Assembly (NCBI GenBank): GCA_015351705.1
Contig: JADIIM010000034.1
Location: 20,802 to 84,801 of the forward strand
Direction: 5' to 3'
Origin: Aeromicrobium sp.
GTDB lineage: Bacteria > Actinomycetota > Coriobacteriia > Anaerosomatales > Anaerosomataceae
Length of the DNA stretch: 64,000 nucleotides
Shown here: one piece after another, positions 1 to 64,000 of the stretch
Position numbering within the stretch: the first letter of the stretch is position 1
Layout: each line of letters starts with the position of its first letter
Notes under the pieces: generated by a model
The model's database searches: none
Told to the model about the DNA's origin: nothing
Seen by the model: only the letters and a program-made list of their open reading frames with translations
Program-made: the position numbers and the translations under genes

Positions 1-237
1 CAGGACTTCCGGGGCGAGCCGTTCGGCGTGATGCCGACGCTCATGGCCCTCGCTGACGAGCTCACGCTCCTCACCGCGATCTGTCAGACGTGCCACGGGG
101 TGGGCACGCGCACCCAGCGCATCATCGATGGCCGACCTGCGCTGTGGGACTCGCCGCTCATCCTGGTGGGAGGCGGCGACTTCTACGAGGCGCGTTGCCC
201 GGACTGCCACGAGGTGCCGGGACGCCCGGAGGCCTAG
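1..237 (+). CDS. tdk: Thymidine kinase, C-terminal part (5' end outside window)
   Basis: The reading frame is open from base 1, so the gene begins upstream of the window. The visible 78 residues are the C-terminal part of a type II thymidine kinase, which phosphorylates thymidine to dTMP in the salvage pathway. Seen: the QDFRGEPFG segment, the lid region TRTQR, a zinc-type pair of cysteine motifs (CQTC and CPDC) and the terminal CHEVPG typical of this family. The ATP-binding P-loop half is not in view. It converges on the next gene with only 16 bases between the stops. Confidence 0.93.
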
Positions 238-253
238 CGCGCGCCTACGGAGG

Positions 254-1216
254 CTACCGCTCCCACGGCCGCGCACGGCGCTCGACGGCCACCGTGCTGC
301 CGGACTGGCTGCGCGCGTAGGTGAGCAGCTCCTGGCCGATGTCGGTCAGCGTGATCACGGAGTCCGGGAACTCGTCGGTCAGCAGCATGACCGCCGCCGA
401 GATGGTCATCGGACCGTGCTTCACCGCGGTGCCCGACCGTGACGTGAGCATGAAGTAGCCGCGCTCCCGGTCCTCGTCTTCGTAGTAGTCCATCACGTCG
501 AGGTCGAACGCCCGCACGATCTGGCGCGCTACCTCCTCGGCCTTGTCCGGTTCGCAGAGCACCACGAAGTCGTCGGCGCCGAGGTGTCCCGTGAACGCGT
601 CCTCGCACTCGGCATAGCGCACCGACTCCGAGATGAGCTCGGCCACGTGGTGGAGCAGGAGGTCGCCACGGGAGAAGCCGTAGCGCTTGTTGAATGCGCG
701 GAAGCCGTCGATGTCGATGAAGATGGCGCCGAACGGCCGCTTGCGCGTCAGGCGGAAGGCGATGTGCTCCTCAGTGAGTGCGTTGGCCGGCAGTCCGGTG
801 AGGGCGTTTGAGAAGCGCTCGCGGCGCATCCGACGCACGATCATCTGGATGCGTGCATCGAGCACGAGCGGGTCGACGGGCTTGGCCACGAAGTCGTCGG
901 CGCCCGCCTCGATCGCCATGATCTCAAAGCCCGACTCACCGAGGCTCGTCATGACGAGGATCGGGATGTTGCGGCTACGCGAGTCGGCTTTCATGCGTTT
1001 GCAGACCTCGAAGCCGTCGATGTCGGGCAGGTTGAGGTCGAGCAGGATAGCGTCGGGGGTGATCTCGGCGAGTGCGTGCAGGCCGGTGATCCCGTCCGGA
1101 GCGGACGTCACCAGGTAGCCACGCTCCTGGAGCGACATGGTGATCATCTGTCTCAGCGTGGCCGAGTCCTCCACCACCAAGACGGTGTACTTCTCCCCGT
1201 TGGGCCGCTGACTCAT
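254..1216 (-). CDS. Response regulator with degenerate GGDEF domain (REC-GGDEF)
   Basis: A 320-residue PleD-like protein. Residues about 10-125 form a receiver domain: acidic pair ED near the start, phosphoacceptor Asp in LLDLNLPD, and the conserved Lys in AKPVD. Residues about 135-310 form a GGDEF fold (SNALTGLPAN, FIDIDGFRAFNKRYG), but the signature reads GADDF instead of GG(D/E)EF and there is no RxxD inhibitory site. It therefore probably does not make c-di-GMP and may bind nucleotide or act as a phosphorylation-controlled adaptor. Start chosen at the ATG preceded by AAGGGGGG; the frame stays open further upstream without a better site. No kinase gene is adjacent. Confidence 0.85.
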   Translation of the reverse strand: MSQRPNGEKYTVLVVEDSATLRQMITMSLQERGYLVTSAPDGITGLHALAEITPDAILLDLNLPDIDGFEVCKRMKADSRSRNIPILVMTSLGESGFEIMAIEAGADDFVAKPVDPLVLDARIQMIVRRMRRERFSNALTGLPANALTEEHIAFRLTRKRPFGAIFIDIDGFRAFNKRYGFSRGDLLLHHVAELISESVRYAECEDAFTGHLGADDFVVLCEPDKAEEVARQIVRAFDLDVMDYYEDEDRERGYFMLTSRSGTAVKHGPMTISAAVMLLTDEFPDSVITLTDIGQELLTYARSQSGSTVAVERRARPWER

Positions 1217-1335
1217 GGTGCCCCCCTTGCTTCGCGCCTCACCCAGGGTACCGCGAACCGCCGAGTGATGGTAGCGGTGGAGCGGCGTGCTTCTTGCTTG
1301 CCCAGAGACGCACGACACGCATGAAGGGAGCGCTT

Positions 1336-1656
1336 ATGGCCTCACACGATCCACATCGCGCCGCGCCCGCAACGGTGCGGATGCTCGCATTCCTGCACAC
1401 CCACCGCAGAGAGCGGGGACTGCCGACCACGGTCGCGCTGGAACTGCCCGCCCCCGGTGCGAGCGTTGCGGATCTTGCGCGCACGCTCGAGTTGCCGCTC
1501 GACCTCGTCGAAGGCGCGTTCGTCAACGGCGAGCTCGTGGGACTCGGGGCGACGGTCCGCCCGGGCGATCGCGTCGCCATGGTCCCGCCAGGCACGCCCG
1601 CGTCGCACCCGGCGTTCTTCGGCAGGCGGGGCATCGAGGCGCATGCGGTCATCTGA
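1336..1656 (+). CDS. MoaD/ThiS-like beta-grasp protein
   Basis: A 106-residue protein whose residues about 30-95 resemble the ubiquitin-like beta-grasp fold of MoaD/ThiS and the 'Mut7-C ubiquitin' family. Seen: hydrophobic strand ALELPAPGASVADLARTLEL, then VNGELVGLGATVRPGDRVAMVPP, the usual ThiS/MoaD 'vNgx...l.dGDxVaixPP' arrangement. It lacks the C-terminal Gly-Gly needed for thiocarboxylate or conjugation chemistry (it ends EAHAVI), so a classical sulfur carrier role is unlikely. The ATG at 1336 has a GAAGGGAG ribosome site. Function unknown. Confidence 0.65.
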   Translation: MASHDPHRAAPATVRMLAFLHTHRRERGLPTTVALELPAPGASVADLARTLELPLDLVEGAFVNGELVGLGATVRPGDRVAMVPPGTPASHPAFFGRRGIEAHAVI

Positions 1657-1737
1657 CGGCGTGTTGTGCGGACCGCGCGGCGTACGGACGGCGCGCCGTC
1701 ACTAGGCTTGGCGCCGCGCTGCTCTGGCTACCCGGAC

Positions 1738-3162
1738 TCAGCCCCCGTTGCGGCCCCACAGCTGAGGGACCGTCTCCTTGGCATCGCCGAGCATCAAGAT
1801 GGTGTCCGGGTCGTCGTACAGCGGGTTGGGGACACCGGAGTAGCCCGGTTTCTCATCGAGGTTGCAGACGATCACGGCGCCGGCCTCGTGGGCGCGCAGG
1901 ATCGGCATGCCCGAGATGGGCGTCCCCTCGACCGTGATCGCGGCGGGGTTCACCACGTCGCACGCTCCCACGATGATCGCCACATCGGTAGTGGCGAAGT
2001 CGTCGTTGATGTCGTCCATCTCGAAGAGCTTGTCGTACTCGACCTCGGCCTCGGCGAGCAGGACGTGCATGTGACCGGGCATCCGTCCCGCCACGGGGTG
2101 GACGGCGAAGCGCACGAGCTTGCCGCCCGCCTCGAGCTTGGACGCCAGCGTCGCGACCTCTCCCTGGGCCTGTGCGACGGCCATGCCGTAGCCCGGCACG
2201 ATGATGACCGAGGTGGCACCCGCAAGCGCGCGGCGTGCGCGGACGGCCGGGTCGTCGAAGACCGGTGCCGGCGCGTTCTCGGCCGCCTGCGCGGGACTCG
2301 GGTCAGCAGCCGGCTCTGATTCGGCGGGCGCCACCGGCGCGCCCTCGGCCAGCTGGCTGCCCACCAGGATGCTTCCCACGCGGCGGTTCATCGCGCGTGC
2401 CATCACCATCGTGAGGATGAAGCCCGACGAGCCGACCATCGCGCCGGCGGCGATCAGCATCTGGTTGCCGAGGGCGACGCCGACGAAGGCGGCGGCCAGT
2501 CCGGAGAACGTGTTGAGGAACGAGATGAGCACCGGCATGTCCGCGCCGCCCACGCGGACGGCGAAGAGCGCGCCAAGGGCGAGCGAGGCAGCGGCGACCC
2601 CTGCAACAGGCAGCGTGGCGGCCGACTCCCCGGCCGGACCGGCGAGCACCGCGAGGGCCGCGCCGCCCGCGAGCAGCACGAAGAGAAGCAGGTTGTGCGC
2701 GGGCAGCGCGGTCGGACGCTGTCGGAACCAGCCGGCGAGCTTCCCGCCGGCCACGATACTTCCCGCAAGCGTCGCCCCGCCGACCACGAGGCCCACGTAG
2801 CCGAACACCTGGTTGACCGCTGCAAGCTCGGCGCCTTCGCGTGTGAGCTCCACGAACGAGACCAGGCATGCCGCGCCGCCACCCGCGCCGTTCTGGAAGG
2901 CCACGAGCGCCGGGATGCGCGTCATGTCGACGCGCGCCGACACGACGTAGCCGACGCCGCCGCCCAGCAGGAACGCCACGACCACCACGGCGGTGTCGCC
3001 GATGGTGTTGCGGTAGACGAGCAAGGCGAGTGCGATGGCGAAGGCAAGCGCCGCGGTGAGGTTCCCCCGTCGCGCGCCTATCGGGGTCCTGAACTGAGCG
3101 ATGCCGCCGACGAAGATGGCGATCACCGCGAGGTCGATCAGAAGCTCCTGCCAGGAGGTCAT
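1738..3162 (-). CDS. pntB: NAD(P) transhydrogenase subunit beta
   Basis: A 474-residue membrane protein: about eight or nine transmembrane segments in the first 260 residues (proton channel domain II), an Ala/Pro-rich linker near 270-300, then the NADP(H)-binding domain III. Domain III motifs seen: VIIVPGYGMAVAQAQ, FAVHPVAGRMPGHMHVLLAEA, DVAIIVGACDVVNPAA and the closing GDAKETV. With PntAA and PntAB it couples proton translocation to hydride transfer between NADH and NADP+. It is the last gene of the pnt operon, 19 bases after pntAB. Confidence 0.97.
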   Translation of the reverse strand: MTSWQELLIDLAVIAIFVGGIAQFRTPIGARRGNLTAALAFAIALALLVYRNTIGDTAVVVVAFLLGGGVGYVVSARVDMTRIPALVAFQNGAGGGAACLVSFVELTREGAELAAVNQVFGYVGLVVGGATLAGSIVAGGKLAGWFRQRPTALPAHNLLLFVLLAGGAALAVLAGPAGESAATLPVAGVAAASLALGALFAVRVGGADMPVLISFLNTFSGLAAAFVGVALGNQMLIAAGAMVGSSGFILTMVMARAMNRRVGSILVGSQLAEGAPVAPAESEPAADPSPAQAAENAPAPVFDDPAVRARRALAGATSVIIVPGYGMAVAQAQGEVATLASKLEAGGKLVRFAVHPVAGRMPGHMHVLLAEAEVEYDKLFEMDDINDDFATTDVAIIVGACDVVNPAAITVEGTPISGMPILRAHEAGAVIVCNLDEKPGYSGVPNPLYDDPDTILMLGDAKETVPQLWGRNGG

Positions 3163-3181
3163 CGTCGCTCCGTTCGGAAGG

Positions 3182-3484
3182 CTAGCGCTTGAACATGCCG
3201 GTCATGCGGTCGGTCACGGCGAACCCGCCGACGAGGTTGAACGCGCCGAGGACGATCGCGGCCGCCCCGAGGCCGATCTCGATGGCGGTCGGCCTGGGCG
3301 CGAAGCCGACCGCCGAGGTGGCCGGCGAGAACAGCAGCAGGGCACCGAGTACGGTGACCGCCGAGATGGCGTTGGTGAACGACATCAGCGGCGTGTGCAG
3401 CCGCTGCGGAACGCGGGAGATGAGCGCGTAGCTCACCACCGAGGTCACCGCGAAGATCCCGAGCATGAGCGCGATCTCGTTCAT
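3182..3484 (-). CDS. pntAB: NAD(P) transhydrogenase subunit alpha, membrane part
   Basis: A 100-residue protein made almost entirely of three transmembrane helices. It matches the small membrane subunit of split-alpha transhydrogenases; RVPQRLHTPLMSFTNAISAV is the diagnostic segment that joins the channel. It lies 3 bases after pntAA and 19 bases before pntB, so the three genes are clearly one transcript. In E. coli-type enzymes this segment is fused to PntAA; here it is separate, as in Rhodospirillum and many actinobacteria. Confidence 0.95.
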   Translation of the reverse strand: MNEIALMLGIFAVTSVVSYALISRVPQRLHTPLMSFTNAISAVTVLGALLLFSPATSAVGFAPRPTAIEIGLGAAAIVLGAFNLVGGFAVTDRMTGMFKR

Positions 3485-3487
3485 CGG

Positions 3488-4651
3488 CTACTCCTGTCCG
3501 CCCATAGCGTGCAGCGCGCCGGTGTGCACGATCCGCCCGTCACGGGTCACGAGCGTGTGCTGGACGATCTCGTCGTCCCAGTCGGGTGCGTCGATGCCCT
3601 TCTTGAAGAGGTTCTTCACGAACGCGAGCATGTTCTTGCCGTAGAGCCAACTCGCGTGCACCGGCACCGAGCCCGGGATGTTCACGTAGCCCATCACGTT
3701 GACGCCGTGCATGACCGTCTCCTGCGCGGGCACGGTCACCTCGCAGTTGCCGCCCTGGTCGACGGCCACGTCCACCACGACCGACCCCGCCTTGACCGGC
3801 TCGAGCATCTCCTTGGTGATGAGGACCGGCGCGACCTCACCGGGTACCAGCGCGCTTGCGATGATCACGTCGGCCGCGGCCACGAGCGGCGCGAGTGCCT
3901 CGCGCTCCCGCGCGAGCCACTCCTCGGGCAGCGCACCGGCGTACCCGCCTTCACCGATGGCGAACTCGTCAGGCGCCTCGAAGCCGACGACCTTCGCGCC
4001 GAGGCTCGCCGCCTCCTCACGTGCGGCCGCGCGGATGTCGACGGCCTTGACGATCCCGCCGAGGCGCTTGGCCGTGGCGATCGCCTGCAGGCCTACCACA
4101 CCCGCGCCTATGATGAGGAACTCGGCGGGCTTGGTGGCCCCGATCGCGGTGCCGATCATCGGCACGAAGCGGGGGAGAGCCGCGGCGGCCATGATGACCG
4201 ATTTGTAGCCGGTGACCGTGGACATCGACGAGAGTGCATCCATGCCCTGCGCGCGCGAGATGCGGGGGATGCCGTCCATCGTGAGCGACGTCACGCGGCG
4301 GTCGCGCAGCGTGCGCACGATGTCGTGGTTGGCGGGCGCCGCCGGATGCAGGAACGTGATGAGCATCGCGCCTTCCCGAACCAGGTCGGCCTCGTGGATG
4401 CCGAGCGCGGCGTTCATGTGGGGCTGCTTGACCTTGAGCACGACATCGGCCGCGGCGAAGAGTTCACGCGTGTCGGTGACGATGCGCGCACCGGCGGCCT
4501 GGTACTCGTCGTCTGTGTGGAGCGATCCCTCACCGGCACCCGTCTCGACGTGCACATCGAAGCCCATCTGCACGTAGGCCGCGACCTCCTCGGGGAGTGC
4601 CGCGACCCGGTGCTCGCGCTCGAGTATCTCCTTCGGGATGCCGATGATCAT
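3488..4651 (-). CDS. pntAA: NAD(P) transhydrogenase subunit alpha, NAD-binding part
   Basis: A 387-residue soluble subunit that binds NAD(H). Seen: N-terminal IGIPKEILEREHRVA, RDRRVTSLTMDGIPRISRAQ, the dinucleotide fold motif GAGVVGLQA, and VVDVAVDQGGN. These are shared with alanine dehydrogenase, but the PntAB-PntB genes immediately downstream fix the identity. The ATG at 4651 has a strong AGGAGGAACC ribosome site, and the operon promoter should lie in 4652-4777. Confidence 0.96.
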   Translation of the reverse strand: MIIGIPKEILEREHRVAALPEEVAAYVQMGFDVHVETGAGEGSLHTDDEYQAAGARIVTDTRELFAAADVVLKVKQPHMNAALGIHEADLVREGAMLITFLHPAAPANHDIVRTLRDRRVTSLTMDGIPRISRAQGMDALSSMSTVTGYKSVIMAAAALPRFVPMIGTAIGATKPAEFLIIGAGVVGLQAIATAKRLGGIVKAVDIRAAAREEAASLGAKVVGFEAPDEFAIGEGGYAGALPEEWLAREREALAPLVAAADVIIASALVPGEVAPVLITKEMLEPVKAGSVVVDVAVDQGGNCEVTVPAQETVMHGVNVMGYVNIPGSVPVHASWLYGKNMLAFVKNLFKKGIDAPDWDDEIVQHTLVTRDGRIVHTGALHAMGGQE

Positions 4652-4777
4652 GGTTCCTCCTGGTCCTCAGGGCTGCCAGCCGATGCATAAGCCGCGCAGC
4701 GGACTGCATCAAGCGCGGCGTCGTCGGGTCCATCGTCTATCTTCCCATACGGCGCGGGGAAGACCACCCCGAACCGA

Positions 4778-6307
4778 TCACCGCACGCGAATGGCGTTGC
4801 GCCCCGCGTCCTTCGCCTCGTAGAGCGCCTGGTCAGCGCGTGCCAGCATCGGGTCGATGCCGTCGTCGGCGGGCCCGGCCGAGGTCACCCCGATGCTTGC
4901 GGTCACGTGAAGCGGCGTGTCGCCTGCCGCCATGGGCGCCTGTTCGATCGCGAGGCGGATGCGCTCGGCAAGGCCGATCGCGCCATCGTGGTCCGTTGAC
5001 GGGGCGAGTACCAGGAACTCCTCGCCCCCCATCCGCGCCGCGAGGTCGTAGTCCCGCACCGTCGATCGGATACGCTCGGCGATGTCGACGAGCACCGCAT
5101 CACCCACCGCGTGACCGTGCGCGTCGTTGACGTTCTTGAAGTGGTCGAGGTCGAGCATCATCACGGACAGCGGCGCGCCAGTGCGGCGGAAGCGGGCGAA
5201 CTCCTCCGTGAGGCGTTGGATGGCCTTGCGCCGGTTGGCCAGCCCGGTGAGCTCGTCGGTGACCGTCAGGCGCTCAAGGTCGTCGCGGTAGCGATCGAGC
5301 GCCTGCTCCACACGGCGGCGCGAGGTGATGTCACGCAGGGTGATCAGGTTCCCCGTGAGAGCGCCATGGTCCCGGAGCGGGGCCCAGCGGACCTCAAGGA
5401 CGAGGTCGTTGACGTGCTCGAACGTGGCCTCGCGCGCATGCTCAGAGACCGGATGGCCCTCGGCGTGTGCGCACCAGTCGGGGAGCGCATCACAGGCGAC
5501 GCGACCGATCGCGTCTCCGGTGAGTCCGGTCAACTCCTGAGCCGCCGGGTTGATGTCCACGATGCGGGCGTGTGCGTCGAGCACGATGACCCCTTCGGCC
5601 ATATGCTCCACGAGCCGGTCGCGGGCCATGGGGACGATGTCGAGCATCCCGTAGCGGAACAGCGCGAAGGCGATGAGCCAGCCGGTCGCGGTGAACACCA
5701 TGGGCGTCAGATCCAGGTCGGGGACCGGGCTCACGCCGAGCAGACTGGCGATGTTGATAAGCCACGGCAGCGACACGCCCAGCAGCGCTACGCCCGCCTG
5801 CCGGCGGTAGAGCGCCTGCGTGCGCACGAACGACTGGGCAAGCAGCACGAGAGTCACGAGGAGAAGCGCGTACGAGTAGACAGCGTTCACCCAGAACCAC
5901 GGACCGCCGCTGAGGATCGAGCCGGTCGTGCGGTGGCCGCCGTAGAACCACCCGTGGAGCGGGTCGGTCCACAAGATGATGAGCGTGAGGGCCGGGACGA
6001 CCGCGATCAGCGCGAGGTTGCGCCAGGTGAGGAGACGTGAGCGGCTCGTGAACTCGAGGGCGAAGGTGAGGATCGCGGCGGGGACGACCACCACGCCGAA
6101 GTAGGTCGCGTCGAGCCAGAAGGTGGCGACTCCGGGGTCGGCGGACAGCCAGCGGAGCGCGTACGTTGCGGCCCAGACCGACATGGCGCCCGTTGCGACC
6201 GCCAGGCTCGTCGCGCCGGGCGCGGCACGGCGCCGCCAACTCGCCACCGCGACGACCGCGGAGGCGATGGCCGAGATGATGAGGGCAACCGCATAGCCGG
6301 TGTTCAT
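4778..6307 (-). CDS. Membrane PAS-GGDEF diguanylate cyclase
   Basis: A 509-residue protein. Residues 1-225 contain seven transmembrane segments of the histidine-kinase-type 7TM N-terminal family; residues about 230-335 form a PAS domain (VIVLDAHARIVDINPAA); residues about 350-509 form a complete GGDEF domain. The active signature is intact as GGEEF, and an RDYD inhibitory site lies five residues before it, so this should be an active, product-inhibited cyclase making c-di-GMP. The ATG at 6307 follows GGAGACGCGCG; the frame is open far upstream, but that stretch reads through the tRNA gene on the opposite strand and is not coding. Confidence 0.92.
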   Translation of the reverse strand: MNTGYAVALIISAIASAVVAVASWRRRAAPGATSLAVATGAMSVWAATYALRWLSADPGVATFWLDATYFGVVVVPAAILTFALEFTSRSRLLTWRNLALIAVVPALTLIILWTDPLHGWFYGGHRTTGSILSGGPWFWVNAVYSYALLLVTLVLLAQSFVRTQALYRRQAGVALLGVSLPWLINIASLLGVSPVPDLDLTPMVFTATGWLIAFALFRYGMLDIVPMARDRLVEHMAEGVIVLDAHARIVDINPAAQELTGLTGDAIGRVACDALPDWCAHAEGHPVSEHAREATFEHVNDLVLEVRWAPLRDHGALTGNLITLRDITSRRRVEQALDRYRDDLERLTVTDELTGLANRRKAIQRLTEEFARFRRTGAPLSVMMLDLDHFKNVNDAHGHAVGDAVLVDIAERIRSTVRDYDLAARMGGEEFLVLAPSTDHDGAIGLAERIRLAIEQAPMAAGDTPLHVTASIGVTSAGPADDGIDPMLARADQALYEAKDAGRNAIRVR

Positions 6308-6391
6308 CGCGCGCGTCTCCTTGCCTGCATATCCGGCTTTCGTGAGTGTATCGGGAACCGCGGGTGCGCGCTTGACTGGATACCTGGTGCG

Positions 6392-6420
6392 TTGCCCCGG
6401 CATCGGAGCCTCGGTATACT
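6392..6420 (+). promoter_or_regulatory. Housekeeping-type promoter of tRNA-Ser
   Basis: TTGCCC (6392-6397) and TATACT (6415-6420) are separated by 17 bases, a near-consensus sigma-A arrangement. It ends 35 bases before the tRNA, which would give a leader of roughly 29 bases. Confidence 0.75.
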
Positions 6421-6455
6421 GCGCTACGCCGCCTTCGCGCAGGCGGCACCCCTGC

Positions 6456-6548
6456 GGAGGGGTGGCAGAGTGGTTGAATGCGGCGGTCTCGAAAACCGTT
6501 AGGCGGGTTTCCCCCGTCTCGAGGGTTCGAATCCCTCCCCCTCCGCCA
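6456..6548 (+). tRNA. tRNA-Ser (anticodon CGA)
   Basis: Acceptor stem GGAGGGG (6456-6462) pairs with CCCCTCC (6538-6544), followed by discriminator G and an encoded CCA. The anticodon loop CTCGAAA, flanked by GCGGT/ACCGT, gives anticodon CGA (reads UCG). A long variable arm (GGCGGGTTTCCCCCGTC region) and T arm GAGGG-TTCGAAT-CCCTC complete a class II serine tRNA of 90 nt plus CCA. Confidence 0.97.
6512..6535 (+). repeat. 24-bp direct repeat, copy 1 (inside tRNA-Ser)
   Basis: A 24-base segment covering the variable-arm end and T arm of tRNA-Ser is repeated exactly at 7454-7477. Exact duplication of a tRNA 3' part is the usual footprint of integrase-mediated insertion at a tRNA gene (attL/attR), though duplication of a tRNA gene followed by decay would look similar. 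Confidence 0.8.
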
Positions 6549-6562
6549 GTACGACACAGAAG

Positions 6563-6594
6563 AGCCCCGTTCGCCGAGTGAGGCGAGCGGGGCT
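6563..6594 (+). terminator. Terminator after tRNA-Ser
   Basis: A 13-bp perfect stem (AGCCCCGTTCGCC / GGCGAGCGGGGCT) with a six-base loop starts 15 bases after the tRNA and is followed by the T-rich GTCGTCTTGT. It is a rho-independent terminator. Confidence 0.8.
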
Positions 6595-6929
6595 GTCGTC
6601 TTGTCGACCACGACGAATCGTGTGTTCTCCTCATCAGGTCTGGCAGCAGAGGTCGTCGCCTCCGGCGATACCATCGGATCATGACCGAGCGGAGAGGTAG
6701 CTGTCCTGGCGCTCTACATACTGCTGGCACAGGGGCTCTCGTCCGTTTGCCTGACAGCCGAAGCGGCATCACACCTTCCTACACGGAAAGTGCGTGCGAT
6801 GCGCAGCCCCAGCGTGTGGAACTTCGCAAGCGCTTGCGTCAGGACAACGTGGGTCGGTCTGTTCCCAGCCGTCATGACGCTGGCAGCAGCACAACGGCCC
6901 GCTCCCGTTGTGATGGGGCGTACACCTGC
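6595..6929. other. Stretch without a recognisable gene
   Basis: The 335 bases between the tRNA terminator and the end of the small lipoprotein gene hold no convincing gene. ORFs that cross it in the plus frames have no recognisable motif or ribosome site and run on across the lipoprotein gene. The stretch lies inside the interval bounded by the tRNA direct repeats and may be decayed inserted DNA. Confidence 0.5.
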
Positions 6930-7316
6930 CTATTCGCTGGAGCCAGTGTCCGCTGGCAGCACGACCTTGCCGTCGGCCACCACAGCAGCCCGCTGCGTCC
7001 CACTCGCATCCTTGAACTCAACCAGATACACGGTCTTGTAGGTCGAGAGATCGGACTCCATGCCGTTGCCCATCAGAATCATCGAAGCCATGATGCTGTG
7101 GCTCTCGCTCAGCTGGTCTCGCGGGATGTCCTTGACCTCTGTTGCCGACTCTCCCGTCGCATCGCTCCATGCTTTGAAGACATCCGTCCTGTACTGCTCC
7201 CTGTCGGCGTCCTCGCTTCTCTCCCAGTCATCCTTCGCCTGTTGGCATCCCGCAACCGAGACAACTGCCAACGATGCGATCAGCAGCACAAGGACCAACC
7301 GGAATCTGGACAACAC
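6930..7316 (-). CDS. Small hypothetical lipoprotein
   Basis: A 128-residue protein starting at GTG, seven bases after an AGGAG site; another GTG two codons upstream is too close to that site. The N-terminus is a lipoprotein signal peptide (basic RFR, hydrophobic core, lipobox SVAGC with Cys24). The mature part is charged (AKDDWERSEDADREQY) and ends with a YLVEFKDASGTQRAAVVADGKVVLP strand-rich segment. No family recognised. It lies alone between the two copies of the tRNA-derived repeat, so it may be cargo of a former insertion. Confidence 0.75.
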   Translation of the reverse strand: MLSRFRLVLVLLIASLAVVSVAGCQQAKDDWERSEDADREQYRTDVFKAWSDATGESATEVKDIPRDQLSESHSIMASMILMGNGMESDLSTYKTVYLVEFKDASGTQRAAVVADGKVVLPADTGSSE

Positions 7317-7453
7317 GATCACACTCCTCGCATAGAGCGGCCAGAGCCGACACGCGTACTGCCAGTCTACACGGACTCCGGAACCATCGGCGTCAGGCAG
7401 ACGGCGGGACTTTCTCCCGGGTAGCATCTTCTCGGCGCAAGCCGTTGCGGGTT

Positions 7454-7484
7454 CCCCGTCTCGAGGGTTCGAATCCCCCCGCCA
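7454..7484 (+). repeat. 24-bp direct repeat copy 2 / tRNA-Ser 3'-end remnant
   Basis: Bases 7454-7477 are identical to 6512-6535, and similarity continues to a CCGCCA end at 7479-7484, like the CCA end of tRNA-Ser. The upstream flank does not form a credible D arm or anticodon arm, so this is not a functional tRNA. It is best read as an attachment-site copy or the relic of a duplicated tRNA gene, 942 bases from the intact copy. Confidence 0.65.
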
Positions 7485-7498
7485 CTTGAGATGAAGAG

Positions 7499-7535
7499 GT
7501 GGCCCCGACAGCCCATCGCGGGAGGTCGGGGCCAC
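7499..7535 (-). terminator. Hairpin after the nitroreductase gene
   Basis: GTGGCCCCGAC (7499-7509) pairs perfectly with GTCGGGGCCAC (7525-7535). It lies 20 bases past the stop of the minus-strand nitroreductase and is followed on that strand by CCTCTTC, so it probably terminates that gene. Confidence 0.6.
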
Positions 7536-7554
7536 GTGCGTCAGTGCCTCAGCC

Positions 7555-8349
7555 CTACGACCCGGGTACGAACCGGGCCACCTCGGCACCGTCTCCGACC
7601 ACCCATCTTCCGGTGACGCCTGCGTGCGCAGCGCCGAGCTCGGCGTGCAGCACCGCGATCCCGAAGTCGAGCGTGGCCGTCCAGTAGAGCTTCTCCGCTT
7701 TCGTGATGACCAGCGCATCGCCATCGATGCGCAGCCTCCAGGGTTGCCTGTTGCCGCCCGACGGGGCGAGGCGAACGGCGCTCGCGGCCTCACGCGCCCA
7801 CTCCGGCCAGCCCGCGTGCCCTGGAGCAATCGTGTCGAGCGGCAGCCGATGCCGGGCGCGGACCATCGCCCGCATGAGGCGCTCGCCCGAGCCGATGCGC
7901 TTCGCCGCATGGCCGAGTGCGGCGATTGCGTGGACACGCTCGCCATCGCGCAGGTCGGCGAGTCGGCCTGCGCGCTGTGCGTCGAAGGCGGCCGCTATCC
8001 AGACCGAGTCGAGACCGGCGGCCGTCGCCTGGAGCACCACGCCCTCGCCGACGTACCCGACCTCAAGGCCCGCGTCCTCCGGGCCGATGAACGCCGCGAG
8101 CGCCGGAGCCCCCTCGATCTTCCCGTAGCTGCCGACCAGGCCCGTGAAGACCTCCGGCGGCGCCTCGCGAACGAGGACGGCGCGTGCGTGGTCAGCGGAG
8201 GCGCTCAGGCGCTGAGAGGTCCACTCGAGCCGGTCGAGCACCTCGGGGGCGGGCCGCACGCCATCGAACCTGCGGCTCGAGATCCGCTGCGGTATCGCAT
8301 CGAACCACTCGGCGGCCAGGTCATCGGGAAGATCCATGTTCGTAAGCAC
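7555..8349 (-). CDS. Nitroreductase family protein (TM1586-like)
   Basis: A 264-residue protein with the organisation of the TM1586-type putative nitroreductases, in which two related half-domains make one FMN-binding unit. Seen: an N-terminal SSRRFDGV segment, typical of nitroreductases, and a second half with RLAPSGGNRQPWRLRI, the conserved FMN/phosphate-contacting 'aPSa.N.QPwrf' motif. The GTG at 8349 sits six bases after GGGAG; an in-frame ATG at 8337 lacks such a site. Substrate unknown. It is transcribed away from the neighbouring plus-strand genes. Confidence 0.8.
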   Translation of the reverse strand: MLTNMDLPDDLAAEWFDAIPQRISSRRFDGVRPAPEVLDRLEWTSQRLSASADHARAVLVREAPPEVFTGLVGSYGKIEGAPALAAFIGPEDAGLEVGYVGEGVVLQATAAGLDSVWIAAAFDAQRAGRLADLRDGERVHAIAALGHAAKRIGSGERLMRAMVRARHRLPLDTIAPGHAGWPEWAREAASAVRLAPSGGNRQPWRLRIDGDALVITKAEKLYWTATLDFGIAVLHAELGAAHAGVTGRWVVGDGAEVARFVPGS

Positions 8350-8541
8350 CGCAGTCTCCCTGCCTTCAAGTCGTCGTGCGGACGCGCGCATCAAGAATGT
8401 ACCTGATGCGGGCGCCGCGACCCACCACGTCACGAAGCGTCGGCTCTCGCAGCGGAGTCCCGGCCGTGACGGTAGACAGAGGCACGGTCCCCCCGTCAGA
8501 CTCGGGCGTGTCCACCTGCAACGCGGAGAGAGGCCCGCACG

Positions 8542-9465
8542 ATGCGATCCGAGGACTTACGGCGCTACGTCAGGAACACCGAGAAGACGGTCGTGCCGAG
8601 CACGGTGGCGATGCGTGTCCAGGGCATGGGCGTTCTGCGCAAGCTGCCGCGCTGGCTCCAGAACCGCATCGTCGAGTATGGGTCCCGCACCGATCCGTAC
8701 ATGAGCTTCATCGTCGAGCCGTACGCGGTCTTCCTTGCCTTCGAGGTCACCGATCCAGGCGCGGCCGAGCAACTCCTGCCGCCCGGCTACCGCTTGCATC
8801 CCTCGGCGATGTTCGAGGGCACGCCCGCGCGGCCGTGCGCGATCGTGAGCGCGTTCAACGTGCACACCAACGTGTTCTGGGGCAGCCGGGTCGAGTTCTA
8901 CCTGATGGCCGAGAACGCAGAGACCGGCCTCCTCTCGTGGATCATCGAGGAGTACGAGAGCAACGCCCCGAGCTACGATCCGGCAAGCGGCTTCGCACTG
9001 CCGAGCACGTCGCATTCCGTGGTCTCCACCTCGTATCGTGGTGAGGTCATCGTGGAGATGTCGAGCGAGCGGTCCGGCAACGGCCTCTCACTCGTCGCGG
9101 ACATCACGCGCGGCGTGCGCACCCCGCTTGACCAGCGCGTGTGGGTGGAGGGCAACCTCTCGGTGGACTACGGCAGCGACCTGCAGAAGTCCACCAAGCC
9201 CTTCGGCCTCATCTTCGATCCGGGCGAGATGGCCGAGGCGCTCAAGCTGCCGCTCGAGGACATCGCGCTGTGCGCCAACAGCTTCGGGCGCGGCATGCTC
9301 GACCCGAAGCCGTTTGAGGCGGCGGTCTTCCCGTACGCGCAGCACTTCGTCACAACCACGTACCCGACGGCGACCTCGATGCGCACCGCCGAGGACCTTG
9401 AGCGCGCAGTGAGCGAGATGAACGACAGGCTCGGGGCAGCTGGTGAGGGTGCGTGCGACGCGTGA
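8542..9465 (+). CDS. Conserved hypothetical, possibly acetoacetate-decarboxylase-like fold
   Basis: A 307-residue soluble protein with no signal peptide. The segment from about residue 55 to 240 (AAEQLLPPGYRLHPS, then VEFYLMAENAETGLLSW and VWVEGNLSVDYG) resembles the acetoacetate decarboxylase superfamily, where 'lLPpg...' strands build a double beta-barrel. The catalytic lysine environment of true decarboxylases is not evident, so this is a tentative fold-level suggestion. GGAGAGAGG lies upstream of the ATG. Its end overlaps the start of the SGNH hydrolase by 13 bases, so the two are probably translated together. Confidence 0.55.
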   Translation: MRSEDLRRYVRNTEKTVVPSTVAMRVQGMGVLRKLPRWLQNRIVEYGSRTDPYMSFIVEPYAVFLAFEVTDPGAAEQLLPPGYRLHPSAMFEGTPARPCAIVSAFNVHTNVFWGSRVEFYLMAENAETGLLSWIIEEYESNAPSYDPASGFALPSTSHSVVSTSYRGEVIVEMSSERSGNGLSLVADITRGVRTPLDQRVWVEGNLSVDYGSDLQKSTKPFGLIFDPGEMAEALKLPLEDIALCANSFGRGMLDPKPFEAAVFPYAQHFVTTTYPTATSMRTAEDLERAVSEMNDRLGAAGEGACDA

Positions 9466-10082
9466 AGGTCGCCTGCGTCGGTGACAGCATCACGCGCGGG
9501 ACGTTCGTGCTGCACCGGAGGCGCAACGCCTATCCCGCGCAGCTTCAGGCGATGCTCGGGGACGGCTTCTCCGTGGGCGACTTCGGCGTGAACGGCCACG
9601 CGGCGCAGCGGACAGCCGACCGTCCGTACTGGACCAGCGAGGCCTTCGCCGAGAGCACGGCCTTCGAGCCGGACATCGTGCTCATCATGCTCGGCACGAA
9701 CGACTCCCGGGGCGACAACTGGAAAGGCCTGAGTGCGTTCGCCGACGACTACCGGGACCTGGCGTTGCACTACCGATCGCTGGCGTCGCGTCCAGCTGTA
9801 TGGCTGCTGACGCCCCCCGCGCTGTTCCGGCTTGGTCAGAGCGCGAAGGTCCGCTACGGCATGGACGAGCAGGCGCTGGCAGAGATGTGCGGTGCGATCG
9901 CGGACATCGCGCGCGACCTTGGCTGCGGTCTCATCGACATCAACACCGTGACCGCTCAGCATCCCGAGGCGTTCCGGTTCGACGGGGTGCATCCCGGCGC
10001 GTCAGGTGCGCTGCTGATCGCCCGAACCGTGTACCACGCGCTCAGTGTTGGCACGGACATTGCCGTTCCTCGCACACGATGA
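9453..10082 (+). CDS. SGNH/GDSL-family hydrolase
   Basis: A 209-residue cytoplasmic esterase/acylhydrolase. The SGNH blocks are all visible: GDSITRG (catalytic Ser) at residues 10-16, a Gly in FGVNGHAAQ, GTND around residue 80, and DGVHPG near residue 174 carrying the catalytic Asp-x-x-His. Start is GTG at 9453; a second GTG at 9462 is possible. It overlaps the preceding unknown protein, suggesting they act on the same substrate. That substrate cannot be told from the sequence. Confidence 0.85.
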   Translation: MRRVKVACVGDSITRGTFVLHRRRNAYPAQLQAMLGDGFSVGDFGVNGHAAQRTADRPYWTSEAFAESTAFEPDIVLIMLGTNDSRGDNWKGLSAFADDYRDLALHYRSLASRPAVWLLTPPALFRLGQSAKVRYGMDEQALAEMCGAIADIARDLGCGLIDINTVTAQHPEAFRFDGVHPGASGALLIARTVYHALSVGTDIAVPRTR

Positions 10083-10128
10083 TGGAACACACGCATGCCG
10101 GTGAGTGCCGGCGAAAGGGGAGTCTCAG

Positions 10129-10818
10129 ATGTTCTTCGGCCCGCAGGGTTGGCTTATCTTCATCGTCGCGATCGTGCTCGGCATGGCGACCCAGGGGTAT
10201 GTGAACAGCGCGTATCGGAAGAACAGCCGAGTGGCGTTGCCGTCGGGCCTGAGCGGTGCTCAGGTAGCGCGCCGGATGCTGGACTCGCAGGGACTCCAGC
10301 ACGTGCGCATCGAGATGGTGCCCGGGACGCTCACCGACCATTACGATCCGCGCGCCGATGTGCTCCGGCTCTCGACCGATGTGCACAACGGTGTCCATAT
10401 CGCCGCTGCTGGTGTGGCGGCGCACGAGGCGGGTCACGCGGCCCAGCACGCCGCCGGGTATCTGCCCGGGCGCCTGCGGATGTCGCTCGTGCCGGTGGCC
10501 AACATCGGCTCGCAGGGCGGGCCGCTGCTCGTGATGCTCGGGCTGCTCCTCGGCTACGGCACTGGGTTCTCGTCACTGTTCATCGACCTCGGCATCGCCC
10601 TGTTCGCGGCGGCCGTGCTCTTCCAGGTGGTGACGCTGCCGGTGGAGTTCGACGCGTCCCGCCGGGCGCTCGCGGCACTCACGACCACCGGTGCCGTGTT
10701 CCCGGGCCAGGAGTCCGGCGCGCGAAGCGTGCTCACCGCGGCTGCGCTCACCTACGTGGCGTCCGCGCTCATCTCGGTGCTCTATCTGCTGCAGTTCATC
10801 GGCCTCAGGCGGGACTAG
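10129..10818 (+). CDS. Membrane zinc metallopeptidase, YugP-like
   Basis: A 229-residue protein of the neutral zinc metallopeptidase family 2 (YugP). Seen: N-terminal transmembrane helix with the MFFGPQGWLIFI start, an SGAQVARRML segment, VPGTLTDHYDPR and LRLSTDVHNG, the active-site HEAGH (HExxH zinc motif) in the middle, and two or three C-terminal membrane helices with the family's LPVEFDASRRAL. The ATG follows AAAGGGGAG. The physiological role of this family is not established. Confidence 0.9.
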   Translation: MFFGPQGWLIFIVAIVLGMATQGYVNSAYRKNSRVALPSGLSGAQVARRMLDSQGLQHVRIEMVPGTLTDHYDPRADVLRLSTDVHNGVHIAAAGVAAHEAGHAAQHAAGYLPGRLRMSLVPVANIGSQGGPLLVMLGLLLGYGTGFSSLFIDLGIALFAAAVLFQVVTLPVEFDASRRALAALTTTGAVFPGQESGARSVLTAAALTYVASALISVLYLLQFIGLRRD

Positions 10819-10928
10819 GACGGCACAGCCTGGTGTGCGTCTAACGCGGGGGCGAACCGCAGCGCAGGTGGACCGGTGAATCACACAAGTGGTTGCGTCT
10901 TGGACGTCAAGGTACTACTGTTGCCCCC

Positions 10929-11079
10929 TCGAAGGGGAGTAGCCCGTGCGGTGTTCACCGCGCAGCGCGTTCGTCATCACGGACCTTGGTCCCGGGCGCG
11001 CTCTCGGCGGCGAGACCTTCGACACCCACCGCCCGGTCGAGCGAATCGATCAGGCGCGAACCGGTCATGGTGTCGAAGG
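10929..11079 (+). promoter_or_regulatory. yybP-ykoY manganese riboswitch with SD-sequestering switch helix
   Basis: The three conserved blocks of the yybP-ykoY (Mn2+) aptamer are present in order: GGGGAGTAGC (10934-10943), GTCATCAC (10973-10980) and CGAGACCTTCG (11011-11021). The closing helix P1 is TCGAAGG (10929-10935) with CCTTCGA (11016-11022). The 3' strand of P1, extended to CCTTCGACACC (11016-11026), is perfectly complementary over 11 bases to GGTGTCGAAGG (11069-11079), which overlaps the Shine-Dalgarno region of the antiporter gene. This predicts an ON switch: metal stabilises P1 and frees the ribosome site. Confidence 0.88.
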
Positions 11080-11092
11080 GAAGCGTGACTCG

Positions 11093-12040
11093 ATGGTGAT
11101 GTATCTGTCGGCGGCCGCCGGTCTCGTCCTGCTGTTCGGCGGCGGCGAGTTCCTTGTCCGCGGAGCGGTCTTGGTCTCGCGGCGCCTGGGCCTCTCTCCA
11201 CTCTTGATCGGCATGACCGTGGTCGCGTGGTGCACCTCGGCGCCGGAGCTGGTCGTCAGCCTCGGGGCGGCGCTCGAGGGTCGGTCGGACATCGCCGTCG
11301 GCAACGTGGTGGGAAGCAACATCTTCAACATCCTCGGGGTGTTGGGCGCGGCTGCCCTCATCACGCCCATCGTGGTCGATCCGAGGGCGATGAGACGCGA
11401 CACGGTGGTCATGATCGTGTCTGCCGCGGCGCTGGTCTTCGTCGCCGCCACCGGCGAGATCACCCGCGTCCCCGCCGCGGCACTGCTGATCGCGCTTCTG
11501 GCTTACGTCGTCATCTCGTATCGCTCCGAGGCTCGTCGGCCCTCGCTGCCGTCGGCGACGTTGCACGAGAACGAGTCCGCCGAGATCGAGGTCAGCGGCT
11601 CGGTGATCTCAGGCGTCGCCTACCTGCTCGGCGGTCTGGCCGCACTCGTGATCGGGTCGCGGCTGCTGGTCGTCGGAGCCTCCGACATCGCGCGCACGTT
11701 CGGCGTGTCCGAGGCTGTGATCGGTCTCAGCCTGGTCGCCGTGGGCACGTCGCTCCCGGAGCTCGCGACGAGCATCATCGCTGCGCTGCGCAAGCACGCG
11801 GACGTCGCAGTGGGCAACGTGGTGGGCAGCAACATCTTCAACATCCTCGGCATCCTCGGTGTCACCGCGCTCGTGAAGCCGATCGGCATCGCCGAGCAGA
11901 TCGCCTCGGTGGATGTCTGGATCATGCTCGCCGCGTCGCTCGCGCTCGTGCCGATGCTCCTGTGGCGTGGGCGGCTCGGCCGATCGACGGGCGGCATGCT
12001 GCTGCTCGGGTACGCCGCCTACCTGGCCGTACTGTTCTGA
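11093..12040 (+). CDS. yrbG: CaCA-family cation antiporter, probably Mn2+ (Ca2+/Na+ exchanger type)
   Basis: A 315-residue inner-membrane protein of the YrbG-like Ca2+/cation antiporter family with about ten transmembrane segments. The two inverted alpha repeats are clear: TSAPELVVSLGAAL plus VGNVVGSNIFNILGVLG near residues 45-85, and GTSLPELATSIIAAL plus VGNVVGSNIFNILGILG near residues 220-260. These acidic and Asn/Ser positions bind the cation. A manganese riboswitch precedes the gene, so Mn2+ export is the likely physiological role. Start is ATG 11093; ATG 11099 is possible. The symbol indicates family, not a proven orthologue. Confidence 0.9.
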   Translation: MVMYLSAAAGLVLLFGGGEFLVRGAVLVSRRLGLSPLLIGMTVVAWCTSAPELVVSLGAALEGRSDIAVGNVVGSNIFNILGVLGAAALITPIVVDPRAMRRDTVVMIVSAAALVFVAATGEITRVPAAALLIALLAYVVISYRSEARRPSLPSATLHENESAEIEVSGSVISGVAYLLGGLAALVIGSRLLVVGASDIARTFGVSEAVIGLSLVAVGTSLPELATSIIAALRKHADVAVGNVVGSNIFNILGILGVTALVKPIGIAEQIASVDVWIMLAASLALVPMLLWRGRLGRSTGGMLLLGYAAYLAVLF

Positions 12041-12140
12041 GCACGCACGGGTTCGCGCTCCCTGTGTTGTTCGGGTAGGCTCAGGATACCGGGTCAGGCC
12101 ACGGCGTTGGGTGGCAGAGGGCAGACGTCTGGGGGAGCGG

Positions 12141-13103
12141 ATGAGGATCGTCAAGGTCATCGGAGGGGTTCTTCTCGGCCTCGTCGTTCTGGTGGTGATC
12201 GGCGTGACGGTGCTGGCGTTCTATCACCGTCAGCAGCTACGCGAAGAGGCTGAGGAGTACCCGCCGCCGGGCCGGATCGTCGACGTCGACGGCCAGGGGC
12301 TTCACGTTTACGCCGAGGGTGATGGCGAGCAGACCCTCGTGTTCATGGCGGGTCACGGGACGAGCTGCCCCTCGCTCGACTTCAAGCCGCTGTGGAGCCG
12401 GGTGGTGGATGAGTACCGGATCGTGGTGGTCGAAAAGGCGGGCTATGGATGGAGCGAGGCCTCCGGAAGCCCCAGGGACCTCGACACCATCCTGGACGAG
12501 ACGCGGCAGGCCCTCGACTCGGCAGGGGAGACCGGGCCGTTCGTGCTGGTCCCGCACTCGATGTCCGGGCTGGAGGCCGTCTACTGGGCTCAGAAGTACC
12601 CCGAGGAGGTCGTCGCGATCATCGGGCTGGACCCGCTGACCCCGGCGGCCGTCGCGGCCCTTCCCGAGCCGTCCATGGCCGAGTTGAACGTGACGCACTT
12701 CGTCTCGCGGATCGGGCTCTCCCGGCTGATGCCCGAGGAGGACCTCGGCACGGTCATCCCACTTCTGGCGCTCGATGAGCTTGACGATGCTGAGCGGCGG
12801 CAGTACGTGGCGGTGTTCTTCCGGAGTGCCGTGACCACGCCGATGCTCGACGAGGTCCGGCATCTCAACACGAACGCACAACTGGTCGCAGAGCGTGAGG
12901 TCCCTGCGGGCACCCCGACGTACTTCTTCACTTCGAGCGAGCAGGAGGCGGTGGCTCCGGGGTGGCTGGACGCGCTCACGGGCTACCTCGGGCAGGCGAA
13001 GACCGGGAGGCATCTCCACCTTGAGACGGGCCACTACGTCCACTACGAGGAGGCGGACGTGATCGCCGGGGAGATCAAGGCCTTCCTGCGCGACATCGAC
13101 TAG
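12141..13103 (+). CDS. Membrane-anchored alpha/beta hydrolase
   Basis: A 320-residue protein with one N-terminal membrane anchor (residues about 5-28) followed by an alpha/beta hydrolase domain facing outward. Seen: oxyanion-type HGT after VFMAGHGTS, the VEKAGYGWSE strand typical of the family (usually D-R-x-G-x-G), the nucleophile elbow PHSMSG (Pro replaces the first Gly of GxSxG), and the catalytic His in LETGHYVHYE. The acid could be the Asp in GLDPLTP or a later one. GGGGGAGCGG precedes the ATG. Substrate unknown. Confidence 0.85.
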   Translation: MRIVKVIGGVLLGLVVLVVIGVTVLAFYHRQQLREEAEEYPPPGRIVDVDGQGLHVYAEGDGEQTLVFMAGHGTSCPSLDFKPLWSRVVDEYRIVVVEKAGYGWSEASGSPRDLDTILDETRQALDSAGETGPFVLVPHSMSGLEAVYWAQKYPEEVVAIIGLDPLTPAAVAALPEPSMAELNVTHFVSRIGLSRLMPEEDLGTVIPLLALDELDDAERRQYVAVFFRSAVTTPMLDEVRHLNTNAQLVAEREVPAGTPTYFFTSSEQEAVAPGWLDALTGYLGQAKTGRHLHLETGHYVHYEEADVIAGEIKAFLRDID

Positions 13104-13210
13104 ACAGAGGCAGGCCCGACCCGTACACGAGGTGCATGCCCGCATCCGATCAACAGATGCCAGGGGCCGCGCGGTGCCGCGGCCTGCATGACGACCATGA
13201 AGGTGTACCC

Positions 13211-13810
13211 ATGGAGATCACGATCGAGCGGTTCGATCCCGCGCGTCACGACGTCCAGGATGTCGCCCGGCTCATCTACCAGGCCGACCCCTCGCTGATG
13301 CGGTTCGTGTTCGGTGATGAGGAGACCGCCGTGCCCACGATCGCACGGCTGGTGGGCATGGAGCACAACGACTACGCGGGCCGGCGCGTGCTGTGCGCGT
13401 GTGCTGGAAGTCGCGTCGTGGGCGTCCTCGCCGGTCTGACCGGGGCGGAGCGCGAGGCGTCGCAGAAGGCGGCCGGCGCCGAGTGGGGCCGGGCGCTCGG
13501 CGCACGGGGGATGCTCCGGGCGCTGCGATGGGGCCCGAAGCTCGAGAGCACGGCCACGCGCGAGGTGGCTCCGGAGGAGTACTACATCTCCGCGCTCACG
13601 GTGGACGAGTCGTGCCGTGGGCAGGGGGTGGGCTCGCTCCTGCTCGCCGAGGTCTTCCGCGACCACCCCGTGGTGGTCACCGACGTGAACATCACCAAGG
13701 ACGACGCGATCCGCTTCTACGAGCGCCACGGCTTCACGCTCGGCGAGAAGATGACCTTCACCCACAAAGGCGCCGAGCTCGGCAACTACCAGATACGGCG
13801 ACAGGGGTAG
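13211..13810 (+). CDS. GNAT-family N-acetyltransferase
   Basis: A 199-residue acetyl-CoA-dependent acetyltransferase. The core motif A is visible as YYISALTVDESCRGQGVGSLLL (the R-x-x-G-x-G/A pyrophosphate loop is RGQGVG), followed by the motif B segment NITKDDAIRFYERHGF with the Tyr expected to act as general acid. Start is ATG 13211 with an AAGGTG site. The substrate cannot be predicted. It converges with the MFS gene. Confidence 0.88.
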   Translation: MEITIERFDPARHDVQDVARLIYQADPSLMRFVFGDEETAVPTIARLVGMEHNDYAGRRVLCACAGSRVVGVLAGLTGAEREASQKAAGAEWGRALGARGMLRALRWGPKLESTATREVAPEEYYISALTVDESCRGQGVGSLLLAEVFRDHPVVVTDVNITKDDAIRFYERHGFTLGEKMTFTHKGAELGNYQIRRQG

Positions 13811-13834
13811 GGCCCCGATCGGCGTGAGCCCGGC

Positions 13835-15157
13835 TCAGCGCTCGTCGGACTCCGGCGGCGGCACCGGCATGCGCGGGTCGGGTGCCGATGACACGTGCGG
13901 CGCGATGTCGAGCTCGGCGGCGTAGCGCCCGGGCTCGTCGAACAGCCGGAGCGCCTTCATCGGCACGGTGGCGGTTGCCGCGACCAGGATCAGCACGCCG
14001 AGCGCGGTGAAGGTCGCCTCGGCGCCGAACCGCTCGATGGCAAGCCCCGCTCCCATGTAGCCGAGCGGCCCTGCCGCGTAGTACGAGGCCATCAGCACAC
14101 CGAGTACGCGTCCACGACGCGCGGGATCGGTTCGCGTCTGCATCGCGAGGTTGATGAGCGGGTCCACGGGGCCCCAGAAGAGCCCGGCGAGCGCGGCGGC
14201 GCCCACGAGGAGCGCGTAGGTGGGCGCGAGCGCCATCGCGAGTATCGAGACCGAGGCGAGCACGACCGCTCCCGCGAAGACCGGGTAGCGCCGGACGCGG
14301 GGGCCGATCGCCGCGTAGGCAAGCGCGCCCACCAGTCCGCCGGCCGAGAGCGCGGTCAACACGAGCCCGAGTGCGGCAGGGCGGCCCTGCTGCTGGAAGA
14401 TGTAGGGGAGGACCACGCCCTCGATGGGCAGGTAGACCGCGACGATAAGCATGCTGATCAGCGTGGTCATGCGCAGCAGCGGGTCGCGCCACACGAGGCG
14501 GACGCCCTCGGCCGAGCCGGTGAGCACCGTCTTCGGGCGGTCTGCACGCTCGGGCGAGCCCACGCCCGGGGCCCGGATGAACATGACGGCGGCGCCCGAG
14601 AACACGAACCCCACGGCGGTGGCCCACAGGGTGGTCACCGGTCCGATCGTGGCGATCAGCACACCGCCGACGGCCGGGCCGATGAGGTAAGACACGCCCC
14701 AGGTGGCCTCGTGGATCGCGTTCGTCCTCGGCAGCGGCCAGCGCGCCTCCCTGCCGAGCTCGGGGATCATCGCCTCGCGCGCGGTGGCGCCGGCCGGGTC
14801 GAAGACCGCGCCAAGCACCACGAGCGCCAGGATGAGCGTCATGTCCAGGCCGAGCCAGCGGTCCACGAGCGGGATCGCCGCCACCGAGAGCGCCGAGCAG
14901 GCGTCGGAGAACACGGCCGTCCGCTTGCGGCCCAGGGTGTCCACGATCGATCCGGAGAAGAGCGCGGAGATCAGCAGCGGTATCGCGGTAGCGGCTCCTA
15001 CGAGCCCTGCCGAGGTCGCCAGGCCCGTGCGCTCGAGCACGAGCCACGGGATGGTGACCACCGCGATGCCGTTGCCGATCCCCGAGACGAGCACCGCGCT
15101 CTCCAGCAGCGCGAGCGGTCCGAGGCGGCGGGGCGCGTTTGGCGCCTCGCCTGTCAC
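13835..15157 (-). CDS. MFS transporter
   Basis: A 440-residue major facilitator with 12 predicted membrane segments, resembling enterobactin-exporter/MFS_3-type proteins. The cytoplasmic loop 2-3 signature appears as GSIVDTLGRKRTAV (G-x-x-x-D-x-x-G-R-K/R), and a weaker copy is in the second half. The real start is GTG 15157: it overlaps by one base the stop of a 53-residue membrane protein gene (TAGTG), so translation is probably coupled. Substrate unknown. Confidence 0.85.
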   Translation of the reverse strand: MTGEAPNAPRRLGPLALLESAVLVSGIGNGIAVVTIPWLVLERTGLATSAGLVGAATAIPLLISALFSGSIVDTLGRKRTAVFSDACSALSVAAIPLVDRWLGLDMTLILALVVLGAVFDPAGATAREAMIPELGREARWPLPRTNAIHEATWGVSYLIGPAVGGVLIATIGPVTTLWATAVGFVFSGAAVMFIRAPGVGSPERADRPKTVLTGSAEGVRLVWRDPLLRMTTLISMLIVAVYLPIEGVVLPYIFQQQGRPAALGLVLTALSAGGLVGALAYAAIGPRVRRYPVFAGAVVLASVSILAMALAPTYALLVGAAALAGLFWGPVDPLINLAMQTRTDPARRGRVLGVLMASYYAAGPLGYMGAGLAIERFGAEATFTALGVLILVAATATVPMKALRLFDEPGRYAAELDIAPHVSSAPDPRMPVPPPESDER

Positions 15158-15318
15158 TACCTGACCGCCACGCCGAGGCAGTAGGGCCAGATGATGAGCC
15201 CGAGCACCGCGGTCCAGAACGTCAGCTTGGCGTAGGCGATGGTGAACAGCCACCCGATGAACCAGATGATGCCCATGCCGGTGTCCACGCGTATCCTCTG
15301 CGTTCCTTGCCCTGCCAT
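15157..15318 (-). CDS. 53-residue membrane protein upstream of MFS gene
   Basis: A short gene with a perfect GGAGG site six bases before its ATG. The product has a basic N-terminus (AGQGTQRIRVDTG), then two hydrophobic segments, MGIIWFIGWLFTIAYAKL and FWTAVLGLIIWPYCLGVAV, forming a helical hairpin. Its TAG stop shares one base with the GTG start of the MFS gene. No family name is certain; it could be a small partner or stabiliser of the transporter. Confidence 0.75.
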   Translation of the reverse strand: MAGQGTQRIRVDTGMGIIWFIGWLFTIAYAKLTFWTAVLGLIIWPYCLGVAVR

Positions 15319-15369
15319 CACAACCTCCTCAGTCCAGCGGCCGCCGGCCGCCGCCGTTGTCTGATCGTC

Positions 15370-15810
15370 TCACGCGCAGAAGACGCGGATGTTGTCGCCG
15401 TCGGCCGAGTGCACGTTGATCTCCATCTCGCGGAGACTCTGGATGAGCTCCTCGATGTCCTCCGGCTTCAGGTTGTTGAAGTCGATCGACATGCCGTGCT
15501 CACCCATCGACTCGCTGATCTGGTCCATCGCCTGCGGCGGGATCAATGACGTCAGCTTCAGGCCGGCGCGCAGCAGGCCGAGCGGCACCTTGACGTCCAC
15601 CGTGTCCTTACCCGTGACCTTCACGTACAGGAACTTCGGGGTGCCGGTGGCCGAAGGTCCGGTGGGCCAGTCGTCAGACGGCATCGGCTCGCGAGACGGC
15701 GTCGCCTCTGACGCCGGCGTGCCGAGCGAGTCCAGGAGCAGGTCGGCCTCCTCGGCGGTGATCTTGCCCTCGGCCAGCATGCCGAGGATGCGCTTGCGGT
15801 CTTCGCTCAT
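15370..15810 (-). CDS. SHOCT-like / YvlB N-terminal domain protein
   Basis: A 146-residue protein. The first 30 residues, EDRKRILGMLAEGKITAEEADLLLDSL, form the short two-helix element found at the start of YvlB/LiaX-like and other SHOCT-like proteins ('r.iL.mle.GkIt.eEa..LL'). After a Pro/Ser-rich linker, residues about 55-146 hold FLYVKVTG, VKVPLGLLRAGLKLTSLIP and a final acidic stretch, the pattern usually seen downstream of that element. Third gene of the DUF2089 operon; probably an envelope-stress accessory protein, inferred from family only. Confidence 0.75.
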   Translation of the reverse strand: MSEDRKRILGMLAEGKITAEEADLLLDSLGTPASEATPSREPMPSDDWPTGPSATGTPKFLYVKVTGKDTVDVKVPLGLLRAGLKLTSLIPPQAMDQISESMGEHGMSIDFNNLKPEDIEELIQSLREMEINVHSADGDNIRVFCA

Positions 15811-15829
15811 GGTGGTGACTTCCTTTCTG

Positions 15830-16120
15830 TCAGTAGATGTCGACTTTGACGAAGCTGTCTTCGGTCACCGCGTCCACATGGGTACCGCGGACCTCGGCAA
15901 GGACGCGCAGTGAGCCGAGAACGAGTCGCGTGTAGTGGTGGTACCGCGCGCCCGACGCAAGGAGCGCAAGATCGACGAGCAGCGTGACGATGAGCGTCAG
16001 CACGAGCAGCGGGAGCAGCAGCGGCCACAGCAGCACGATCGGCAGCCACAGGCGGAACCCTCTCGCGCCGGCCTCGCGAACGCGCACGCGGATCATGAGC
16101 GGGGGCAGGTAGGCGTTCAT
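15830..16120 (-). CDS. Small membrane protein of the DUF2089 operon
   Basis: A 96-residue protein with one long hydrophobic stretch (residues about 24-55, LWLPIVLLWPLLLPLLVLTLIVTLLVDLAL split by prolines) that could span the membrane once or twice, followed by a basic tail (HHYTRLVLGSLRVLAEVRG). It overlaps the DUF2089 gene by four bases (ATGA) and is 19 bases from the SHOCT-like gene. No family recognised. Confidence 0.75.
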   Translation of the reverse strand: MNAYLPPLMIRVRVREAGARGFRLWLPIVLLWPLLLPLLVLTLIVTLLVDLALLASGARYHHYTRLVLGSLRVLAEVRGTHVDAVTEDSFVKVDIY

Positions 16121-16488
16121 CGCCGCATCCTCTTCGCAGCTTCGCTCGCGCTGATCTCGCCACGCTCCAGCAGGTCCAGCACCTCATCGCGCGGCTCCGG
16201 TGTGGGCTCGATCTCGACCTCGACGAGCGCGAGGCGCGCGGCGATGCGGTTGAGCCGGTTCTTGATCGTGGGGTAGCTCACGCCGAACGCCTTCTCCATC
16301 TGCTTGATCGAGCCGTGGGACCGCACGAACTCTCCGACGAAGACCTGGTCCTCATAGCGGAGCCGCGCCAGCGGCGGGAGGTCGAACTCGCCGTCGATGC
16401 CGATGTCCGTCTCCTTCAGGCGAATACCGGTGACGACGAAGTCGCGGTCTCCGGTGAGGTCGGTCAGGTCGTGCCAATCACGTGCCAT
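16117..16488 (-). CDS. DUF2089-family putative DNA-binding regulator
   Basis: A 123-residue protein similar to the DUF2089 family. Residues about 40-90 contain a helix-turn-helix: FVGEFVRSHGSIKQMEKAFGVSYPTIKNRLNRI, in which GSIKQMEKAFGVSYPTIKN is the helix-turn-helix unit. The C-terminus (EVLDLLERGEISASEAAKRM) repeats the short SHOCT-like 'll..GeIs..eA' element found in the operon's third gene. The N-terminal zinc ribbon of some DUF2089 proteins is absent. The ATG at 16488 follows GAAAGGGAG. Two direct repeats over its promoter suggest autoregulation. Confidence 0.8.
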   Translation of the reverse strand: MARDWHDLTDLTGDRDFVVTGIRLKETDIGIDGEFDLPPLARLRYEDQVFVGEFVRSHGSIKQMEKAFGVSYPTIKNRLNRIAARLALVEVEIEPTPEPRDEVLDLLERGEISASEAAKRMRR

Positions 16489-16529
16489 GGTCTCACTCCC
16501 TTTCAGCAATCATGAGCATAGTGTACCCA

Positions 16530-16546
16530 GAGATTGAGAAAGTCAA
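16530..16546 (-). promoter_or_regulatory. Operator-like direct repeat, proximal copy, overlapping -35
   Basis: On the plus strand GAGATTGAGAAAGTCAA; on the coding (minus) strand it begins TTGACT, a good -35 box, with TACACT/CACTAT 15-17 bases downstream as the likely -10. It is 42 bases before the DUF2089 start. Confidence 0.65.
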
Positions 16547-16550
16547 GCGT

Positions 16551-16567
16551 GAGATTGAGAAAATCAA
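16551..16567 (-). promoter_or_regulatory. Operator-like direct repeat, distal copy
   Basis: GAGATTGAGAAAATCAA differs from the proximal copy by one base out of 17. The start-to-start distance is 21 bases, i.e. two turns of the helix, so both would be read from the same face by a dimer or by two monomers. The DUF2089 helix-turn-helix protein encoded just downstream is the obvious candidate binder. Confidence 0.65.
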
Positions 16568-16647
16568 CTATTGCGTCGATCAGGGAACAGTTCTCGCGCG
16601 GAGCCCTGTTCGGGGACCAGTGACCTGCGGCAAGGGCGAGGCGCGGC

Positions 16648-17448
16648 CTACCAGCTGGTGGTATCGCTTTCTCGTGCGACCGGCAGCTCGAACCAGAACG
16701 TAGAGCCGACGCCCATCGCGCTCTCGGCATGAAGTCGTCCGCCGAGTCGCTCGATGACGGCCCGGCTGATCGTGAGCCCGACTCCGGCGCCGGGACTCTT
16801 GGCGATGTCAGGCTGCGGCAGCTGGCGGAACTCATCGAAGATCCCGGGCAGGTTCCCCTCGGGGATGCCCCGGCCGTTGTCGGAGACGGCGAAGCGGACG
16901 CGGTCTTCTCCGGCCGAGGCGCCGATAGTCACCGTTCCGCCGACGTCGGTGAACTTGATCGCGTTCCCGATCAGGCGGACGAGCGTCTGGCGCAGTCGCC
17001 GTGAGTCGGTCCGGAGGAGCGGGAGCCCGCCGCTGACCGTGCTCGACACCGTGACCCCCTTCTCGCGAGCGATCGGCGTCACCTGCTCGACGGCAGCGCC
17101 GACGACCTCGGCAGGATGCACGTGGTCATCGGATAGCCGGAGCGTGTCCGAGCGCAACGAGGCGAGATCAAGGATGTCCTGTGCCATCGCGTACAGGTAC
17201 CTTCCCGCGTCGCGGACGGCGGTCAGCTGCCTGCGCTGATCGTCGTTGAGGCCGTCGGCGAGGTCGAGCAGCAGCAGGTCGGAGAACCCGATGATGTGGT
17301 TCAAGGGGGTGTAGAACTCGTGGCTCATGGCCCCGAGGAAGTCGTCGCGAGAGCGTTGGCCCGCGACCAGCTCTTCCTCGAGCTGACGGATGCGAGCGAG
17401 CGACTCCTCGAGCTGGCGCCTGATGTGGGCGGTCTCGTCGTGCGTCAT
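16648..17448 (-). CDS. Soluble histidine kinase of the B12-sensor operon
   Basis: A 266-residue cytoplasmic kinase without sensor or membrane domains. Residues 5-35 form a coiled coil, residues 36-105 the HisKA dimerisation domain with phospho-acceptor His43 in MSHEFYTPLN (the common SHELRTPL has Phe-Tyr here), and residues about 150-258 the ATPase domain with N box RLIGNAIKFTD, G1 DNGRGIPEG and G2 GAGVGLTIS. It must receive its signal from a partner, most simply the B12 protein or the cyclase encoded upstream. Its ATG overlaps the cyclase stop by four bases. No response regulator is adjacent. Confidence 0.9.
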   Translation of the reverse strand: MTHDETAHIRRQLEESLARIRQLEEELVAGQRSRDDFLGAMSHEFYTPLNHIIGFSDLLLLDLADGLNDDQRRQLTAVRDAGRYLYAMAQDILDLASLRSDTLRLSDDHVHPAEVVGAAVEQVTPIAREKGVTVSSTVSGGLPLLRTDSRRLRQTLVRLIGNAIKFTDVGGTVTIGASAGEDRVRFAVSDNGRGIPEGNLPGIFDEFRQLPQPDIAKSPGAGVGLTISRAVIERLGGRLHAESAMGVGSTFWFELPVARESDTTSW

Positions 17449-18821
17449 CGGGGGTCGCTGGACCGCCGCGCGGTCTTGTCGGCGTACATGGCCTCGTCCG
17501 CTTCCGCGACGAGCCGGTGCAGGTCATCGAGACCGGCGGCCGTCCCGAGCGCAGTGCCGACCGACGCGACGAGCGGGCGACCGGCCGGGCCGACGGATCC
17601 GGAGAGCTCCGTGCGCAGGCGTTCGACCAAGGCGGCGAGGCCCGTCTGAGCGCCCTCCGTCATCAGGACCACGAACTCGTCACCGCCGATGCGCGCGATG
17701 ATGTCCGAGCGTCTGGCGCAACGGCGAAGCGTGTCCGCGAAGATTCGAAGCACCTCGTCGCCTGCTGCGTGTCCAAGCTCATCGTTGACTGCCTTGAACC
17801 CGTCAAGGTCGGTGAACAGGACGCCAGATGGCTCATCGGCCCGCGCCGCGCGCTCGAGTGCGACCGTCGCAAGGAACTCGAATCCCCGTTTGTTGTTAAG
17901 CCCGGTGAGCTGGTCCTCGAGTGCGAGCTCGCGTAGGCGTTCTGTCGCCGCGCGTTGCTCGGTCACATCTTCCGCGGCTCCGATGATCTGCGACACGCGC
18001 CCGTCCGGGAGTCGTGCGAACACGGTCTCCCGCGTATGAAGGATGCGCCAGGTGCCGTCGGCGGCCCGCGCACGGATGTCCCATTCCACCAGGTCGTCGT
18101 CGGCCGCGTCCGCGATCTCAAGGAGCGTCCGCTCGCGCAGACGTCGTGACGGCTCATCCAGGTAGGACTCGAACAGGTCGCGAAACGCGTCGGCTCCGGT
18201 GGCCTGCGTGTAGCCGAGTATGTTCTGTACGCCTCGGCTCGCGAAGACCACGCTGTGCGAGGGGAGGTCGAAGATGTAGATGATCGTGGGCGCGATGTCG
18301 ATGATGCTGTTGACCAGGCGACGGCTGCGCTCCAGCTCAGCGTTCTTGCGTGCGAGCTCGCGCTGAAGGCCCACGAGTTCGTTGTTGAGCCTGCTCAAGT
18401 GCGTCAACTCGTCGGGCGTGTCGGAGGTCGCCCCGCCGGCCTGCTGCGCCTTGTGCATCCCGCGAACGTGCGTGACGAGCTCCGAGTTGATGCGGACGAC
18501 CTCGGCGAGCATCTCGAGCGCCTCGGTGTCCGACGGCGAGCCGATCACGAGGACGCCCGAGCTGGTGACGACAGCGTTGAGATTGACTCCCAGCGGCACG
18601 TGGCAGGCATCGATCGTGATCGCCCACCCGAATGCGCTTCCTTCTGTCCGGAGCGCCTCGAAGAGGAGCCGCGTCTTGTCCGCATCGCTCGCGACCGCGA
18701 GGTCGGAAAGGTGGGTGCCCGCCGAGAGGGTCGGCGTTGCGCACAGGTTGTCCACCAGCACATCGTCGATGCGCCCAGTCTCGTCGCAGACGACGACGAA
18801 CCCGGAGTTGCGTGCAGGCAT
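17445..18821 (-). CDS. PAS-GGDEF diguanylate cyclase of the B12-sensor operon
   Basis: A 458-residue soluble protein. Residues 1-130 form an unassigned N-terminal domain (FVVVCDETGRIDDVLVDN; ITIDACHVPLGVNLNAVVTS) that could be a docking or PAS-like module; residues 130-165 are coiled coil; 165-285 a PAS domain (IIDIAPTIIYIFDLPSHSVVF) with PAC tail; 295-450 a GGDEF domain. The catalytic GGDEF is intact, with an RRSD inhibitory site five residues before it, so it should be an active c-di-GMP synthase. It is 12 bases after the B12-binding gene and overlaps the kinase gene by four. Confidence 0.9.
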   Translation of the reverse strand: MPARNSGFVVVCDETGRIDDVLVDNLCATPTLSAGTHLSDLAVASDADKTRLLFEALRTEGSAFGWAITIDACHVPLGVNLNAVVTSSGVLVIGSPSDTEALEMLAEVVRINSELVTHVRGMHKAQQAGGATSDTPDELTHLSRLNNELVGLQRELARKNAELERSRRLVNSIIDIAPTIIYIFDLPSHSVVFASRGVQNILGYTQATGADAFRDLFESYLDEPSRRLRERTLLEIADAADDDLVEWDIRARAADGTWRILHTRETVFARLPDGRVSQIIGAAEDVTEQRAATERLRELALEDQLTGLNNKRGFEFLATVALERAARADEPSGVLFTDLDGFKAVNDELGHAAGDEVLRIFADTLRRCARRSDIIARIGGDEFVVLMTEGAQTGLAALVERLRTELSGSVGPAGRPLVASVGTALGTAAGLDDLHRLVAEADEAMYADKTARRSSDPR

Positions 18822-18833
18822 GTGCGCTCCTGT

Positions 18834-19892
18834 CTACGTGCCGACCAGCGTGGCCGCGGTCTCGACCGCCCTCCGGGCATCGGGCGCGTAGGCATCGGCC
18901 CCCACTCGCTCGAAAAGGCCGGGCGCCAGGTTGAACGGGTAGCCGCCGACGATGATCGGCACCCCGGCGATCCGCTCGTCGGCCTTGAGGGCTCCGACGA
19001 CAGCGGCGACCTCGGGCACGTGGTAGGGCATCGTGGCCGAGAGTGCGATGACGTCGGCCTTGCGCTGTGCTGCGGCATCGACGATCGTCGCGGTGGGGGT
19101 GTTCGCGCCGATGAAGTGCGTGTCCCATCCCGCCATCTCGAAGTGGTCGGTCACCATCCGCAGCCCCAACTCGTGGAGCTCGTCGCCGACACACGCTGCC
19201 ACCAGGACGCCCTCGGTATGCTCGCCCGTGAACATGTAGCGGTACAACTGCGCCATCACCATCTGGGTGACGGCGGTCGCGTAGTGCTCCTGGGCGACGG
19301 TGATCTTGTTGAGATGCCAGAGCCTGCCGAGCTCGAGTTGCGCTCGCTCAAGCACGTGGCGGTACACATCACCGATGGCAACACCCCCCTCGACCGCGTC
19401 GATGATCGCCTGCACCGCGGTGGTGCGGTCTCCGCCGAGCACCGCACCCAGATAGCGGACGGCCAGGCCGGCCAGCGGCTGAGCCGGGTCCATGTTCGAC
19501 GGTGGCTCGCCCGAGAGCCCGTCGAGCCTGCCGAGAGACGTGTCGATGACGGATGCGGCGTCGTGCGCTACTGCCGGGGTCACCACGTCGCCGACCGCGT
19601 CCCTGACGTCGGCGAGGCTGCCGGTGAGCCACTCCACGGGAAGGCCGAGGTTCTCGAACAGCACGCGTACCCAGCGCACGTAGTCGTCGAAGATGATCTG
19701 CTCATCGGCCCACAGCGCCGTGGCCACGAAGCTCACGTGGTAGCCCGTGTCCTTGATCGTGTTCTGCATCTGTGACGCAGAGAAGGAGTCGAACAGCCCG
19801 GGCCATCGATGGTTCTGCCGGTCCAGGGCGGCGCGCACGATCGGGTCTACGTTCGCCCGCAGTTCCTCGGCAGCGTGCCTCCGTGCATCCAT
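18834..19892 (-). CDS. Cobalamin-binding protein with CarH/LitR-type photoreceptor signature
   Basis: A 352-residue soluble protein. Residues 1-130 are an unassigned helical domain; 135-215 resemble the B12-binding four-helix cap; 225-350 the Rossmann-like B12 domain. In CarH/LitR photoreceptors the cap carries W-x9-EH and the Rossmann domain E/DxHxxG. Here W192, E202 and H203 fit exactly, His193 follows the Trp as does the light-induced second ligand of CarH, and E238-L-H240-x-x-G243 provides the lower His ligand. A Ser after LxL (S285) and GG (316-317) complete the B12 fold. There is no MerR DNA-binding domain. The gene leads an operon with a cyclase and a kinase. A corrinoid methyltransferase role is less likely, as no partner is present. 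Confidence 0.88.
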   Translation of the reverse strand: MDARRHAAEELRANVDPIVRAALDRQNHRWPGLFDSFSASQMQNTIKDTGYHVSFVATALWADEQIIFDDYVRWVRVLFENLGLPVEWLTGSLADVRDAVGDVVTPAVAHDAASVIDTSLGRLDGLSGEPPSNMDPAQPLAGLAVRYLGAVLGGDRTTAVQAIIDAVEGGVAIGDVYRHVLERAQLELGRLWHLNKITVAQEHYATAVTQMVMAQLYRYMFTGEHTEGVLVAACVGDELHELGLRMVTDHFEMAGWDTHFIGANTPTATIVDAAAQRKADVIALSATMPYHVPEVAAVVGALKADERIAGVPIIVGGYPFNLAPGLFERVGADAYAPDARRAVETAATLVGT

Positions 19893-20037
19893 GGGTGCCT
19901 CCGGTCGGCGTTTGTGATCTTGCGGCTATGGTACCCGTTCGGACACACGGCAGCGTCGCTCGAGTACCGCGGGGCCCTTGGTGAGCGATTTGCTACGATG
20001 ACCGCTGATCCGCACGCCCGATGCGAGATGAGATGCC

Positions 20038-20310
20038 GTGACGCGCGCGCTGTCCAAGACACCTCTGCTGGTCATAGCCGTTCTGGCCGTCAGCCTGATC
20101 GCCCTGCAGTGTCCTGTGCCTACGTGCACCGGGTGTGCGGGTGATGAGGTCGTCGTGAAGCAGGCGGGCGTCGTGTCGTTCGCCACCGCGTTCGCCGCCA
20201 TCACTTCCGCAGTCCAGCTCGCGGACGCGGGACGCTTGTCGCTCGCTGTGTCAGCCACGCCGGACGTGTCCAGCGATCTGGCGTTCATGTGCTCTCGCTT
20301 GATCATCTGA
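20038..20310 (+). CDS. Small exported or membrane hypothetical protein
   Basis: A 90-residue protein from a GTG start with only a weak ribosome site. Residues 8-24 (LLVIAVLAVSLIALQCP) are a signal or membrane helix; a cysteine cluster CPVPTCTGC follows, then a second apolar stretch (VSFATAFAAITSAVQLA). No family recognised. It is transcribed away from the B12 operon. Confidence 0.5.
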   Translation: MTRALSKTPLLVIAVLAVSLIALQCPVPTCTGCAGDEVVVKQAGVVSFATAFAAITSAVQLADAGRLSLAVSATPDVSSDLAFMCSRLII

Positions 20311-20370
20311 GATGACGAGGCCGCTGTACGGCCTGATGATCATCGTCCCTGCTCGGCGCGAGCTCCGTTC

Positions 20371-20405
20371 GCGCACCGCTTGCCGCTTGCGGTGAGGCGG
20401 TGCGC
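20371..20405. terminator. Stem-loop between the small protein and the lipoprotein gene
   Basis: GCGCACCGC (20371-20379) pairs with GCGGTGCGC (20397-20405). No T-run follows on the plus strand, so it may be a weak terminator of the 20038 gene or a leader structure of the lipoprotein mRNA. Confidence 0.4.
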
Positions 20406-20450
20406 GGCGCTACGCGGAGCACCCGCGCCCCTTCGACAAGGAGCACCCTC

Positions 20451-20894
20451 ATGTCAACAGTCCTCACGCGCGCAACGCGCGTCATCGCGGTCGCCGCATC
20501 GGCCGTCGCTCTCATCCTGACCATAGGCTGTGGTGGCGGAGCCGACGCCATCGGGGTCAACGCTCTCGCGGCCGACCCCATGGCCTTCTCGGGCACCGTC
20601 ACGGTCAAAGGCGTCGTCCAGGACGTCGACGCCGCGGGCCAGTTCGTCGTGATCATCGACGAAGACGAGTACGCGACGTGCGGCCTCTATCCATGCGCCG
20701 GTGCGGGCATCGTGCCGCTGCACGTGCCCGTCGACGGCTCGTCGTCATCGGCAGGCACGGTCTACAGCGGGAGCATGCCGAACATCGAGGACTTCGTTGT
20801 GGTGGTGGGCGAAGTGAAGTCCCTTCCGCAGGGACTCGTCTTCGACGTCCATCGCATGGAGCGCGGTGGCGCCACGCTCCTCGCCCGGCAGTAG
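20451..20894 (+). CDS. Putative lipoprotein partner of an ABC exporter
   Basis: A 147-residue protein with a lipoprotein-type signal (basic start, apolar core ALILTIGCGG with Cys27 as likely lipid site). The mature part contains FSGTVTVKGVVQDVDAAGQ, FVVIIDEDEYATCGLYPC and FVVVVGEVKSLPQGLVFDV, an alternation of strands that looks like an OB-fold, with two cysteines spaced CGLYPC that might bind metal or form a disulfide. AAGGAG precedes the ATG. It is nine bases before the permease gene, so it probably serves the same exporter. Confidence 0.75.
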   Translation: MSTVLTRATRVIAVAASAVALILTIGCGGGADAIGVNALAADPMAFSGTVTVKGVVQDVDAAGQFVVIIDEDEYATCGLYPCAGAGIVPLHVPVDGSSSSAGTVYSGSMPNIEDFVVVVGEVKSLPQGLVFDVHRMERGGATLLARQ

Positions 20895-20903
20895 GGGCGG
20901 AGC

Positions 20904-22064
20904 ATGAACGACTACCGTCTTGTCCTGCGGAACCTCTTCGGCAGCCGCAGTAGGTTCGCGCTCACGCTCACCGGCATTACCGTCGGTATCACCGCGCTGG
21001 TGGTGATGATGAGCCTCGGCGGCGGCCTGCGGGCGCAGATCGAGCGGCAGGCCACGGACCTCGGCGCCAACCTGATCGTCACCCCGAAGGGCTGGTGCGC
21101 CTACGAGCAGGTCAAGGTGCTCTCGGGCAATCAGCTCCCCGACGCCATCCCGCCTGATGAAGTGGCGGCGATCGAGGCCATCGACGGCGTGACGGTCCTG
21201 CCGTACCTCACCGTGGGGTCGGCCATCGACAACGAGCCGGTGCCGGTCACCGGCGTACGCGTGGCCGAGACCGTCGCCGCCAAGCGCTGGTCCGTGGCCG
21301 AAGGCGAGATCCCTGCCGCGGGCGAGCATGGCGTACTGGCCGGCGCGGCCATCGCCGAGTCGTTCGCCCTGGCGCCGGGCGACTCGCTCACGCTGCGTGG
21401 CACCCCGTTCACCGTGCGCGGCGTCATGGCGTCCACCGGGACCGGCGACGATGGTGTGCTCTTCATCCCGCTCGATGTGGCGCAGGAGGTGTACGAGACC
21501 AGCGGCCGGGTGTCGTTCCTGGCCGTCAGCGTGGCGGACCTGAGCGCGGTCGATCTGTACGCGCAGCGCATCACCGACGCCGCCAACGTCGCGGTCATCT
21601 CCGACCGGCAGCTGCTGGCGTCGGTGCTGAGCGTCGTGGACAGTGTCGGCACGACGCTCACCGTGATCGCCGCGGTCGCCGTGCTCACGGCGGCGTTCGG
21701 CATCATCAACACGATGCTGATGGCAACGCTCGAGCGTCGCAGGGAGATCGGCATCCTCAAGTCACTCGGCAGCACCAACGCTCGTGTCTTCCGGGTGTTC
21801 ATGCTCGAGGCGGCCGCCTACGGGGTGATCGGTGGCGTGGTCGGCCTGGTGGTCGGCACCGCCGCATCCCACATCATCACGCCGCTGATCGCGGCGAACG
21901 AGTTCACGGCCTTCGTCGGCGGCGCGCGTGTCTCGGCGCTGCCACCGCTTTCAGACATGTTGGCGATCCTGATCGGCGCCGTGGCCGTGTCGACGGCCTC
22001 GGGCCTGTATCCCGCCTGGCGCGCAGCGCGCCTGGCGCCTGTGGAGGCGATCAGCTATGAGTGA
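20904..22064 (+). CDS. MacB/FtsX-type ABC transporter permease
   Basis: A 386-residue protein with the MacB topology: one N-terminal membrane helix (residues about 18-40), a large extracytoplasmic MacB_PCD-like domain (about 45-245) and three C-terminal helices with the FtsX motif LMATLERRREIGILKSLGST. The family couples ATP hydrolysis to mechanical work on periplasmic or outer-surface substrates, or to lipoprotein and peptide export. It overlaps the ATPase gene by eight bases and follows the lipoprotein gene. Confidence 0.9.
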   Translation: MNDYRLVLRNLFGSRSRFALTLTGITVGITALVVMMSLGGGLRAQIERQATDLGANLIVTPKGWCAYEQVKVLSGNQLPDAIPPDEVAAIEAIDGVTVLPYLTVGSAIDNEPVPVTGVRVAETVAAKRWSVAEGEIPAAGEHGVLAGAAIAESFALAPGDSLTLRGTPFTVRGVMASTGTGDDGVLFIPLDVAQEVYETSGRVSFLAVSVADLSAVDLYAQRITDAANVAVISDRQLLASVLSVVDSVGTTLTVIAAVAVLTAAFGIINTMLMATLERRREIGILKSLGSTNARVFRVFMLEAAAYGVIGGVVGLVVGTAASHIITPLIAANEFTAFVGGARVSALPPLSDMLAILIGAVAVSTASGLYPAWRAARLAPVEAISYE

Positions 22065-22725
22065 TGCGCTCATCGTGCGTGGCGTTCACAAGACCTACAA
22101 CGGGAGGAGTGTGCCCACGCCCGCGCTCCGGGGCGTCGACCTTGAGATCGAGGCGGGTACGTTCACGTGCATCGTCGGGCCGTCGGGCCACGGGAAGAGC
22201 ACACTGCTCCACCTGCTGGGCGGACTCGACAGGCCCTCGGCCGGTGCGGTGCATGCGTTCGGGGAGGACCTGTCGAAGATGTCCGACGCCCGGCTGGCCC
22301 GCTTCCGCGCCGAGCGCGTCGGCTTCGTATTCCAGTTCTTCAACCTGCTCAAAGGGCTCGATGTGACCGAGAACGTGTCGATGCCGATGATGCTCGCGGG
22401 GCGCTCTCCTCGCGAGCAGCGCGACCGCGCGGCGGACCTGCTGGCGTCGGTGGGACTCTCGGAGAAGGCGCACGCGCGTCCGTCCGAGCTGTCAGGCGGT
22501 CAGATGCAGCGGGTGGCCATCGCGCGGGCGCTCGCGAACGACCCCGAGGCGCTGATGCTTGACGAGCCCACCGGCAACCTGGACTCTGTCTCGGAAGCCG
22601 AGGTGCTCGCGATCCTGGACGAGCTTCACTCGGCGGGCAGGACGATCGTGATGGTCACCCACAGTCCCGAGATCGCGGCGCGAGCCGAGCGGGTGGTGGA
22701 GGTGCGCGACGGCCTGATCGCCTGA
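22057..22725 (+). CDS. ABC transporter ATP-binding protein (LolD/MacB type)
   Basis: A 222-residue ATPase: Walker A GPSGHGKST, Q-loop in VFQFFNLLKGLDVTENV, signature [15 protein letters not shown], Walker B ALMLDEPTGNLD and H-loop VTHSPE. The TGNLD after Walker B and the FNLL Q-loop are typical of the LolD/MacB subfamily, which matches the permease whose stop codon it overlaps. Confidence 0.95.
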   Translation: MSDALIVRGVHKTYNGRSVPTPALRGVDLEIEAGTFTCIVGPSGHGKSTLLHLLGGLDRPSAGAVHAFGEDLSKMSDARLARFRAERVGFVFQFFNLLKGLDVTENVSMPMMLAGRSPREQRDRAADLLASVGLSEKAHARPSELSGGQMQRVAIARALANDPEALMLDEPTGNLDSVSEAEVLAILDELHSAGRTIVMVTHSPEIAARAERVVEVRDGLIA

Positions 22726-22743
22726 GACGATGGGGGCCGGTTC

Positions 22744-24207
22744 ATGATCGCAGGACGCAGCGGGTCGAAGGCGTGTCGCCGGGTGACGGCGGTCCTCTCC
22801 GTCACGCTTGCGGTCTGTCTCTGGGCGGGCGCCGGGACGGCCACCGCCTCCGGACTGACGGGAGCGGACGGGGCCCCGGCGGTCCTATCCCTCGGCCCGG
22901 GCGACGACATCCCGACGAGCGGTCCGGCACCCGAGTGGAGGCTCGAGGGCACCCTCGGCCCCGACGGGTCCCAGCACGTGTTCTCGGTCGAGTTGGCCGA
23001 GGGCGACTTCCTTGCGGTCGACCTGTACGAGGCCTTCCCGGGCATCGAGGTCCGTCTGTTCCAACCTCACGTGACGACGGTCCACGGCCCTGACCGCCCG
23101 CGTGTCGTGAGCCGGTCCGCCGGTGGGGAGCGCCTGAAGCTGCTCTATCAGTGTCCTCCCGGCGGCGCTGGCACGTACTACTACGCGCTTGTGAACACGT
23201 CCGGGCGTACGGGGTCGTACTGGGGAGACTGGGGCCACCAGCGGTACCTCACGGGCGAGTGGATCGAGCGTGCCGCGGGGAAGGACCGCTACGAGACGTC
23301 CTACGAGCTCAGCCGCCGGAGCTTCTACGCGAGCGATGCGGCGGTCCTCGTGTCGGGCACCGAGTTCCCCGACGCTCTGAGCGCATCGGCACTTGCGGGG
23401 CACCTCGCGTGCCCGATCCTTCTCGCGCCGCCCGTCACGAACAGGCAGAGCGTCGAGGCGCTCGTGGGCGAACTGCGTGGGCTCGGGGTCGAGCGACTCT
23501 ACGTGGTAGGCGGCGCGGCCGCAGTGTCAGGTGAGCTCGTGGCCACTGTGGCAAGGCGTCTTGGCGTCGAAGCGACCCGGGTGGCGGGAAGCGACCGGTA
23601 CGGCACCGCTATCGCCGTGGCCAGGCAGCTTGAGGCGCTTTCCGGCACCACACCTGACCGCGCCTTCCTGGTATCGGGCGCCGAGTTCGCCGATGGTATG
23701 TCCGTGGGGCCGTACGCGTACGTCACCGGAGCTCCGGTTCTGCTCACACGACCCGCGGCCCTCCCCGGAGATCTGAGCAGCTACCTCTCGGCCCGCCCAG
23801 GCATCGCGCTTGACATCGTCGGCGGTGCGGCGGCCGTCTCATCTGATCTCGAGGCCGGGATCCGACGGACCCGGCCAGCGGGCTGCATGCGCATCGCGGG
23901 CGGCGACCGCTATCAGACGGCGGTTGCACTGGCCGCCGAGATGGTCGACCGGCGTGCCGTCGGCTCCTGGCACCGGGTGGGCGTCGCCAGCGGCCTGTCG
24001 TTCGCCGACGCGCTCAGCGGGGCGCCCGCGTGCGGCGTGTGGGGGTCGCCGATGCTGCTGACCAAGACGGCCTCCCTGCCTCGGCCCACCGCTGACATGA
24101 TCCGCGCGCGACGTGGGCCCATCTACTCGGTCGTCGTCATGGGCGGACCTGCGGCCGTGAGCGACGAGGTGGTCTACGACAGGATCGCGCAGGCCCTGTG
24201 GTACTGA
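22744..24207 (+). CDS. Cell-wall-binding repeat 2 (CWB2) surface protein
   Basis: A 487-residue secreted protein. Residues 1-38 are a signal peptide ([20 protein letters not shown]... ending TATA-S). Residues 40-175 resemble a small beta domain with [21 protein letters not shown], possibly a pre-peptidase-like module. Residues about 178-487 are three CWB2 repeats, each with RYxT...A...., an FPDALS- or FADALS-like motif and a VGGxAAVS end. CWB2 trimers bind anionic wall polymers. The start is ATG 22744, 18 bases after the ABC genes, so it may be part of the same transcript. Confidence 0.9.
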
Positions 24208-24301
24208 TCCACGAGCGTCTCCTCGCCGTGAGAACGGTCACCGGGACTCGGGCGGAGTGCGCTACGCTTGGCGCATCGATCGGACGACACGCGGAGCGCA
24301 C

Positions 24302-25210
24302 GTGGCACACGAGGTCTGGATAGCGTTCGGGCTCACGCTTGTGGCGGGCATGGCCACGGGCATCGGCAGCCTGATCGCGTTCACCGCCAAGCGCACCGAC
24401 TACCGCTTCCTCTCGATCGCGACCGGCTTCTCGGCCGGCGTGATGCTCTACGTCGCGTTCATCGAGATCCTGCCCGAGGGTGCCGAGGCGCTCACCGTGC
24501 GCTATGGCGAGGCGCTCGGGCCGTGGGTGAACGCCGCGGCATTCTTCGGCGGTATCGCGGCCATCGCGCTCATCGACAACCTGATCCCCGAGGCCACCAA
24601 CCCGCACGAGATCCACTCGGAGGCCGAGACCGGCCAGCTGCGCGAGGCGGCGGGGGGGCCTGCGCATGGGGCCGGGCCACATCGTCCGTTTGAGGCCGAG
24701 GATGCGCCCGAGCGAGCCACGCATCCGCACGGGTCGTACGGACTGCTCAGAGCGGGGCTGTTCACCGCGCTCGCGATCACCATCCACAACCTGCCCGAGG
24801 GGCTCGCCACTTTCCTCGCCGCGCTCGAGGACCCGGCGCTCGGCGTGGCGATAGCCGTGGCGATCGCACTCCACAACATCCCCGAGGGCGTGAGCGTGTC
24901 GGTGCCCATCTACTACGCGACCGGTGACCGCAAGAAGGCGTTCTGGTACTCGATGTTCAGCGGTCTTGCGGAGCCGGCGGGCGCGGTCATCGCGTACCTG
25001 GCGCTGGTCGTGCTCTCGCCGGGTACGGCCATGTCGGTGCCGCCCGAGGTCATGGGGATCGCGTTCGCCGGAGTCGCGGGCGTGATGGTCTACATCAGCA
25101 TCGACGAGCTGTTGCCCACGAGCCGCGCGTATGGCAGGGGACACGACAGTATCCTCGGCGTGATGGCGGGGATGCTCGTCATGGCACTCACCCTGCTGCT
25201 GATGCGCTAG
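24302..25210 (+). CDS. ZIP-family metal transporter
   Basis: A 302-residue membrane protein of the ZIP (ZupT-like) family, which imports Zn2+, Fe2+ or related divalent metals. The metal-site helices are visible: [14 protein letters not shown] (H-N-x-P-E-G) in TM4 and [11 protein letters not shown] in TM5. The central loop is rich in His/Glu ([28 protein letters not shown]), typical of regulatory metal-binding loops. The GTG at 24302 has GGAG five bases upstream and is the best start. Confidence 0.93.
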
Positions 25211-25300
25211 GGGACGGTTCAAGACCGGCGTGCCCGATGCCGATAGACGGTCAGAAGCCGCCTATGAGCGGCAGCGCTGTCTCTCGGACGAAAGGCGATC

Positions 25301-27241
25301 GTGTCATCCACTCAGATGACTGAGCAGCCCGACGGATCACCCATCTTCACCCGGCGACGTGAGCGCATCGGCGCGGCACGAGCAGCCGTGCGCATGACGC
25401 GTCCGGTGGGCGTACTCGCCCTACTCGTCGCGGCCGTGCCGATCTGGCTCGACGCCCCTGCCTGGCCGGTCTCGGCGGCGGTCAGCGCCGTGCTCGTAGG
25501 TCTCGCTCTCGTACTCGTACGAGGTCTCGGTGCCATGGAGGCTCGGCTCGGAGACACCGCTCGCACCATCGCGCTCGCCGAGCGCCTCTACGGGTCCACG
25601 AACGACGGCGTTGTGATCACCTCGGCCGACGGGACGATCGTCGACGTCAACGACGCGTACTGTAGGCTTCACGGCCACCCGCGCGAGGCGGTGCTCGGCC
25701 AGAACCCGAGGATGATGAAGTCCGGCCGGCATCCGCGCGAGTTCTACGAGGAGATGTGGCGCTCGATCACGAGCGATGGTCACTGGGAAGGTGAGATATG
25801 GGACCGTCGTGCCGACGATCAGCTCATCGTGAAGTGGCTGTCCATCACCGCGGTCCGTGACGAGCGCGGCGCTGCCGCCGAGTACGTCGGCGTGTTCACC
25901 GACCTCACGCCCCTTCGCGAGAGCGAGGAGCGGGCCGAGTGGGTCGCCACCCACGATCCGCTGACCGGTCTGCCCGATCGCAGACTGCTCGCAAGCCGCT
26001 ACGAGGCGCTCGTTGCGCACTCGCATCGGCACGAGGGCCTGGTCGCGGTCCTGCTCGTGGACCTCGACCGCTTCGGCGAGGTGAACGACGCGTTCGGTCA
26101 CGTCTGCGGCGACGAGGTGCTCGCCGAGACGGCACGCAGGTGTGAGGCGGCCCTGCGCGAGGAGGACATACTGGGACGAGTGGGAGGTGACACGTTCCTC
26201 GTCGTGCTGTCGGATGTCTCCGGTTCGCGTGACGTCGACGTGGTCGCCGACCGGCTGCTCTCGGAGATCTCCGAGCCGATCGCCGTGAGAGATCGCACCG
26301 CGCACCTGACCGCGAGCATCGGGGTAGCGCTGAGCAACGGGGACACGCGTCTGGAGGACCTCGCACGCAACGCCGAGACGGCAACTGCCCGGGCGAAGAG
26401 CGCGGGCGGCTCCCGTTACGAGTACTTCAGCCCTGACATGCAGGCCGAGTCCTCGCGCCGTCATGCGGTCGAGCGGGAGCTGCGGTTCGCGCTCTCGCAC
26501 GGGGGGCTGCGTCTTGAGTACCAGCCGCAGGTGGACCTGCGGACCGGTGACATCGGCGGTCTGGAGGCGCTCGTTCGGCTGACCACGCCGGACGGCGACA
26601 CGATCATGCCCGGGGAGGTCGTCCCGGTCGCCGAGCGCACCGGGCTCGCCATCGACCTTGGCGCGTGGGTCCTCGGCCAGGCGTGTGACGATCTGGTCGT
26701 CCTGCGCGAGCGCGGGTACGCCGGGAGGGTCTCGGTGAACTTCTCGGCGCACGAGTTCTCGCGCGAGTCGCTGGTCGATGAGGTCCTCGCGGCGGTGGGT
26801 TCACGGGGCCTGTCTCCGCAGGACCTGGAGATCGAGATCACCGAGTCCGCGATGATCTCTCAGGCCGATGTGGCCGAGGCCCACGTGCGCCGGCTGCGCA
26901 GGGAAGGCTTCGGCATCGCGCTCGACGACTTCGGCACGGGCTACGCCTCCGTGTCCTACGTGCAGCGGTTCCGGCCCACCACCATCAAAGTCGACCGCAC
27001 CTTCATCCAGGGCCTGCCCGCCGAGTCCAGCGCGAGCGCGATCGTGCTCGCGACCCTGGTCCTCGCAAAGGGCACGGGCGCTGCGGTCGTGGCCGAAGGC
27101 CCTGAGACAGAAGAGCAGGTCCGCTTCCTCCGGAAGAACCGGTACACCTACGCGCAGGGGTACTACTTCAGCCGGCCTGCGCCGCTCGACGCCGTGTTCG
27201 ACCTGCTGGACAACGCGCCGTTCGAGCTGCCGGGCGACTGA
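25301..27241 (+). CDS. Membrane PAS-GGDEF-EAL c-di-GMP enzyme
   Basis: A 646-residue protein. Two membrane segments (about 35-75), PAS domain (95-205; VVITSADGTIVDVNDAY), GGDEF (220-375) and EAL (390-640). The GGDEF site reads GGDTF, with Thr in place of the metal-binding Glu, though the REED inhibitory site is kept; cyclase activity is doubtful and the domain may be a GTP or c-di-GMP sensor. The EAL domain looks catalytic: LEALVRL, NFSAHEF, ESAM, DDFGTGYASVSYV, KVDRTFI and VAEGPETEEQ. A net phosphodiesterase is expected. Start GTG 25301; ATG 25316 is an alternative. Confidence 0.92.
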   Translation: MSSTQMTEQPDGSPIFTRRRERIGAARAAVRMTRPVGVLALLVAAVPIWLDAPAWPVSAAVSAVLVGLALVLVRGLGAMEARLGDTARTIALAERLYGSTNDGVVITSADGTIVDVNDAYCRLHGHPREAVLGQNPRMMKSGRHPREFYEEMWRSITSDGHWEGEIWDRRADDQLIVKWLSITAVRDERGAAAEYVGVFTDLTPLRESEERAEWVATHDPLTGLPDRRLLASRYEALVAHSHRHEGLVAVLLVDLDRFGEVNDAFGHVCGDEVLAETARRCEAALREEDILGRVGGDTFLVVLSDVSGSRDVDVVADRLLSEISEPIAVRDRTAHLTASIGVALSNGDTRLEDLARNAETATARAKSAGGSRYEYFSPDMQAESSRRHAVERELRFALSHGGLRLEYQPQVDLRTGDIGGLEALVRLTTPDGDTIMPGEVVPVAERTGLAIDLGAWVLGQACDDLVVLRERGYAGRVSVNFSAHEFSRESLVDEVLAAVGSRGLSPQDLEIEITESAMISQADVAEAHVRRLRREGFGIALDDFGTGYASVSYVQRFRPTTIKVDRTFIQGLPAESSASAIVLATLVLAKGTGAAVVAEGPETEEQVRFLRKNRYTYAQGYYFSRPAPLDAVFDLLDNAPFELPGD

Positions 27242-27323
27242 GGACGCCGCGGATACAGGGGACCCGAGGGCGCCAGGCGGGCCGTATCGTGCACGGCAGC
27301 GGGTCGGCGCCCCCGGGCAGCAC

Positions 27324-28526
27324 TCACTTCTTGGAGTTCGGTTTCTTCACGAGCACGTCGATGAAGACGCTGTTCCCGATCACGCCGCTCGATGCGGTCT
27401 TGTTGGGGGCGAGCTCCTCGGCCATGCAACCGCTCCACATGACGTAGTGCTCGTCGTTGTTGACGATCGCGCCCCCAAGGCTGATGAGCGGGTCTGTCAC
27501 GTGCAGCCAGATGCGGTGGGTCCCGGTCATCCGGGGGATCCAGCCCCCGGAGGCCGAGGCGAAGTTCATCTTGCCGCTCGGTCCGATCCCCGGCCCCAGA
27601 TCGATGCGCTCGATCGTTCCGTCGGGGTTCCAGATCTCGGCGATGAAGCGGTTGGTGAGCACCGTGGCGTAGTAGCAGTCGAACGTGTGCAGGCCGTTGA
27701 AGGGCGCTGGCGCCCGTGACGTGCCGAACAGCTCGATCTTCGAGCTCGGGTACTCGAGGCACGCCATCTTGAACGCGGTCATCGGCTCGGCGAGCTTCGT
27801 GTGGAGCGTGACTTCGACGGGGAAGCGGTAGCCGACAAGCGGGTAGGTGTTCTCAAGCGGGTTGCCCCAGTCGATGAAGTCGACAAGGACCGGCTCGTCG
27901 ACGTGTGCCCAGTCGGCTTGCCAGCTGTTGGTGTAGTCCGACACGAACGCGGTGTTCCACACGTCGTTCGGGTCGGTGCTCGTGGTCACGCGGGGCTGTG
28001 GGTACCACGGCTCGGCCGCCTGAAGCCACTCGGTCATTAGGATCGGGTCGGTCAGGTCGGCGATCCCGTCTGGCACCGGATCCCCGGTCGTGTTGTTGAC
28101 GAGGTCCACGGCGCAGCCGTTCTCATCAAGCACGTACGTCGTGAACACCGTGACGCTGCCATCGGGCTCGACCTGTCCGGGGAACGAACCGGTGTACGTG
28201 TCCGAGATGTCCTCGGCGACCACGATCGGGATGGGCGCCCCGACCTCATCCAGCGTGAGGATCCGCTCGTTGCCGTCTTCGACACCGTCTCCATCGAGGT
28301 CGACCCAGGTCGTCTGATAGAACGTGGTGATGGTGTCGGTCATGACGACGGGGAAGGAGAGATTGGGGAGCGCAGCGTACGGATCCTGGTTCCCGGTGCC
28401 TTCATCAGGGCCGGGCTTGGGTTGCGGCGGGACGTCCCCCTTGGCGCCGAGCGCCGGAGACAGCGGCGCCGCCAGTGCCAGCACGATCATCAACACCAGT
28501 ACGCGCGCGATCCGTGATCCCCTCAT
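27324..28526 (-). CDS. Secreted hypothetical protein
   Basis: A 400-residue protein with a clear signal peptide (residues 1-27, cleavage near ALGA-K). The mature part has a Pro/Gly-rich start (PPQPKPGPDEGTGNQDPY), a DLDGDGVEDGNE segment like a calcium-binding or dockerin/thrombospondin-type loop (DxDxDGxxD), and many aromatic beta-strand segments; four cysteines are spread along the chain. No catalytic motif or family recognised, and no cell-wall anchor. GAGGGGTGCGTC lies before the ATG. Confidence 0.8.
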   Translation of the reverse strand: MRGSRIARVLVLMIVLALAAPLSPALGAKGDVPPQPKPGPDEGTGNQDPYAALPNLSFPVVMTDTITTFYQTTWVDLDGDGVEDGNERILTLDEVGAPIPIVVAEDISDTYTGSFPGQVEPDGSVTVFTTYVLDENGCAVDLVNNTTGDPVPDGIADLTDPILMTEWLQAAEPWYPQPRVTTSTDPNDVWNTAFVSDYTNSWQADWAHVDEPVLVDFIDWGNPLENTYPLVGYRFPVEVTLHTKLAEPMTAFKMACLEYPSSKIELFGTSRAPAPFNGLHTFDCYYATVLTNRFIAEIWNPDGTIERIDLGPGIGPSGKMNFASASGGWIPRMTGTHRIWLHVTDPLISLGGAIVNNDEHYVMWSGCMAEELAPNKTASSGVIGNSVFIDVLVKKPNSKK

Positions 28527-28752
28527 GACGCACCCCTCCTCGATGTCCCGTGCGCGTCAACGCACACGTTCGCAGGCGCGGCGGGCGGATCGGGCACTCG
28601 GCGGCGATTCGCGGCCGCACGACCCCGGCTCCGACCGGAAGAGGGAGGGCCATCACGCTCATACCCCTCGTGGGCGCACGGAGGCAGGCGCGGACGCTAA
28701 GGAACGGGTGACATTGCTGTCGTTGTCTGAGCCGATGTGAAGCGAGGAGCGA

Positions 28753-29631
28753 TCAGCGTCCAGGCCGCCGCAACCGCGGGACGAGCACGGGCGTGGCGCG
28801 CTTGTACGCCTCGTAGTCTTCCTGTCCGCCCCAGGTGGCGTCCGCCTTCCTCTCCAGCAGCGGCACGCCGCTCACCCGCGTCAGCAGCAGGTACACGAAC
28901 AGCGGGGAGACGAGTGTCAGCAGTCGCCAGCCCTCGAGCACCGGCAGCGCGATGAGCGCGACGCCGGTCCACAGCACGATCTCCCCGAAGTAGTTCGGGT
29001 GGCGTGAGCGCGACCATAGGCCGGACGATACGAAGGCGCCCTTGTTCGCGGGATCGGAGCGGAACCGGCTCTTCTGAGCGTCGGCGACCGCCTCGATGCC
29101 GAATCCGATGGCCCATGTCATCGCGCCCAGCACGGCCAGTGCGTCGATCGGGGGCTTCTCGGCGGCGGTTACCGCACCGAGAGCGGCCGCCAGCGTGAGG
29201 CTCACCCACAGTCCCTGCAGGGTCCACGTGGTCAGGAACCGCACGAACGAGTGCTTGATCCCGTCGAAGCGGTCGTCCTTGCCCGCCCGGCGCACCCGGC
29301 GGAACAGGAACGGTCCGAGGCGCCCTGCCCAGATGATGACGAGTGCGAGCAGGAGAAGCGACCGCGCGTCGCGGGCCTGACTCAGCGCCACTGCGAGCGT
29401 CATGACCGCGACGTACGTGAAGCTGCCCGTGAGGTCGAAGTACTTCTCGGTCCGCAGGAGGTACGCGGGAACGAAGGCGACCCACTGCACGAGGTACGCC
29501 GTCGCGATGGCGATCGCAAAGACCGGCAGGCCGCCTACGGACACGCCACCCTGTGAGCCGGCCCACGCCATGCCGGCGCCGACCAGTGTCACGACCAGAG
29601 GCGCCGCGGCACTCCGTGTACGCTCGGCCAT
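28753..29631 (-). CDS. DUF1295 / steroid 5-alpha-reductase-like membrane protein
   Basis: A 292-residue integral membrane protein of the DUF1295 family. Seen: FVPAYLLRTEKYFDLTGSFTY, ARDARSLLLLALVIIWAGRLGPFLFRR with the conserved 'R..Gk D.RF' (AGKDDRFD), GFGIEAVADAQKSRFR, and the nucleotide-binding C-terminal signature LWSRSRHPNYFGE. The NADPH-binding motif is shared with steroid 5-alpha-reductases and isoprenylcysteine methyltransferases. Substrate unknown. The ATG at 29631 follows AGGAGCGCGCG. Confidence 0.88.
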   Translation of the reverse strand: MAERTRSAAAPLVVTLVGAGMAWAGSQGGVSVGGLPVFAIAIATAYLVQWVAFVPAYLLRTEKYFDLTGSFTYVAVMTLAVALSQARDARSLLLLALVIIWAGRLGPFLFRRVRRAGKDDRFDGIKHSFVRFLTTWTLQGLWVSLTLAAALGAVTAAEKPPIDALAVLGAMTWAIGFGIEAVADAQKSRFRSDPANKGAFVSSGLWSRSRHPNYFGEIVLWTGVALIALPVLEGWRLLTLVSPLFVYLLLTRVSGVPLLERKADATWGGQEDYEAYKRATPVLVPRLRRPGR

Positions 29632-29758
29632 CGCGCGCTCCTGTCGTCCAGCGGTATCCGGGGAGGGTAGAATCGTTATGGATTCATCATGATGATAGGG
29701 CGGCCCATCCGCCACCTGCAACGTCACCCACGACGAACCGGAAGCAAAGGAGCGGGCC

Positions 29759-30616
29759 ATGGCAGTGCGCGTCGTCACCGACTCGGCCAGCAGCATCAGC
29801 GATGCGGACCGTTCCCGGCTGGGGCTCACCGTCGTGCCGCTGCCGATCTCCGAAGGCGGCCGCGCGATCTCCGAGGACGAACTCGCGGCTCCCGGCTTCT
29901 ATGAGCGCCTCGCAGCTATGCCCGCGCCTCCCACCACCTCACAGCCCACGCCCGAGGCGTTCGCTACGGCGTTCCGAGCGCTCGCCGGTGACGGGCACGA
30001 CGTGCTTGCCGTGCTCATCTCGGGGGACATGAGCGGGACGGTGGCGTCCGCCGAGGCCGCGGCGGCGGAGGTGCGCACGGACAAGGGGTCGCGCGTGGAG
30101 GTCCTCGACAGCCGCTCGAACAGTCTCGAGGAAGGGTTCGCGGTGCTGTCCGCCGCTGAGGCCGCGCACGCGGGCGCGGGCATCGCCGAGTGCCGCCGCC
30201 TGGCCGAGGAGACGATGCGGCGCACGCGGTTCCTGTTCACGCCGCACAGCCTTGAGTACCTGCGGCGGGGCGGCCGCATCTCACGGGCTGGGGCGCTCGC
30301 CGGCGTCGTCCTCAAGATCGCACCGGTCCTCACCGCCGAGAACGGCTCGACAGGCATAGCCGGGGTTGCGCGCAGCGTCCGCGCCGCACGGGCGAAGATC
30401 GCGGCGCTGATGCGCACCGACGTGGAGCGCCACGGCCTGCGTCGGGCGGCCGTGCAGTACGCCGCCGACGTCGATGAGGCGAACCGCTTCGCCGCCGAGG
30501 TGATCGAGCCGATCGTCGGCGATGCGGTCCCCGTGGTGCCGATCCACCCCGTGGTCGGTCTGCACGTGGGTCCGGCGGTGGGTGTCGTGTATGAGACGGA
30601 GCAGCCGCTAAGGTAG
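29759..30616 (+). CDS. DegV family fatty-acid-binding protein
   Basis: A 285-residue soluble protein. Seen: N-terminal VVTDSASSI (DegV 'TDSt.dl'), VVPLPIS, TTSQPTPEAF with the TSxP element whose Ser/Thr holds the fatty-acid carboxylate, ISGDMSGTVASAE, and SLEYLRRGGRISRAGAL (the family's 'L..L.kgGRis'). The C-terminal GLHVGPAVGVVYE ('hxGPGa.g..'). DegV proteins (FakB type) present fatty acids to the FakA kinase; no fakA is adjacent. Confidence 0.93.
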   Translation: MAVRVVTDSASSISDADRSRLGLTVVPLPISEGGRAISEDELAAPGFYERLAAMPAPPTTSQPTPEAFATAFRALAGDGHDVLAVLISGDMSGTVASAEAAAAEVRTDKGSRVEVLDSRSNSLEEGFAVLSAAEAAHAGAGIAECRRLAEETMRRTRFLFTPHSLEYLRRGGRISRAGALAGVVLKIAPVLTAENGSTGIAGVARSVRAARAKIAALMRTDVERHGLRRAAVQYAADVDEANRFAAEVIEPIVGDAVPVVPIHPVVGLHVGPAVGVVYETEQPLR

Positions 30617-30803
30617 CGCCCGGCATCGGATGACGTGGGGAAGGCTGAGGCCTGCAACGGGGCATGTGCTCTGGTCATTCGGCCACTTACTGGTATCCTG
30701 TCTCCACGCTAGAACGTGACATCTTGGTAACGCCGCTGAATAGACAGAGCGTTTCCCTGCATCATCAGCCGCCGTTCGAGCGGCTTGCGGCAAAGGAGCG
30801 ACG

Positions 30804-31529
<726 letters not shown>

Positions 31530-31557
31530 CGCGTCCCCGCGCCATCTGAGGCTGGTC

Positions 31558-31575
31558 GAGACCGGATCCGGTCTC
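31558..31575 (+). promoter_or_regulatory. Intercistronic stem-loop (18-bp palindrome)
   Basis: GAGACCG, loop GATC, CGGTCTC: a perfect seven-base stem between the ATPase and binding-protein genes. Such structures often uncouple expression or stabilise the downstream message so that the binding protein is made in excess. There is no T-run, so full termination is unlikely. Confidence 0.5.
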
Positions 31576-31639
31576 TGGGAATCGTCAGCACCACCAGCGA
31601 GTCGTGTCATCCGGGCAAGGCCCGGGAGAAGGAGGAAGC

Positions 31640-32473
31640 ATGAAGAGAACAGTACTGTCATTGGTCCTCGCGCTTGCGCTCGTGTTCGGCGCCTTCGGCC
31701 TGGTCGGCTGTGGCTCCGACGAGCCTGCCGACAACGGTGGCGCCGAGGAGCCCGCGGCCGGCGATCTGCCCGCCGGCGTGCAGGCGATCAAGGACTCTGG
31801 CAAGCTGCGCGTGGGCGTCAAGGCCGACGTGCCCAACTTCGGCCTGCAGGATGCGGCCACCGGTGAGTTCTCCGGCATGGAGATCGACCTGGCCTACGCG
31901 CTGGCCGAGCGCATCGGCCTGACCGCCGATGACGTGGAGTTCGAGGCCGTCACGGCCAAGACCCGCGGCCCGCTGCTCGACAACGGCCAGCTCGACGTGG
32001 TCATCGCCACCTTCACGATCAAGCCCGAGCGTCTCGAGCAGTGGAACTTCTCCGACGCGTACTACCAGGACGAGGTCGGCCTGCTCGTGAAGAAGGACTC
32101 CGGTATCGAGAGCCTTGCGGACCTTGACGGCAAGACCATCGGCGTCGCCCAGGGCGCGACCACCCGCGACGCGGTCCAGGTCGAGGCGGATGCCGCCGGT
32201 ATCACGGTGAGCTTCCTCGAGTTCGCGACCTACCCCGAGATCAACGCCGCCCTTGAGTCGGGCCGCGTGGACGCGTTCTCGGTGGACAAGTCGATCCTCT
32301 CCGGCTACGTGACCGACGACTCGGTCATCCTCCCGGACGGGTTCTCGCCGCAGGACTACGGCGTTGCGAGCAAGCTGGGCACCGACGAGCTCCGCGACTT
32401 CATCAACGAGATGCTCGCCGAGATGGAAGCCAACGGCGAGATGGCGGCTCTCCTCGAGAAGTGGGGACTCTGA
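31640..32473 (+). CDS. Amino-acid ABC transporter substrate-binding lipoprotein
   Basis: A 277-residue lipoprotein (signal peptide with lipobox LVGC, Cys24), then an acidic linker and a type II periplasmic-binding fold: LRVGVKADVPNFGLQD, FSGMEIDLAYALAERIG, VIATFTIKPERLEQWNFSDAYYQDEVGLLVKK, LDGKTIGVAQGATTRDAVQ. The pattern matches glutamine/glutamate/aspartate-binding proteins; the FTIKPERxxxWNFSDxYY element is typical of the GluB/PEB1 group. GGAGGAAGC precedes the ATG. Confidence 0.95.
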   Translation: MKRTVLSLVLALALVFGAFGLVGCGSDEPADNGGAEEPAAGDLPAGVQAIKDSGKLRVGVKADVPNFGLQDAATGEFSGMEIDLAYALAERIGLTADDVEFEAVTAKTRGPLLDNGQLDVVIATFTIKPERLEQWNFSDAYYQDEVGLLVKKDSGIESLADLDGKTIGVAQGATTRDAVQVEADAAGITVSFLEFATYPEINAALESGRVDAFSVDKSILSGYVTDDSVILPDGFSPQDYGVASKLGTDELRDFINEMLAEMEANGEMAALLEKWGL

Positions 32474-32499
32474 TCCTTTGTGATCAGGACTAGACGGGC

Positions 32500-33207
32500 A
32501 TGTCCGAGCTCATCGCGCGCATAGGCTTCTTGCAGCAGGGACCGTTCTCGGTACCGCGCTGGGAAGCGCTGTTCGCCAACATGGATGTGCTCTGGCAGGG
32601 CGTGCTCGTGACACTGCTGGTGGCGTCCCTGGGGCTGGCGCTCGCGCTGGCCCTGGGGACGGTCATCGGCGTGATGTCCGCCTCGCATGCGAGGATCCCC
32701 AAAGGCATCGCCCGCGCGTACGTGGAGTTCTATCAGAACACCCCGCTCCTCATTCAGGTGTTCATGATCTTCAACGCGCTCCCGATGATCCTCCCGGGCA
32801 TGTTCATCCCGGTCATCTCGATCGGCATCATCGGCGTGGGCATGTACCACGGCGCGTATATCGGTGAGGTCGTCCGTGCGGGCATCCAGTCCATCGGCCG
32901 AGGCCAGCTCGAGGCGGCCCTCTCGCAGGGCTTCACGTACATCGGCGCGATGCGCTACATCATCATCCCGCAGGCGATGCGCGTGGTGCTGCCGCCGCTC
33001 ACCAACCAGGCGGTCAGCCTGATCAAGAACACCTCGGTCATCGCTATCATCGCCGGTGGCGACCTGATGTACGCCGGCGACTCGTTCGCCGGCCGCTACG
33101 GTCACTACGGACCGACGTACGTCGTCGTCGGTCTGCTGTACTTCCTGATGTGCTTCCCGCTCGCGCGCCTGGCGCGCCGGCTCGAGTCGCGGGCGAGGGA
33201 AGCCTGA
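32500..33207 (+). CDS. Amino-acid ABC transporter permease 1
   Basis: A 235-residue HisM/GlnP-type permease with five or six membrane helices. The start region WQGVLVTLLVASLGLALALALGTVIG and VEFYQNTPLLIQVFMIFN are typical, and the ATPase-coupling EAA loop reads LEAALSQGFTYIGAMRYIIIPQAMRVVLPP. The stop TGA overlaps the next ATG (TGATG), showing coupled translation with the second permease. Confidence 0.95.
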   Translation: MSELIARIGFLQQGPFSVPRWEALFANMDVLWQGVLVTLLVASLGLALALALGTVIGVMSASHARIPKGIARAYVEFYQNTPLLIQVFMIFNALPMILPGMFIPVISIGIIGVGMYHGAYIGEVVRAGIQSIGRGQLEAALSQGFTYIGAMRYIIIPQAMRVVLPPLTNQAVSLIKNTSVIAIIAGGDLMYAGDSFAGRYGHYGPTYVVVGLLYFLMCFPLARLARRLESRAREA

Positions 33208-33893
33208 TGGACGCGATCATGAACAGCCCCGTCATGCAGATGCTCTCCGATCCGGTGCTGTACATCGGGCTCGGCCAGGGCCTCCTGCTCACGCTGCAGA
33301 TCGCCGGCACCTCGATCGTGCTCAGCTTCGTGTTCGGCACGATCATCGGCGCGATGCGCTACTCGGGCTTCCCCGGCATCAGCCATCTCGCCACGACCTA
33401 TATCGAGGTCGTCCGCAACCTGCCGCAGCTGCTGCTGATCCTGGTGAGCTACTTCGTGCTCGGGCTCCCGGCGATGTGGGCCGCCACGATCGGTCTGACC
33501 ATCTACACGGCGGCAATCATCGCCGAGGTCATCCGTGGCGGCCTGAACTCGGTGCCCACTGGTCAGTGGGAGGCGGCACGCTCACAGGGATTCTCGTTCC
33601 TGCAGGCCATGCGGCACGTCGTTCTGCCGCCGGCGGTGGTCAAGATGATCCCGCCGATCGTGTCGCAGTTCGTCACGGTCATCAAGGACTCGTCGTTCGC
33701 GATGGCCATCGGCGCCTACGAGCTGATGTTCAAGGGCACCATCCTCGCGGCGAAGTACTGGCGCCCGTCGCAGATCATCACGATCTATATCGTGATCTCA
33801 CTCATCTACTTCGCGGTGAACTTCGCCATCTCGCTGGTGGCCCGGCGTCTGCAGACCAGGCTGTCGGTGGGCCGGGGGTCCATCGGCGACTGA
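33207..33893 (+). CDS. Amino-acid ABC transporter permease 2
   Basis: A 228-residue partner permease: GLLLTLQIAGTSIVLSFVFGTIIG, YIEVVRNLPQLLLILVSYFV, and EAA loop WEAARSQGFSFLQAMRHVVLPPAVVKMIPP. With the first permease it forms the heterodimeric channel of a glutamate/glutamine-type importer. The start overlaps the stop of permease 1 by one base. Confidence 0.95.
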   Translation: MDAIMNSPVMQMLSDPVLYIGLGQGLLLTLQIAGTSIVLSFVFGTIIGAMRYSGFPGISHLATTYIEVVRNLPQLLLILVSYFVLGLPAMWAATIGLTIYTAAIIAEVIRGGLNSVPTGQWEAARSQGFSFLQAMRHVVLPPAVVKMIPPIVSQFVTVIKDSSFAMAIGAYELMFKGTILAAKYWRPSQIITIYIVISLIYFAVNFAISLVARRLQTRLSVGRGSIGD

Positions 33894-33913
33894 GCCGAGT
33901 GACGGTTGCCCTG

Positions 33914-34402
33914 TCAGGCCGAGGGGAGCGGATCGGCCGACTGCACGCCGTTGTCGGACACGTGCTCGGTCCACCTCTGCCCGTCCCAGTACCGCAACTC
34001 ATGGCCGCCTACAGGGTCGGGGTACCAGTCCGCCGGCGTGCTCGTTGCCGCCGTGACCGCCGGCGAGCCGCCCAGGCGCCGCTCGAGCTCGATGACGCGT
34101 GGCTTGAGGGCCGCCTTGACCGCCGCCCCGTACACGCCGTGCATCGGATCGATCTCCCCGCCGTAGACACCGGGCAGTAGCGAGACGCCGGCCGTCCACG
34201 CCTCCACCAGGACCGCACCGCCCTCGCCCGGCTCGGCCTTGATGAACTGCGGGTTCACCAGTGCACCGACGCCCTTGCGCCATACCATCTCACCGCGCTC
34301 TTCGCGGTACTCGAATCCCTCGCCCCGCATGTACTGGTCGATGATCCCCTGCGCCTGCTCCCGCGTAAGCCCCGTCTGCAGCGTGTTCGAATAGCGAGAC
34401 AT
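33914..34402 (-). CDS. DUF2510 domain hypothetical protein
   Basis: A 162-residue soluble protein. The last 35 residues (ADWYPDPVGGHELRYWDGQRWTEHVSD) are a DUF2510 domain, common in actinobacteria and usually attached to membrane or regulatory modules. Residues 1-115 (LTREQAQGIIDQYMRGEGFEYREERGEMVWRKGVG) form an alpha/beta domain of unknown function. The gene converges with the ABC operon, 20 bases from its end. Confidence 0.8.
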   Translation of the reverse strand: MSRYSNTLQTGLTREQAQGIIDQYMRGEGFEYREERGEMVWRKGVGALVNPQFIKAEPGEGGAVLVEAWTAGVSLLPGVYGGEIDPMHGVYGAAVKAALKPRVIELERRLGGSPAVTAATSTPADWYPDPVGGHELRYWDGQRWTEHVSDNGVQSADPLPSA

Positions 34403-34610
34403 GCCTCCCCCTTCCGCTGTGGCGCTGTGTGCATACCCGCTTACAGGGCGCCAGAATCCGTACTGCTCTGAGGCGCCAGGGCGTCCCCCCGTCCGGGCGC
34501 CGCGCGGGCGTATGGTACGGTAGGGGTATCCGAATACGCTCCTGGGCGCAGCTTTGCTGCGACCGGAGTTCGGTCACACCGAGTGATCGAGGCCTGGAGG
34601 AGGAGATACC

Positions 34611-36626
34611 ATGCTACCCCTCAGACCTGCACATCCTCGCAAACGAACGGCACCCGCACGGCGATCGGCCCCTGGCGTTCCTGCGCTTCTTGTCGCGTGC
34701 GCCGTCGCAGTGTCACCGTGGGCGGCGGCGCCTGCCTCCGCTGACATCGGGCAGGTTGAGGCGCTGACCACCTCGGCAGATGGGATCTGGACCGCACGAG
34801 AATCCGGGGTCACGCTCAACCTGGACGATGTGTTCTTCATCGACGAGAGCATCGGCTGGGTGTCCGGCGAGAACGGGGCGCTGCTCAAGACCACTGATGG
34901 CGGAGCGACGTGGGCTGCGATGAACGCCGGCACTACCGTGACACTCGCCGGTCTCCACTTCATCGACGAGAACACCGGGTGGGTCGTGGGCGACAGCGGT
35001 GTCATCAGGAAGACCACTGACGGTGGCCAGACCTGGACAGCGCAGGTCTCGAACACGACCAAGAACCTCTGGAACGTTCAGTTCATCGACGAGAACGTCG
35101 GCTTCGCGCAGGGGATCGCCGGAGGGTACGGTCCGCCTCCGCCCGGCGAGTACAGCCCTGTGTTGAGGACCGTCGACGGCGGCCAGACCTGGATCGCCGA
35201 CGAGAGTCACGAGATGCACTTCAACTCGATCTTCTTCGTCGATGCGGACACCGGGTGGGCGTCGGGGAACGGGTATCTTGCCAAGACCACTGACGGCGCT
35301 GAGACCTGGGTGGACATCCTGCCCGATTCCCCGGGTTCTGACGCCCTGTACTGGTCGATACACTTCATCGACGCTGATACCGGATGGCTCGTGGGCCTGG
35401 ACTATGGTGCCGGGGGTCTCATCATGAAGACCACCGACGGCGGAGCGAACTGGACGCGGCAGGATCCGAGCCGTGACGTCGAGCTCATCGATGTGTTCTT
35501 CACAGACGCGCAGACCGGGTGGGTGTCCGGGAACAACGGCGTGATCCTGCACACCGCCGACGGTGGTGATACCTGGACCACTGAGGCATCCGGCGGCAGC
35601 CGTTACGTCCGCAGACTTCACTTCACGGATGCCGATGCCGGCTGGGCGGTCGGACACGCCGGATGGTTGTACTCCTACGGCCCGCTGCCACCGGTCATGC
35701 CTATCGAGGGTTCGGACCGCTTCGCTACCGCGGTGAGCGCGTCGAAGAGCGCGTATCCCACCGGGGCGGACACCGTGGTCATCGCCACGGGCATGAACTG
35801 GCCGGACGCGCTCGGCGGGGCCGCACTTGCCGGCGCCCTCGGGGGCCCGATCCTGCTCGTGGGCTACGACGCGCTCCCGTCGGCGGTCAGCGCCGAGATC
35901 GACCGCCTCGGAGCGGACTCGGCCGTGATAGTCGGCGGCCCGAACGCCGTGAGCACCGGTGTCGAGACCGCACTGGAGGGTCTGTTCGATGACGCCGACA
36001 AGGTGACCCGTATCAAGGGCGATGATCGCTATAAGACCGCCGATGCGGTCGCGGCAGCCGTAGTCGAAGCCGGCGGCGGTGCGGCGTTCGACGGCGCGGC
36101 TCTGGTGGCGACCGGCGGTGACTTCCCGGACGCGCTGGCGGCTGCTCCTCTTGCGGCGGCCCAGGGCTGGCCGCTTGTTCTCGCCAACCCGCGCACGGGG
36201 CTGTCCGCGGCAAGCAAAGCGGTGATCTCGGACGCCGGCGATGTCTACATCCTGGGCGGCGAGGCCGCTGTCTCGGCTGCCGTGGAGAGCGACCTCAAGA
36301 AGTCGTTCACGGTGGACCGCCTTGATGGCACCGATCGCTATGCGACCGCTGCCGTGATCTCGGCGTTCGCGGTCGACGAGGCCGGGCACACGTGGGACCG
36401 TGTCGGGATCACGACGGGACTCAACTTCCCCGATGCGCTGGCGGGCGGGGTGCTCCAGGGCAGGGCAGGCAGCGTCATGCTGCTCACGCGGCCCGATCTG
36501 CTCAGTCCGGCGACGGCTACGAGGCTCTCGTCCAACAAGGCCGAGATAGAGACAGTCACCTTCTTCGGCGGGGCGAACGCGGTGAGCCCTGCGGTTCGCG
36601 TCTCGGTGGACCAGATGCTGCAGTAG
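34611..36626 (+). CDS. Surface protein: Ycf48-like propeller plus three CWB2 repeats
   Basis: A 671-residue secreted protein. Signal peptide about 1-45 (AWAAAPASA). Residues about 55-360 hold six blades with the Ycf48/BNR-type signature (TTDGGATW, TTDGGQTW, TVDGGQTW, TTDGAETW, TTDGGANW, TADGGDTW) each preceded by a 'FIDxxxGWxxG' strand. Residues about 365-671 are three CWB2 repeats that anchor it to wall polymers (DRFATAV..., NWPDALGG, VIVGGPNAVS and so on). The ATG follows GGAGGAGATACC. The ligand is unknown; an adhesin or sensor role is possible. Confidence 0.92.
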   Translation: MLPLRPAHPRKRTAPARRSAPGVPALLVACAVAVSPWAAAPASADIGQVEALTTSADGIWTARESGVTLNLDDVFFIDESIGWVSGENGALLKTTDGGATWAAMNAGTTVTLAGLHFIDENTGWVVGDSGVIRKTTDGGQTWTAQVSNTTKNLWNVQFIDENVGFAQGIAGGYGPPPPGEYSPVLRTVDGGQTWIADESHEMHFNSIFFVDADTGWASGNGYLAKTTDGAETWVDILPDSPGSDALYWSIHFIDADTGWLVGLDYGAGGLIMKTTDGGANWTRQDPSRDVELIDVFFTDAQTGWVSGNNGVILHTADGGDTWTTEASGGSRYVRRLHFTDADAGWAVGHAGWLYSYGPLPPVMPIEGSDRFATAVSASKSAYPTGADTVVIATGMNWPDALGGAALAGALGGPILLVGYDALPSAVSAEIDRLGADSAVIVGGPNAVSTGVETALEGLFDDADKVTRIKGDDRYKTADAVAAAVVEAGGGAAFDGAALVATGGDFPDALAAAPLAAAQGWPLVLANPRTGLSAASKAVISDAGDVYILGGEAAVSAAVESDLKKSFTVDRLDGTDRYATAAVISAFAVDEAGHTWDRVGITTGLNFPDALAGGVLQGRAGSVMLLTRPDLLSPATATRLSSNKAEIETVTFFGGANAVSPAVRVSVDQMLQ

Positions 36627-36658
36627 CGCGCCAGTCACGGTGCGCGGCCGATGCGAAA

Positions 36659-36690
36659 CGAGGGCCCTCCAGTACGCGGGAGGGCCCTCG
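36659..36690. terminator. Bidirectional terminator between CWB2 protein and LtaS-like gene
   Basis: CGAGGGCCCTCC (36659-36670) pairs with GGAGGGCCCTCG (36679-36690) around an eight-base loop. It sits between two convergent genes and can serve both. Confidence 0.75.
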
Positions 36691-36714
36691 GCCGTTGTGT
36701 GTCCGGCAACGCGC

Positions 36715-38766
36715 TTACGGGTCCGGCGTCTCCGTGGACACGGTCTCGCGATTGGGGATGATCGCATCTCCCAGCGCACGATCCGCGTCCGCGCGCACCG
36801 GGAGCCCGTCGGTGTACTCGCTGGCCAGCCGCAGCAGCTCGGTCATCAGGTCGTAGTCCGCCCGGTCCGCTGCGACGGTGGCTGTCGGCTCGCCGGTCCT
36901 GACGTCGAAGGCCGTGCCGTCCTCGAACCCGAGTCCCGGCTGGAAGAGCACCCGCTCGTTGAGCATCGAGCCGAACGGGATCAGTCCGCGCATCCCGATC
37001 AGGCCGTCCCCTCCTGCGAACGCGCTCCGCCCGAACTGCGGGACGTGCGTGAGATCGAGCCCGAGCGGGTCGGCGAGCGTGGCGAAGATGTCCACCTGCC
37101 CGAGCGTGGTGTCCACCACGCGCCCATCGGTCTGGCCTGGCAGATGGACCATGAGCGGGACGCGCAGGTAGTCCACGTCGGTGTATGGATGGCCGAGAAG
37201 CTCCTCGAGCAGCGCCGCCTCCTCGGCTGTGCTCGGCCGGAGCAGCCCGAAGTGGTCGCCGTAGAACACGACGATGGACTCGTCCCACAGCCCGTCGCGC
37301 TTCAGCGCGTCCACGAACTCGCCGATGACGCGGTCGGTGTAGCTCACCGACGACATGTACGCGCCCACCGGTGTGCCGGCGAACGGCTCGCCCGGCTTGA
37401 ACGGGCGGTACTCCTCGGGCGGGTGATGGAACGGGAAGTGGGAGGTCATCGTGATGATCTGCGCGTAGAACGGGCGCTCCTCGGCGCGCAGATCGCTCAT
37501 GGCCGAGTGCGCGACGTCGAACAGGACGCTGTCCGGCGCGCCCCACTGCCACCATGGATCGGGCGGGACCTCCGAGCGGTCGTACCAGCGGTCGAAACCC
37601 AGCGCGGGGTAGAGATTCGTGCGGTTCCAGAAGCGCGCCTCGTTCTGGTGCAGGGTGAGCGAGTAGTAGCCGTGCTCGCCGAGCACGCGGGGCAGCGCGG
37701 GGACCTCCTTCGCGCCCCAGCGGACCGATGCCGCCTGGTTGGGCGGCGGGTACAGTCCGCTGTTCATCACGAACTCGGCATCCGAGGTGTTGCCGCGCGC
37801 AAGCTGCGCGTGCGTACGCGGGAAGTACCAGCTCTCAGCGGCGATCTTGTTGAGCTCGGGCGTGACCTCGACACCGTCCACCTCAAGGTCGATCAGGAGC
37901 GTCTGGAGTGCCTCGACCTGGACGACGATGAGGTTCGCACCCTCGTACGTGCCGGGCTGGAAGTCGGCGATTCGCGGACCGGTGCGACCGGCCCGCAGCC
38001 TGGCGATGGTGGCGGCGAGTTCGCGAGACGCCGCCTCATCCACGGCGACGACGTCGGGTTCACCGGCGACGACCAAGCGCAGGCTGGCGAGCTGGTACGC
38101 CGCGATCCCGTGCCGTCCGGCGGCGGCTATGCTGTTGGCGGGCTGCGGGACGTTCCAGGCTCCCACGAGTGCCGCGGCACTGCCGAGCACCAGGGCTGCG
38201 AGCATGACGACCACGGCACGCGTCTGCACGTGCGGCGTGACCGGGGGCCGCCAGCGCATGAGTGACGCGGGCAGCAGCGCGACTACGAGGAGCACCGGCA
38301 GGTCGATGACGTACAGCGCGTGGACCGGACGGAGCAGCTCACCGATGCTGTCGGTCACCTCGGTCGCCTGTCCGGCAAGCCCCAGCATGTCGAACGTCAG
38401 CAGCTGGCCGAAGTAGGTCGCGTAGACCGCGGTGGCGAGCAGCGAGACGGAGACGACGGTATCAAGCGCGAGCAGCGCCGCGGTGTGGAGTGGTCTTCGC
38501 GTCCGCGTGAGGGCGTGCACGGCCCAGACGAGAAGGAGCAGCAAGGGGGCTTCGAGGAGCAGTGTCCGCCCCAGTCCGGGATCGCCGAGCGCAAGGCTGC
38601 GGGTGAGCGCGGCCTTGGCGATGAGCGCTATCGCCATGAGTGCCGGCAGCAGGACGCGGTGGGCGCCCGTGGGGGCGCTGGGCGCGCTCAGGTCTCCGCC
38701 ACCCTCTGCGGGGGCACCGAGCGGTCCGGGTCTTGTTGTCGTGTCGTTGCGTGCCACTAAGGTCAT
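36715..38766 (-). CDS. LTA-synthase-family phosphoglycerol transferase / sulfatase-fold membrane enzyme
   Basis: A 683-residue protein: five N-terminal membrane helices (to about residue 220) and an outward-facing sulfatase-fold domain. Key segments: YFPRTHAQLARGNTSDAEF with the catalytic Thr (as in LtaS NTSxxEF), QIITMTSHFPFHHP, FVDALKRDGLWDESIVVFYGDHFGL (metal-binding D-H) and the LPGQTDGRV region. LtaS enzymes polymerise glycerol phosphate from phosphatidylglycerol onto a lipid anchor. It could supply the anionic wall polymer to which the neighbouring CWB2 proteins bind. Start ATG 38766; GTG 38769 is adjacent; the ribosome site is weak. Confidence 0.85.
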   Translation of the reverse strand: MTLVARNDTTTRPGPLGAPAEGGGDLSAPSAPTGAHRVLLPALMAIALIAKAALTRSLALGDPGLGRTLLLEAPLLLLLVWAVHALTRTRRPLHTAALLALDTVVSVSLLATAVYATYFGQLLTFDMLGLAGQATEVTDSIGELLRPVHALYVIDLPVLLVVALLPASLMRWRPPVTPHVQTRAVVVMLAALVLGSAAALVGAWNVPQPANSIAAAGRHGIAAYQLASLRLVVAGEPDVVAVDEAASRELAATIARLRAGRTGPRIADFQPGTYEGANLIVVQVEALQTLLIDLEVDGVEVTPELNKIAAESWYFPRTHAQLARGNTSDAEFVMNSGLYPPPNQAASVRWGAKEVPALPRVLGEHGYYSLTLHQNEARFWNRTNLYPALGFDRWYDRSEVPPDPWWQWGAPDSVLFDVAHSAMSDLRAEERPFYAQIITMTSHFPFHHPPEEYRPFKPGEPFAGTPVGAYMSSVSYTDRVIGEFVDALKRDGLWDESIVVFYGDHFGLLRPSTAEEAALLEELLGHPYTDVDYLRVPLMVHLPGQTDGRVVDTTLGQVDIFATLADPLGLDLTHVPQFGRSAFAGGDGLIGMRGLIPFGSMLNERVLFQPGLGFEDGTAFDVRTGEPTATVAADRADYDLMTELLRLASEYTDGLPVRADADRALGDAIIPNRETVSTETPDP

Positions 38767-38943
38767 CACCCATGCAGAAGTCGCGCTTCACGAACGTGTC
38801 ACACACGCCATCCTAGCGAAGTCACCTCCCGGTGCCGAGTGTGAGGCGCCGATAAGGGGAATGACTGTCTAGCAGGCGACTCATGGGCTTGTTCGAGTGA
38901 GAAGCGTCCCTGCGTTCGGTCACCACGTGTGAAGGGGGTAGTT

Positions 38944-41268
38944 ATGGACGGTGGTTCAGCACGGACAGGACGGCACAGGAGGCGGCGTGCTGCGGTGGCC
39001 GTAGTTGTGGCTGCCGCTATGGCGCTCGCTCTGGTGCCGGGTACGGCGTTCGCTGGCTGGTGGCGCTACGTCGAGCCGGAGCTCGTGAGCGTGGGCGATT
39101 TCGGCACGCCGGGCGATGGCAACAGCTATCAGCCGAGCATCAGCTATGACGGGCGCTACGTGGCGTTCGACTCGTACGCGGACAACCTGTCGCCTGATGA
39201 CGCGAACACCGGCGGCGACGGCAGCCGGGACGTGTTCATGCGTGACCGGCTCGACTCGGCCACACACCTTGTCAGCGTCACACCGGATGATGCGGTCGAG
39301 CCCGACCGGGGAGCACGCAGTCCGTCGGTGAGCGACTGCGGACGCTACGTCGCGTTCATCACCGGCCGCGACCTGGTGCCGGAGGACGACAACGGCGGGC
39401 AGGACGTCTACGTCAGGGACATGCAGACCGGTGAGTACGCGTGGCTGGACACGGACGGATACGCCGACTACATCTGGAACCTGCAGATCAGCGGCAACGG
39501 CGAGCATGTGGTCTTCGACATCTACTCTGTCAGCCTCCTGCCGGAGGACACGAACACCAGGTACGACGTGTACCTGTGGTCGTGGGTGGAAGACGAGTTC
39601 ATCCTGGTGAGCGAGACGCCGGATGGAGCCAGCGTCACGGATCGTGGCGCGCAGTCTGGTGGTATCAGCGATGACGGCCAGTACGTGGCATTCCTCACGG
39701 GCCGCGACTTCGTCCCCGAAGACGACAACGGCACGCAGGACCTCTACATCTGGGATGCAGCCACCGGTGACTTCCACTGGCAGGACGTCGCAGGCGACGG
39801 TTCTGGCGCGGGGTCTGGCGAGAAGGTCGCTATCAGCGGCAACGGCGAGTACGTCGTGATGACGATGGACAGCGGCCTTGTGCCCGATGACACGAACGGG
39901 CGCAAGGACGTCTACTGCTGGTCCGTGCTCGACGAGGAGCTCATCTGGGTGAGCGAGACGCCTGAATGGGCGAGCGAGACCGATCGTGGCGCCAACTGGG
40001 GCACGATCTCCGACGACGGCTCGACGATCGCGTTCTTCTCAGGCCGCGACTTCGTGCCGGACGACACCAATGATGAGTGGGACATCTACACGCGCGATAT
40101 GATCACGGGCGAGTTCACGAGGGTCGTCATCACGCCTGATGGTTCCTCACCCGGCAACGACGTGGACTACCTCGCCATCAGCGGCAACGGGCAGTGGCTC
40201 GCCTTCAACTGGGAGGCGTCGGACAGCATCAAGCTTGGCGCCCAGTACTACGACCCATCGGCGGATCCCGATGCCGTGGGTGCCCTTGAGGTTTACGATT
40301 ACGAGCAGGTCTACGTCATCAACCTCGGAAGCGTTCTCGCGCCCGGTGCGAGCCGCGTGAGCGGCACCGACCGGTTCCGCACGTCGGTGGCCATCTCCAA
40401 GTCCACCTTCCCCAACGGTGCTGACACGGTGGTCATCGCCACCGGCACCAACTGGCCCGATGCTCTCTGCGCCTCGGCGCTGTCGGGCGCTGTGGTGGGT
40501 CCGGTGCTGCTGACCAACCCCGACGCGCTTCCGTCGGCGGTGGCCGATGAGATCGACCGGCTCGGCGCGCAGCACGCATACATCGTGGGTGGCACCACGG
40601 CTGTGACCGAGAAGGTCGAAGACGAGCTCAACGACATGCTTCCCGGGTACGTGTTCCGCCTGTCCGGCGACGACCGCTACGGCACGTCGCGTGCGGTCGC
40701 CAACCGGGTCATCAACATCCTCGGGCCGACGTACTCGGGCATGGCGCTCGTGACCACCGGCAGCAACTACCCTGACGCGCTCGCGGGCGCGCCGCTGGCC
40801 GCCGGTCTCGACTGGCCGATCCTGCTTGCGAAGGTCGACGCAGGCACGGTCTACGTCCCGGCCGACACCGACGCCGTCATGATCCTCGGCGGCGAACTGG
40901 CGGTTCCGGCGGGCGTCGAGACGTTCCTCAAGGCCGAGCTTGGCGACGGCGCGGTCGACCGCGTAGGCGGCGCGACGCGCTACGACACCGCGGCGCAGGT
41001 CGCGCAGGCCGGCGTGGATGCCGGTCTGCTGTGGAACGGCGTGGGCATCGCCAGCGGCGAAGCGTACCCGGACGCGCTTGCAGGTGGCGCAGCGGTGGGC
41101 CTGCAGCGGTCGGTCATGCTGCTGACTCCCGCGGCATCGCTTGACGGCTACGCCAAGAACGCGCTTGAGGACAACCAGGCCGACATCGCTACGGTCCGCT
41201 TCTTCGGCGGCGCCAACGCGCTGAGCACCACCGTCGAGAATGCCGTGAAGGCCATCCTCGGCTTGTAG
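38944..41268 (+). CDS. Surface protein: PD40/TolB-like repeats plus three CWB2 repeats
   Basis: A 774-residue secreted protein. Signal peptide about 1-38 (TAFAG). Residues about 45-460 contain repeats of the WD40-like PD40 type: ISYDGRYVAF, VSDCGRYVAF, ISGNGEHVVF, ISDDGQYVAF, ISGNGEYVVM, ISDDGSTIAF, ISGNGQWLAF, alternating with GRDxVPxDDNxxxDxYxxD loops that could bind calcium. Residues about 470-774 are three CWB2 repeats. GTG 38929 is in frame, but GAAGGGGG lies just before ATG 38944, which is chosen. Ligand unknown. Confidence 0.9.
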   Translation: MDGGSARTGRHRRRRAAVAVVVAAAMALALVPGTAFAGWWRYVEPELVSVGDFGTPGDGNSYQPSISYDGRYVAFDSYADNLSPDDANTGGDGSRDVFMRDRLDSATHLVSVTPDDAVEPDRGARSPSVSDCGRYVAFITGRDLVPEDDNGGQDVYVRDMQTGEYAWLDTDGYADYIWNLQISGNGEHVVFDIYSVSLLPEDTNTRYDVYLWSWVEDEFILVSETPDGASVTDRGAQSGGISDDGQYVAFLTGRDFVPEDDNGTQDLYIWDAATGDFHWQDVAGDGSGAGSGEKVAISGNGEYVVMTMDSGLVPDDTNGRKDVYCWSVLDEELIWVSETPEWASETDRGANWGTISDDGSTIAFFSGRDFVPDDTNDEWDIYTRDMITGEFTRVVITPDGSSPGNDVDYLAISGNGQWLAFNWEASDSIKLGAQYYDPSADPDAVGALEVYDYEQVYVINLGSVLAPGASRVSGTDRFRTSVAISKSTFPNGADTVVIATGTNWPDALCASALSGAVVGPVLLTNPDALPSAVADEIDRLGAQHAYIVGGTTAVTEKVEDELNDMLPGYVFRLSGDDRYGTSRAVANRVINILGPTYSGMALVTTGSNYPDALAGAPLAAGLDWPILLAKVDAGTVYVPADTDAVMILGGELAVPAGVETFLKAELGDGAVDRVGGATRYDTAAQVAQAGVDAGLLWNGVGIASGEAYPDALAGGAAVGLQRSVMLLTPAASLDGYAKNALEDNQADIATVRFFGGANALSTTVENAVKAILGL

Positions 41269-41315
41269 GACCGGAGGTCAGGTGCCTGGCGGTCATCGCG
41301 GGCATCGGATGTGTG

Positions 41316-41347
41316 GAGGGCCCTGCCGCTTCGGCGGTGGGGCCCTC
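41316..41347 (+). terminator. Terminator after the PD40-CWB2 gene
   Basis: A 14-base stem (GAGGGCCCTGCCGC with GCGGTGGGGCCCTC, two G-U pairs) closed by a C(UUCG)G tetraloop, 47 bases after the stop. Confidence 0.75.
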
Positions 41348-41421
41348 GCGCGCGTACGGGGCAGAGTGCAGGTCGCCGAGAGGTGCAGAGTATGTGGTAA
41401 GTGCCGTATGCTTGTGATGCC

Positions 41422-43671
41422 ATGCACAACCGACTGCCGCCTGGAGGCAGGGTGTACCGGAGCCTCTTCGAGAACGACACGATCGTGATGCTCGTCGTCG
41501 ACCCGCACCAGGACGTCATCGTGGACGCGAACCCGGCGGCTGTCCGCTTCTACGGGCGGACGCGGGACCAGCTTTGCGCGATGCGGCCTGCGGAGCTTCA
41601 GGTCTGTGCCGCGTGCGATGTCCACCGCCGCGCGGATGGCTCGGTGGCCACGGTCGAGGTGCATCGCGCGCCAGTGGACCACGACGGCCGGCCGCGGGAA
41701 CTCTGGGTCGTTCACGACGTGACCGAGCGTGAGGCCAGCCAGCGGACGCTCGAGAGCGAGGCGCTGACCCGCCGCATCATGGTCGAGCAGTCGCGGGACG
41801 GCATCGTGGTGCTCGACGACCACGGCGGCGTCTACGAGGCGAACCGCGTCTTCGCCGAGATGATCGGCTACTCATTGGACGAGGTCAGGGGCCTGCACGT
41901 CTGGGACTGGGACCGCAGCGTCGACCGGGCGGGACTTGAGGAGATGATCGCTACGGTCGACGTGAGCGGCGATCACTTCGAGACCCGACACACCCGCAAG
42001 GACGGCACGGTGTTCGATGTGGAGATCAGCACGAACGCTGTCGTGGTGGACGGCCAGAAGCGCATCTTCTGCATCTGCCGCGACATCAGTGAGCGCACGG
42101 CAGCGCAGGCCGAGATCGCTCACCGTCACGATCTCATGCGTCACATCATCGAGCACAACCGCTCGGCCGTCGCGGTGCACGACCGTGACCTGCGTTACAT
42201 CTACGTCAGCCAGAGCTACCTGGAGCAGTATCGCGTCACCGAGTCCGATGTGATCGGCAGACATCACTATGAGGTGTTCCCCGACCTGCCGGAGAAGTGG
42301 CGCGAGGTGCACCGCAGAGCGCTCGCCGGCGAGGTCCTCGGCGCTGAAGACGACCCGTACGAGCGCGAAGACGGCACGGTCGACTGGACCACGTGGGAGT
42401 GCCGCCCGTGGTACGAGAGCGACGGGTCGGTAGGCGGGATCGTCATCTACACCGAGGTCGTGAACGAACGCAAGAAAGCGGAGATGCGGCTTCGTGAGAG
42501 CGAGGCGCGGCTTCGCACGCTGAGCGACAACATCCCCGACGGCTTCATCTATCAGCTCGAGGTGTCGCCAGACGGGAGCGAACGGCGCTTCACCTACGTC
42601 GGCGCGGGCATCGAGAAGCTGCGCGGCCTGACACAGGCCGAGGTGATGGCTGATGCGAGTGCCCTGTACAACCAGACGCATGAAGAGGACCGGGGCATGG
42701 TCGCGCGGCTGGAGGACGAGGCACTCGCACACCTCACCCGGTTCCGGGCGGAGATCCGCTATCGCGCCGCCGACGGCACGATCCGTTGGAGCCGGCTGTC
42801 TTCCGAGCCGCGGCGGCTCGGTGACGGCCGCATCGTCTGGGACGGCGTGGAGGTCGACATCACCGAGCGCAAGAACGCGGAGCTCGAACTCGCACGGCAC
42901 CGCACCGAACTCGAGTCGCTCGTCTCGGAGCGCACTCGCGAGCTCGAAGAGACCAACCTCGAGCTCGCCGAGGCCAGCCGCGCCAAGAGCGCATTCCTCG
43001 CCAACATGAGCCACGAGCTGCGCACCCCGTTGAACTCGATCATCGGTTTCTCCGGGGTGCTGCTGCAGGATCTCGCCGGTCCACTCGATGAGCGACAGCG
43101 GGCGCAGGTCGAGATGATCAACCGCAGCGGGCGGCACCTCCTCTCGCTCATCAACGATGTGCTCGACCTTGCCAAAGTGGAGTCCGGCAGTGTCGAGGTC
43201 CGCGCTGAGGCGTTCGACGTGGCCGATCTCGTCAAGGGCGTCGCCGAGTCCATCGCGCCACTGGTCGCCGAGAAGGGCCTCGACCTTGAGGTCCGCGTGC
43301 CTGAGTGTCCGATCTCGCTCGTGTCGGACGAGGGCAAGGTGCGGCAAGTCCTTATCAACCTCGCGGGCAACGCGGTCAAGTTCACCGATCGTGGCACGGT
43401 GTCGATCACCCTGCGTCCCGGCCAGGACGGCGGCGCCGTCCTCACCGTCTCGGACACGGGTTGCGGCATCCCCGCGGATGCGCTCGCGACCATCTTCGAT
43501 CCGTTCGCACAGGTGGAGGACGACCGTCTGCGCATCAAGCCCGCCGGCACGGGCCTCGGTCTCGCGATCTCGCAGGAGTACGCGCATATGCTCGGCGGCG
43601 AGGTCTCGGTGCACAGCGAGGTCGGAAAGGGCTCGACGTTCACGCTCGTGGTACCCGATCTGGCCGAGTGA
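41422..43671 (+). CDS. Multi-PAS cytoplasmic histidine kinase
   Basis: A 749-residue kinase without membrane segments. Four PAS domains (about 10-105, 112-235, 240-360, 368-490; e.g. MLVVDPHQDVIVDANPAAVRFYG, DGIVVLDDHGGVYEANRVF), a coiled coil (490-520), HisKA with phospho-His near 528 (MSHELRTPLNSIIGFSGVLL) and ATPase domain (about 620-749; NLAGNAVKFTD, DTGCGIPAD, GTGLGLAISQEYA). One PAS may bind a cofactor; this is not evident. The start is uncertain: ATG 41422 chosen, GTG 41401 possible, and neither has a good ribosome site. No response regulator is adjacent. Confidence 0.9.
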   Translation: MHNRLPPGGRVYRSLFENDTIVMLVVDPHQDVIVDANPAAVRFYGRTRDQLCAMRPAELQVCAACDVHRRADGSVATVEVHRAPVDHDGRPRELWVVHDVTEREASQRTLESEALTRRIMVEQSRDGIVVLDDHGGVYEANRVFAEMIGYSLDEVRGLHVWDWDRSVDRAGLEEMIATVDVSGDHFETRHTRKDGTVFDVEISTNAVVVDGQKRIFCICRDISERTAAQAEIAHRHDLMRHIIEHNRSAVAVHDRDLRYIYVSQSYLEQYRVTESDVIGRHHYEVFPDLPEKWREVHRRALAGEVLGAEDDPYEREDGTVDWTTWECRPWYESDGSVGGIVIYTEVVNERKKAEMRLRESEARLRTLSDNIPDGFIYQLEVSPDGSERRFTYVGAGIEKLRGLTQAEVMADASALYNQTHEEDRGMVARLEDEALAHLTRFRAEIRYRAADGTIRWSRLSSEPRRLGDGRIVWDGVEVDITERKNAELELARHRTELESLVSERTRELEETNLELAEASRAKSAFLANMSHELRTPLNSIIGFSGVLLQDLAGPLDERQRAQVEMINRSGRHLLSLINDVLDLAKVESGSVEVRAEAFDVADLVKGVAESIAPLVAEKGLDLEVRVPECPISLVSDEGKVRQVLINLAGNAVKFTDRGTVSITLRPGQDGGAVLTVSDTGCGIPADALATIFDPFAQVEDDRLRIKPAGTGLGLAISQEYAHMLGGEVSVHSEVGKGSTFTLVVPDLAE

Positions 43672-43993
43672 GGCCTGTCGCCCACGCGTGGGCGACAGGA
43701 TGCGGGCTGCGCCGATCGGATGCCTTCAGGTATAGTCGACTCACGGCGGATTCGGCGGTGGTGGGGCTGCCGGGGGGTGTTTTGAGGTGGCGTTCACGAA
43801 CAGACGCCCTCTCGACGTGCGCCCTGCCCGCCCCTGCGGAGTCCGGTCTTCGTTCCCCTCGTGCCGGACGATCCGTCCGCGCTCGCTCCATCTCGGCAGG
43901 ACCTGGGTCAGGTTCAGGCTGATCGGTGTGCCTCCCCCGCGTGAAGCGCGTACGCATGAGTACGGTGTCTTCGAGCGGATCGGGAGGTCTTCC
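43672..43993 (+). promoter_or_regulatory. 322-base stretch with promoter and long leader of the Ycf48-like lipoprotein gene
   Basis: A TATAGT box (43731-43736) with only a weak -35 lies near its start, which would give a leader of about 250 bases. The leader holds several inverted repeats (for example GCGTGAAGCGCGTACGC and the CACCTCAA-like GC stretches) but no riboswitch class was recognised: no GEMM, ydaO or T-box core. An upstream in-frame start at 43787 would add a basic, low-complexity extension before the signal peptide and is rejected. Confidence 0.4.
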
Positions 43994-45091
43994 ATGACGG
44001 GGTTCAGCGGAAGCATGCGGGTGTCACGCCGTGGTCGGGTGACGTGGGCCGCGGTGGCCCTTGCCCTGCTCGTGATGGTTTCACCACTCGGCATCGCCGG
44101 GTGCAGTTGCGCTGTCGAGGAGGAGCCGGCTCCGGCTCCTGTGGTGCCGGAGGAGCCCGGGCAGCCGTCGGGCGAGACCGGTGAGCCGGAATGGTACGAG
44201 CAGGAGTCGGGGACGTCGGTGCAGCTCAACGATGTGTACTTCATCGACGAGGCCACCGGATGGGCCGTCGGCGGCGATGACGGGGGCGTCATCCTGTCTA
44301 CGAGCGATGGCGGTCAGACGTGGACCCAAAGGTACGCGCGTGAGGCGGGCGTGCTGTATGGCGTGTTCTTCCTCGATGCGGAGACGGGCTGGGCGGTCGG
44401 CGATGATATGGCGGTTGCCACCGGTGAGACCGGTGTGGCCAACGTGCTCAGGACGACCGATGGCGGCGAGACATGGCGATCATCGGACACCAACACGCTT
44501 AGGCGCGTGGAGGACGTGTACTTCGTCGACGCCTCCACGGGCTACTGTGTGGCGTGGGCGAGCCAGGTGTTCAAATCGACTGACGGCGGCGCTACCTGGC
44601 AGCAGCTCGAGCACGACTTCCCCAGCCCGTCCGATCACTTCATCGCGGTCAACTTCACCGACGCCGATACCGGCTGGGTGGCGGGTGGCGTGAACAAGGT
44701 GATGGCGACTTCGGACGGCGGCCGGACGTGGGTCTTGCTGGACCTCGGAGGCGACAACATCTTCCCGGCTGGAGTCCAGTTCCTCGGTGCTGACACGGGC
44801 TGGGTGGCGGGAAGCGGTGGGATCGCCGCGACGACCGACGCGGGCCGCACGTGGGTGGTGCAGGACACGGCTCACTACAACGCGGTCCACTTCGTTGATG
44901 CGGAGAACGGCTGGGCGGTCGGCGGTGGCGGCCGGATCAGTGCCACCACGGACGGCGGCACGACGTGGCTCGAGGTGCGCGGCTCCACGGCAGGCGGTCC
45001 GGCGCTGCATGGTGTGCACTTCCCCGACACAGAGAACGGCTGGGCGGTCGGTGACGGGGGATCGGTCCTGCGTTTCGGGATTCGACCCTAG
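43994..45091 (+). CDS. Ycf48-like propeller lipoprotein
   Basis: A 365-residue exported protein. The N-terminus is a lipoprotein-type signal (basic start, apolar core, IAGC with Cys37), then an acidic Pro-rich linker. Residues about 65-365 carry six or seven blades with the DGGxTW signature (SDGGQTW, TTDGGETW, STDGGATW, TSDGGRTW, TTDAGRTW, TTDGGTTW) and FxDxxTGWAVG strands, closely related in style to the propeller of the 34611 CWB2 protein. It is membrane-anchored instead of wall-anchored. The next gene (48 bases away) is a transmembrane kinase, so it might be an external ligand-binding partner. GGGAGG precedes the ATG. Confidence 0.85.
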   Translation: MTGFSGSMRVSRRGRVTWAAVALALLVMVSPLGIAGCSCAVEEEPAPAPVVPEEPGQPSGETGEPEWYEQESGTSVQLNDVYFIDEATGWAVGGDDGGVILSTSDGGQTWTQRYAREAGVLYGVFFLDAETGWAVGDDMAVATGETGVANVLRTTDGGETWRSSDTNTLRRVEDVYFVDASTGYCVAWASQVFKSTDGGATWQQLEHDFPSPSDHFIAVNFTDADTGWVAGGVNKVMATSDGGRTWVLLDLGGDNIFPAGVQFLGADTGWVAGSGGIAATTDAGRTWVVQDTAHYNAVHFVDAENGWAVGGGGRISATTDGGTTWLEVRGSTAGGPALHGVHFPDTENGWAVGDGGSVLRFGIRP

Positions 45092-45138
45092 GGCGTGTAT
45101 GCTGCCATCGGTGACCCGCCCACGGCGAACGGTGACCG

Positions 45139-47025
45139 ATGCCACAGCCAAGCGCGTCCGACCCGCACGAGCCTGGTACCGGCGCAGTGCCGGGATCCCG
45201 GCGCTCGCCGGTCTCGCGGAGGCTCATCGCACTCTGGGCGATCCTCGTGCTCGGCGGCATCGCTGTGGGCGTCGGCGTGCATCTGCACTTCCGCTCGGAC
45301 ACGCTGGAGCGCCAACGTGAGGGCATGCGTGCGACCGCGCGCAGCGCATCGGCCGAGGCTGCCACACGCGTCGCACGCTTCCTCGCAGACGGTCAGGTCA
45401 TGGCCGAGAACGCAGGGTATGCGATCAGGGTCGCCGACTACCTGGACGACCCGGATGATGCCGTGAACACCGGCGCTGTGCTCGGCCGCCTTAAGGCCGA
45501 GTACCGGTACCATGACTTCGCGAGCATCCAGTTGTTCGACGCGGCCGGTGCCGAGCGGCTCGCGGTGCCCGCACCGCGCGGTGATGACACGGTGCCCGCT
45601 GCCGATGTCGCCCGTGCGTTCTCGCGGCCACTGGAAGTCGCGATGCTCGAGGTCGGCGTGGGTCCGTCCGGTCGCGTGGAGGTGCCCCTCGTCGTCCCGT
45701 TGAGCGCTCGCCGTGATGGTGTGGATACCGTCGTGGCCGTCGCGGTCATGCACGCCGACCTGACCCGTGCGGTGTTTCCCACGCTCGCCGCGTGGCCGGT
45801 CGCCACGAGAAGCGGCGAGGTGCTGCTTGTGCGGCGCACAGGTGACAGGTACGCGATCATGAGCCCGCGGCGCTTCGGTGACCCAGGCGACGGCCCCATG
45901 ATCACGATACCGTCAGGGTTGGTCCACGGCACCGTTGCAGGCGGCGCGCTCGACTCGGGCACCGTTCTGGAGATGTTCGACTATCGCGGCCGCACGGTGG
46001 AGGGCGTGTTCGAGTCGGTTCCTGGCACCGACTGGCACGTGCTGGTGAAGGCGGATCGCCGGGAGCTCCACGCGCCGCTCACCCAGAACCTGGTCTACGT
46101 CTTGGTCGCCGTGGTGGTGTGGTCTCTCGGTGTCACATCGGCGGTGGGGATGGTGTGGCGCTCCCGCTCCTTCGAGGTGGCGCTTGCGCAGGCGCGGATC
46201 GATCACGCAGAGCAGGAGGCTGCCAAGCTCGCCGAGCTCAACGATCGGCTTGCTGAGGCGAGTGCGGTGAAGAGCACCTTCCTGGCGAACATGAGCCACG
46301 AGCTCCGGACGCCGCTCAACGCCATCATCGGGTTCTCAGCGCTGCTGCGCGAAGGCATGGGCGGCCCGCTGAGTGAACAGCAGCGCACGCAGGTGGGCCT
46401 CATACACTCGGCAGGCAAGCACCTGCTGGCGCTGATCAACGACGTGCTGGACCTCTCGAAGATCGAGGCGGGTCGCGACGAGGTCCGCCCCGAGTCGTTC
46501 GATCCCGCCGGCGTCGTCCGGGAGGTGGCCGAGTTCCTTGAGCCCCTTGCCGTCAGCAAGGGGCTCGCGCTGCGAACAGCGCTACCTGACCGGTCGTGCG
46601 CGCTGACCGCCGACCGGGGCAAGCTCAAGCAGATCCTGCTGAACCTTGGCGGCAATGCGGTGAAGTTCACCGAGGCCGGGCAGGTGGACATCTCACTGGC
46701 CCGGCACCACGACGGCATGTGTGAGTTCACGGTCTCCGACACCGGACCGGGGATCCCCGAAGAGGCCCTGTCCCGGATCTTCGAGCCGTTCGCGCAGATC
46801 GAGTACCCCGGCGAGGTCAAGCCTCAGGGAACGGGCCTCGGCCTGTCCATCTCGCAGGAGTACGCGCGGATGCTCGGCGGCGAGATCGAGGTCACCAGCA
46901 CGGTGGGGGCGGGATCGGTGTTCGCGCTGCGGATCCCTGAAGCGCCGTCCGGGTACGCGGACACCGAGGCCGCAGACGGGTGCGACGGTCCGGACACACC
47001 CGATGAGCAGGGGCGTTCCACCTGA
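45139..47025 (+). CDS. Transmembrane histidine kinase with Cache-like sensor
   Basis: A 628-residue kinase: TM1 (about 27-48), extracytoplasmic domain (50-310) with the pattern of a double Cache fold (IQLFDAAGAERLAVPA; VEVPLVVPLSARRDGVDTVVAVAVMHADLTRAVFPTL; MFDYRGRTVEGVFESVPGTDWHVLVKADRRE), TM2 (312-335), coiled coil, HisKA with phospho-His near 386 (MSHELRTPLNAIIGFSALL) and ATPase (about 480-605; NLGGNAVKFTE, DTGPGIPEE, GTGLGLSISQEYA). The acidic tail (PDTPDEQG) is unusual. It follows the Ycf48-like lipoprotein closely. Confidence 0.92.
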   Translation: MPQPSASDPHEPGTGAVPGSRRSPVSRRLIALWAILVLGGIAVGVGVHLHFRSDTLERQREGMRATARSASAEAATRVARFLADGQVMAENAGYAIRVADYLDDPDDAVNTGAVLGRLKAEYRYHDFASIQLFDAAGAERLAVPAPRGDDTVPAADVARAFSRPLEVAMLEVGVGPSGRVEVPLVVPLSARRDGVDTVVAVAVMHADLTRAVFPTLAAWPVATRSGEVLLVRRTGDRYAIMSPRRFGDPGDGPMITIPSGLVHGTVAGGALDSGTVLEMFDYRGRTVEGVFESVPGTDWHVLVKADRRELHAPLTQNLVYVLVAVVVWSLGVTSAVGMVWRSRSFEVALAQARIDHAEQEAAKLAELNDRLAEASAVKSTFLANMSHELRTPLNAIIGFSALLREGMGGPLSEQQRTQVGLIHSAGKHLLALINDVLDLSKIEAGRDEVRPESFDPAGVVREVAEFLEPLAVSKGLALRTALPDRSCALTADRGKLKQILLNLGGNAVKFTEAGQVDISLARHHDGMCEFTVSDTGPGIPEEALSRIFEPFAQIEYPGEVKPQGTGLGLSISQEYARMLGGEIEVTSTVGAGSVFALRIPEAPSGYADTEAADGCDGPDTPDEQGRST

Positions 47026-47107
47026 CTGATGCGCTGACATCGTCCGCGCCCTGTGGGATGATTGCACCGTTTGGCCCGGTCCGTAACGAGTAGAAGCGCA
47101 CGCCGCC

Positions 47108-48520
47108 GTGCTGTTCCCCACACCATCGTTCGCCATCTTCTTTGTGGCCGTGTTCATCGGCGGCTGGATGGTGTTCACCGGCAGGACCTCCTGGCGCGTG
47201 TTCGTGCTGCTTGCAAGCTATGTCTTCTATGCGTTCTTCGACCCGTGGTTCCTCGTGCTCTTCCTCGCCGCCACCGGTATCGGCTGGCTGTGCACGCGCG
47301 AGATCGCTGCCCGGGGGCCCGGTACGGCAGCCGCTCGCCTGGTCATGGGCCTCGGTGTGGCGGCGCACGTCGCGGTGCTCATCTGGTTCAAGCTCTTCGG
47401 GTTCTTCTCGGCGTCCGCCCAGACGCTGCTCACCACACTGAGTGTGGATGCGACGTGGACCGTGCTCCAGGTCGTCATCCCGGTGGGCATCTCGTTCCTG
47501 ATGTTCCGTGGCATCGCGGCGATCGTGGACGTCTACCGGGGCGATGCCGAGGCGCCGGAGCTGCTCGACTACGCGCTGTTCATGGCGTTCTTCCCGTACG
47601 TCGCGGCCGGGCCGATCGTCCGTCTTGCCGAGGTGGTCCCGCAGTGGGCGGCGCGATGCGAGCCGTCGCGGCTCGCGGCGACGCAGGGCTTCCTGCTGAT
47701 CGCCGGCGGACTGGTGAAGAAGATGCTCGTGGCCGACTACCTCGCGCGGGTCGCGGTCGACGAGGTCTTCGCGGCCCCGCACCTGTTCGGTTCCGCTGAC
47801 GTGCTCGCGGGGGTGTACGCCTACGCCGCGCAGATCTACTGCGACTTCTCGGGCTACACCGACATGGCGATCGGGATCGCGCTGCTGCTCGGCATCACGC
47901 TGCCGCTCAACTTCGACTCACCGTACGCGGCACGCTCGCTTCAGACGTTCTGGCGCTCGTGGCACATGACGCTCTCCCGGTTCCTGCGCGACTACGTGTA
48001 CATCCCGCTCGGCGGGAATCGGCGTGGAACGTTCCGGACGTATCTGAACCTCATACTGACGATGGTGATCGGCGGCCTGTGGCACGGCGCCGGGCTCACG
48101 TTCATCATCTGGGGCCTGCTCCATGGGGTCGGTCTGGTGGTCGAGCGGGCGGCGAAAGGCTGGTCGGCGATGCGTGAGCGCGTGGCGATACCCGCACCGC
48201 TGGCATGGTTCCTGACGTTCCAGTTCGTGTGCGTCGCCTGGGTGTTCTTCCGCGCGGACTCGGTAGGGACCGCGCTCGCCGTTCTCGGCAGGTCGTTCAC
48301 CGCATGGGACGTACCGGCCACCCTGCCGGCGGCGGTGTGGGTGCTCGTGGCTGCCGTGGTGGCGGTGCAGTTCGTGCCGCCCACGGTGCGCGAATCGCTC
48401 CGGGACACCTTCTGGGCGCTTCGGCCCGTCGCTCAGGCCGCTGCGCTCGCCCTCGTACTGTTCGTCGTCTCCGCCCTGTCCCCCGAAGGGCCGGCGGCGT
48501 TCATCTACGCGGGGTTCTAG
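47108..48520 (+). CDS. MBOAT-family O-acyltransferase (AlgI-like)
   Basis: A 470-residue membrane protein with about 10-12 helices. Seen: start FPTPSFAIFFVAVFIGGW, SYVFYAFFDPWFL (typical AlgI 'sy.FY..w.p.fl'), VVIPVGISFLMFRGIAAIVDVYRG, SGYTDMAIGIALLLGITLPLNFDSPY, FWRSWHMTLSRFLRDYVYIPLGGNRRG and the catalytic His in GGLWHGAGLTFIIWGLLHG. MBOAT proteins pass acyl groups across the membrane to surface polysaccharides or teichoic acids. It is directly followed (one base) by an SGNH-domain gene, the usual acylation partner. GTG start. Confidence 0.92.
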   Translation: MLFPTPSFAIFFVAVFIGGWMVFTGRTSWRVFVLLASYVFYAFFDPWFLVLFLAATGIGWLCTREIAARGPGTAAARLVMGLGVAAHVAVLIWFKLFGFFSASAQTLLTTLSVDATWTVLQVVIPVGISFLMFRGIAAIVDVYRGDAEAPELLDYALFMAFFPYVAAGPIVRLAEVVPQWAARCEPSRLAATQGFLLIAGGLVKKMLVADYLARVAVDEVFAAPHLFGSADVLAGVYAYAAQIYCDFSGYTDMAIGIALLLGITLPLNFDSPYAARSLQTFWRSWHMTLSRFLRDYVYIPLGGNRRGTFRTYLNLILTMVIGGLWHGAGLTFIIWGLLHGVGLVVERAAKGWSAMRERVAIPAPLAWFLTFQFVCVAWVFFRADSVGTALAVLGRSFTAWDVPATLPAAVWVLVAAVVAVQFVPPTVRESLRDTFWALRPVAQAAALALVLFVVSALSPEGPAAFIYAGF

Positions 48521-48521
48521 G

Positions 48522-49670
48522 ATGCGACGCTGGCGCCATCATCGCTACGACCTCGGGCCGGTCCTCGATACGCACGGGCCGTCACGCCCCGCGATGCCCG
48601 GCGAGCATTCGGTGCGGTCGGTCATCCGGGTGGTCCTGCTCGCGCTGATCATCGGCGCGGTGCTCACCGGCGACCGGCTCGGCGCGACCGCCCGCTCGCT
48701 GGAGTACGGCCCCGTGCGCACGCTCGCGGTGGTCGCCGCCACGCCCGCCGAGTGGCTGAACCATGCGCTGTTCATCGACCGCGCCCGTGACGGGCTGCGT
48801 GCCGTGCTGCTGCCGCTGCTGGAGCCCGACGCCGCGCTGGCCGAACGGCCACCGGCCGGGGATGCCGATGATGACCCCCCCGGGCAGGACGCGGTCGCGC
48901 CGGAGCCGCCCGAGCCATCGGCCCCGGCCACGGAGACGGCGCCGCCGGATGTCGAGGTGCCCACGGACGCCGAGGTGCCGACGGATGCCGCGCCCTCGGC
49001 GGTCCGCAACCCCCGCCCGTCGCCCGGCGATCCGCTCCGGGTGATCATCAGCGGGGACTCGATGACCGAGGCGTTCGGCAAGTACCTGCGCGCCGAGCTG
49101 ATCGAGACCGGTATGGTCGACGCGGTCCACGACTTCCGGTACTCCTCCGGCCTGGCGCGCCCCGACTTCTTCGACTGGCCCACGCATCTGGAGGCGGCGC
49201 TTCGCGAGCAGGACCCCGACGTGGTGGTGATGATGATCGGCGCCAACGACGGCCAGAACATGACCGTGGACGGCAAGCCGGTGTCGTTCGGGACCGATGA
49301 GTGGCGTGCCGAGTACACCCGCCGGGTGGGGCGTGCGATGGACATTGCGACCGGCGGAGGACGCCGGGTGTACTGGGTGGGGCTGCCGATCGCGCGACCC
49401 ACGTCGTACGCGGAGAAGTCACGGATGCTCAACGAGGTGTACCGCGCGCAGGCCGCCACGCGTCCCGGCGTGGTCTACATCGACACGTGGAGCCTGTTCT
49501 CCGGACCTGATGGCGTGTACTCGGCGTACCTCAAGGACGCATCGGGCGCCACCAAGCTGATGCGCAGCGAGGACGGCATCCACTTCAGCGTGGCGGGCGC
49601 ACACCACCTCACCGACCACGTCATGGACGTCATCGGCCGGGAGCACGACCTGTCCGGCGGCCCCTCCTAG
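48522..49670 (+). CDS. Membrane-anchored SGNH hydrolase (DUF459 type), acylation partner
   Basis: A 382-residue protein: cytoplasmic tail, one membrane helix (residues about 33-52), an extracellular Pro/Glu-rich linker (130-175) and an SGNH domain (180-375). Catalytic features: IISGDSMTEAFG (block I Ser), SSGLARPDFFDW (Gly), MMIGANDGQN (block III Asn), and DGIHFSVAGAHHL (Asp/His). The arrangement resembles DUF459 and AlgJ/AlgX-like proteins, which transfer the acetyl group delivered by the MBOAT partner onto a polymer. Adjacent by one base to the MBOAT gene. Confidence 0.88.
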   Translation: MRRWRHHRYDLGPVLDTHGPSRPAMPGEHSVRSVIRVVLLALIIGAVLTGDRLGATARSLEYGPVRTLAVVAATPAEWLNHALFIDRARDGLRAVLLPLLEPDAALAERPPAGDADDDPPGQDAVAPEPPEPSAPATETAPPDVEVPTDAEVPTDAAPSAVRNPRPSPGDPLRVIISGDSMTEAFGKYLRAELIETGMVDAVHDFRYSSGLARPDFFDWPTHLEAALREQDPDVVVMMIGANDGQNMTVDGKPVSFGTDEWRAEYTRRVGRAMDIATGGGRRVYWVGLPIARPTSYAEKSRMLNEVYRAQAATRPGVVYIDTWSLFSGPDGVYSAYLKDASGATKLMRSEDGIHFSVAGAHHLTDHVMDVIGREHDLSGGPS

Positions 49671-49676
49671 CGCACG

Positions 49677-50894
49677 TCAGCGGCGGGGCGTCAGCTCCGC
49701 GAGCAGCTCGAGCCAGTGCCCGAGCAGGCGAGTCACCAGGAAGTGCTCGCGGACGTGCTCCACACCGGCCTCGGCCATCGCCGAGGCGAGCGCGGGATCC
49801 TTGAGCAGCGTGACGACCCGGTCGGCCGTCTGTTCGAGGTCGGTCGGGTCCACGAGGAAGCCGCTCTCGCCGTCGACGATCTGCAGCGGTATGCCGCCAA
49901 CGGCGCCTGCGACCACCGGGGTGCCCTTCCACATCGCCTCGGAGACGGTGAGCCCGAATCCCTCGCGGAGCGACTTCTGGAGCACGACGCTCGACACACG
50001 CTGGAGTGCGTTGATCGCGACATCGCTCGCGCCGAGGAGGAAGATGATGTCGCCGCTCGCGACGAGCGAACCGGCGCGCTTGCGCACGCGCTCGTAGATG
50101 GCGAGCCCCTCGGGGTCGTCGGTGGCCATGTTGCCGGCGAGCACGAGCCGGCAGTCGACCTTCTCCCGCACCCGCTTGAAGACCTCGACCACGCCCTCGG
50201 GGTCCTTCCACTTGTCGAACCGCGAGACCTGCGTGATGAGTGGCTTGTCGAGCGGGATGTGGTGGCGCTTCATATACCGCATGACGGTCCGCTCGGGCAG
50301 TGCGATGTTCTTCTGGTTGAGCGGGTCGATCGCGGGGTTGATCACGCGCTGTTCTACGGTGAGGTCGGGGCGTAGATACCGCTCGTGACTCACGATCATG
50401 AGGTCGTAGCGCATGATGTAGCCCTTGAGGAACTCCCACAGGCCGGGATCGGGCTCGGTCAGGTCGATGTGGCAGCGCCAGATCCATGGCTGCCGCTTCT
50501 TGTAGAACCGGATGATCGGCAGCGGCTGAGGGTCGTGGATGATCACCGCGTCATGCCGGGAGATGTGGTTGTACTGCGAGAAGCTCTCGTTGGCCTGCAC
50601 GTAGAGGCGCTTCTTGTTGTCGGTCAGGTTCACCGGGTCGCCCTGCAGGCCGTTGTGGAACTTCTTGGTCACGCCGAAGAAGTCGTCGCTGCCTACGAGC
50701 ACGCGCCAGCCCGCGTCCACGCCCACGTCGTTCATGAGCGGGACGAGCGCGTAGAGCATCTCGGCCACCCCGCCGCCTTGCGCGGTCGAGTTCATGTGCA
50801 CGACGTGCCTGTCGTGCAACAGCGAGGCGCGCCGGTGCAGGTCCGTGATTATCACGTCGCTGACGATGCCCCGGTAGTCCTCGAGTCGCTTCAT
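49677..50894 (-). CDS. treT: Trehalose synthase, glycosyltransferase type (TreT)
   Basis: A 405-residue GT-B enzyme of family GT4. The N-terminus [44 protein letters not shown] and FFGVTKKFHNGLQG match the TreT/trehalose-phosphorylase group; later SRFDKWKDPEGVVEVF, LAGNMATDDPEG and KSLREGFGLTVSEAMWKGTPVVAG carry the nucleotide-sugar site (E-x7-E). TreT joins glucose from a nucleotide sugar to glucose, forming trehalose (reversible). Its ATG overlaps the stop of the OtsAB gene by four bases. Confidence 0.9.
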   Translation of the reverse strand: MKRLEDYRGIVSDVIITDLHRRASLLHDRHVVHMNSTAQGGGVAEMLYALVPLMNDVGVDAGWRVLVGSDDFFGVTKKFHNGLQGDPVNLTDNKKRLYVQANESFSQYNHISRHDAVIIHDPQPLPIIRFYKKRQPWIWRCHIDLTEPDPGLWEFLKGYIMRYDLMIVSHERYLRPDLTVEQRVINPAIDPLNQKNIALPERTVMRYMKRHHIPLDKPLITQVSRFDKWKDPEGVVEVFKRVREKVDCRLVLAGNMATDDPEGLAIYERVRKRAGSLVASGDIIFLLGASDVAINALQRVSSVVLQKSLREGFGLTVSEAMWKGTPVVAGAVGGIPLQIVDGESGFLVDPTDLEQTADRVVTLLKDPALASAMAEAGVEHVREHFLVTRLLGHWLELLAELTPRR

Positions 50895-53104
50895 GTGCGG
50901 TCACGCTCCTCGTCGTCGTCTCCGGCGAGTTCTCCGAGCAATGCCCGGACATCGTCCACGCCGCGCACCGAGTTGCGCGCATGCGTGGGCCCGGGCCCCA
51001 CCTTGATGGTCCACGCGTGCTCAGGGGCGGCGTCGAAGACGTCCTCATCGGTGCGGTCGTCGCCGATGGCGCAGATGAAGTCCAGGTCGTCCCGGCACAT
51101 CCAGCGGTGCGCCGCGCGTCCTTTGTCCACGTTGGCCGCCTTGACCTCGAGCACCTTGTTGCCGTCCATCACCGCGAGCCCCCAGTCGGCCACCACGTTG
51201 GTGAGTGCGTCCTTGAGCTCGAGGACGCGGGTGGCGGCCATCTCATCGGCGACACGGCGGTAGTGCCATACCAGCGAGAAGTCCTTCTCCTCCACGAACG
51301 AGCCGGGCGTCCGGTCCACGTACATCTCAAGCAGCGACGCCACGCGAGGCTTCCACTCATCGGACATCGGCTCTATGGTGACCCACTCGCCACTTCGGCC
51401 CCTGAGCCACACGCCGTGCTCGGCCACGATATCGATGCCGAGGTCGCCGAGCCACGACTCGAGCGTGGCGCGGTCGCGCCCGGAGATCACGACGACCTCG
51501 TTGGCGCCGTCGGCGGCAAGCGACGCGATGAGCGAGCGGACCTCGGCGGTGGGGGCCACGTCCTCGGGGCGGGCGGCGAAGGGCATGAGCGTGCCATCGT
51601 AGTCGAGCAGCAGCAGCCGGCGCGACGCGTCCCGGTACGCCGAGACGAGCGCCGCCCGCTGGCGCCGGTCGAGCAGGTGGGCGTCGAGCCCGGCCTGTGT
51701 CGCCGTGACCCGCTCAAGGCCCTCGAGGAACTCCTCGGCCCACTTCGTCACCGTGTAGCGCTTGAGACGACGCTGCATGAGCGCGTTTCGCTCCCGGGCC
51801 TCGGCGTCGTCCATGGTGAGCGCGGTGTGGAGCGCCTCGACCATCTGGTCACGGTCGAAGGGGTTCACGAGCAGCGCCTCGCCGAGCTCTCGGGCGGCGC
51901 CGGCCATCTCGGAGAGCACGAGCACGCCGCCCTGGCCGTCGTGCGCCGCGAGGTACTCTTTGGCGATGAGGTTCATGCCGTCACGCAGTGGTGTGACGAG
52001 CGCGACCTCGGCTGCGCCGTACATGCCGGAGAGCGCGTCGAAGGGAAGAGAGCGGTAGAGGTAGCGTATCGGCGTCCACTCGATGGTGCCGTACCGCCCG
52101 TTGATCGCGCCAACGAGCTCGTCGACCTCGGTCTTGAGCTGCCGGTAGGTCTCCACCCCTTCACGCGACGGCACCGCCACTGCCACGAGCGTCACCCGCT
52201 CCCGCCACTCGGGATAGCGTTCGAGGAACGCGCCGAATGCGCGGAGCCGCTCGGGGATGCCCTTGGAGTAGTCGAGCCGGTCGATCGAGAGCACCACTTT
52301 GCCGGCGCCCGTGCGCAGTCCGATGCGCTCTGCCTCGGCGCGCGCCTCGGTGGTGCGCGCGGCGTCGCGGTAACGCTCGTAGTCGATGCCCATGGGGAAC
52401 GCGTCGACGAGCACCACCCGTCCATCCACCATCAGGCGGCCGAGCTGCTCCTCGAGGCCGAGCAGGCGTCGGCAGCTGCCGAGGAAGTGGCGCGCGTAGT
52501 CGTACGTGTGGAAGCCGATGAGGTCGGCGCCGAGCAGCCCGTCGAGCACCTCGCGACGCCAGGGCAGTATACGGAAGATCTCGAAGCTCGGGAACGGGAT
52601 GTGCAGGAACCAGCCGATGCTGACTTCCGGAAGCCGCTCGCGAACCATCGCGGGCAGCAGCATGAGCTGGTAGTCCTGGATCCAGACGATGTCGCCGGGC
52701 CGTGCCACCTCGAGCACCGCGTCGGCGAATACCCGGTTGGCGCGTACATAGGCGTCCCACATCTCGCTGTCGAACTCGGCGTACTGGGTGAAGTGGTGGA
52801 AGAGCGGCCAGACGGTCCGGTTGGAGAAGCCGTGGTAGTACCCCTCGACCTCCTCGGCGGAGAGGAACACGGGCGTGCAGCCGTGCTCACTGCCGAGTGC
52901 CTCGCGCACCTGCGCCGTCTCTTCGGGGGTGAGGGCCGCGTCCTCGACGTCCGCCCAGCCCACCCAGCGGCTCTCGTGGGTCTCGTGGAACGACGCGAGG
53001 CCGGTGGCGACACCGCCCACCGAGGGCGTGAACGTGATGCTTCCGTCCTCGCTCCGGCCGATGCCGACCGGCAGACGGTTCGATACGAGTATCAGGCGTC
53101 GCAT
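50891..53104 (-). CDS. otsAB: Bifunctional trehalose-6-phosphate synthase / phosphatase (OtsA-OtsB fusion)
   Basis: A 737-residue two-domain enzyme. Residues 1-475 are GT20 trehalose-6-phosphate synthase: [88 protein letters not shown]. Residues about 495-737 are an HAD-type trehalose phosphatase: [12 protein letters not shown] (nucleophile Asp), [27 protein letters not shown] and [11 protein letters not shown]. It makes trehalose from UDP/GDP-glucose and glucose-6-phosphate. Start ATG 53104; upstream in-frame residues have no ribosome site. Probably osmotic or desiccation protection together with TreT. Confidence 0.95.
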
Positions 53105-53318
53105 GTGTGGACCCGGGGACGCGAGAGACGGCACACCGCCCGGCTCCCACAAGGTCCCCACCGGGCGGATCCGTACCCCAACCCTACCACAACGGCACTG
53201 CGCGTCCGGGCGTGGCAGGCCTCACGCGGCCGGTCGCGGCTGCGCCGGACACGATGGCACCGTCTGTGCTGCTTTGGCGCGTTGGATACCCGCGGGCCAC
53301 ATCGGGAACACACAGATA

Positions 53319-55637
53319 ATGGCACTCACACTCATCCAGAACGTCGCGCTTATCGTCATGCTTGCCGCGATCCAGCGGTATGTGTCGCGACGGCTCGTCT
53401 CACGCCCGCGTATCGCCAGCCTCGCATCGGGGCTCCTCTACGGCGCCGTCGCGGTCGTGGGCATGATGACGCCGTTCCGGATGGCCGAGGGCATCATCTA
53501 CGACGGGCGCTCCATCGTGCTCGCACTTGCCGGGCTGTTCGGTGGGGCGCCGGTCGCCGTGGTCGCGGCACTCATCGCCGGAGCGTATCGCGCATCGATC
53601 GGTGGCGCGGGAGCGCTCGCCGGGGTGACGACGATCGCGGTCTCCGCCGCTCTAGGCGTCGCCTACCGCTCTCTCGCCGAGAGGCGGCCAGCGTACCTTC
53701 GGCTCCCGGGGCTGCTTGCCTTCGGCGTGGTCGTGCACATCGCCATGCTGGCAGCCCAGTACACCCTGCTTCCCGGCGGGATAGGCCCTGGCGTGGTGGC
53801 CGAGATCGGTCCGGTCGCGATCACGCTCTTCCCGCTCGGCACGGTGCTGGCGTCGCGGCTGATCATCGAGCAGAAGGAACGGGAGCAGGCCCAGCTCGAT
53901 CTCGCCCACGAGGCGGACGCAGCCGAGAGTCGCGCCGCTGAGGCCGAGCTGCTCGCCCGGGCAAGCGCCGACCTTCTGGCGTGTCGGGATCGTGACGGCG
54001 TGTTCGGTATCATCCGCGACTTCATGGCCGCTGTGCTGCCGAACGACATAGTCATCGTCAACGAAGTGACGCCGGACGGGCAGACCCTGGTGACCCGTGA
54101 TGTCACCGGCGTCGATCACGCAACCGTCGCCCAGGCGGAGCGACTCACGGGCTATACCGTCATCGGCAAGCGTTTCGGCATGACGCCTGAGTACCGCGCG
54201 TTGTTCTTGAGCGGCCGACTCGAGGTGTTCGAGGGCGGCCTCGTGAACATCTCGGAGAGCGAGCTTCCGCGTGCGCGAGCCGAGGCTGTGGCGCGGACGT
54301 TCGGCATCAGGGGCATGTGGACGATGGGGATCGCCGACGCGGGCATGGCATATGCCGTGGTGAACGTGCTCGTGAAACGGCCCGGTGCAGTCCCGCCGAC
54401 AAGCGTTGTGGAGTCCTTCGCGCACCTGTGCTTCGTGACGCTCGCACGGATCGAGGCAGCGGACCGCCTCGCGGCAAGTGATGCGCAGCAGGCGCGGCTC
54501 TTCGAGAACATGAGCGAGGGCCTGGCGCTCTGCGAGGCGGTCTTCGACGATACCGGTCGTGCCATCGATTTCCGATACCTGCGAGTGAACCACGCCTTCG
54601 AGCGGATGGCGGGGGTGCGCTCGGCGGACCTCATCGGCAAGCTCGTGGGCGATGTGGCGCCGCAGGTCCCCCGTGAGCGGATCGAGCTCTACGGCGAAGT
54701 GGCGCGCACCGGTGTGCCCGCACGGCTGCGTGACGTCTCCATCGATGGCGATCGGGAGCACGAGATCGTGGTCTACTCTCCGCTCGAGGGCCAGTTCGCG
54801 GTGATCGTGAGCGATGTGACCGAGCGCAAGGCCGCTGAGCGCGCCCTCGCCGAACACCGGGAGCACCTCGAGGAGCTCATCGAGGAGCGTACCGCCGAGC
54901 TGGCGCGGGCGAACACCGAGCTCGAGACAGCGAACGCCGAGCTCCAGCGCGCGACCGCGGCCAAGAGCGCGTTCCTGGCAAGCATGAGCCACGAGCTCCG
55001 GACGCCGCTCAACTCCATCATCGGCTTCTCATCGCTCTTGCGAGACGGCCTGATCGGCCCGCTCACACCGGAGCAGGCGGAGAAGACGGACATAATCAAT
55101 CGCTCGGGCAGGCACCTGCTGGCGCTCATCAACGACATCCTCGACCTCGAGAAGATCGAGGCGGGCAAGGTCGAGGTGCACGCCGAGGAGTTCTCCGCGC
55201 ACGATCTCGTCCGGGAGCTCTCAGACATGGTGGCGCCGCTCGTGAGTGAGAAGGGACTTGAGCTGCGGGTCGCAGCCGATGGCGCGGTGGTGCTCATGAG
55301 CGATCCGGCCAAAGTCAGGCAGATCCTCCTGAACCTCCTGAGCAACGCGATCAAGTTCACCAACGAGGGCGGCGTGAAACTGCGCCTGGAGCACGACACG
55401 ACGGCGGGCACCGTGGCGTTCCACGTCTCCGACACCGGGCCGGGCATCGCCGAGGAGGACCAGCGGCGCGTGTTCGAGCGGTTCACTCAGATCCAGGCAC
55501 TCGGTGACGTGAAACCTTCGGGCACCGGGCTCGGGCTCGCACTCTCGCGGGAGTACGCACACCTGCTTGGCGGCACGCTGTCGGTGACGAGCGCTGTTGG
55601 GAGCGGCTCGACCTTCACCCTGACGCTGCCTGCGTGA
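53319..55637 (+). CDS. Membrane histidine kinase with 5TM-LytS-like, GAF-like and PAS domains
   Basis: A 772-residue kinase. Residues 1-190 form a five- to six-helix LytS-type membrane sensor (ALAGLFGGAPVAVVAALIAGAYRASIGGAGALAG, the '5TMR-LYT' glycine-rich pattern). Then a coiled coil (190-215), a GAF-like region (215-385; LLARASADLLACRDRDGVFGIIRDF), PAS (390-510), a long coiled coil and HisKA with phospho-His near 557 (MSHELRTPLNSIIGFSSLL), ATPase (about 655-770; NLLSNAIKFTN, DTGPGIAEE, GTGLGLALSREYA). The start at ATG 53319 has a weak ribosome site. Confidence 0.9.
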   Translation: MALTLIQNVALIVMLAAIQRYVSRRLVSRPRIASLASGLLYGAVAVVGMMTPFRMAEGIIYDGRSIVLALAGLFGGAPVAVVAALIAGAYRASIGGAGALAGVTTIAVSAALGVAYRSLAERRPAYLRLPGLLAFGVVVHIAMLAAQYTLLPGGIGPGVVAEIGPVAITLFPLGTVLASRLIIEQKEREQAQLDLAHEADAAESRAAEAELLARASADLLACRDRDGVFGIIRDFMAAVLPNDIVIVNEVTPDGQTLVTRDVTGVDHATVAQAERLTGYTVIGKRFGMTPEYRALFLSGRLEVFEGGLVNISESELPRARAEAVARTFGIRGMWTMGIADAGMAYAVVNVLVKRPGAVPPTSVVESFAHLCFVTLARIEAADRLAASDAQQARLFENMSEGLALCEAVFDDTGRAIDFRYLRVNHAFERMAGVRSADLIGKLVGDVAPQVPRERIELYGEVARTGVPARLRDVSIDGDREHEIVVYSPLEGQFAVIVSDVTERKAAERALAEHREHLEELIEERTAELARANTELETANAELQRATAAKSAFLASMSHELRTPLNSIIGFSSLLRDGLIGPLTPEQAEKTDIINRSGRHLLALINDILDLEKIEAGKVEVHAEEFSAHDLVRELSDMVAPLVSEKGLELRVAADGAVVLMSDPAKVRQILLNLLSNAIKFTNEGGVKLRLEHDTTAGTVAFHVSDTGPGIAEEDQRRVFERFTQIQALGDVKPSGTGLGLALSREYAHLLGGTLSVTSAVGSGSTFTLTLPA

Positions 55638-55697
55638 TCCGGGTGCCACCAGCTTGGGCGTGCGCGGACGCGTGAGGCGGTGGGGAGTCGCCTGCTG

Positions 55698-56099
55698 CTA
55701 CCTTTCCATCACCAGCCGCGAAACCTCTTCGACGACGGTGAGGGGATCGATGGGCTTGGTGATGACCGCGTCCATGCCCGCGTCCAGACACAGCCGCCGG
55801 TGCTCGTTCATGGCGTGGGCCGTGACCGCGATGATGAGCACAGCGGACCCTTCGGGTGTTCCTGACTCGGCGGCGCGGATCGCACGGGTGGCCTCGATGC
55901 CGTCCATCTGGGGCATCTGGATGTCCATCAGGACCGCGTCGTAGTCGGCCGTGGCACACGCCTCGACCGCCTCCACCCCGTTGGCGGCCTCGGCGACCTC
56001 GGCTCCCACGGCCGCGAACAGCGTTCTCAGCAGCTCACGGCTCGGAGCGTTGTCGTCGACGATCAGCAGACGCCGTCCCGATAGTGCGTGGGCATCCAT
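55698..56099 (-). CDS. Stand-alone response regulator receiver domain
   Basis: A 133-residue single-domain receiver: LLIVDDNAPSRELLRTLF (acidic pair), VLMDIQMPQMDGIEATRAIR (phosphoacceptor Asp), VTAHAM (Thr) and DAVITKPID (Lys). The sequence resembles receivers of hybrid kinases ('MDIQMPxMDG'), so it may accept phosphate from one of the non-hybrid kinases around it. It has no output domain. It lies between two large kinase genes but on the opposite strand. Confidence 0.93.
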   Translation of the reverse strand: MDAHALSGRRLLIVDDNAPSRELLRTLFAAVGAEVAEAANGVEAVEACATADYDAVLMDIQMPQMDGIEATRAIRAAESGTPEGSAVLIIAVTAHAMNEHRRLCLDAGMDAVITKPIDPLTVVEEVSRLVMER

Positions 56100-56312
56100 C
56101 GTCGTCCTCCCGGTCTACGTCGCTCGGTTCCGCGGGACCAGACCTGTCACTACCGTGACATGCACTTACACACTACCATGTAGCCGAGGAGCAGAACGTC
56201 GTGCACCCGTATGCGTGCGCGTTGCGGGGCGCGCGTGACACCGCAGGCCGGTTGGGTATCTGCGACATAAGAACCCTCATGGGAGCGCGCAGCGAGACAG
56301 GGAGGTCGGCCG

Positions 56313-59300
56313 TTGAGAGACGCCATGCGCGACGCCTCTCTTGTGCTCCCGCGCCGAATGGTGGTCGCTGTCGCGGCCATCGTGACGGCTGTCGTTCTGA
56401 TCGCAGGCGTCTTGTACTACCGCTCCGAGGAGGCCGATCTTCGCGCACAGGCGGAGCAGGAACTGACCGCCATCGCCACGCTCAAAGGGGCCCAGGTCGC
56501 CGGGTGGCGCAACGAGCGGCTTGTGGACGGCCAGCGTGTCACGCGGGCGCCGGGCATCCGCTCCGTGGTGGCCGCGTGGCTCGAGAGCCCCACCGATGAC
56601 AGCCCCGCCCGCATGCTGGAGGCGCTCGAGTCGCTTCGGGTGAGCGGGCGGTTCCACTCGGCGTACCTGACCGACGTCGACGGCCAGGCGCTGTTCGGCA
56701 CGGCCGAGACGGACGACGGGCTGCCGCCAGAGACGCTCGTGGCGCTTGAAGAGGCGGTGGACTCCCGCTCGGCGGTGCTCTCCGGCGTGCATGGCCCCGG
56801 GGACGACATGGTGTTCATCGACGTGGTGAGCCCGGTCCTCGTTGGCGAGGGAGATGACACCCGGACACTCGCCGTCGTGGTGCTCCGTGCCGACGTGAGC
56901 GCGACGCTCCTCCCCGCGATCGAGTTGTGGCCGGTACCACGCCAGACCGCTGAGGCTCTGCTCGTCGAACGAGTGGGAGATGAGGTCGTCGTGGTGTCGA
57001 ACCCGCGCCACTCGGACCTTGCGCCGTTCGAACTCAGGGTGCCGCTGGAGCGCACGGACACGACACTCGTGCGGGCGATTCTGGGCGAGCGTGGCATCAT
57101 CGAAGGTCCCGATTACCGGGGCGTGACGGTGCTCTCGTACATCGTGGAGGTCCCCGACTCACCCTGGCTGCTTCTGGCCGAGGTGGACCGCGCCGAGGCG
57201 TTCGCGGACTGGGCGGACCGGTCCCGGCTGATCATCGGCATCATCATGTTGCTGGCGACGCTGCTCGTCGGGACCGCAATGGTCGCGTGGCAGCGCATCC
57301 GAACGGTCCGCCTTGCGCAGCTGCTTGCGCAGGAACGCGCACTGCGCGCGGCGGAGGAGCGCCTGGGCGTGACGCTCGCGGCGGTAGGGGACGCAGTCAT
57401 CGCCACCGATGCGCACGGCCGCATCGAGTTCATGAACCCGGTCGCCGAGCAGCTCACGGGGTGGCCGGCCGCCGAGGCCAGCGGCCGTCCTCTGCCCGAG
57501 GTGTTCCGCATCATCAACGAGGAGACTCGCGCAGAGGTCGAGAGTCCCGCGGACCGCGTCTTGCGCGAAGGTGTCGTGGTGGGACTGGCAAACCACACCC
57601 TGCTGGTCGCCCGCGACGGCACCGAGCGTGCGATCGCCGACAGCGGCGCCCCGATCCGCGATGCGGACGGAGCGATCACCGGCGTGGTGCTGGCGTTCCG
57701 CGACCAGACGGAGGAACGCGCCGCCATGCGGGCCCTGGCGGAGAGCGAAGAGCGCTTCCGGGCGCTGATCGAGCAGACGGACCAGGGCATCTCGGTGGGA
57801 CGGCCTGACGGCACCATGCTCGTGTACAACAGCGCGATGGAGCGCATCAGTGGCTATACACGCGAGGAGGTGGAGCGTGACGGCTGGTTCGAGCTGGTCT
57901 TTCCCACGGATGCGCGTAAGGCCGACGCGCTGCGCATATCGCAGGAGGCGATCGAGGGCGGGTTCCCGTACGCCGAGGTAGCCATCGTGCGCAAGGACGG
58001 GAAAGAGCGCTGGCTCTCGGTCTCGACCACGCCGATCACGCTGGCGGGCGTCACCTACAACCTCTCCGCGTTCACCGACATCACCGACCGCAAGGAGGCC
58101 GAGGAGCGGCTGCGGGCGAGCGAGGAGCGCTTCCGGGCGCTCGTTGAGACCGCGCCGGATGCGATCTTCGTGCAGACCAACCATCGGTTCGCCTACATCA
58201 ACGCGGCGGGGTGCCACCTGTATGGCGCAGAGTCGCCCGATGACCTCATGGGCCGCCCGGTGCTGGAGCGCTTCCATCCTGACTACCACGACCTGGCGAT
58301 GCAGCGCATCGAAGCACTGAACGTGCGCCGCGAGGTGCAGAAGCCGATGGACCAGGTCCATCTGCGCCTGGACGGGTCCCCGATATTCGTGGAGGTCTCC
58401 GGCGCGCCGGTCGTCTACGAGGGTGAGCCCGGCGCGGTCGTGTTCGTGCGCGACGTGACCGAGCGCAAGCGCGTCGAGGAGGTCGTGGCTCTCCGGGCGC
58501 GCGTGCTCGAGTTTGCGGTGGGTCACACGGTGGACGACCTGCTCACGTATGCGCTCGACGAACTCGGCACGTCGCTCGAAAGCCCGCTTGGCTTCTTCCA
58601 CTTCGCTGACGAGGACGAACGCACGCTGGCGCTGGCGGCGTGGTCGAGCGCCACGCTGGACCAGTGCGAAGCCAGGGACTACCGCCGTCACTACTCGTTC
58701 GATGAGGCGGGCGTATGGGTGGACTGCGTGCGGGAGCGTCGCGTGATCATTCACGAGGACTTCGAGAGTCTGGATGACCGTCGGGGCCATCCGGAGGGAC
58801 ACCCCAAGATCGTCCGGGAGCTTCTCGTCCCCGTCTTCCGCGACGACAAGGCGGTCGCGGTCCTCGGAATGGGCAACAAGCAGCGTCCGTACACTGAGAG
58901 CGACGTGGAGCTTGCACAGTACGTGGCTGACGTGGTCTGGGAGACCGTGCAGCAGAAGCGCACCGAGCGGCTGCTCACCGAGAGCGAGGAGCTCGTGCAG
59001 CTTGCCGGTCAGCTCTCGCGGCTGGGCGGCTGGTCGGTCGATCTGGCGTCCGGCATCGTGGAGTGGTCTGACGCTGTGGCTGAGATCCATGGCATGCCGG
59101 CCGGGTACTCACCTCCGGTGGAGGAGGGCATCTCGTTCTACGCCCCCGAGTATCGCGATCGCATCACCGAGGTGTTCACGGCGTGCGCGGAAGACGGCGT
59201 GCCCTACGACGAGGAGATGGAGATCATCGCCGCGTCCGGGCGTCACGTCTGGGTGCGGACCATCGGAGTGCCGGTACGCGACGAGTCAGGGGCCATCGTC

Positions 59301-60131
59301 GGGGTCCATGGCGCGTTCCAGGACGTCACGGAGCAGAAGCTGGCGGCGCTCGAGCTCGACCGTCATCGCGAGAACCTCGAGGAACTCGTTGCCGAGCGGA
59401 CGCGCGATCTGGAGGACGCCAATACCGAGCTTGTGCGTGTCTCGGCGGTCAAGAGCTCGTTCCTCGCCAGCATGAGCCACGAACTGCGCACACCGCTCAA
59501 CTCGATCATCGGGTTCTCAGGCATCTTGCTGCAGGGATTGGTGGGAGAGATCAGCGAGGAGCAGCGGAATCAGATCGGCATGATCAACTCCTCGGGCAAG
59601 CACCTGCTCGCGATCATCGACGACATCCTGGACATCTCGCGCATCGAGGCGGGCAGGGTGGACATCGACGCCCGGCCGTTCGATCCGGCGTCGCTGGTGG
59701 CCGAGGTCGCCGACATCCTCCGGCCACTTGCGGACGAGAAGGGGCTCGAGCTGCGCGTCCACCTGGCCGAGGAGCCGATGGTCGTGGAGTCCGACCGGGG
59801 CAAGGTCAAGCAGATCCTCCTCAACCTCGGCGGGAACGCGGTGAAGTACACGGACGCCGGCCGGGTGGACATCGCGCTGTCCCGGCGCGAGGACGACGCG
59901 GTCGCGTTCTCAGTGCGCGATACCGGCAGGGGGATCCGTGCGGACATGCTGGAGCGGGTCTTCGAGTCGTTCACCCAGGGCGATCATCGGTCGGGCGAGG
60001 TGCCTCGCGGCACGGGCCTCGGACTCACGATCTCACGCGAGTACGCGCGGCTGCTCGGAGGGGACATCACAGCGGAGAGCGAGCCCGGGCGCGGGTCGAC
60101 GTTCACGCTCGTGCTGCCGATCCGTCCCTGA
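56313..60131 (+). CDS. Large transmembrane multi-PAS/GAF histidine kinase
   Basis: A 1,272-residue kinase. TM1 (about 17-37); extracytoplasmic Cache-like domain (40-300); TM2 (305-325); PAS1 (350-470), PAS2 (480-600), PAS3 (605-725), GAF-like (735-885; LEFAVGHTVDDLLTYALDEL), PAS4 (900-1020), coiled coil, HisKA with phospho-His near 1055 (MSHELRTPLNSIIGFSGILL) and ATPase (about 1150-1270; NLGGNAVKYTD, DTGRGIRAD, GTGLGLTISREYA). The TTG start follows GGGAGG at good spacing; an ATG at 56325 is possible. Its catalytic core is very like those of the 41422, 45139 and 53319 kinases, indicating paralogy. Confidence 0.92.
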   Translation: MRDAMRDASLVLPRRMVVAVAAIVTAVVLIAGVLYYRSEEADLRAQAEQELTAIATLKGAQVAGWRNERLVDGQRVTRAPGIRSVVAAWLESPTDDSPARMLEALESLRVSGRFHSAYLTDVDGQALFGTAETDDGLPPETLVALEEAVDSRSAVLSGVHGPGDDMVFIDVVSPVLVGEGDDTRTLAVVVLRADVSATLLPAIELWPVPRQTAEALLVERVGDEVVVVSNPRHSDLAPFELRVPLERTDTTLVRAILGERGIIEGPDYRGVTVLSYIVEVPDSPWLLLAEVDRAEAFADWADRSRLIIGIIMLLATLLVGTAMVAWQRIRTVRLAQLLAQERALRAAEERLGVTLAAVGDAVIATDAHGRIEFMNPVAEQLTGWPAAEASGRPLPEVFRIINEETRAEVESPADRVLREGVVVGLANHTLLVARDGTERAIADSGAPIRDADGAITGVVLAFRDQTEERAAMRALAESEERFRALIEQTDQGISVGRPDGTMLVYNSAMERISGYTREEVERDGWFELVFPTDARKADALRISQEAIEGGFPYAEVAIVRKDGKERWLSVSTTPITLAGVTYNLSAFTDITDRKEAEERLRASEERFRALVETAPDAIFVQTNHRFAYINAAGCHLYGAESPDDLMGRPVLERFHPDYHDLAMQRIEALNVRREVQKPMDQVHLRLDGSPIFVEVSGAPVVYEGEPGAVVFVRDVTERKRVEEVVALRARVLEFAVGHTVDDLLTYALDELGTSLESPLGFFHFADEDERTLALAAWSSATLDQCEARDYRRHYSFDEAGVWVDCVRERRVIIHEDFESLDDRRGHPEGHPKIVRELLVPVFRDDKAVAVLGMGNKQRPYTESDVELAQYVADVVWETVQQKRTERLLTESEELVQLAGQLSRLGGWSVDLASGIVEWSDAVAEIHGMPAGYSPPVEEGISFYAPEYRDRITEVFTACAEDGVPYDEEMEIIAASGRHVWVRTIGVPVRDESGAIVGVHGAFQDVTEQKLAALELDRHRENLEELVAERTRDLEDANTELVRVSAVKSSFLASMSHELRTPLNSIIGFSGILLQGLVGEISEEQRNQIGMINSSGKHLLAIIDDILDISRIEAGRVDIDARPFDPASLVAEVADILRPLADEKGLELRVHLAEEPMVVESDRGKVKQILLNLGGNAVKYTDAGRVDIALSRREDDAVAFSVRDTGRGIRADMLERVFESFTQGDHRSGEVPRGTGLGLTISREYARLLGGDITAESEPGRGSTFTLVLPIRP

Positions 60132-60140
60132 CGGACCGGC

Positions 60141-61969
60141 TTACGCGACAGTGCGGGGGTCCCAGTCCACCGGGCCGATCACGAACAGCACGTCGTTCGC
60201 GAGCAGCACGGTGTCGCCATGCGGATTGCCGAGCGCGCCACCGTCCCGGGTGATCGCGAGCACGGTCACGCCGTGCTCGGCCCGCAGGCGGCTGCCCGCG
60301 ATCGTTGTGCCAGCCAGAGGGGACGAGGGTGTGAGCCGCAGGGTGTGAGTGGTGAGGTCGGGCACATCCACCCGCAGGTCGGGGACGGACGTGGCGTCCT
60401 TTGCGAAGGTGCGCGCCATCCGCCGCCAGTCACCCCGGACCTCACCGATCAGGCGCTTGATGTCCTCGCGGGGGACGAGCATGCGTGCGAGCACGCGGGA
60501 GAAGACCTCGATGGAGACCTCGAGCTCGTCGGCGATGACCTCGTCGGCCCCAAGCCGCAGCAGTGCCTCCACCTCGCGCAGGTAGCGGCTCCGTAGTGGA
60601 CGGGGTCGCCGCGCTCGGTGCCCTCGCGGACCAGCGCCGCATTGAGCTCAAGCACTGCGTACGGGACGTCGGCGAGGCGGGCGGTCCGCGCGAGGTTCTG
60701 CCCCGTGACGCCGTAGCCCACGATGAGCACATGCCCGAGGTAGGCGTGCGCCGCCCCCACCCGCTCGGGCGTGAAGCCGCGCCGCTCCAGGTGACGGAGG
60801 CGCGTGCGGCATGCCGCATCGGCCACCTTCGGGCCGAGGGCCACGAGCAGCGGCGTGAGGAGCATGCTCAGCACGGCCGTGTCGAGCACCGTCTGGAAGA
60901 CGTCGGGCCCGAACAGCCCTGCGGCGACGCCGGCCTGGGTGGCGACGAGCGAGAACTCACCGACCTGGCCGAGCGCCAGTCCGCCGAGCACGGCGCTACG
61001 GAGCGAGAGTCCGAGCACCAGTGAGGCGACCGTGGCCACAAGCGGCTTGATGACGATGATGCCGAGTGTCAGCAAGGCGAGGCGCAGCGGGTTCTCAAGC
61101 AGGTAGCCGATGTCGAGCAGCATGCCGATCGAGATGAAGAACAGGCTCATGAACACGTCGCGGAAAGGTAGCATGACGGTCACGGCCTGATGGGAGTAGT
61201 CCGACTCGGAGATGATCAGGCCGGCCAAGAAGGCCCCGAGTGCGAGGGACAGGCCGAGCGACTGCGTGAACACCGCGATGCCGATGCACAGCGTGATCAC
61301 GCCGAGGAGGAACGCCTCGGTGCTGTGGGTGTCGGTGATCTTGCGCAGGATGAGCGGCACCACCCAGCGGTAGGCGACGAACGCGAACGCGGCCACCGCA
61401 GCGACACGGCCCGCGAGCCCGAAGGCGTCCTCGAGCCCGGAGGTGCCGGCGCCGCCTGCGAGCAGTGGCGCCATGAGCATCACGGGGACGACCGCGATGT
61501 CCTGGTAGATCAGGGAAGCGAGCACGGCGCGCCCGTGAGGGGCGTCGAGCTCGGCCCGGTCCTGCAGCATCTTGAGGACCACGGCCGTGCTCGAGAGCGC
61601 TACCACGAACCCGAGATAGAGGCTCTGCTGCAGTGTGGAGCCCATCGCGTGTGTGGCCACACCCACCACAGCCGCTGTCCCGAAGAACTGGATCGACCCG
61701 CCGACGAGGAACTGACGCCGCATGTGGGCGAGGTCGGCGAGCGAGAACTCCAGGCCGATCACGAACAGCAGCAGCACCACGCCGATCTCGGCGAGCAGCT
61801 CGATCTGGTGCGCGTTGCGCACGAGTCCCAGCGCATCGGGACCGGCGAGTACGCCGGCGACGAGCAGACCGATTGAGGCGGGCAGGTTGAGCCGGTGGCA
61901 TACGAGTGCCGCCACCACGGCAAGCGTGAAGATGAGCGTGATGTCGATCAGGATTGATTGCATGCCCAC
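60141..61969 (-). pseudogene. Kef-type K+/H+ antiporter with internal deletion and frameshift in the TrkA domain
   Basis: A CPA2/Kef antiporter (intact membrane part, residues 1-385: LPASIGLLVAGVLAGP, IGVVLLLFVIGLEFS, GRAVLASLIYQDIAVVP, LGLSLALGAFLAGLIISES, GLALGQVGEFS) followed by a TrkA-N domain starting LIVGYGVTGQNLA. After GDPVHYG the frame goes wrong (ATCARW...). The next frame holds RYLREVEALLRLGADEVIADELEVSIEVFSRVL and a TrkA-C domain to 60141. In relatives about 40 residues lie between these two parts, so bases are missing at about 60588-60593 and the frame is shifted. The truncated product would end at 60449. Start GTG 61969 or ATG 61963. Confidence 0.8.
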
Positions 61970-62014
61970 AGCATAGCCGACCGGGCCACCCGCAGCGGTC
62001 GTCCGCCAGGCCGC

Positions 62015-62317
62015 TCAGTGCCTGACGGTGAAGCCTCCGAGCCCCTCGGGCTCCTCCCACGTGACGTCCACGCGCTCGACGTTCGCGTGCGCCGGGCCCT
62101 CTCGGCACCATTCGACCGCCCGCCCCACTGCCCCGCGCGGTCCCTCGAAGACCGCCTCCACATCATCACCGGCGTTACGGACCCACCCGGTCAGTCCGAG
62201 GGACGCGGCCACGCGCTGCGTGCTCGCCCGGAAGTACACCCCCTGGACCCGTCCGGTCACACGCACGTGCGCTCGATGCGTCCCGGCGGTCGAGCGTTCG
62301 GGCGCCATATCGGGCAT
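62015..62317 (-). CDS. acyP: Acylphosphatase
   Basis: A 100-residue protein that hydrolyses carboxyl-phosphate bonds. Seen: VRVTGRVQGVYFRASTQRVAASLGLTGWVRNAGDDVEAVFEGP, with the phosphate-binding loop GRVQGVYFR (catalytic Arg) and the catalytic Asn in GWVRN. The start is ATG 62317 after GAGGAGAATC. Confidence 0.96.
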   Translation of the reverse strand: MPDMAPERSTAGTHRAHVRVTGRVQGVYFRASTQRVAASLGLTGWVRNAGDDVEAVFEGPRGAVGRAVEWCREGPAHANVERVDVTWEEPEGLGGFTVRH

Positions 62318-62381
62318 GATTCTCCTCACAGGCTCGGTAGCCGGTCACTCCCTGTCTACCCGTTCGCGAAGGAGTGTCGCC

Positions 62382-63848
62382 ATGAAGATCACCGCTGAGA
62401 CGAAGGTCCATGACCTGCTCGAAGCGTACCCGTTCCTGAAGACGTGGCTTGCCGGATACGCACCGGCGTTCGAGAAGCTCACCAACCCTGTGGTCTACCG
62501 CACCGTGGGCCGTGTCGCCACCCTCGAGGCCGCGGCGCGCATGGGTGACGTGGATGTCGAAGAGCTGCTCGACGCCGTCCGGGAGCAGGTGGCCGCGCAG
62601 AGCATCCTCGCCGAGGAGCGATCAGGCGCTGCGCCCCGGCTGGGCGACGCCGAGCGCGCGCGTCGCCAGGAGGTGCTCAAGGGACTCATCCGCGAGTTGC
62701 ACGATGGCGCGAGCGTGGCGGAGGTCAAGGCACGCTTCGAGGAGCTGGTCCACGACATCGATGCCGCCGAGATCGCCATGATGGAGCAGGCGCTCATCGC
62801 CGAGGGGATGCCGGTCGAGGAGGTCCAGCGACTGTGCGACGTGCACGTGACCGTGTTCAAGGACACGCTCGAAGAAGAGCCGGAGATGACCGTTCCAGTG
62901 GGTCACCCGGTGGACACGTACGTGCGCGAGAACGAGGTCCTCACCGGGCTTGTGGCTGATGCTCGTGGCCTGCTCGCACGGCTTCCTGGGGACATTGACG
63001 CGCTCGGCAACATCGCCGCGGTGCTCGAGCGGCTGTCCAACGTGGCGATCCACTACCGGCGCAAGGAGAACCAGCTCTTCCCGGCCCTGGAGAGCCACGG
63101 CATCGAAGGCCCCACCAAGGTCATGTGGGCGCTTGACGACGACATCGTTGCGATGGTCCGCCGGGACCTGGGCGCCGCACGCGCCGGTGACGCCGCGGCA
63201 CTCGGCGCATCGCTTCCCGAGACCCTCACCGCGCTCGATGACATGGTCTACAAGGAGGAGAAGATCCTGTTCCCCACGGCGCTCTCGGCGTTGAGCGACG
63301 AGGAGTGGCGCCGGATCGCGGCCGGTGACGCCGAGATCGGCTACGCCTGGATCGAGCCGCCCGCACCTGCTCCGGCGCCCGGTCAGGCCGCACGGCCCGT
63401 CTCGGCCGCCCCGGTCTCAGGCGGGGCACACGTTCCGGCCGGGCAGGCCCCGGTGCCGCTGACGACGGGCGCGCTCACGCCCGAGGAGATCGACCTGATG
63501 ATCGGCGTCCTGCCGGTGGACATCAGCTTCGTGGGACCCGACGATCGCGTGCGGTTCTACTCGGAAGGCGAGCGGATCTTCCCCAGGTCCCCGGAGGTGA
63601 TCGGGCGCGAGGTCCGCAACTGCCACCCGCCCAAGAGCGTGCACAAGGTCGAGGAGATCCTGGCGGCGTTCAAGGCCGGGGAGAAGGACACCGCCGAGTT
63701 CTGGATCACGCTCGGTGGCCGCTTCCTGCACATCCGGTACTTCGCCATGCGCGACGCGTCAGGCGACTACCGTGGATGCCTGGAAGTGGCTCAGGACGTT
63801 ACCGAGATCCGCGCGCTCGAGGGCGAGCGCCGCATCGTGGACTGGTGA
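62382..63848 (+). CDS. DUF438 protein: DUF1858, DUF438, hemerythrin and PAS domains
   Basis: A 488-residue soluble protein. Residues 3-65 DUF1858 (TKVHDLLEAYPFLKTWLAGYAPAFEKLTNPVV), about 90-160 DUF438 (LKGLIRELHDGASVAEVKARFEELV), about 175-310 a hemerythrin-type four-helix bundle with putative di-iron ligands (GHPVDTYVREN, HYRRKENQLFPALESHG, YKEEKILFPTAL), a Pro/Ala linker, and a PAS domain (375-480; FVGPDDRVRFYSEGERIFPRSPEVIGR). This architecture is known from anaerobes and is thought to handle oxygen or nitric oxide; the PAS core has a CHPPKS segment typical of the family. GAAGGAG precedes the ATG. Confidence 0.93.
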   Translation: MKITAETKVHDLLEAYPFLKTWLAGYAPAFEKLTNPVVYRTVGRVATLEAAARMGDVDVEELLDAVREQVAAQSILAEERSGAAPRLGDAERARRQEVLKGLIRELHDGASVAEVKARFEELVHDIDAAEIAMMEQALIAEGMPVEEVQRLCDVHVTVFKDTLEEEPEMTVPVGHPVDTYVRENEVLTGLVADARGLLARLPGDIDALGNIAAVLERLSNVAIHYRRKENQLFPALESHGIEGPTKVMWALDDDIVAMVRRDLGAARAGDAAALGASLPETLTALDDMVYKEEKILFPTALSALSDEEWRRIAAGDAEIGYAWIEPPAPAPAPGQAARPVSAAPVSGGAHVPAGQAPVPLTTGALTPEEIDLMIGVLPVDISFVGPDDRVRFYSEGERIFPRSPEVIGREVRNCHPPKSVHKVEEILAAFKAGEKDTAEFWITLGGRFLHIRYFAMRDASGDYRGCLEVAQDVTEIRALEGERRIVDW

Positions 63849-64000
63849 GCGTGGCGTTCGGCCGACGGCGAGGCGGCGGACGGCGACACAGCGAGGTTGC
63901 GGAGCACGCAGCCAGCGGCGTTCTCGCGCACGATGGCGAGCGGATCGCCTACGGCATCGTGCGGACGCGACGCCGGACATGTGCGCTCGTGGTCGATCGC
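63845..64000 (+). CDS. Probable DUF45 / YgjP-like metallopeptidase, N-terminal part (3' end outside window)
   Basis: The frame opens at GTG 63845, overlapping the DUF438 stop (GTGA), and remains open to the window end. After a basic leader, the segment HDGERIAYGIVRTRRRTCALVVDR resembles the first strand of YgjP/DUF45 proteins ('g..i.y.lrRs.RkR..l.v'). The HExxH zinc site would lie beyond the window. Confidence 0.5.
   Translation, partial: MSVAFGRRRGGGRRHSEVAEHAASGVLAHDGERIAYGIVRTRRRTCALVVDR

Follow-up and report, generated by a model that had tools for sequence, protein, structure and literature searches.

A likely photocobilin light sensor and its PAS-fold partner domain in an operon with a diguanylate cyclase and a histidine kinase

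What may a CarH-like B12-binding module do when it stands beside signalling enzymes and has no DNA-binding domain of its own? This question is raised by three adjacent open reading frames on the minus strand (16648-19892) of the window, the whole stretch of 64,000 nucleotides analysed here, whose genome comprises 60 contigs and 2.07 Mb. The operon consists of a photocobilin-type protein of 352 aa (18834..19892, minus strand; N-terminal globin, B12-binding helical cap and B12-binding Rossmann domain, assigned from Pfam, sequence matches to solved structures, an AF2 model and fold comparison), a diguanylate cyclase of 458 aa (17445..18821, minus strand; partner domain with coil, PAS_3 and GGDEF, from Pfam and a comparison of partner domains) and a soluble histidine kinase of 266 aa (16648..17448, minus strand; from Pfam, motifs and a kinase tree). 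Coordinates, strand and lengths agree with the sequence-only reading that preceded this work, and so does the spacing, with a gap of 12 bases between photocobilin and cyclase and an overlap of 4 bases between cyclase and kinase. Its central proposal, an AdoCbl module of CarH type without a DNA-binding domain and coupled to the cyclase and the kinase, is supported by the predicted domains. A scan for promoters and terminators gave no match in 15300-20500, and Rfam reported one tRNA and no c-di-GMP riboswitch above its thresholds within the window.

The family of the 352-aa protein is indicated by its N-terminal domain. The sequence-only reading had left this helical domain unassigned, which has to be corrected, as residues 3-118 (19539..19886, minus strand), including Asp48 and Trp74, match PF00502 Phycobilisome significantly (E 7.1e-8, 33.0 bits against a cut-off of 22.2) and thus represent a phycobiliprotein-like globin, which places the protein in the photocobilin/photoglobin family. 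The globin is fused to a B12-binding_2 helical cap at residues 146-216 (19245..19457, minus strand; PF02607, 6e-12), identified also by conservation and holding W192, H193, E202 and H203, and to a B12-binding Rossmann domain at residues 229-343 (18864..19208, minus strand; PF02310, 8.6e-23) with the lower-ligand His240. The solved structures closest by sequence are photocobilins (8j2w, 8j2x, 8j2y). In Foldseek, run with an AF2 model of mean pLDDT 94.3, the first row by E-value is 8jbs, a CarH-like B12 domain of the MerR family, ahead of the photocobilins; against the latter the B12 region alone is aligned, with a whole-model TM of about 0.55, because the domain order differs. The label of a CarH derivative was rejected, since Pfam finds no MerR domain and a globin in its place, and the NCBIfam model of CarH scores 48.5 bits against a cut-off of 400. 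Judged from its sequence, the protein is probably a light sensor that belongs with the photocobilins already described.

The ligand residues were compared at several levels. W192, E202, H203, H240 and G243 were correctly located by the sequence-only reading and do not vary across 46 aligned homologues; E238, also where it had been put, is nearly invariant there, so that the module shows the W-x9-EH and E/DxH patterns (W192, E202-H203, E238-x-H240) expected of photocobilins. Among 80 named relatives, W192, E202, H203 and G243 are kept in all and H240 in 79. The counterparts of W192, E202 and H203 frame the photolabile adenosyl group in photocobilins and CarH (PMC10979010, cited here, like PMC11796333 and PMC10151467, from its accessible sections). 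The histidine next to the tryptophan, at the place where CarH has its light-induced second axial ligand, is indeed present as H193; it is not a family feature, since 66 of the 80 have Gln at this position and only 10 have His, and the argument from it is weak because SasPcob, with Gln at this position, has a light state ligated by water or hydroxide and not bis-His (PMC10979010). The light signature published for B12 domains comprises GxxW, EH, GxxH and GxxxP (PMC11796333). Three of these motifs are present (GxxW 189-192, EH 202-203, GxxxP 262-266), and in the remaining one, GxxH, Asp237 replaces the Gly that 62 of the 80 relatives have. In the globin, D48 and W74 correspond to the bilin-contacting Asp270 and Trp296 of SasPcob in alignments with the solved photocobilins, where the numbering of the paper equals that of the deposited sequence plus 6, as anchored on Trp61, Glu71 and His108. 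D48, which aligns with the Asp that comes after Arg in the phycobiliprotein motif, is kept in 79 of the 80 relatives and W74 in all. AbPcob, whose biliverdin binding is weak (PMC10979010), has His at the D48 position in the alignment, showing that the bilin-contacting Asp is not strictly defining for photocobilins. Every sequence feature tested thus agrees with a predicted membership among the photocobilins, except the one position of the light signature held by Asp237.

The second protein carries the feature that the sequence-only reading had passed over. Residues 1-150 of the cyclase (18372..18821, minus strand), recognised by locus pairing and a PAS-fold model, form a partner domain, predicted to adopt a PAS fold at about 1-97, and a coil with an LNNEL motif; Pfam gave no credible match for 35 members of this domain. 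Its presence on the cyclase and its pairing with photocobilins, described below, are the new observation of this study. It is followed by a second PAS domain, PAS_3, at residues 192-282 (17976..18248, minus strand; PF08447, 1.2e-6, 29.1 bits against 25.6), and by the GGDEF domain at residues 301-454 (17460..17921, minus strand; PF00990, 4e-36). As had been proposed, both the active site (GGDEF, 379-383) and the inhibitory site (RxxD, 370-373) are intact, which predicts an active diguanylate cyclase. The kinase, with HisKA at 34-100 (PF00512) and HATPase at 148-258 (PF02518), retains its phospho-acceptor His43 in SHEF and the boxes NAIKF, DNGRG and GVGLT, and is predicted to be a functional histidine kinase; it has no sensor domain by Pfam and does not carry the partner domain.

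We then present the pairing of photocobilin and partner domain in 80 named loci, taken as the closest out of at least 476; the set is not free of repeats, Azospirillum for instance supplying 9 records. In 68 of the 80 a full partner domain is encoded no more than 600 bases downstream of the photocobilin, carried by a kinase in 61, by a GGDEF protein in 5 and alone in 2, and the other 12 have no full partner domain. When the coil is also counted, 66 of the 80 have a kinase partner with at least this part; the others have a GGDEF protein (6), the domain alone (2), a short ORF with the coil only (1) or none (5). In the other class, 2 of 10 matches lacked a photocobilin in the 1.5 kb examined. The relatives suggest that the usual output of the partner domain would be the kinase bearing it, a point also missing from the sequence-only reading. 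We claim no priority for the kinase association, the gene neighbourhoods of photoglobins being the subject of Schneider et al. 2022. The partner domain itself, we infer, receives the signal of the photocobilin.

In the window's own order, the partner domain was found in 6 of 69 genomes (E 1e-6, with one further search at E 1e-10), and a photocobilin adjoins it in all six, while 6 of the 12 photocobilin-bearing genomes of the order are without it. The arrangement photocobilin-cyclase-kinase occurs in the window and in G055, photocobilin-cyclase pairs in G003, G035 and G050, and in G018 the photocobilin is followed by a kinase fused to the partner domain. G026 has a MASE3-GAF kinase upstream of its photocobilin and no partner domain, and in G031, G043, G007, G009 and G010 neither cyclase nor kinase stands directly behind the photocobilin. 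The carrier is thus a GGDEF protein in most pairs of the order, whereas it is a kinase in most named loci. We read this as domain swapping, in which the partner domain would have come to lie on the GGDEF protein in this order and the kinase been left as a separate gene.

Chromophore supply was considered for both halves of the protein. For the B12 half, the window's genome encodes a CobA/BtuR adenosyltransferase (3.9e-59), and none of PduO type appeared in the profile search. For the globin half, a ferrochelatase is encoded (1.8e-57), and among the 69 genomes of the order there is neither a PF01126 heme oxygenase nor a HutW match above cut-off. HutW matches below cut-off occur in all 69, and since they occur in all 14 control genomes too, one control being above cut-off, we attribute them to radical SAM proteins of other kinds. 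Asp48 and Trp74 are retained although no bilin-making enzyme was found in the order by the PF01126 and HutW searches, which is a puzzle in itself. In 49 named photocobilin genomes, drawn from 50 of the 80 loci, PF01126 is present in 7 and gave no match in 42; of the other loci, four belong to the window's order and are covered by the search of its 69 genomes, and 26 were set aside irrespective of outcome. In addition, a gene for an ABM-fold IsdG/HmuQ-like protein of about 98 aa stands near the photocobilin in 24 of the 80 named loci and in none of the window's order. In 22 of the 24 it is upstream on the same strand at 7-118 bases (frame-broken in L096), and in L062 and L124 it lies on the opposite strand. 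The HmuQ model is matched by all 18 members aligned (best 9.3e-13), though the first of them reaches 46 bits against a cut-off of 130, and the IsdI model by 15. IsdI and IsdG are among the relatives with solved structures. The alignment shows no variation at Trp56 and His75, and Ser6 occupies the position of an Asn in IsdG. The protein is a candidate bilin-making enzyme in the loci that carry it. It was not found in the window, in 11 loci of the order, in three further stretches or in 11 small genome pieces, and combining by hand the two kinds of result leaves 30 of the 49 genomes with neither a PF01126 match nor a neighbouring IsdG/HmuQ-like gene.

As the best explanation, to which we give a probability of roughly 0.58, the photocobilin passes a light-driven change of AdoCbl to the PAS-fold partner domain of the cyclase and thereby sets c-di-GMP output. 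The architecture, the ligand residues, the motifs of cyclase and kinase and the pairing with the partner domain are read directly from sequence or predicted structure; the steps that connect them are conditional. The photocobilin-type protein would bind adenosylcobalamin in the dark, light would break the Co-C bond and change its shape, and by analogy the partner domain would be contacted differently by the dark, AdoCbl-bound form and by the light form. The coil with its LNNEL motif may relay this difference to the GGDEF domain, and probably also to the kinase, which, separate and sensorless as it is, would probably still be signalled by the photocobilin-cyclase complex. Light would in this way act on c-di-GMP through the cyclase, with a sign of control that we infer, and the operon would redirect to c-di-GMP what is usually a kinase output. 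In AbDPcob, with AdoCbl alone, cyclase turnover is more than 10-fold higher in light, and separate photocobilin proteins alter cyclase activity in trans (PMC10979010). Without biliverdin, SasPcob in trans is active in the dark and inhibitory in light, i.e. of opposite sign (PMC10979010), and control in the window's operon may likewise run in the reverse direction. The named loci and order genomes without a full partner domain, the 2 of 10 matches lacking a nearby photocobilin, Asp237 in the light signature and the first Foldseek rank of 8jbs also count against this explanation. The window's genome has 14 GGDEF matches and no PilZ match.

The alternatives differ in which part of this chain they replace. 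The globin might hold a bilin, imported or made by an unrecognised enzyme, and give a two-chromophore sensor of red and green light. The retention of Asp48 (79 of 80), a position at which the weak biliverdin binder AbPcob has His, and of Trp74 (80 of 80) argues for this, as does the encoded ferrochelatase; it is nevertheless doubtful, since the 69 genomes lack PF01126 and HutW above cut-off, and no IsdG/HmuQ-like gene was found in the 11 order loci, the window or the further genome pieces examined. Because no bilin-making enzyme was found, despite the retained bilin-contacting residues, we favour a B12-only, green-light sensor. D48 is kept even in species where a bilin source was not found, an observation left unexplained by a B12-only sensor. 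The B12 domain might respond to AdoCbl supply or redox state and not to light, with cyclase and kinase controlled accordingly, and many relatives do come from heliobacteria, methanogens and Cloacimonadota, presumably anaerobic lineages, where light sensing is not obvious. This is improbable, since W192, E202 and H203, which frame the adenosyl group (PMC10979010), are invariant, relatives with such motifs respond to green light (PMC11796333), and B12 sensing needs no bilin-type globin.

Whether the kinase belongs to the light pathway at all can also be asked, as it might be co-transcribed while the cyclase alone is controlled. Its lack of the partner domain fits this, and so does G003, where a photocobilin 71% identical to that of the window is followed by a cyclase with no kinase directly behind. 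Yet the kinase is third in the same gene order in G055, it is a kinase that carries the full partner domain in 61 of the 80 named loci, and in the kinase tree the window's kinase groups with that of G055 and the partner-domain-fused kinase of G018 (support 0.94, falling to 0.35 once G026 is added); a mere bystander is therefore unlikely. We give hardly any weight to a role as corrinoid methyl carrier like MtbC/MttC. MtbC is the best NCBIfam family, and some databases label relatives as methanogenic corrinoid protein MtbC1, but its 60.5 bits against a cut-off of 350 and the signalling genes as neighbours led us to reject it. Methyltransferases are absent among the families listed for 41 of 59 upstream ORFs (25 of 35 families) and for 33 of 47 second-downstream ORFs (25 of 37 families), and the association with corrinoid methyltransferases that the sequence-only reading had named as evidence against itself did not appear among the 80 named relatives.

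The operon resembles several known systems. With CarH/LitR it shares the B12-binding module with W-x9-EH and the lower-ligand His, but not the MerR DNA-binding domain, in place of which there are a globin and enzymatic partners. Photoglobins, the globin-B12 pairs of Schneider et al. 2022, are reportedly associated with signal-transduction genes, and here too such a pair lies next to signalling genes. The closest are SasPcob and AbDPcob (PMC10979010; 8J2W, 8J2X, 8J2Y), which have the CarH-like B12 module, the phycobiliprotein-like globin and key residues in common with our protein, and in AbDPcob the photocobilin controls a GGDEF cyclase, as is also present here. Unlike in these two, the globin here is N-terminal, cyclase and kinase are encoded by genes of their own, the former with the extra PAS-fold partner domain, and no heme oxygenase was found (PF01126, 69 order genomes); AbDPcob moreover has His where D48 stands. 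The earlier statement that no characterised system has this composition therefore fails for the photocobilin-GGDEF fusion, which is characterised (PMC10979010), and holds for the three genes, of which we found no description in the accessible parts of published photocobilin work. The BBAG-2 globin/B12-protein/pre-PcyA clusters likewise combine a bilin-binding globin of the photoglobin lineage with a B12-binding protein, but as separate genes, in genomes that also encode bilin reductase and heme oxygenase (PMC10151467); here the two are fused and PF01126 is missing.

Within the known photocobilin family, the operon is set apart by a conserved putative receiver domain, whose outputs seem exchangeable, and by the missing bilin source. 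The near-invariant bilin-contacting Asp, often without a recognised bilin source, raises the question of what the photocobilin globin binds, if anything, and in 24 of the 80 named loci the neighbouring IsdG/HmuQ-like gene offers a concrete candidate source for those species. For stand-alone photocobilins, whose function is described as less clear, action in trans was demonstrated with the AbDPcob cyclase domain by itself (PMC10979010); the pairing names their likely natural partner and the precise domain, across many lineages. Tentatively, and at slightly less than even odds, we propose that stand-alone photocobilins share a plug-in receiver, the uncatalogued PAS-fold domain, on which they would dock to drive a kinase, a cyclase or a separate adaptor, with outputs exchanged in evolution as the domain moves; in lineages lacking heme oxygenase, that of the window among them, the photoreceptor would do without biliverdin or use an unknown bilin. 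If the partner domain is a docking module, photocobilin and partner would together make a modular switch in two parts, by which green light could control kinases and cyclases.

A functional link between photocobilin and kinase is supported by apparent fusions of the two in a single reading frame, which are found at two of the 80 named loci, L124 (5956-8823, plus strand) and L127 (5899-8499, plus strand). The title of the L124 record names a Klebsiella pneumoniae MAG, but the bin seems to have been assigned to the wrong organism. As for the partner domain, the PAS-fold and coil region of the operon cyclase, two Adhaeribacter loci encode it as a stand-alone protein behind the photocobilin, with neither kinase nor GGDEF domain attached: 171 aa in L102 (7057-7572, plus strand) and 164 aa in L129 (7002-7496, plus strand). 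No photocobilin is found within 1.5 kb of the partner-domain proteins of L148 and L149; the latter is a partner domain-GGDEF protein, and its genome (G069) holds photocobilins at other sites.

GGDEF matches number 14 genome-wide, and besides the operon cyclase the window holds three such proteins, namely a receiver-GGDEF protein (254-1318, minus strand), a 7TM-PAS-GGDEF protein (4778-6772, minus strand) and a PAS-GGDEF-EAL protein (25301-27241, plus strand). Behind the operon, 138 bases past its kinase, lies a small gene cluster with DUF2089 and SHOCT-like domains in Pfam (15370-16509, minus strand). An MFS transporter (13835-15253, minus strand) has Tap efflux as its nearest NCBIfam family, with 358 bits, under the curated cut-off of 625.

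With regard to the bilin, the globin aspartate D48 is replaced by glycine in the Methanomicrobiales photocobilin of L090 (6001-6978, plus strand), while otherwise conserved among the 80 named relatives compared, and this protein has possibly lost bilin binding. Among the 80 named loci, the closest of at least 476, 24 have a gene of about 98 aa adjoining the photocobilin, related to the heme-degrading proteins HmuQ and IsdI (L057, L062-L064, L066, L067, L070, L071, L075, L080, L082, L094, L096, L102, L105, L106, L108, L110, L111, L123-L125, L127 and L129). It lies upstream and on the same strand in 22 of the 24, and its product is, judged from sequence, a candidate for a bilin-making enzyme.
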